Below are positions 1 to 18,605 of a stretch of 18,605 nt of DNA, piece by piece. The notes beneath the pieces are model-generated. The model had not been told where the DNA came from. It did not search any database and worked only from the letters and a program-made list of their open reading frames with translations. The position numbers and the translations under genes were made by a program. The stretch's first letter is position 1. The number at the start of each line of letters is the position of its first letter. This DNA is from Patescibacteria group bacterium (GTDB lineage: Bacteria > Patescibacteriota > Minisyncoccia > JAHCSD01): assembly GCA_018609185.1 (NCBI GenBank), contig JAHCSD010000004.1, positions 1 to 18,605 on the forward strand. The letters run 5' to 3'.

Positions 1-80
1 AGCGCAGCAAAACCATGACATACCTCATGGATCACCACCGACATAATAAGCACTGCAAATTGTACTACAAGCAATTCCAT
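1..80 (-). CDS. Site-2 protease family (M50) zinc metalloprotease, N-terminal fragment
   Basis: The minus strand has an ATG at 80-78 opening a frame with no stop to the window edge (26 codons visible). The fragment is a hydrophobic first membrane segment (residues about 3-17) followed by HEVCHG at residues 18-23. This HExxH, so close to the N-terminus and inside a membrane segment, is the zinc-binding and catalytic signature of M50 intramembrane proteases (SpoIVFB/YwhC-like proteins). Such enzymes cut transmembrane segments of regulatory substrates within the membrane. Only the first motif is visible; the second zinc ligand motif (NxxPxxxxDG) would lie outside the window. The gene is divergent from rpmB, and its start codon abuts the rpmB -35 box. 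The fragment is short, but the HExxH context is highly characteristic. Confidence 0.8.
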   Translation of the reverse strand, partial: MELLVVQFAVLIMSVVIHEVCHGFAA

Positions 81-108
81 TGAAATAAAATTGTTATGGT
101 GTTAGAAT
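80..108 (+). promoter_or_regulatory. rpmB promoter, extended -10
   Basis: TTGAAA at 80-85, a 17-bp spacer, then TG-t-TAGAAT at 100-108. The predicted transcription start is near 115. This lies after the ATG at 107 and four bases before the ATG at 119, so it selects the downstream start for rpmB and gives an almost leaderless mRNA. Both hexamers and the spacing fit a housekeeping sigma factor promoter. Confidence 0.75.
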
Positions 109-118
109 GGTTAACGAT

Positions 119-310
119 ATGTCCAGAACATGCCAAATCTGCGGGAAGGGTTCTATGGTTGCAGTAACGCGAAAACTGCTTCGTGGTCATTATAACCCTA
201 CCTCAAAAAAAAGAAAATATCCCAATCTACAATGGGCTCGTCTTCCCAATGGAAAACGGGTAAAGGCGTGTACGAAATGCATAAAGACGATGTATAAGGT
301 ACGCAAATAA
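119..310 (+). CDS. rpmB: 50S ribosomal protein L28
   Basis: A 63-residue basic protein of the bL28 family, a component of the large ribosomal subunit. It begins MSRTCQICGKG, contains the family core YNPTSKKRKYPNLQWARL (residues about 25-42) and has two CxxC pairs (C5/C8 and C51/C54) of the zinc-binding L28 form. The start at 119 is preferred over the in-frame ATG at 107 for two reasons: the family normally begins MSRxC, and the predicted transcription start (about 115) lies downstream of 107. No Shine-Dalgarno is visible, consistent with a leader of about four bases. The gene is followed at once by the arm of the inverted repeat enclosing tRNA-Pro, with no promoter between, so the two are probably co-transcribed. 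Confidence 0.95.
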   Translation: MSRTCQICGKGSMVAVTRKLLRGHYNPTSKKRKYPNLQWARLPNGKRVKACTKCIKTMYKVRK

Positions 311-411
311 CTAATTCCCCGACTCGGGCCGTGGCCTAGTGGCTTAGGGCGCTCGCATGGGGTGCGAGAGATCGCTGGTTCAAATCCAGTCGGCCCGAGT
401 CGGGGAATTAG
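311..411. repeat. 21-bp perfect inverted repeat enclosing tRNA-Pro
   Basis: Bases 311-331 are exactly complementary to 391-411. The inner seven pairs (325-331 with 391-397) are the tRNA acceptor stem. The outer 14 pairs (311-324 with 398-411) extend that stem beyond the mature ends and pair the discriminator A398 with T324. The left arm begins directly after the rpmB stop codon. No T-tract follows, so this is not a standard intrinsic terminator. Confidence 0.95.
325..398 (+). tRNA. tRNA-Pro (anticodon GGG)
   Basis: A full cloverleaf can be built by hand. The acceptor stem is 325-331/391-397, with T332 and G333 at positions 8 and 9. The D stem is 334-337/347-350, with the GG pair at 341-342. 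The anticodon stem is 352-356/364-368, with loop 357-363 reading A-T-GGG-G-T, so the anticodon is GGG (359-361) with the expected G37. The variable loop has five bases (369-373), and the T stem is 374-378/386-390 with loop TTCAAAT. GGG with G37 identifies proline and reads CCC/CCT. The discriminator is A398. CCA is not encoded (GTC follows), so it must be added by the nucleotidyltransferase. It is probably transcribed with rpmB. The unusual extension of the acceptor helix is listed separately. Confidence 0.95.
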
Positions 412-415
412 CTTT

Positions 416-440
416 AGATTCGAGATCCAGTCAGCCCAGT
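416..440 (+). repeat. Degenerate copy of the tRNA-Pro 3' end
   Basis: The stretch from 416 to 440 repeats, with about four differences and small indels, the T-arm and 3' acceptor strand of the tRNA just upstream (377-401). Shared blocks are ATCCAGTC and GCCC followed by AGTC, and the copy has its own T-loop-like TTCGAGATCC. No matching 5' half is present, so it is not a second tRNA. It could be a micro-duplication or an old attachment site. Confidence 0.55.
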
Positions 441-470
441 CAATACATTTATCTTAAAAATTTCTTTAAC

Positions 471-500
471 TTGGCTTAAGACTCGTATTTTTGTTATTAT
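471..500 (+). promoter_or_regulatory. Promoter of the 507 gene, leaderless geometry
   Basis: The extended -10 TG-t-TATTAT (492-500) has a weak -35 candidate TTGGCT at 471-476 (18-bp spacer). The seventh base after the -10 box is 507, the A of the start codon, which predicts a leaderless mRNA. Confidence 0.6.
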
Positions 501-506
501 TGAACT

Positions 507-767
507 ATGAAAAAGCTTATTGTCAATCTTGTCATTGCTGGATTAATAGCTATTTTAATAGCTATTTTTGTATTTTACGGCCCTGGCTCAGATAGTATAT
601 TAGTTCTTCCTGCCATACCGTTGTGGTTGGTATTCCTGGGAATTATTGGTGGAGAATCCGTTCCAGATTTAATAGAGCTTGTAGCTATCTGGCTGTCTTA
701 TACGGTGTTAGTTTTTATTATTTTGTCGTTCTTCGCGAAGATGCGGAGCAAAAAAAAATCTCCTTAA
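507..767 (+). CDS. Small integral membrane protein, unknown function
   Basis: An 86-residue protein with a short basic N-terminus (MKK), three hydrophobic stretches at about residues 5-24, 31-48 and 57-76, and a basic tail (KMRSKKKSP), so probably three membrane passes with the tail in the cytoplasm. No known motif was recognised. The start is supported by the extended -10 box ending six bases upstream, which makes the transcript leaderless. It lies alone between the tRNA and the nuclease gene, without a clear terminator. The 768-902 stretch that follows contains no gene that I can see. Its composition and promoter make it a believable expressed gene, but the function is open. Confidence 0.65.
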   Translation: MKKLIVNLVIAGLIAILIAIFVFYGPGSDSILVLPAIPLWLVFLGIIGGESVPDLIELVAIWLSYTVLVFIILSFFAKMRSKKKSP

Positions 768-902
768 CAAAAGGCCTACAAGGCTACTGCTAATTCCTCT
801 AACTCTGTCCGAATTCTAACCCAATCTAGGGTTCTGAACTTGTCCAAGGGGGCCAGCCAGATAGGACGAGATTCGAGAGGCCAAGATGCGTCGACAATCA
901 AC

Positions 903-934
903 AAAACAGCTGCTCTTTATCGGGTGGCTGTTTT
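903..934. other. Hairpin upstream of the nuclease gene
   Basis: AAAACAGC (903-910) pairs with GCTGTTTT (927-934) around a 16-base loop. It could terminate transcription arriving from the 507 gene, and it sits directly upstream of the extended -10 box at 937-945, so it may also shape that promoter. It ends in TTTT, which is only a weak terminator tail. Confidence 0.45.
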
Positions 935-936
935 CG

Positions 937-945
937 TGGTAGAAT
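937..945 (+). promoter_or_regulatory. Extended -10 promoter of the nuclease locus
   Basis: TG-g-TAGAAT at 937-945. The predicted start of transcription is 952, the A of an ATG that opens a 15-codon frame. The in-frame nuclease ATG at 944 overlaps the -10 box and cannot be on this transcript. No good -35 box is seen. Confidence 0.6.
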
Positions 946-951
946 GAAGAC

Positions 952-999
952 ATGGAACCAGGAACAGTGCAACCAGATACATTTTATGAAACTATGTAA
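952..999 (+). CDS. Possible leaderless leader peptide (15 codons)
   Basis: ATG at 952 coincides with the transcription start predicted from the extended -10 box. It opens a 15-residue frame (MEPGTVQPDTFYETM) ending in TAA at 997-999. It overlaps the nuclease start at 986 by 14 bases in another frame, the arrangement expected for translational coupling. It could also be the leftover N-terminus of a gene disrupted by the nuclease gene. Its size gives no independent support for coding. Confidence 0.3.
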   Translation: MEPGTVQPDTFYETM

Positions 1000-1840
1000 A
1001 ATTAATTGTGCATTTTGTGAAAAGGAATTTTTTAGGACTTCCGGACGGATTAATGAAGCCAAAAAGTTTGGCTGGAAACAGTATTGCTCTTTAACGTGTC
1101 ATTCCTTGGCTAAGAACAAACAAAAAACTCTAAAATGTGGAAACCTTAATTGTAATAAGATTTTTGAAAGGCGGCTCAAGGAAGTCCCTTTATCTGGAAT
1201 TTGTTTTTGTTCTCATTCTTGTGCGGCTATTATTACTAACCCCCTGAGACGAAAGGTTAAAACTTGTGGTCTATGCAGTAAACAATACTCTGGAGAAAAT
1301 AAATATTGTTCAGACGCATGCCGCCTAAGAGTTTCAAAAACTCCAAGAATTACAAAAGAACAAATTATCAAAAAAATAAAAGAGTTTCATGGGAGAGAAG
1401 AAAGAATTCCATTAAAGAAGGAGTTCTTTAATTATAAGGCGGCGCGGCTCCGATTTGGTTCTTGGAATAAAGCCATCAAAGCTGCAGGATTCGAACCAAA
1501 TCCTGTTATGTTTGCCAAAAAATACATTGCTAACGATGGACATAAATGTGATTCGCTCGCTGAAAAAATAATTGATGATTGGTTTTTCGCAAGAAAGATC
1601 GAACATGATATACATGTTCCCTATCCTTCTTATCCGCGTTTGACATGTGATTTTGTGATAAGTAACCATTTTATTGAGTTTTTTGGATTAGAAGGAGAAC
1701 ACAAAAGATACACAGAATTAGTTAAACAGAAAAGGAAGATAGCAAAAAAATTAAAATTAAAATTTCTAGAAGTAAAGCCAGAACACCTTTTCCCTGAAAA
1801 CCGACTTACACAAGTATTGGGTTTTTTATCAACCATATAA
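986..1840 (+). CDS. Zinc-finger, homing-endonuclease-repeat and PD-(D/E)XK-type nuclease
   Basis: A 284-residue protein if started at 986. Residues 1-115 hold three cysteine-rich modules with paired knuckles (C8/C11 with C34/C38; C51/C56 with C75/C79; C94/C97 with C108/C112), probably zinc ribbons or treble clefs that bind DNA. Residues about 120-172 match the homing-endonuclease-associated repeat (ITKEQIIKKIKEF...LRFGSWNKAIKAAGF). Residues 186-268 resemble a Vsr/DUF559-like nuclease fold: E193 in SLAEKIIDDWF, D222 in TCDFVI, E231 in IEFFGL, then a basic helix and LKFLEVKPE. The likely role is site-specific DNA cleavage as a selfish or defence nuclease; the target is unknown. An upstream ATG at 944 overlaps the promoter's -10 box, so 986 is preferred. 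Its AT-rich codon use differs from the neighbouring sensor genes, hinting at transfer. Confidence 0.75.
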   Translation: MKLCKINCAFCEKEFFRTSGRINEAKKFGWKQYCSLTCHSLAKNKQKTLKCGNLNCNKIFERRLKEVPLSGICFCSHSCAAIITNPLRRKVKTCGLCSKQYSGENKYCSDACRLRVSKTPRITKEQIIKKIKEFHGREERIPLKKEFFNYKAARLRFGSWNKAIKAAGFEPNPVMFAKKYIANDGHKCDSLAEKIIDDWFFARKIEHDIHVPYPSYPRLTCDFVISNHFIEFFGLEGEHKRYTELVKQKRKIAKKLKLKFLEVKPEHLFPENRLTQVLGFLSTI

Positions 1841-1862
1841 AGACGGGGCTCACGCAAAATGT

Positions 1863-1892
1863 AAAACACGGCGACACATGTCGCCGTGTTTT
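1863..1892. terminator. Bidirectional intrinsic terminator
   Basis: A perfect 14-bp stem: 1863-1876 pairs with 1879-1892. GC-rich in the middle, with A4 on the left edge and T4 on the right, so it gives a hairpin plus U-run on both strands. It lies between the convergent nuclease gene (+) and the first sensor gene (-). Confidence 0.85.
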
Positions 1893-1908
1893 ATTCATGG
1901 TTCCAGCC

Positions 1909-3096
1909 CTAGACTTCTTCTACCCTGCTTAATTGCTTTTCCAGGTTATATCGCACTATCTGAAGCTCCCTTGTGGCGCTGCGTAAATCAGACACAAGCT
2001 TTTTTTGCTGGGTGATGTCAAATGCAAGCATAACGATTCCAATGACCTCTCCACCGGGGCCTTTCAAGGATGAAACGGAAAACCGTACAGGAATTTTTTT
2101 CTTTTCTTTTGACAGAAGCTCGCTTTCGTGATGGATAACCTCTCTCTTGCCCCGCCCCGACATATTAAGGAAATATTTCTTACACTCCTGCCACACCTTG
2201 CCCGGAGCAATTATTTTCTTTAGCCCTTCGCCAAGGATTTCTTCTTCCCGATACCCCAGCATTTCAAGTGCGGGCCTATTCACAAACTCAACCCGGTAAG
2301 ATCGACTCAATACTATAAGAGATTCTGACATGCTGTCCATAACGGTTGAAAGCGCAAGCGCGGGAGAAATAATAAACAGCTTATATTTTACAATGGCATA
2401 GGAAATCGTTACCGCAAAGATTGTCGTAAAGACAACGGCGACCCCCGGCAAACCAATTCCTAAAAACGGGAAAATCCCGTCGGTAACCGCACCTCCGATA
2501 AGAGGAATAGAAATCCCGAACAAAATAAGGGAGATTTGCTTCTTTTGCTGATGCTGTTGAGTTTGAAAATAAAAACGCAGAAGGAGCAAAAAAGAAAGCA
2601 CAAAAAATCCTACCACCCACAGTACAAATGCAAGATAGAAAGGGCCCACGTGAGGAAACCATCCCCAAAACACCGGTTCCAGCGTATTACGAATAATCAA
2701 GTCAGTATTCCAGATCAAAAATAAAAAGGCGACAGAAGGAGTATATAAAAGAAGAAGGGCAAAGATATTCTCAAACAGTATCCCCCGTTCAATGAGAATG
2801 AGGGTAAAGGTAAAAAACAGTACCCCTACAAACACGGGGCCTACCACCCCCACATCTCCCCAGAATACCGCGGCTTCGTGGGTGACGCTTGATCGTTCAA
2901 AGAATTCACCTATTCCCCAAATAATCACTCCGAGTAAGCTTAGGATATATATTTTACTTGCAATGTCTCGTGAAGATTTCTTCCAGATAAAAATGACAAG
3001 TCCCGTATTAATCAAGACCGCAAAAAGAGAAGGAAGGGCCCAGGGCTGGAAATGAATATTGAGAACAGAAGAAAAGGTAGTGTAGAGGAGCGGCAT
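1909..3096 (-). CDS. 7TM-PAS membrane sensor, kinase-less (paralogue 1)
   Basis: A 395-residue protein. Residues about 18-240 hold seven hydrophobic segments like the N-terminal 7TM region of certain histidine kinases (HisKA_7TM type), ending in the linker IVKYKLFIISP. Residues 250-362 are a PAS domain (MSESLIVLSRSYRVEFVNRPALEMLGY, closing on IGIVMLAFDIT). Residues 363-395 form a charged coiled coil (QQKKLVSDLRSATRELQ). No HisKA, HATPase, GGDEF or other output domain follows. It probably senses a membrane-borne or small-molecule signal and passes it on by protein contact or dimerisation. The start codon lies two bases after the stop of paralogue 2 (3099), so the two are in one operon and probably translationally coupled. 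The 9-residue N-terminal extension compared with the paralogues is uncertain. Ligand and partner are unknown. Confidence 0.85.
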   Translation of the reverse strand: MPLLYTTFSSVLNIHFQPWALPSLFAVLINTGLVIFIWKKSSRDIASKIYILSLLGVIIWGIGEFFERSSVTHEAAVFWGDVGVVGPVFVGVLFFTFTLILIERGILFENIFALLLLYTPSVAFLFLIWNTDLIIRNTLEPVFWGWFPHVGPFYLAFVLWVVGFFVLSFLLLLRFYFQTQQHQQKKQISLILFGISIPLIGGAVTDGIFPFLGIGLPGVAVVFTTIFAVTISYAIVKYKLFIISPALALSTVMDSMSESLIVLSRSYRVEFVNRPALEMLGYREEEILGEGLKKIIAPGKVWQECKKYFLNMSGRGKREVIHHESELLSKEKKKIPVRFSVSSLKGPGGEVIGIVMLAFDITQQKKLVSDLRSATRELQIVRYNLEKQLSRVEEV

Positions 3097-3098
3097 GG

Positions 3099-4268
3099 TT
3101 AAAGTTTCTCGCCCAAAGATCGTTCAAGGTTGATTTTCGCATCTTTGAGTTGAGCAAGTTTTTGTTCAAGGCTTCGAATAAGTTTTTTCCTGTCTTCAAT
3201 ATCGTATGCAAGAGACACAATGCCCGTGAGCTCCCCTTCCGGACTCTTGACGGATGAAGCAGAAAAGTTTACCGGAATTTCCCTCCCGTCTTTTGTCAGG
3301 AATTTAAGCTCGAGGTTCTTTACTTCCTTCTTCCTGCGAAGCGGCTCAATTCCCCGACTCATAAACGTATCCCACACATTCCCCCCTACAATAATGTTTT
3401 CCACCTTTTTCCCTACGAGCTCATCCGAAGAATGATACCCCAGAAGATCGAGTGTGGTCTTGTTAACCATCTCAATATATAATGACGGGTTAAACACAAT
3501 AAGGGCTTCCGACATGGTATTAATAATATTGGGGATTACGAGTGACGGCGATATGATAAAAAGCTTATATTTAATAATTGCAATGCCTAAAAACAACGCA
3601 AGGGAAAGCGAAGTAAACGGGAAGACAACCGCTTCAAGTAGTGCAGAGTGGCTCTCGAAAAAGATCGGGTATACCACCTGGCTCACCATGCCAAAAATAA
3701 AAGAGGGAAGAATAGCAAGGAAGATGAGGATGGCTTGACTCCTTTCTTCTTTTACCTTAGCCTTGAGATAATATCGAAGCACATGGTAAAACGCAAAGAG
3801 AAAGAGAAACGTTATCCAAAGTCCAAAAAGAGGAAAATATTTCCCCGGAGGGGCCTGCCACCCCCACGCCAGCCGCTCAAGGTCGTAGGTAACTATAAAA
3901 TTGCTTCGCCATGCCAGAAAGAGAATGGCAAGAGAAACGCCTGCAAGCCCTAAAAGAAGCCAAAAGTTTTTCGCCAAACGTTCCTGCCGAACAAACGTCA
4001 GGACAAATAATAAAAAGGCGGGACCAATAAAAATCCATCCAATTGCTCCGACTCGCAAGGAAAGCTCTACAACCGCCGGTGAAGTGGTAAGGGTGTTTAC
4101 CACTTCAGATACTGCCCATATCGCTACAAAAACTAAAAATACAATAAACAATTTATTTAACAGGCTGTACGGGTTTTTCGAATATACATATACAATAAAC
4201 CCTACGATAACCAGAAGGGCAAACAGTGACGGAATGACGTATATATTGAATGCGAACGCGTCTGTCAT
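3099..4268 (-). CDS. 7TM-PAS membrane sensor, kinase-less (paralogue 2)
   Basis: A 389-residue protein with the same architecture: seven membrane segments in residues about 10-238 (opening FNIYVIPSLFALLV), the linker IIKYKLFIISPSLV, a PAS domain at about 250-360 (MSEALIVFNPSLYIEMVNKTTLDLLGY ends its first strand-helix unit, and GIVSLAYDIEDRKK closes it) and a C-terminal coiled coil rich in K, E and L. It ends with no catalytic domain. It is the first gene of a two-gene operon. An extended -10 box on the minus strand (4309-4317) predicts a leader of about 34 bases. It is divergent from the glycosidase gene, whose start lies 51 bases away, so the two share a control region. Orthology within the family is not resolved. 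Confidence 0.85.
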   Translation of the reverse strand: MTDAFAFNIYVIPSLFALLVIVGFIVYVYSKNPYSLLNKLFIVFLVFVAIWAVSEVVNTLTTSPAVVELSLRVGAIGWIFIGPAFLLFVLTFVRQERLAKNFWLLLGLAGVSLAILFLAWRSNFIVTYDLERLAWGWQAPPGKYFPLFGLWITFLFLFAFYHVLRYYLKAKVKEERSQAILIFLAILPSFIFGMVSQVVYPIFFESHSALLEAVVFPFTSLSLALFLGIAIIKYKLFIISPSLVIPNIINTMSEALIVFNPSLYIEMVNKTTLDLLGYHSSDELVGKKVENIIVGGNVWDTFMSRGIEPLRRKKEVKNLELKFLTKDGREIPVNFSASSVKSPEGELTGIVSLAYDIEDRKKLIRSLEQKLAQLKDAKINLERSLGEKL

Positions 4269-4308
4269 GGTTTGGAACTCTAGGACTTTAGGGCCCTACC
4301 CTACGATA

Positions 4309-4317
4309 AGTATATCA
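4309..4317 (-). promoter_or_regulatory. Promoter of the two-gene sensor operon
   Basis: Read on the minus strand this is TG-a-TATACT, an extended -10 box, giving a start of transcription near 4302. It overlaps the AT-rich region just upstream of the plus-strand glycosidase start, so the divergent promoters share sequence. No strong -35 is seen. Confidence 0.55.
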
Positions 4318-4318
4318 T

Positions 4319-5524
4319 ATGTGTCCTGTGAACAAAAAGAAGCAAAATCAACTCCTGAAAAACATGAAACACCATCTGGTGCGCGACCTCAAAAGACTCA
4401 CCTCTCCCCAAGGCTATCTTTGGGCGGGATATCCTCATTTCAAAACCCTGTTTGGGCGCGACGCGCTCATTTCCGCATGGCAGCTTCTCGAATACGATCC
4501 CGGATTCACAAGAGCGACTCTCACCAATCTCGCAACATATCAGGGGAAACGCATCAACCATAAAAAAGAAGAAGAGCCGGGAAGAATTCTTCACGAGTAT
4601 CGGTCTCCAGATGAAATCTACACATGGCAGCACAAATTTGAACATTTTAATAGCTGGGGGTTTCCGTATTATGGAAGCGCAGACAGTACGTTGTGGTTTG
4701 TTATTCTTGCGCATGACTACTTAATGCATACGCATGACGAGAAGTTCATAAAAAAGCTTTGGCCCAACATAAAAAAAGCTACCCGGTGGATCTATGAATA
4801 TGGGGATGCGGATCAAGACGGTTTTATTGAGTATGAACGAAAAAATCCTGCGGGCCTCTACCATCAGGGTTGGCGCGACGCGACGGAAAACCACCTCCGT
4901 ATTGAAGCCCCTGTGGCACTCGTTGAAATCCAGGGATATGCCTATCGGGCGCTTGAAGCAGGAAGCGAACTCGCGACTCTTGAAGGAGAATCACAACTTG
5001 CAAGAGAGCTTAACAAACGGGCTCAAAATTTAAAACAGAAGTTTGATAGCGTCTTTTGGGACGGTTCACGTTATATCCTGGCACTTGACAAACATAAGAA
5101 AAAAAACAAAAGTAGTTCATCAAACCAGGGGCATTTACTTTTTACCGGCATTATCTCCTCGCGCGAAAAAGAACAAAAGCTTGTGAGGCGTCTTTTTTCG
5201 CCTGACATGTGGACGCCATACGGAATTCGAACACTCTCTACTAAGGACAAAAACTTTAACGAATTAAGCTACCATCTCGGTTCGATCTGGCCGCATGATA
5301 ACTGGATTATTTATAAAGGACTTAAGGATAAAGGATATACTACTAAAGCTCAGAAAATAAAACAGGCTCTCATTAAAGCGTTCCAGGAAATAGGGTATCT
5401 TCCTGAATACTATGTAGTAAAAAACGATAAAATCGCAAAGCCCTATCTGCGCCGTGCTTGCCACCCGCAAGCGTGGGCCACCGCCGCACTCCTCGAAATG
5501 ATCACACATGATACAAACAGTTGA
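4319..5524 (+). CDS. Amylo-alpha-1,6-glucosidase / glycogen-debranching-type glycosidase
   Basis: A 401-residue protein corresponding to the (alpha/alpha)6-barrel of the debranching enzyme C-terminal family (COG3408-like). Motifs in order: GYPHFKTLFGRDALI (37-51), GSADSTLWFV (119-128), YHQGWRDATE (181-190, the GWxD block that carries a catalytic aspartate in relatives), NQGHLLFTG (269-277), LGSIWPHDN (320-328) and CHPQAWATA (381-389). Relatives usually carry an N-terminal beta-sandwich domain (GDE_N type), which is absent here. It has no signal peptide, so it acts in the cytoplasm, hydrolysing alpha-glucosidic bonds in a storage or scavenged oligosaccharide; the exact substrate cannot be read. 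The start at 4319 is the longest; M16 (4364) is an alternative. The stop codon is inside the long hairpin that follows. Confidence 0.85.
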   Translation: MCPVNKKKQNQLLKNMKHHLVRDLKRLTSPQGYLWAGYPHFKTLFGRDALISAWQLLEYDPGFTRATLTNLATYQGKRINHKKEEEPGRILHEYRSPDEIYTWQHKFEHFNSWGFPYYGSADSTLWFVILAHDYLMHTHDEKFIKKLWPNIKKATRWIYEYGDADQDGFIEYERKNPAGLYHQGWRDATENHLRIEAPVALVEIQGYAYRALEAGSELATLEGESQLARELNKRAQNLKQKFDSVFWDGSRYILALDKHKKKNKSSSSNQGHLLFTGIISSREKEQKLVRRLFSPDMWTPYGIRTLSTKDKNFNELSYHLGSIWPHDNWIIYKGLKDKGYTTKAQKIKQALIKAFQEIGYLPEYYVVKNDKIAKPYLRRACHPQAWATAALLEMITHDTNS

Positions 5525-5574
5525 CCCCGTTAGAAGTAAGCCACCCTCGGGTGGCTTACTTCTAACGGGGTTGA
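5521..5574. repeat. Very long perfect hairpin at the glycosidase stop codon
   Basis: Bases 5525-5546 are the exact complement of 5549-5570 (22 bp, two-base loop, in practice a CTCG tetraloop). In plus-strand RNA four more pairs, two of them G-U, extend it to 5521/5574 and take in the TGA stop (5522-5524). No U-run follows, so it is not a typical terminator. The right end overlaps the -35 box of the ncRNA promoter. It may protect mRNA 3' ends or be a dispersed palindromic repeat. Confidence 0.9.
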
Positions 5575-5600
5575 TAGCTCCCCACGACATATGATATAAT
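5571..5600 (+). promoter_or_regulatory. Promoter of the structured ncRNA
   Basis: TTGATA (5571-5576), an 18-bp spacer, and TG-a-TATAAT (5592-5600): a perfect -10 with the extended element. The predicted start is about 5607, the first base of GACCCCT, which pairs with the RNA's 3' end. It is one of the strongest promoters in the window and has no plausible protein gene downstream. Confidence 0.75.
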
Positions 5601-5606
5601 AAAAAA

Positions 5607-5753
5607 GACCCCTTAGATAAGTCTTTCTCATAGTTTTTGGGTCAAATAGTTTATTCCGGGAGTCTTATATTTTGTGAGGCCGTGGTCTCACAGTGCGGAC
5701 ACCCACCTGGAATATTTGCCGAAATACTAGAGAGAGCGCCGAGGGGTCTTTTT
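5607..5753 (+). ncRNA. Structured small RNA, 6S RNA-like
   Basis: From the predicted start at 5607 the RNA folds end to end. GACCCCT (5607-5613) pairs with AGGGGTC (5742-5748), which is followed by TTTTT as a terminator tail. Next, 5623-5629 pairs with 5730-5736 and 5631-5634 with 5726-5729, with one bulged A. A large internal loop follows (5635-5651 against 5715-5725). Then 5652-5657 pairs with 5709-5714, an interrupted GGG/CCC-GTC/GAC helix follows, and a terminal hairpin lies at 5674-5691. A roughly 145-nt rod with paired ends and a central bubble is the layout of 6S RNA, which mimics an open promoter and binds sigma-70 RNA polymerase. The identity is inferred from topology, size and promoter, not from a database match. 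No protein frame here is convincing. Confidence 0.55.
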
Positions 5754-6924
5754 ATTGCTTTTGAAGCAGGCTTCCCATCTTTCTCTCGAGCTCATATTTT
5801 GAAAGCTGGAGCTCTTGAACGGCTTTCTCTAGTTTTTGAACAAGTTTTTTGGTTTGCGTCACGTCGCTTACCACCACCACTATTCCTGTAAGTTTTTCGC
5901 CCTTGCTTACTATGGGAGATGCGGAAAAGTTTACCGGAATTACTTTTGCGTCTTTTGTTAAAAATGTGGTCTCAAAATTTCTCACCATTGTTCCGCTTTT
6001 AAGGGGTTCGAGACCCTTCTTTCGAAACGTTTCGATGTTTTTCCCGTCAGTAACTATTTTCTCTACGTGTTTCCCCACTAGTTCGTCCTCATGATACCCC
6101 AACATTTGCTGAATGGCCTTGTTCGCCATATCAATATAGTAATCTCTGTTAAGCACGAGCAGACCTTCGGTCATCGTGTTCAAGATATTATAAAATGCTG
6201 TGGTGGGGCTTACGATAAAGAGCTTATACTTCATAATTCCGTAACTTACAATAATTGCCATGACCGTTGTAAAGAACACGGCAGTTTCAATAATGGTTAC
6301 CTTAAATATGGGCAAAATAGCATCGGTCGCGCTTCCGATAACAAGGGGGACAAGTAGACCAAACATAATGATTAATGTTTGACGTCTCTTTATTTGGTCC
6401 TCGAGTCGACGGAAATATTTAAACAGAAGAACAAGCGAACTCACAAAAAAGAATTCTAGCCAAATTATAAATAACCAGAAAAATCTGCCGGGATCTTCGT
6501 CCCATCCGTAATAAGTTGGAATGGCTTTCGCAGGATCGTTAAGTACAATAAGTTCTGTGTTCCAAACAAGAAACAAAAAGACGAGCCCCGGTAAAAATAC
6601 CACGACAGGAAACCAGGGATAATTAAGAAGTTTCTCTTTTCTCGCAAAAATGAGAGTAAACGTAAAAAAAATGGGCGACATAAACACCCAACCAGGAGGA
6701 CCAAGTTTTGCCCAGAATTGCTCTGCAGCGGCAGTTGCACTTATCCTTCCCATTAACTCGGCCACGCCCCAAAGAGCAAGAGAAAAAAGAAAAAGCGCAA
6801 ACCAACGATTCGCGGAATTTTGTGAGCCCTGCCGCAAAATCAATATGGCAAGAACCAAGTTCACTACCAAACCCACAAATGACGGAATAGCCCAGATATT
6901 AAAGGTGAAGTCGAATACTTCCAT
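5752..6924 (-). CDS. 7TM-PAS membrane sensor, kinase-less (paralogue 3)
   Basis: A 390-residue protein with the same order of parts as the two sensors at 1909-4268: seven hydrophobic segments (opening FNIWAIPSFVGLVV), the linker IMKYKLFIVSPTTA at about 236-249, a PAS domain at about 250-362 (MTEGLLVLNRDYYIDMANKA, then GYHEDELVGKHVEKI, closing on VVVVSDVTQTKK) and a coiled-coil tail ending without an output domain. It is closer to paralogue 2 in the PAS segment (both have a VRNFE/VKNLE and LTKD-x-PVNFSAS block). The stop codon overlaps the T-run of the convergent ncRNA terminator. A weak minus-strand -10 (around 6955-6960) would give a short leader. The signal sensed is unknown. Confidence 0.85.
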   Translation of the reverse strand: MEVFDFTFNIWAIPSFVGLVVNLVLAILILRQGSQNSANRWFALFLFSLALWGVAELMGRISATAAAEQFWAKLGPPGWVFMSPIFFTFTLIFARKEKLLNYPWFPVVVFLPGLVFLFLVWNTELIVLNDPAKAIPTYYGWDEDPGRFFWLFIIWLEFFFVSSLVLLFKYFRRLEDQIKRRQTLIIMFGLLVPLVIGSATDAILPIFKVTIIETAVFFTTVMAIIVSYGIMKYKLFIVSPTTAFYNILNTMTEGLLVLNRDYYIDMANKAIQQMLGYHEDELVGKHVEKIVTDGKNIETFRKKGLEPLKSGTMVRNFETTFLTKDAKVIPVNFSASPIVSKGEKLTGIVVVVSDVTQTKKLVQKLEKAVQELQLSKYELERKMGSLLQKQ

Positions 6925-6968
6925 GCCAATTTTGTCTACGAGCGTAGCGAGTAGCTATAAAATTGAGC

Positions 6969-6998
6969 ACCGAGCACTCAACGCGTTGAGTGCTCGGT
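6969..6998. other. 30-bp perfect palindrome downstream of ndk
   Basis: The 30 bases 6969-6998 equal their own reverse complement, with the centre between 6983 and 6984 (CG). On the minus strand it follows ndk by about 60 bases and is followed by a weak T-rich stretch (CAATTTTA), so it may terminate ndk. Lying about 45 bp upstream of the third sensor gene, it could equally be an operator for a dimeric regulator. Confidence 0.8.
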
Positions 6999-7055
6999 TA
7001 AGGTTTTGTTACCAATCGCACTTCGGCTCACGCCTCGTGCTCTTGGGCCAAGCCC

Positions 7056-7649
7056 TTAAAACATTGCTTCCTCGTCAGCCCGTTTATATTCATATATCTC
7101 CTCTTTGTGAAACCAAAGTTCCTCTTCGTATTTTGCTTCTTCTTTGTTGCCTGAAGCGTGAATTAAATTCTTTACCGCGCGCTTTTGCCGGTTGGCCATA
7201 ATGGGCGAATCAGTAGAATAATCTCCTCGAACGGTCCCCGGTGAGGCAAATGTTGGAAGAGTATTTCCCACACCCTGTCGCACATTGTCTATTGCATTAT
7301 GTCCCTCAAGCAACAAGGCAACGATAGGGCCGGATTTTAAAAACTCTATATTCCAGGAATTCACCAGTTTTCCAATTTCTAATGGATCTTTCGTTCCAAT
7401 CAGCTCGCCGGGATCTTTACCGTATTCTTCATAAGTTTTAAGAGTTTTTTCTCCCATCCCCTTTAAAAATTCGGTTCTGTCATCAGGATAGTGCTTGACG
7501 AGCATCTCCTCATCCACCCACACCATTTTCATGGCAACAATTTTAAGGCCCGCCTTCTCAAAACGCGAAAGCACTTCACCCACAAGACCCCGTTGAACGG
7601 TGTCGGGCTTAAGGAGCACTACGGTACGTTCTTTTAATTCGTCTTTCAT
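7056..7649 (-). CDS. ndk: Nucleoside diphosphate kinase with internal insertion
   Basis: Transfers the gamma-phosphate from ATP to NDPs through a phosphohistidine, keeping NTP and dNTP pools balanced. The N-terminus ERTVVLLKPDTVQRGLVGEVLSRFE (residues about 7-31) is the family's first strand and helix with the substrate-binding lysine. GPIVALLLEGHNAI lies in the middle. GTVRGDYSTDSPIMANRQKRAVKNLIHASGN (about 139-168) carries the catalytic histidine, near residue 164 in NLIHAS. The ending EEELWFHKEEIYEYKRADE is normal. At 197 residues it is longer than the usual 140-150; the extra length is mostly between residues 50 and 105 (DRTEFLKGMGEKTLKTYEEYGKD and following). It lies 29 bases after the metallo-beta-lactamase gene on the same strand and is probably co-transcribed with it. 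Confidence 0.95.
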   Translation of the reverse strand: MKDELKERTVVLLKPDTVQRGLVGEVLSRFEKAGLKIVAMKMVWVDEEMLVKHYPDDRTEFLKGMGEKTLKTYEEYGKDPGELIGTKDPLEIGKLVNSWNIEFLKSGPIVALLLEGHNAIDNVRQGVGNTLPTFASPGTVRGDYSTDSPIMANRQKRAVKNLIHASGNKEEAKYEEELWFHKEEIYEYKRADEEAMF

Positions 7650-7678
7650 TTTGTTTAGAAATTAGAAATTTAAATCGG

Positions 7679-8539
7679 TTATTGAACTATTATTTCTTCC
7701 CCATCACTTACAAATCCGATGTCTCCATCAGTATCTGTTCTTAAAACCTTTATACCATATTTGTCTAAATTCTCCAAAACTGCCGGAAACGGATGCCTGT
7801 ATCGATTATTCTCGCCAACAGAAATCACTGCCAGATCAGGACTGACATTCTCAAGAAATAATTGGCTGCTCGAGGTTTTGCTTCCATGGTGAGCCACCTG
7901 CATCACATCTACGTCAATATCCCACCCGCCTTGAATAAGCCTATGTTCAACCAACCGCTCAGCATCTCCCGTAAAAAGAAAAGAGGCGTCGCTATAATCC
8001 ATCCGGATCACAACAGAATTATTGTTTGATTTCTCATAAAGCTCTTCTCCAGGATTTAATATCTCTAATATGATATCTTCGCCTATCTTGATTTTGTCTC
8101 CAACGATCGCTTTTTTGTAGCGATAGTTTTTATCTTTGAGAACACTTGAATATTCTTGAAATACACCCGTCCCTTTAAAATCTCCGGAGTCAATAACCAA
8201 ACCGACGTCATACTTCTCCAAAACATCTATTAACCCAGTAATATGATCTGCGTCAGGATGGGTAGCAATAACGATATCAATGCTTCTATCATAAAACGGC
8301 ATTTCCTCGGCAAGCTTACGTAACACGCTGTTGTCCGGCCCCCCATCAATCAAGATTTGCCTCCCGCCCGGCGTTTCGATAAAAATCGCGTCCCCCTGAC
8401 CGACGTCGAAAAAGGTGACTTCGAGAAGCCCGTCTTGGGCCTGGCCTGTTTGAGAAAAGACCGCGGACCAAACCAAAACAAGAATTACAACAAGACCTCC
8501 GAAAAAGTAGATTATGAAATTGCGTTTTTGTTTAGGCAT
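7679..8539 (-). CDS. Membrane-anchored ComEC/Rec2-type metallo-beta-lactamase-fold hydrolase
   Basis: A 286-residue protein. Residues 1-9 are basic and 10-29 form a single membrane anchor or signal sequence, so the enzyme domain is probably outside the membrane. The fold begins LLEVTFFDVGQGDAIFIETPGGRQILIDGG (38-67), typical of the detached C-terminal domain of ComEC. The metal-binding motif THPDADH is at 93-99, followed by FLFTGDAE and MQVAHHGS, which carry further ligands. In ComEC this domain is thought to degrade the non-transported DNA strand. The comEC gene in this window lacks that domain, so this protein is a natural candidate to supply it; that is an inference. It is divergent from the 8567 gene with 27 bp between starts. 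A truncated second copy lies at 9919-10116. Confidence 0.88.
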   Translation of the reverse strand: MPKQKRNFIIYFFGGLVVILVLVWSAVFSQTGQAQDGLLEVTFFDVGQGDAIFIETPGGRQILIDGGPDNSVLRKLAEEMPFYDRSIDIVIATHPDADHITGLIDVLEKYDVGLVIDSGDFKGTGVFQEYSSVLKDKNYRYKKAIVGDKIKIGEDIILEILNPGEELYEKSNNNSVVIRMDYSDASFLFTGDAERLVEHRLIQGGWDIDVDVMQVAHHGSKTSSSQLFLENVSPDLAVISVGENNRYRHPFPAVLENLDKYGIKVLRTDTDGDIGFVSDGEEIIVQ

Positions 8540-8551
8540 ATGTTATATATA

Positions 8552-8560
8552 TGCTAGAAT
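8552..8560 (+). promoter_or_regulatory. Leaderless promoter of the 8567 gene
   Basis: TG-c-TAGAAT; the seventh base after the box is 8567, the A of the start codon. No recognisable -35 box, as expected when the TG extension compensates. The same short AT-rich interval must also hold the minus-strand promoter of the metallo-beta-lactamase gene. Confidence 0.65.
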
Positions 8561-8566
8561 AAAGAT

Positions 8567-9487
8567 ATGGGCAATAAAATTATAATTTGGATAGTAGTTG
8601 TAGTAATCCTTATAATTGGGGGTTGGTATTTATTACGTCAACGGGTGGAACAAATATTGTCACCGCAAGAAACAGTCACGGAAGAAATGGCTTCTAGGGA
8701 TGGCTGGAAGAAGTATATTAATGAATTCGATGGTTTTTCTATAGAATATCCTCCCGATTGGTATACGGTAGTTTATCAGCTGGGTGATTTAGAAATTCCT
8801 GCCTCTATCGAAATCTGGTCACCATCAACAACGGGAAAAGCACAAGAGGGAAACAGGCTGGTTATAACGGCAAGTCCATTTGAAGGAACACTAAAGGAAG
8901 TTTTGCCCGCGCCTTTGCCCCCAGAATACAAAAAACTGATAACAGTCACCGTGGACGATATAATTTTTCGTGGCGAAGAAGCGATACGCATTAATAGTAA
9001 TATCAGCCCTACAACGGAAGCGCCTCAAGGGAGTAAATCCACTCGAATTTCGGTTAAGCGCAATCAGAAATTGTATAATCTAAGTTATGTATATAGTGGC
9101 GCTACCGAGAAGGAGTCGCTCGGTGTTTTTAAAACCATGCTCGGGACATTTAAATTTGGTGATGCGTCCATAGAGAAATTTTCGTTGTCTAAGTCTGAAG
9201 GAATAAAGCATAGGGCAAGAACAATTGCGAGAAGCTTAGATTTATATTTTCATGACAAGGGTTCGTATCCCAAAACAGAAGAAGACTTAAAAATCCTCGA
9301 AGAAGCAGGATATCAGAGTTGGGACATTCCTCTTCTTTTCCCAGATTCCTTTTATGAATATACTTCAAATGGGCAGACATACGAGATCTCTGTGTCATTA
9401 GTAAATGAACTTGACCCACAGTGTGTAATGGAAGGAAGTCTATGTATCTATCGTATAAAAGATGGAAGAGTCGTCAGCAATAAATAG
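8567..9487 (+). CDS. Membrane-anchored PsbP-like protein with pilin-like C-terminal region
   Basis: A 306-residue protein with one N-terminal membrane anchor (residues about 4-23) and an outward soluble part. Residues about 50-197 resemble PsbP-like lipoprotein domains of unknown role: the opening FDGFSIEYPPDWYTV is the usual entry to that fold, and it closes on FKTMLGTFKF. Residues about 208-306 look like a separate unit, with the helix HRARTIARSLDLYFHDKGSYPKTEEDL and later FYEYTSNGQTYEISVSL, as in the globular parts of pseudopilins (residues that follow the pilin helix), and two cysteines (in PQCVMEGSLC). The start is fixed by the leaderless promoter at 8552-8560. It is followed after 15 bases by another leaderless gene. 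Function is not known; a cell-surface role is inferred. Confidence 0.7.
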   Translation: MGNKIIIWIVVVVILIIGGWYLLRQRVEQILSPQETVTEEMASRDGWKKYINEFDGFSIEYPPDWYTVVYQLGDLEIPASIEIWSPSTTGKAQEGNRLVITASPFEGTLKEVLPAPLPPEYKKLITVTVDDIIFRGEEAIRINSNISPTTEAPQGSKSTRISVKRNQKLYNLSYVYSGATEKESLGVFKTMLGTFKFGDASIEKFSLSKSEGIKHRARTIARSLDLYFHDKGSYPKTEEDLKILEEAGYQSWDIPLLFPDSFYEYTSNGQTYEISVSLVNELDPQCVMEGSLCIYRIKDGRVVSNK

Positions 9488-9496
9488 TGGTATTAT
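9488..9496 (+). promoter_or_regulatory. Leaderless promoter of the 9503 gene
   Basis: TG-g-TATTAT. It begins inside the stop codon of the upstream gene (TAG at 9485-9487 is immediately before). The seventh base after the box is 9503, the A of the start codon. Confidence 0.6.
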
Positions 9497-9502
9497 TGAA
9501 AT

Positions 9503-9814
9503 ATGAACACCATCAAAGAATTTCTCAAACCGAATAGGTGGAAGGTTGGAATTTGGGTTACTATCTCTGTTTTTTCAATTGTGACTGGAGCTTTGGGTTG
9601 GGCAACAGAAGGAAGATTCTTGCTACCCTCTACCATACTCTGGCTATTCTGGGTGTTTGCCGCTATTCCAGGGGTTATGGCAAGTGCTAAATTCATAAAT
9701 AATATATTAGTCCTCATTCCTTACGGACTAGTCTACTGGTATTTCCTCTCCTGCCTCATCTATTTCATCTTCAAGAAAGTCAGAGGTTTGCTTTTAAAAA
9801 AGTCAGGGGTCTAG
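9503..9814 (+). CDS. Small polytopic membrane protein, unknown function
   Basis: A 103-residue protein with three hydrophobic segments at about residues 14-33, 41-59 and 69-90 and a strongly basic C-terminus (FKKVRGLLLKKSGV), so the tail is expected in the cytoplasm. No family was recognised. The start agrees with the extended -10 box ending six bases upstream, and an intrinsic terminator lies 20 bases after the stop. With the 8567 gene it forms a plus-strand island between the intact and truncated copies of the metallo-beta-lactamase gene. It is well supported as a transcription unit but not by homology. Confidence 0.65.
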   Translation: MNTIKEFLKPNRWKVGIWVTISVFSIVTGALGWATEGRFLLPSTILWLFWVFAAIPGVMASAKFINNILVLIPYGLVYWYFLSCLIYFIFKKVRGLLLKKSGV

Positions 9815-9834
9815 AAAATTACGAGGTGTCCCGC

Positions 9835-9859
9835 AAGCCAGCTACCGCTTGGCTTTTTT
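9835..9859 (+). terminator. Intrinsic terminator
   Basis: AAGCCA (9835-9840) pairs with TGGCTT (9850-9855), with a nine-base loop and a run of six T ending at 9859. It ends the 9503 transcript. Confidence 0.8.
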
Positions 9860-9918
9860 ATTTCCCCACCTATTCCTTGCTATTATTTTTCTCCTCATCT
9901 CCACCAAATTATCCAATT

Positions 9919-10116
9919 CTACCCTGAATACAAAGGTATATATTGTGTGACAAGTGTCAAGATGCTATCACCTTGACCGACGTCGAAAAAGGTTACTTCC
10001 AGTAGCCCGCCCTGGGCCTGACTCGCCTGCGAAAAAACCGCAGTCCAGACGAGGACGAGAATAACAGCAAGGCCTCCGAAGAAATAGATTATGAAGTTGC
10101 GTTTTTGTTTGGACAT
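9919..10116 (-). pseudogene. Truncated duplicate of the metallo-beta-lactamase gene
   Basis: The first 51 residues (MSKQKRNFIIYFFGGLAVILVLVW... to FFDVGQGDS) are nearly identical to the N-terminus of the intact gene at 7679-8539, including the membrane anchor. Homology stops near 9961, after which 13 unrelated codons lead to a stop. All metal-binding motifs are missing. It therefore cannot be an enzyme, though a 65-residue membrane peptide could still be made: a GGGAG element sits five bases before the ATG. The break in homology marks a partial duplication or a deletion after duplication. The rest of the 9815-10148 interval holds only the terminator at 9835 and the promoter at 10117. Confidence 0.85.
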
Positions 10117-10144
10117 TTGTACTCCCTTGATTTGATGGTATAAT
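10117..10144 (+). promoter_or_regulatory. Promoter of the toxin-antitoxin operon
   Basis: TTGTAC (10117-10122), a 16-bp spacer and TG-g-TATAAT (10136-10144). The predicted start is about 10151, so the ATG at 10149 is excluded and the ATG at 10155 is used with a leader of about four bases. Confidence 0.7.
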
Positions 10145-10154
10145 ATAGATGGCT

Positions 10155-10475
10155 ATGGATCGTACAGCAACCGAAGAGAAAATTCAAGAAGTAACCCAAA
10201 AGATTGTGAAGGAATTCCAACCCGAAAAGATCATTCTTTTCGGGTCTTGGGCTTGGGGAAAGCCAGGGCCAGATAGTGATGTAGACTTATTTATCATAAA
10301 GAACACCGAAAACACCAGGGTCTTAGCGCGGGAGATTGACGGAGCATTATTCCCACGTCTTTTCCCCTTAGATCTCATTGTGTACGAACCCAAACAGGTA
10401 GAAAAAAGAAAAAAGATGGGTGATTTTTTCATAAATGATATTTTAACCAAAGGCAAAGTTTTATATGCCCGATGA
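10155..10475 (+). CDS. MNT-type nucleotidyltransferase (probable antitoxin)
   Basis: A 106-residue minimal nucleotidyltransferase of the DNA polymerase beta fold. The active-site signature is GSWAWGKPGPDSDVDLF: GS at 30-31, then the metal-binding D42-x-D44 (GS-x10-DxD), followed by the basic helix of the family. Such proteins pair with HEPN toxins and can inactivate them by adding nucleotides. The start at 10155 is chosen over 10149 because the predicted transcription start is near 10151. The end overlaps the HEPN gene by 11 bases, giving translational coupling. It is the first gene of a three-gene plus-strand operon ended by the terminator at 11130. Antitoxin function is from family context, not shown here. 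Confidence 0.88.
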   Translation: MDRTATEEKIQEVTQKIVKEFQPEKIILFGSWAWGKPGPDSDVDLFIIKNTENTRVLAREIDGALFPRLFPLDLIVYEPKQVEKRKKMGDFFINDILTKGKVLYAR

Positions 10476-10860
10476 ACCAAATAATGGATATCGAGAATGG
10501 ATCGAGAAGGCAGAAGAAGACGAATTTGCAGGAGAGAAAATTCTTGAAGGAGAGCGCTTCCCGGCACCCGCCTGTTTTCACTTCCAGCAGATGGCAGAAA
10601 AGCTCCTCAAGGGTTTGCTCGTATTCCGCAGACAACCATTCCCAAAAGTCCACGACCTTCTCGAACTAGAAACCCTCCTTCTTGAATTAGAACCGAACAT
10701 AAAGGATGTTCACGAAGAGCTTCGTTTTCTGAATGGTTATTATGTCGAAACTCGCTATCCGGGTGACTATCCTGAGTTTACTTTGGACGAATGTCGCAAA
10801 GCTCTTGAGGCCTCTGCCCGGGTGAAAGAATTTGTGCTAAGCAAAACAAACCACATATAA
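10465..10860 (+). CDS. HEPN-domain protein (probable RNase toxin)
   Basis: A 131-residue all-helical HEPN protein. WIEKAEEDEFAGEKIL (12-27) and CFHFQQMAEKLLKGLLVFRRQPFPKVHDLLEL (37-68) are the usual first helices. The motif R56-x6-H63 (RQPFPKVH) fits the catalytic R-x4-6-H of HEPN ribonucleases. The residue two after the histidine is leucine, not the tyrosine that MntA-type partners modify in HepT (RX4HXY), so any inactivation by the neighbouring nucleotidyltransferase would need another target or simple binding. The gene overlaps its partner by 11 bases and is followed three bases later by a small membrane protein. Toxicity is inferred. Confidence 0.85.
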   Translation: MPDEPNNGYREWIEKAEEDEFAGEKILEGERFPAPACFHFQQMAEKLLKGLLVFRRQPFPKVHDLLELETLLLELEPNIKDVHEELRFLNGYYVETRYPGDYPEFTLDECRKALEASARVKEFVLSKTNHI

Positions 10861-10863
10861 CTT

Positions 10864-11049
10864 ATGAAAACTTTATTCCCATTTCTTTATCCAGTAATTA
10901 TGGTTTTTCTGTTTCTCTATTTCGGTTGGAGAATGTTTAAATCAAAAGAAAGTATACCTAAGAAATTATTAGAAACTGTCATTTTTATTATCCTCATTGC
11001 CCTAATATTCTTTGCTGTCTATCTACTCGGACCAAATTCAGGATTTTAA
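10864..11049 (+). CDS. Small two-span membrane protein in the toxin-antitoxin operon
   Basis: A 61-residue protein with hydrophobic segments at residues about 5-21 and 37-56 joined by a charged loop (RMFKSKESIPKK). The ATG is three bases after the HEPN stop codon, so it is almost certainly translated from the same mRNA. It has no recognised motif. Being last in an MNT-HEPN operon, it could be a third component or an unrelated passenger. The TAATCTAG containing its stop is mirrored at the end of the convergent comEC. Confidence 0.6.
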   Translation: MKTLFPFLYPVIMVFLFLYFGWRMFKSKESIPKKLLETVIFIILIALIFFAVYLLGPNSGF

Positions 11050-11108
11050 TCTAGGAAAACCAGTAAACCTGTCACAATCTATGACTGTCATACATTCGCA
11101 GAAAAGTG

Positions 11109-11117
11109 TGGCATAAT
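11109..11117 (+). promoter_or_regulatory. Extended -10-like box just before a terminator
   Basis: TG-g-CATAAT, predicting a start near 11124, only six bases before the terminator hairpin. No good -35 box. Any transcript would be about 40 bases and antisense to the end of comEC. May be fortuitous. Confidence 0.3.
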
Positions 11118-11127
11118 ATATTCTAGA

Positions 11128-12615
11128 TTATATGTTCGAAACTGAGTTTCGAACATATTTTTTGTAGAACCAGAAAAGGAGTAAATAGTATGGAACAATC
11201 CACATCCAGTGAATGTTTTCAATCATAACTGATGCCAACGGCACACTCGCAAAAAAGTCTATCACAAGCGTAATATATTTCAAAACCAGCCACACGGGCC
11301 AGGAAAGAATTCGGCCTAAAGGCTCAAGAAATATTCCCGTAATGCCTGAAATAAATCCTCCGATCATGATAAACGGTAAAAGAGGAACAATCAAGATATT
11401 AGAAAAGAGAGAAACAAGCGAGGCGCGGCCAAACGTAACGACAAGAATGGGAAGCGTCGCGAATTGCGCCGAAATAGTCATCGCGGAAATTCCACGCATA
11501 TTTAATATCTCGGGTATGAACTTGAGACGTTCGAGTAACCACGGAGAAAAAACTGCGATTCCCATAACCGCGAGAAACGAAAGTTGAAAACCCACGTCAA
11601 ATCGTAAAAGAAGTGGGTTTAAGAAAAGCATAATGAGCGCGGCATATAAAATGGCACGCGGCGCACTTTTAGGACGTCCAAGATTTTGCGTAAATAGCAA
11701 CGCACCCCCCATGACTCCCGCTCTTATCGCTGAGGGAGGCGCCCCCACCATAAGAATGAAGAGTGCCAAAACAATAATTGAGATATAAAACGCGTGATGC
11801 CGCCAAAGCCCCATCCAAAGAAAAAATTGGAGAAGAACGGCAGAAATGATTGCAATGTGCATACCTGATATTGCAGTGATGTGACGGGTACCGGTTATAT
11901 TCAATTTTTCTTTTAGATCATCCGACAGTTTTCTTTTATCGCCCAGAAGGATCGCGCCGAGTATTTCACTTTGCGGCGGCGGAATTGCACGATAGATCGA
12001 CTCACGCAACCTATCCTTAAATTCAAAAATCCTCGCATACATGAACGAGGTCGGACCTCGTTCATTTTTTCTCACATACGTGACATCGGGGAAAAACATC
12101 ACCGAATATATTCCGTCTTTTGCAAGATAACTTTGATAATTGAACCCCTCTAAATCCTCGGTCGGCGATTGCAAGACCCCCGCTATTTCTAACTCATCAC
12201 CATATTCATACTCGGGGTAGCGTTGCGTTGTTACCAGAATTCTTCCGGAAGTATTCTGTTGTCTGTTGTCAGTTGTCAGTTGTCTTATATCTATGGTTAG
12301 TTGCGTGCTCTTTACACGCACGTCTGGCTCCCGGGACACAACTCCTTTGAGCGTTACTTCGCCCGCATCATTATATCGAGAAATTTCAGAGGTTTTTTCT
12401 ATTACTTGCTGATGACGATATACGCCCACTACGAACAAAACCATACAAACACCCAGAACGACAAATCGTTTGTCCCTAAAAAGACTGATAACAAGAATAA
12501 GACCTAAAATAAAAAATCCCCATAACATTTCCTGGGGAATTTGTATAAATGAACTCAAAAAAATCCCCCCGACGAATGATAAGCAAAAATAAAGAAATGC
12601 CTTCCCTTTCGGCAT
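11128..12615 (-). CDS. comEC: ComEC/Rec2 DNA-uptake channel, membrane part only
   Basis: A 495-residue protein. ComEC carries single-stranded DNA across the cytoplasmic membrane during natural transformation. Residues about 10-60 are membrane segments, about 85-185 an OB-like soluble region (DUF4131), and about 215-485 the Competence domain, with LLGDKRKLSDDLKEKLNITGTRHITAISGMHI at about 220-251, the most conserved block, and AIRAGVMGG and FQLSFLAVMGI further on. It stops where full-length ComEC (around 750 residues) would continue into the metallo-beta-lactamase domain. That domain is absent here but present as a separate anchored protein at 7679-8539. The OB-like region has a short tandem-repeat insertion. 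The promoter has good -35 and -10 boxes and a predicted leader of three bases. Confidence 0.92.
   Translation of the reverse strand: MPKGKAFLYFCLSFVGGIFLSSFIQIPQEMLWGFFILGLILVISLFRDKRFVVLGVCMVLFVVGVYRHQQVIEKTSEISRYNDAGEVTLKGVVSREPDVRVKSTQLTIDIRQLTTDNRQQNTSGRILVTTQRYPEYEYGDELEIAGVLQSPTEDLEGFNYQSYLAKDGIYSVMFFPDVTYVRKNERGPTSFMYARIFEFKDRLRESIYRAIPPPQSEILGAILLGDKRKLSDDLKEKLNITGTRHITAISGMHIAIISAVLLQFFLWMGLWRHHAFYISIIVLALFILMVGAPPSAIRAGVMGGALLFTQNLGRPKSAPRAILYAALIMLFLNPLLLRFDVGFQLSFLAVMGIAVFSPWLLERLKFIPEILNMRGISAMTISAQFATLPILVVTFGRASLVSLFSNILIVPLLPFIMIGGFISGITGIFLEPLGRILSWPVWLVLKYITLVIDFFASVPLASVMIENIHWMWIVPYYLLLFWFYKKYVRNSVSNI
11130..11163 (+). terminator. Intrinsic terminator of the toxin-antitoxin operon, inside the comEC 3' end
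   Basis: A 13-bp perfect stem (11130-11142 with 11146-11158), TGA loop and a T-run to 11163. On the minus strand the same bases encode the last residues of ComEC (about YVRNSVSNI), so the terminator is embedded in coding sequence. The tail on the minus strand is not T-rich, so it acts mainly on plus-strand transcription. Confidence 0.85.
12257..12284 (+). repeat. Four tandem 7-bp repeats inside comEC
   Basis: Units of (T/A)GTTGTC repeated four times. On the minus strand they encode a polar stretch around QLTIDIRQLTTDNRQQN in the OB-like region of ComEC. Since 28 bases is not a multiple of three, gain or loss of a single unit would shift the frame. Confidence 0.85.
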
Positions 12616-12624
12616 AATATCAGA

Positions 12625-12653
12625 AATCTACCAGATAGGCATCGCGGCGTCAA
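12625..12653 (-). promoter_or_regulatory. comEC promoter
   Basis: Minus strand: TTGACG (12653-12648), a 17-bp spacer and TG-g-TAGATT (12633-12625). The predicted start is near 12618, three bases before the ATG, so the mRNA is nearly leaderless. Confidence 0.75.
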
Positions 12654-12664
12654 GAAATTTAGGG

Positions 12665-12693
12665 TAAATAAAATACGCGCCTTGGCGCGTATT
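12665..12693 (-). terminator. Intrinsic terminator of trx
   Basis: AATACGCGCC (12672-12681) pairs with GGCGCGTATT (12684-12693) around a two-base loop. On the minus strand it is followed by TTATTTA. It lies four bases after the thioredoxin stop and separates it from the comEC promoter. Confidence 0.8.
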
Positions 12694-12697
12694 GTCC

Positions 12698-13024
12698 TTA
12701 AAAAAGAAGTTTCTCGAAAAATTCTTTTACTTTCTTCTCTGGGCCATACCCGATAAAGGTTTGCTTAGGCGCACCGTCTTTGAATCCGATAACGGTGGGA
12801 ATTGACCTAACCCCAAACTTTGCAGCAAGCTTGGGCTCCTCGTCTATATTCACCTTCACAACCTTAACCTTTCCCGCAAACTCTTCTGCAACTTTTTCGA
12901 TAATGGGCGCCAACATTCTACACGGCCCACACCAAGGAGCATAAAAATCAACCACAACCGGAAGATCGGATTTTAAGACCTCTTCCTCAAAATTATTTTC
13001 ATCTATCCTGTCAATGCCAGCCAT
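12698..13024 (-). CDS. trxA: Thioredoxin
   Basis: A 108-residue thioredoxin. The core VVVDFYAPWCGPCRMLAPIIEKVAEEF has the redox-active WCGPC at about residues 31-35. KVNIDEEPKLAAKFGVRSIPTVIGFKDG follows, with the cis-proline in SIPTV. It reduces disulfides in the cytoplasm, and the obvious partner is the ribonucleotide reductase gene directly upstream. The ATG at 13024 is preferred over a GTG at 13027 because the Shine-Dalgarno GGAGG (13036-13032) is seven bases before the ATG and too close to the GTG. Its own promoter lies in the 64-base gap after nrdJ, so it can be expressed independently. The gene ends at a strong terminator. Confidence 0.97.
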   Translation of the reverse strand: MAGIDRIDENNFEEEVLKSDLPVVVDFYAPWCGPCRMLAPIIEKVAEEFAGKVKVVKVNIDEEPKLAAKFGVRSIPTVIGFKDGAPKQTFIGYGPEKKVKEFFEKLLF

Positions 13025-13030
13025 CACTAC

Positions 13031-13038
13031 ACCTCCTC
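13031..13038 (-). promoter_or_regulatory. Strong Shine-Dalgarno of trxA
   Basis: GAGGAGGT on the minus strand, six bases before the ATG at 13024. It decides the start codon, and contrasts with the many genes here that have no leader at all. Confidence 0.85.
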
Positions 13039-13058
13039 AATGATAAAGAACTAAATAT

Positions 13059-13086
13059 ATGATACCAGTCTTGGACGAAAAATCAA
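13059..13086 (-). promoter_or_regulatory. trxA promoter
   Basis: Minus strand: TTGATT (13086-13081), a 16-bp spacer, TG-g-TATCAT (13067-13059). The start near 13052 gives a 27-base leader containing the Shine-Dalgarno. The -35 box begins just after the nrdJ stop codon. Confidence 0.7.
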
Positions 13087-13091
13087 GGCCC

Positions 13092-15422
13092 CTACCGCTT
13101 CGCAGGAACTTCCGCGGGTACCGTGTCGCTCAAATCAATTTCACACACTCCCCCGACGCACGCAAGTTCTTTCGCGCCTTCGGTATGGTCCTCTTTCTCA
13201 TACATGAGAATTTGAGAAAAATCAATTTGGGGAAGCTTACTCCGAAGCTCCTCATACTGCTCTTTCGTTACTTCATCATACGGAGCCAGTCTATACACGT
13301 GCTCGGTACGCGGCAAAAACGACAACCCCCCAAGCATGTCCCAATTGTTATAGAGCCAATTAGCCGTCTCTACCCATTCATTCTCACCGATCGAGATGGT
13401 AACCGAAGGATTGTGTTCTGTGAAGCTTTCCTTTACCATCTTCCAGTGCTTCAATTGATCAATTGCGGTGAGATCGTTACGTACGACCGCCCCGTCCGGC
13501 GCTTTCACCGGAAACTCAAGCACAAAGGTCGAAGCTGAATCTTCCCGCTGGCCCACTTCAGGATGATACGGAAACTTTTGATCTTTAAGCATTTGGAAAA
13601 GCGGGTCGGTTGCTGAAATGCGAACACGCCGGATGTAATAGCTCGCATGCCGCGCATGCATACCTGAAGCTGCATCCACAAGTTGCGAGACGGTGCCTGA
13701 AGGCTTCACACAGGTAATACAGGTTGAAGGGTTAACCCCAAATCGTTTTGCATATTCACGATTCACTTCAATTGCAAGATCGCGCATTTTCTTGAGGGTT
13801 TTGCCGTTACGCGTCGCTGGAGCGTCCCATTGGCCCGTAATCGAAACTCCGAGCAGTCGCTCTTCTTCACAATTCTTTTTCCACTCTCGCGAAATATACG
13901 GGAAACGAGTAAGGGTTGACTGATACGTCCCGAGTATGGATGCAAGACGGGTCTTTCGCAACAATGTTTCCTCGGTATCTTCGGCTCGTGAAACTACCTC
14001 TGAAAGATTGCAAAATTGTTTACTGCGAAGAATTATTTCTCCGCAAGGATTTGTTCCTGCGGTGTGCGCATGTTTTTTAAAGACTTTCCACCGGCGATCC
14101 GGAAGCTGGGACTCAAGTCCTTTCCGGTTAAAGATCCCCCGCTCTCCCGCGCCGCTCCGCGCGAGCGCCAACCACTCTTCAAGAAATTCCTGGGCCGAAG
14201 GCTTCTCAATATAGACGGCGGAATTGTTCGCAAGCGAACGCTGGGGTTCCGTTATGTAAAACTGCCCGACTTTCGACTCTCGCATTTCTTCATCATCAAG
14301 ATCGGATAGGCTGATGAGGGCCGATCTACGGACCCCGCCCATGACCACCACTTCACCTGTCTTACAAATAATATCGTGCACATCGATATTTCGTAAGCGC
14401 TTTCCTTGTCGGGAAAGAATCTTCTCACGAGAAAAATTAAGAAGGGCGCGCAAAGGTTCGGGGCCGGAACTTCTTCCCCCCATAGTATTAAGTCGGGCGC
14501 CCGCAGGACGCAATTTTGAATAATCAAAGGTGATATCTTTCCCTTGGTACCATGTTTTAATACCAAGTGTCAGTGCATCGCCCCAGCCTTCTTTACTGTC
14601 TTTTACCGTATGCGTAGACAATACCCTTCCTGTTTGCCGCTTAATAATAGGAAGCTGTTGTGCAGTTTGACTTTCAACGGAAAACCCAACGCCTGTCCCA
14701 CACATCAAAAGATACATTATTTCGGCAAAGTCAGTCAGACGGGAAGGCGCAATAAAGGAACAATTATAGGCACACACGTTCGTCTTTCGTGCCGCATCTC
14801 CCGCACTCCACATAAGGCGCATCGAGGGCATTACCTCATGTCGGACAATAGCATCACGGAGCTCCTGATACTCTTCATCAGTTAAACGGTTCTTGAGATT
14901 CTCATGCATAAAATCCATAAAACGCGCCACGGTTTCCACCCAGGTTTCGCGCCGTCCTTCACGGTCAATCCACCTGGAATATGTTCGGTAATAAATAAAC
15001 TCGGCAAGTGGATTATGGAAACTCTTCTTGCTTTCTTCTGCTAATTCTTTCACATGTTGAGGAACTGCTTTCTTTTTCTCGCGGATTTCCGAACGTTTGT
15101 TTCGATATAAGATATAACTTTTTGCTGTTTTAGGAAAATCATTAAGAATAAATGCTTCCTCCACCACGTCCTGGATTTCTTCGATAGAGGGAATATGGTT
15201 TGTAGGAAATCGCCGCGCAAGTTGTCTCATAACATACTTGGAAAGACGCTCGGAATCCCTCAAAGGATTTCCTTCTTCACTCGCCTGCATCGCACGATAA
15301 ATGGCGCTTGTAATCTTTTTCTGATCAAAACTAACAATACTCCCATCTCGTTTCTTTGCATGGGAAAACCGCGGTGTTACAACCGGATTACGTGAAGCAA
15401 ATTCTTTGAAGACGTTAGGCAC
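13092..15422 (-). CDS. nrdJ: Adenosylcobalamin-dependent (class II) ribonucleotide reductase
   Basis: A 776-residue enzyme making deoxyribonucleotides from ribonucleotides with a B12-derived radical. An ATP-cone regulatory domain occupies about 20-112 (KKRDGSIVSFDQKKITSAIYRAM). The barrel carries C217/C221 (one is the half-cystine of the active-site pair), MCGTGVGFSVE (240-250), NPCGEI (458-463, with the thiyl-radical C460 and E462) and C471, at the same spacing from C460 as in the Lactobacillus monomeric enzyme. The C-terminal C755VGGVC760 is the shuttle pair re-reduced by thioredoxin, which is encoded next. No intein or gap is seen. The start has an AAGGA four to five bases upstream. The organism must obtain cobalamin, probably by salvage. 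A class II rather than class I or III enzyme works with or without oxygen. Confidence 0.93.
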   Translation of the reverse strand: MPNVFKEFASRNPVVTPRFSHAKKRDGSIVSFDQKKITSAIYRAMQASEEGNPLRDSERLSKYVMRQLARRFPTNHIPSIEEIQDVVEEAFILNDFPKTAKSYILYRNKRSEIREKKKAVPQHVKELAEESKKSFHNPLAEFIYYRTYSRWIDREGRRETWVETVARFMDFMHENLKNRLTDEEYQELRDAIVRHEVMPSMRLMWSAGDAARKTNVCAYNCSFIAPSRLTDFAEIMYLLMCGTGVGFSVESQTAQQLPIIKRQTGRVLSTHTVKDSKEGWGDALTLGIKTWYQGKDITFDYSKLRPAGARLNTMGGRSSGPEPLRALLNFSREKILSRQGKRLRNIDVHDIICKTGEVVVMGGVRRSALISLSDLDDEEMRESKVGQFYITEPQRSLANNSAVYIEKPSAQEFLEEWLALARSGAGERGIFNRKGLESQLPDRRWKVFKKHAHTAGTNPCGEIILRSKQFCNLSEVVSRAEDTEETLLRKTRLASILGTYQSTLTRFPYISREWKKNCEEERLLGVSITGQWDAPATRNGKTLKKMRDLAIEVNREYAKRFGVNPSTCITCVKPSGTVSQLVDAASGMHARHASYYIRRVRISATDPLFQMLKDQKFPYHPEVGQREDSASTFVLEFPVKAPDGAVVRNDLTAIDQLKHWKMVKESFTEHNPSVTISIGENEWVETANWLYNNWDMLGGLSFLPRTEHVYRLAPYDEVTKEQYEELRSKLPQIDFSQILMYEKEDHTEGAKELACVGGVCEIDLSDTVPAEVPAKR

Positions 15423-15526
15423 GTTCCTTCACTATCGCTCAGTCAAATTAAAAATTCAAAATGAAAAATGTAAAATGACCGGAACGAAGCATGTGTAGTT
15501 TATACTTTTTATGCGAATATTATGTT

Positions 15527-15555
15527 AGTATACCACACAACAAAATAACAAACAA
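15527..15555 (-). promoter_or_regulatory. nrdJ promoter and long AT-rich leader
   Basis: Minus strand: TTGTTT (15555-15550), a 17-bp spacer, TG-g-TATACT (15535-15527). The start is near 15520, so the leader is about 98 bases. The leader holds an A/T-rich block (15446-15480) of repeated AAAATG/AAAATT-like words. I see no B12 riboswitch consensus in it. The -35 overlaps the T-run of the upstream gene's terminator. Confidence 0.6.
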
Positions 15556-15583
15556 AAAAGCCCCTACTAAATCTAGTAGAGGC
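15554..15583 (-). terminator. Intrinsic terminator overlapping the stop codon of the 15573 gene
   Basis: On the minus strand GCCTCTACTA (15583-15574) pairs with TAGTAGGGGC (15569-15560), including one G-U, followed by TTTTTT (15559-15554). The stop codon TAG (15575-15573) and the last three sense codons lie in the 5' arm and loop. Confidence 0.85.
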
Positions 15584-16052
15584 CCTGATCGTTTACCGCT
15601 TTGAGAAACACATCGATGCGCTCGGGAAGCTCATCGATAACTTTGAAGGCTTCTTGATAATAACGCTCTCTTTTTTCTTTGCTAGGATCTCGCAACTCAG
15701 TCTCTTCCATGTCAGGTTCCCAAAAGAAATACGATTGATCCTCGTCCCTATGCTCTCTCGCCTTCCTTCGCATAGTTTCAAAACAATTACCGCACTCGCG
15801 AATATGATTTGAAACCACCACCATATCAAACGATTGATCAACAATGTTCAGATATCTATACGTTTCTTTAATAGTACGATGAAGACGTACACTGAATGGA
15901 GTTAGGACTCTCCGTACTTTCCCCCAAAAATTCTTTGGCTCCTCTTCCTTTTTTTCTGGTGCAAAACATTCAACGTAAGCATTCTGCATGCTAGAAGTAG
16001 GCAACCCACATCCCAGCGCAATCGCCAAAACCTTTTCGTCTCTCTCGTCCAT
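15573..16052 (-). CDS. Unknown protein with a HxxxCxxC motif
   Basis: A 159-residue, highly charged, soluble protein not matched to a known family. Visible parts: an N-terminal stretch (1-30) with cysteines C15 and C29; a basic middle (about 42-68, FWGKVRRVLTPFSVRLHRT); the motif H83-IRE-C87-GN-C90 in NHIRECGNC followed by a basic helix; and an acidic, helical C-terminus. H-x3-C-x2-C is the spacing used by zinc-binding anti-sigma factors (ZAS), so a zinc site and a regulatory role are possible, but the rest does not clearly fit. The start at 16052 is well supported by AAGGAGG five bases upstream. It lies downstream of ftsZ across the 147-bp inverted-repeat element and ends in its own terminator. 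Confidence 0.75.
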   Translation of the reverse strand: MDERDEKVLAIALGCGLPTSSMQNAYVECFAPEKKEEEPKNFWGKVRRVLTPFSVRLHRTIKETYRYLNIVDQSFDMVVVSNHIRECGNCFETMRRKAREHRDEDQSYFFWEPDMEETELRDPSKEKRERYYQEAFKVIDELPERIDVFLKAVNDQGLY

Positions 16053-16080
16053 CTTAGCCTCCTTGTAAAAGAACTAATAA

Positions 16081-16227
16081 GGCCGTACAGGTATAGGTTC
16101 CAAAAAGCTTTCGGAGAGCGAGCGGGCATGGTGTCGCCGGAGGCGACGAGCGAGCTCGAGAACAGAGTGGCAAAATCATCGCTGGGGAATTTGACCACGT
16201 CTTTTTGGGGCCTATACCTGTACGGCC
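16081..16227. repeat. 147-bp element with 27-bp terminal inverted repeats
   Basis: Bases 16081-16107 pair with 16201-16227 over 27 positions without a gap: 25 Watson-Crick pairs and two G-U pairs (T98/T99 against G210/G209 in the 16000s). The G-U pairs exist only in plus-strand RNA; on the minus strand they are A-C mismatches. The 93-base interior holds a perfect GTCGCC/GGCGAC hairpin (16133-16147) and a GTGG/CCAC hairpin (about 16167-16198). The right end is four bases after the ftsZ stop. It has no convincing coding frame, no clear target-site duplication and no strong promoter. It may be a MITE-like repeat or a structured RNA. Confidence 0.85.
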
Positions 16228-16231
16228 GTCC

Positions 16232-17356
16232 TTATCGCATCTTACGTCTAATGAATGCGGGAATATCCAAGTAGGCTGAATCTTCCCCTTCTTCTTTTTC
16301 GTCAGTAGTCTTTTTGTTAACTCGTACTGATTCTTTTTGAGACCTTGCCTTTGCTTCAATCTCTCCTCCCTCGCCTGATTCAGCCACATATGTTTTTCCC
16401 CCATTTGCAAATCCAGTCGCAATAACGGTTACCTTAACCTCTCCCTTTTTAAGTTTTGAGTCGTGTACCGCACCAAAAATAATTTTTGCTTCAGGATCAA
16501 TACTCTCAGTAATAACTTTTGCTGCCTCATTTACATCAGACATCGTAAGGTCTTCTCCTCCACTGACATTGAAGAGCACCCCTCGCGCGCCTTCCGTTGA
16601 AATCTCAAGAAGCGGAGAATTGATGGCCATTTTTGCGGCTTCCACTGCACGGTCTTCGCCCGTCGCGCGTCCAATCCCCATGATGGCGGAACCCGCCTCC
16701 TGCATGATTGCCTGTACATCCGCAAAATCAACATTTACAATCCCGGGCATAGTAATGAGGTCGGAAATACCCGAGACAGCTTGACGCAACACATCGTCCA
16801 CTATCGCAAATGCCTCAAGGAGCGAAGTATTTTTGTCAATCAAATGAAGGAGCTTGTCGTTGGGAGTGGTAATTATCGCATCCACCCTGTCCCGAAGCTG
16901 TTCCCACGCTTCTTCCGCGATTCTCGAACGATGCACGCCTTCAAACGAAAACGGTTTGGTAATAATCGCGACCGTTAAGGCACCCGCATTCTTTGCGGCC
17001 TCAGCTATAATGGGAGCTGCGCCCGATCCGGTGCCACCACCCAACCCACACGTAATAAACACCATGTCAGCATCTTTTACAATCTCCTGGATTTCATCAC
17101 GATTCTCTTCTGCTGCCTGCCGGCCAATTTCCGGATTCATTCCGGACCCCAAACCCCGCGTAAGGTTCTTCCCAATATGAACCTTGTGAGGAGCTTGAGA
17201 ATTATGAAGATCCTGGGCATCCGTATTGACGGCAATAAAATCAACCCCGTAGATCTTACTTGATATCATCCGACCTATAGCAGATCCCCCACTCCCTCCA
17301 ATGCCCACAACCTTGATGCGGGCGAATGATTCGACGTTTGGTTTTATTTGAGGCAT
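16232..17356 (-). CDS. ftsZ: Cell division GTPase FtsZ
   Basis: A 374-residue tubulin homologue that polymerises with GTP into the division ring. The nucleotide-binding start reads VVGIGGSGGSAIGRM (16-30), where most FtsZ have GGGGxNAVNRM. The tubulin signature GGGTGSG is at 106-112. The T7 catalytic loop NVDFADV is at 208-214, with the aspartates D210 and D213. A variable acidic/basic linker (about 315-360) ends in the conserved C-terminal peptide DIPAFIRRKM (364-373), which binds FtsA and other partners. It is preceded by ftsA on the same strand but has its own near-perfect promoter and a leader of about 90 bases with two hairpins. A weak GGAG lies about nine bases before the ATG. Confidence 0.98.
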   Translation of the reverse strand: MPQIKPNVESFARIKVVGIGGSGGSAIGRMISSKIYGVDFIAVNTDAQDLHNSQAPHKVHIGKNLTRGLGSGMNPEIGRQAAEENRDEIQEIVKDADMVFITCGLGGGTGSGAAPIIAEAAKNAGALTVAIITKPFSFEGVHRSRIAEEAWEQLRDRVDAIITTPNDKLLHLIDKNTSLLEAFAIVDDVLRQAVSGISDLITMPGIVNVDFADVQAIMQEAGSAIMGIGRATGEDRAVEAAKMAINSPLLEISTEGARGVLFNVSGGEDLTMSDVNEAAKVITESIDPEAKIIFGAVHDSKLKKGEVKVTVIATGFANGGKTYVAESGEGGEIEAKARSQKESVRVNKKTTDEKEEGEDSAYLDIPAFIRRKMR

Positions 17357-17453
17357 GCCAATTTTCTCCGAACGAAGTGAGTTTAGAAAGTTAAACAGTT
17401 TTCTAATTTTCTTCGCTTCGCTCGAAAATGTTAGAGAAAGCCTTTAACAGTTT

Positions 17454-17483
17454 ATTATATAGAAAAATCGGGAAACGTGTCAA
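17454..17483 (-). promoter_or_regulatory. ftsZ promoter with consensus -35 and -10
   Basis: Minus strand: TTGACA (17483-17478), an 18-bp spacer, TATAAT (17459-17454). Both hexamers are perfect. The start is near 17447. The leader (17447-17357) can form a hairpin CTAA-ATTTTC/GAAAAT-TTAG and a GTTTA/TAAAC hairpin. This allows ftsZ expression independent of ftsA. Confidence 0.85.
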
Positions 17484-17512
17484 GTAAAAACATACTATGG
17501 AACCCCCTTCAA

Positions 17513-17569
17513 CCCATTCGACAAGCTCAGGGTCTCCCAGAGGAATTCGAGGGGCGACGCACTCAGGGT
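17513..17569 (-). repeat. REP-like repeat pair overlapping the ftsA 3' end
   Basis: Two copies of a unit that on the minus strand reads ACCCTGAG, a 4- to 11-base spacer, then TCGAA: one at 17569-17546 and one at 17533-17517. CCCTGAGCTTGTCGAA is a widely dispersed bacterial repeat word. The first copy contains the ftsA stop codon. Confidence 0.75.
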
Positions 17570-18605
17570 AAAAGCGATTTTATGAATCGCTTTATGGCGA
17601 GCGCAGCACCACGAATACGTGGAGGTAAAAACATGGGGGCTTCTCCCTCGCGTCGTTCAAGATCGTTTGCCCAAAGAACCAGACCGAGCGCGGTTGCATA
17701 TGATGGGTCGTCAATGGTATCAACAAATGCTTCAAGCCCTAGAGGAAAGCCTAGCTGTACCGAAAGACGAAGTTCGCGTTTCGCGAGGTCAACAATGCCG
17801 GGAATTTTTGACCCTCCACCCACAAGCACGACACCCGCGGGTAAAAGTCTCTCACGCTCAATTAATTTGAGTTCTCTATTTATTAAACTGAAGATTTCGA
17901 TAAGTCGTGCTTCGATGATTTCAATAACTTCTCGTCTCGCAACGAGCCCGCCCTCTCCAGGTTCAAACTGAGAAAGGTCTATAATCTCTCTTTTATTGAT
18001 TTCACTTACCAGAGACGTTCCATGATGAAGCTTGATTTTTTCAGAAAGATCGATATTAATTTTAAGCCCGATGGCAATATCGTTGGTAATATGGGAAGAA
18101 CCCACAGGGAATACGCTCGAATGGATCAGATCCCCTTCCTCAAACACGCTAATGTCAGACGTTGCTCCCCCAATATCAACCACCAGGGCACCCAGTTCCC
18201 GCTGCTGCTTCGAAAGTACGGCGCGAGAAGCGGCAAGGGAAGACAGCACAAATCCCTTAAGGGTCACGCCTGCTTCCGCCACAAGCTTTTCAAGGTTCGA
18301 CACAAACGGGGATGAAGCCAACACGAGCAATGCATCTACCTCGAGTCGTACGCCTCTCATGCCGGCGACATCTTTAATACCCCCTACTCCATCAAGAATA
18401 AATTCTTTGGGGATTACATGGATAATTTCTTTATTAGGAGGAAACGAGACGGCCTGCGCCTGTCCTATCACGCGTTCGACGTCTTCCGCCGACACCTCTC
18501 CATCTGCGCGGGAAACTGCTACAAGCCCCCTCGAGGACATAATTTCAATATTTACTCCTCCCACGCTTACGTAGGCCTCCTGTATCTTGTACCCTGAAGC
18601 ACGTT
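17563..18605 (-). CDS. ftsA: Cell division protein FtsA (5' end outside the window)
   Basis: An actin-fold ATPase that tethers FtsZ to the membrane and recruits later division proteins. The frame stays open past the GTG at 18564 to the window edge (RASGYKIQEAYVSVGGVNIE), so the true start lies beyond 18605. About 347 residues are visible; the first 60-70 are probably missing. Landmarks: SSRGLVAVSRADGEVSAEDVERVI (FtsA-specific 1C region), ALVVDIGGATSDISVFEEG (phosphate-binding loop) and GVVLVGGGSKIPGI (adenosine-binding). The C-terminus AALAIKRFIKSLLP is an amphipathic helix typical of the FtsA membrane-targeting sequence. A 9-bp inverted repeat (17571-17579 with 17585-17593) lies in the codons for that helix, and the final Pro and stop codon fall in the REP-like unit. 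Confidence 0.96.
   Translation of the reverse strand, partial: RASGYKIQEAYVSVGGVNIEIMSSRGLVAVSRADGEVSAEDVERVIGQAQAVSFPPNKEIIHVIPKEFILDGVGGIKDVAGMRGVRLEVDALLVLASSPFVSNLEKLVAEAGVTLKGFVLSSLAASRAVLSKQQRELGALVVDIGGATSDISVFEEGDLIHSSVFPVGSSHITNDIAIGLKINIDLSEKIKLHHGTSLVSEINKREIIDLSQFEPGEGGLVARREVIEIIEARLIEIFSLINRELKLIERERLLPAGVVLVGGGSKIPGIVDLAKRELRLSVQLGFPLGLEAFVDTIDDPSYATALGLVLWANDLERREGEAPMFLPPRIRGAALAIKRFIKSLLP

Follow-up and report, generated by a model that had tools for sequence, protein, structure and literature searches.

A probable 6S RNA gene of a CPR branch of the family in a Patescibacteria genome

Positions 5607–5753 of the window (the whole 18,605-nucleotide stretch of DNA analysed here) encode, with a probability that we put at roughly nine in ten, a 6S RNA belonging to a CPR/Patescibacteria branch of that RNA family. 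The stretch has a promoter, a rod whose helices (P1, P2, P3 and an apical hairpin) covary among relatives, a central bubble that bears no sign of selection for pairing, and homology to the Rfam 6S family. We regard it as very probably a genuine gene for a small RNA of 6S type, whose clade-specific form mostly escapes standard searches; its transcription, its binding to RNA polymerase and the synthesis of a product RNA from it are predictions from sequence. The kind of RNA is known, and it is the CPR branch and its reach that appear new, a novelty limited to the open literature searched. In that open full-text literature we found no report of 6S RNA or ssrS in the candidate phyla radiation, Saccharibacteria or Parcubacteria; where "6S RNA" occurs together with Patescibacteria the 6S meant is the SRP RNA, and together with TM7 it occurs in an oral metatranscriptome paper with each term appearing once. 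A 2014 study by Wehner is said to deal with the distribution of 6S RNA.

The interval between a glycoside hydrolase gene (MGH1-like / GDE_C; 4319–5524, forward strand, stop at 5524) and a convergent gene for a HisKA_7TM plus PAS protein (5752–6924, reverse strand) contains the promoter and the 147-base stretch 5607–5753, and the end of the convergent gene overlaps the predicted 3' end of the RNA by 2 nt. The extended -10 promoter with a -35 box that the original prediction placed here is present: a TTGATA box (5571–5576) is followed, after an 18-nt spacer, by TGA and then TATAAT (5592–5600, with TATAAT at 5595–5600), so that 11 of 12 consensus bases and the extended -10 lie upstream of 5607, all on the forward strand. 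At this strict threshold (11/12 plus TG), which was chosen after the site had been seen, it is the single site in the whole window on both strands (mean of 0.02 in 100 shuffles), and at a looser threshold there are two sites in the region against 2.6 expected. The ends of the predicted RNA, G5607 at the 5' side and a T-run at the 3' side, were inferred from promoter spacing and from the T-run. The claim that these 147 bases hold no gene stands except for one frame: an 84-aa open reading frame with a TTG start (5637–5891) is the sole ORF of at least 60 aa that overlaps 5607–5751.

Several other features of the neighbourhood may be recorded here. An inverted repeat of 23 perfectly matched base pairs, with a loop of 2 nt and no T-run (5524–5571), directly follows the glycosidase stop and abuts the 6S -35 box; its first bases, ACCCCGTTAGAAGTAAG, resemble by eye those with which the 6S RNA begins (GACCCCTTAGATAAG). 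The minus strand of the window carries three HisKA_7TM plus PAS proteins (1909–3096, 3099–4268 and 5752–6924), in none of which Pfam matches a kinase domain at E≤0.001, and the glycosidase and 6S genes are located between the second and third of them. The start of a 286-aa protein (7679–8539, reverse strand) is closely repeated in a 65-aa frame (9919–10116, reverse strand), which by eye resembles a truncated duplicate.

The predicted RNA folds far better than shuffled versions of itself (-57.1 kcal/mol against a mean of -37.5, sd 4.2, n=200; z -4.62, none of the 200 as good). Its closing stem, P1, joins 5602–5613 to 5742–5753 with 12 of 12 pairs (5607–5614 and 5741–5748 in the folded RNA), and its 3' arm ends in T5, as expected from the claim that the two ends pair and are followed by a T-run. 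Above it, helix P2 (5623–5641 with 5719–5737), which is defined by the fold and by the swap test described below, leads to the central bubble, whose 5' strand (UCAAAUAGUUUAUUCC) spans 5642–5657 and whose 3' strand, starting with a strongly conserved ACCUGG, spans 5705–5718. The bubble is closed by a clamp helix, P3 (GGG A GUCU at 5658–5665 with GGAC A CCC at 5697–5704), and the rod is capped by an apical hairpin of nine pairs and a 4-nt loop (5672–5693), which is seen in the fold and covaries in relatives. These bubble limits come from the conserved flanking pairs of the relatives and displace the bubble first proposed (5635–5651/5715–5725). The 5' strands of the bubble and of P2 together form the predicted template for a product RNA.

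In the minimum-energy fold of the window copy itself the bubble is mostly paired across (CAAAUA with UAUUUG, and UUCCGGG with CCUGGAA), which counts against the 6S reading; an alternative fold with the GGG:CCC clamp of the family reaches -56.8 kcal/mol, 0.3 kcal/mol worse than the minimum. Pair probabilities in this copy are about 0.39 for GGG:CCC and 0.87 for UUCC:GGAA, and its 5' bubble strand has a mean unpaired probability of 0.39. The predicted rod with a central bubble thus holds for the family, where the helices covary and the bubble strands do not, but not for the best fold of this one member.

The Rfam 6S model (RF00013), used in a permissive scan, aligns to 5604–5752 over all of its length (model positions 1–187 of 187), and the alignment covers the closing stem, P2, the bubble, the GGG-A-G...C-A-CCC clamp and the ACCUGG 3' bubble strand. 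The score, 33.4 bits, is below the curated cut-off of 46.4 bits, and so the Rfam comparison gives a full-length alignment but a sub-threshold match, the latter weighing against the 6S reading. The E-value is 1.8e-5 over 241 bases, 0.0014 over the window and 1.4e-5 over the genome, in whose 799,174 bases the window copy is the sole RF00013 match at E≤10. At the Rfam cut-offs a scan of the window finds a tRNA only. In the whole-window scan two miRNA models have lower E-values (0.00041 and 0.00094) than RF00013, also a point against, so that the RF00013 score in the window would not by itself settle the identity of the RNA. The miRNA matches, at 5523–5571, fall on the nearby perfect palindrome and were taken as chance. 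Besides 6S, the only Rfam family matched by the 5607–5753 stretch is one snoRNA, by chance, and hence no other known class of RNA competes for it. The 6S-like identity originally proposed is therefore supported by a full-length RF00013 alignment that is the only one in the genome, and by arms kept by compensatory change in CPR homologues.

RF00013 itself finds few of these homologues. Among 285 genomes of the class it gives 11 matches at E≤1, of which one (51.3 bits) is over the cut-off; nine carry the core GGGAGYCU...UGCGGRCACCCACYUGG or close variants of it and are 129–166 bases long, against the 187 positions of the model, and two (L040 and L041, at 13.4 and 12.6 bits) lack the core motif and were dropped. 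Among 20 relative loci (a subset of the 30 from the class search with our own model R1, overlapping earlier loci), three exceed the cut-off at 51.3, 49.8 and 47.8 bits, one of them (L083) from the same genome that was already over it in the class search; one scores 29.9 bits, and in the other 16 the model finds nothing at E≤0.05. In 379 genomes of the phylum 30 are matched and four are over the cut-off. Strict-filter RF00013 searches of the class and phylum genomes missed the window copy, which again counts against the 6S reading; in the large searches filters are strict and few candidates are scored per genome, and divergent members are therefore lost.

A DNA-level search of 93 genomes with the window's RNA gave mostly short chance matches and a few real relatives. 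An exact pattern (GGGAGNCT, a gap of 22–50, TGCGGRCACCCACYTGG) was sought in 84,980 prokaryote species, represented by a single genome apiece; it occurs at 28 places, 23 of them in records with CPR titles (Patescibacteria, Parcubacteria, Paceibacterota, Kaiser-, Portnoy-, Yonath-, Nealson-, Vogel-, Nomura-, Peregrini- and Saccharibacteria/Saccharimonadia, all of which we take to be CPR lineages) and five in records titled only "bacterium" or "uncultured bacterium"; no title from any other phylum occurs among them. We built two covariance models, R1 from a 31-sequence alignment (A2) and R2 from a larger, model-fitted one (A3). At E≤0.01 per genome R1 matches 119 of the 285 class genomes, at least 15 of which hold training sequences, and 125 of the 379 phylum genomes, at least two of which do; R2 matches 147 of the 379, a sample from which A3 includes loci, and at this threshold about four chance matches are expected across the 379. 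At E≤0.001 R1 still matches 119 of the phylum genomes and R2 138. The RNA thus occurs in many CPR, usually once per genome, with a single match in 146 of the 147 genomes found by R2 (the other has two) and in 117 of the 119 class genomes found by R1. Of the 30 places found by RF00013 in the phylum, 27 coincide with R1 matches (the others are in G291, G322 and G375, and R2 finds that in G322). R1 is not wholly independent of RF00013, the model that first brought up nine of the 31 sequences used to train it. Outside the phylum the two models were applied to the E. coli ssrS locus only, and their specificity rests on the exact-pattern scan. Neither R1 (run unfiltered) nor R2 matches E. coli ssrS, a result counted against the 6S reading and one from which we conclude that the CPR form is a distinct branch.

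A -10 box with at least five of six consensus bases lies upstream of 63 of 77 relatives against 29.4 expected, and 38 of these boxes are 6/6; terminator-like sites follow 20 of 76 against 4.5 expected, a figure that we list against the 6S reading. By eye, tRNA genes lie shortly downstream of the 6S RNA on the same strand at three loci (L046, L050 and L061), and by Rfam within about 1 kb of it at four of the 20 loci scanned (L072, L074, L078 and L079). It is very unlikely that we are dealing with some other CPR small RNA without 6S function, such as a cis leader, a base-pairing RNA or a regulator acting antisense on the convergent sensor gene: the 2-nt overlap with the end of that gene speaks for such an RNA, but the stretch has its own promoter and closing stem, the GGGAG...ACCCAC core is near-invariant across lineages, there is usually one match per genome, and the matches coincide with those of RF00013.

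The helices of the 6S-type rod are kept by compensatory change. A1, in which MAFFT aligned 18 relatives over their full length, misaligned the outer stems and resolved inner helices only; it was replaced by a core alignment (A2) and by an alignment-free swap test, in which each relative's 5' strand is paired with its own and with the others' 3' strands. For P2 the own partner gives a mean of -20.4 kcal/mol against -9.7 for swapped partners with 36 relatives, and -19.8 against -9.6 with 78 (0 of 20,000 permutations as good in each case); the 78 are the rows of A3 minus three duplicates or near-duplicates (L050, L068 and L103) and one sequence without the anchor (L123). With 77 relatives the P1 region gives -20.7 against -12.8 kcal/mol, with bounds that overlap outer P2, and outermost P1 gives -14.4 against -10.4 (0 of 20,000 for both). 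Innermost P2 gives -7.7 against -4.3 kcal/mol (0 of 20,000), a signal that is weak at the level of single sequences and to that extent tells against the 6S reading, in that the own partner is the best one for 13 of 78 relatives and the window's own ranks 41st.

The alignments agree with this. A2, a MAFFT core alignment of 31 sequences (L010, L018, L044, L059 and L060 were left out of the 36), has 83.2% of its cells paired against 67.9% in shuffles and a covariation score of 0.497, which falls to 0.223 on shuffling (0 of 500 shuffles reach 0.497) and to 0.236 or less on sliding. These counts lean toward the P2 register used because that register was picked by pairing frequency on A2. Pairs changed on both sides number 16 against 13.7, a value reached by 28 of 500 shuffles, which counts against the 6S reading. 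A3, with 82 rows of which 79 are distinct, leans more to this register than A2 does, and has 91.4% of cells paired and a score of 0.740 against 0.223 over the distinct rows; here too the number of pairs changed on both sides is a weak point on the other side, being reached by 44 of 500 shuffles. The apical hairpin and the clamp P3 covary in both A2 and A3. In A3 the GGG:CCC of the clamp, with its opposed A:A, is nearly invariant, and the pair above it switches jointly among C-G (35 of 79), U-A (29) and G-C (8). The covariation that was to be looked for in relatives is thus present, by partner swaps and in both alignments.

These tests already contradict the notion that the stretch is a chance foldable sequence, terminator debris or an unrecognised coding gene. 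That notion could draw on the 84-aa TTG frame that crosses the stretch and on the sub-threshold RF00013 score, but with the folding z-score of -4.62 and the compensatory changes against it we consider it exceedingly improbable. It is opposed as well by an indirect check for a conserved protein frame, in which the cores of only three of 21 relatives lie mostly inside an ORF of at least 100 aa, compared with 85% of 1,050 random stretches (21 of the 23 listed loci were counted, L050 and L068 being outside the set).

The two strands of the bubble behave otherwise than those of the helices. Own bubble strands pair at -2.45 kcal/mol and swapped ones at -2.38, and 6,931 of 20,000 permutations are as good, in a test whose power is limited because ACCUGG in one of the strands is nearly invariant; swaps being no worse than own partners, we conclude that the flanking helices have been kept paired and the bubble has not. 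Among relatives the probability of being unpaired averages 0.59 in the 5' bubble strand, 0.39 in ACCUGG, 0.22 in the P2 5' strand and 0.03 in GGG. Their 3' bubble strand begins with ACCUGG and the bases that follow fold back onto it, giving a hairpin of -3 kcal/mol or better in 67 of 78 (-6.5 on average, compared with -2.6 once the bases downstream are shuffled) that holds at least three of the ACCUGG bases in 66 of 78. This hairpin in most CPR relatives suggests a switch of the E. coli type. In the window copy it is weak (-1.0), and this copy is among the 12 without the hairpin, a further point against the 6S reading; its minimum-energy fold has the cross-bubble pairing.

An RNA of 6S shape could also bind RNA polymerase in another manner, as does Ms1 of Actinobacteria, which binds the core enzyme, and would then store or tune core polymerase. 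Ms1 is structurally related to 6S RNA and is bound to RNA polymerase (PMC9130861, in the part of that source available), and the mostly closed bubble of the window copy would suit such a role. Ms1, however, binds the core enzyme (same part of PMC9130861), whereas our stretch matched only 6S and the one chance snoRNA in Rfam; some relatives score over the RF00013 cut-off, own bubble strands have no pairing advantage over swapped strands, and the release element of E. coli, the 3'-bubble hairpin, is found in 66 of 78 relatives. We therefore judge an Ms1-like RNA unlikely and retain the 6S reading.

Set beside known 6S RNAs, the CPR form is recognizable and divergent. The closing stem, P2, bubble, clamp and ACCUGG align with RF00013 over the full length and some CPR relatives exceed its cut-off, but the window copy and most CPR relatives examined fall below the cut-off or are not found, and the CPR core motif and its variants are a difference from that model. 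PMC8876501 (available part) describes 6S RNAs as rod-shaped, with a closing arm and an apical arm on either side of a central bubble. With the E. coli RNA (ssrS) the CPR RNAs share this rod and, in the 66 of 78, a possible 3'-bubble release hairpin of the kind given for E. coli in the available part of PMC8876501; they differ in that ssrS is unmatched by the CPR models, in that the window copy lacks the hairpin, and in gene neighbours, ssrS lying between zapA and fau in E. coli and the window copy among others. With B. subtilis 6S-1 they share a functional core made of a bubble flanked by two arms, and the collapse helix across the bubble that supports release in 6S-1 has a possible parallel in the cross-bubble pairs of the window copy; the 6S-1 helix, however, joins the P2 3' strand to the distal 5' bubble (all for 6S-1 from the same part of PMC8876501), while the pairs in the window copy join both bubble strands and are not a feature of the CPR family.

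By analogy with these systems, the CPR rod would imitate an open promoter and occupy the RNA polymerase holoenzyme with the primary sigma factor under nutrient shortage. When nutrients return, the polymerase would begin to copy the 5' bubble strand into a short product RNA, and this synthesis would read into the 5' strand of P2, unwind P2 and release the polymerase; the available part of PMC8876501 describes such unwinding by product-RNA synthesis and, for E. coli, a hairpin formed by the freed P2 3' strand and the 3' bubble that contributes to release. In the window copy the template of the product RNA would run from about 5647 to about 5632, with a start guessed from position. Once freed, the 3' strand of P2 could in most relatives form a hairpin with ACCUGG like the one known from E. 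coli, and the window copy, without that hairpin, may use its cross-bubble pairing instead.

A search for the sigma factor that such a mechanism calls for gave a mixed result. Sigma70 region 3 is over the cut-off in all ten RNA-bearing relatives tested and cannot separate the two groups, since it is also over it in eight of ten relatives without an RNA match. In the window's own genome, which is 85% complete, it was not found over the cut-off, which counts against the 6S reading; the sole Sigma70 region 4 match over the cut-off there is in a short protein that is ECF-like by eye. This short sigma-like protein is encoded at 1438–2166 of L140 (contig C137), and the gene after it codes for a product that is hydrophobic in an N-terminal stretch and very acidic and repetitive at its C-terminus.

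CPR bacteria make up a large part of bacterial diversity and their transcription regulation is poorly known. A predicted polymerase-sequestering RNA in 125 (R1) or 147 (R2) of 379 of their genomes would give them a concrete, testable global regulator and would widen the reach of 6S RNA; at the same threshold and on the same sample R1 picks up about four times the number of genomes that the Rfam model does (125 against 30). The relatives found by exact pattern include records titled Saccharibacteria, a group with cultured members. We consider the chances about even that 6S RNA is, throughout much of the CPR, an old and widely kept global regulator of RNA polymerase, as a rule in one copy, and that some CPR members have swapped the release hairpin for cross-bubble pairing; the CPR form would then have gone unnoticed because it scores under the Rfam cut-off. 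If this is true, the E. coli-type release hairpin is older than the Proteobacteria and the window copy is an example of its replacement by cross-bubble pairing, and 6S RNA may act in these regulator-poor cells as a main switch for passing between starved, detached and host-fed growth.
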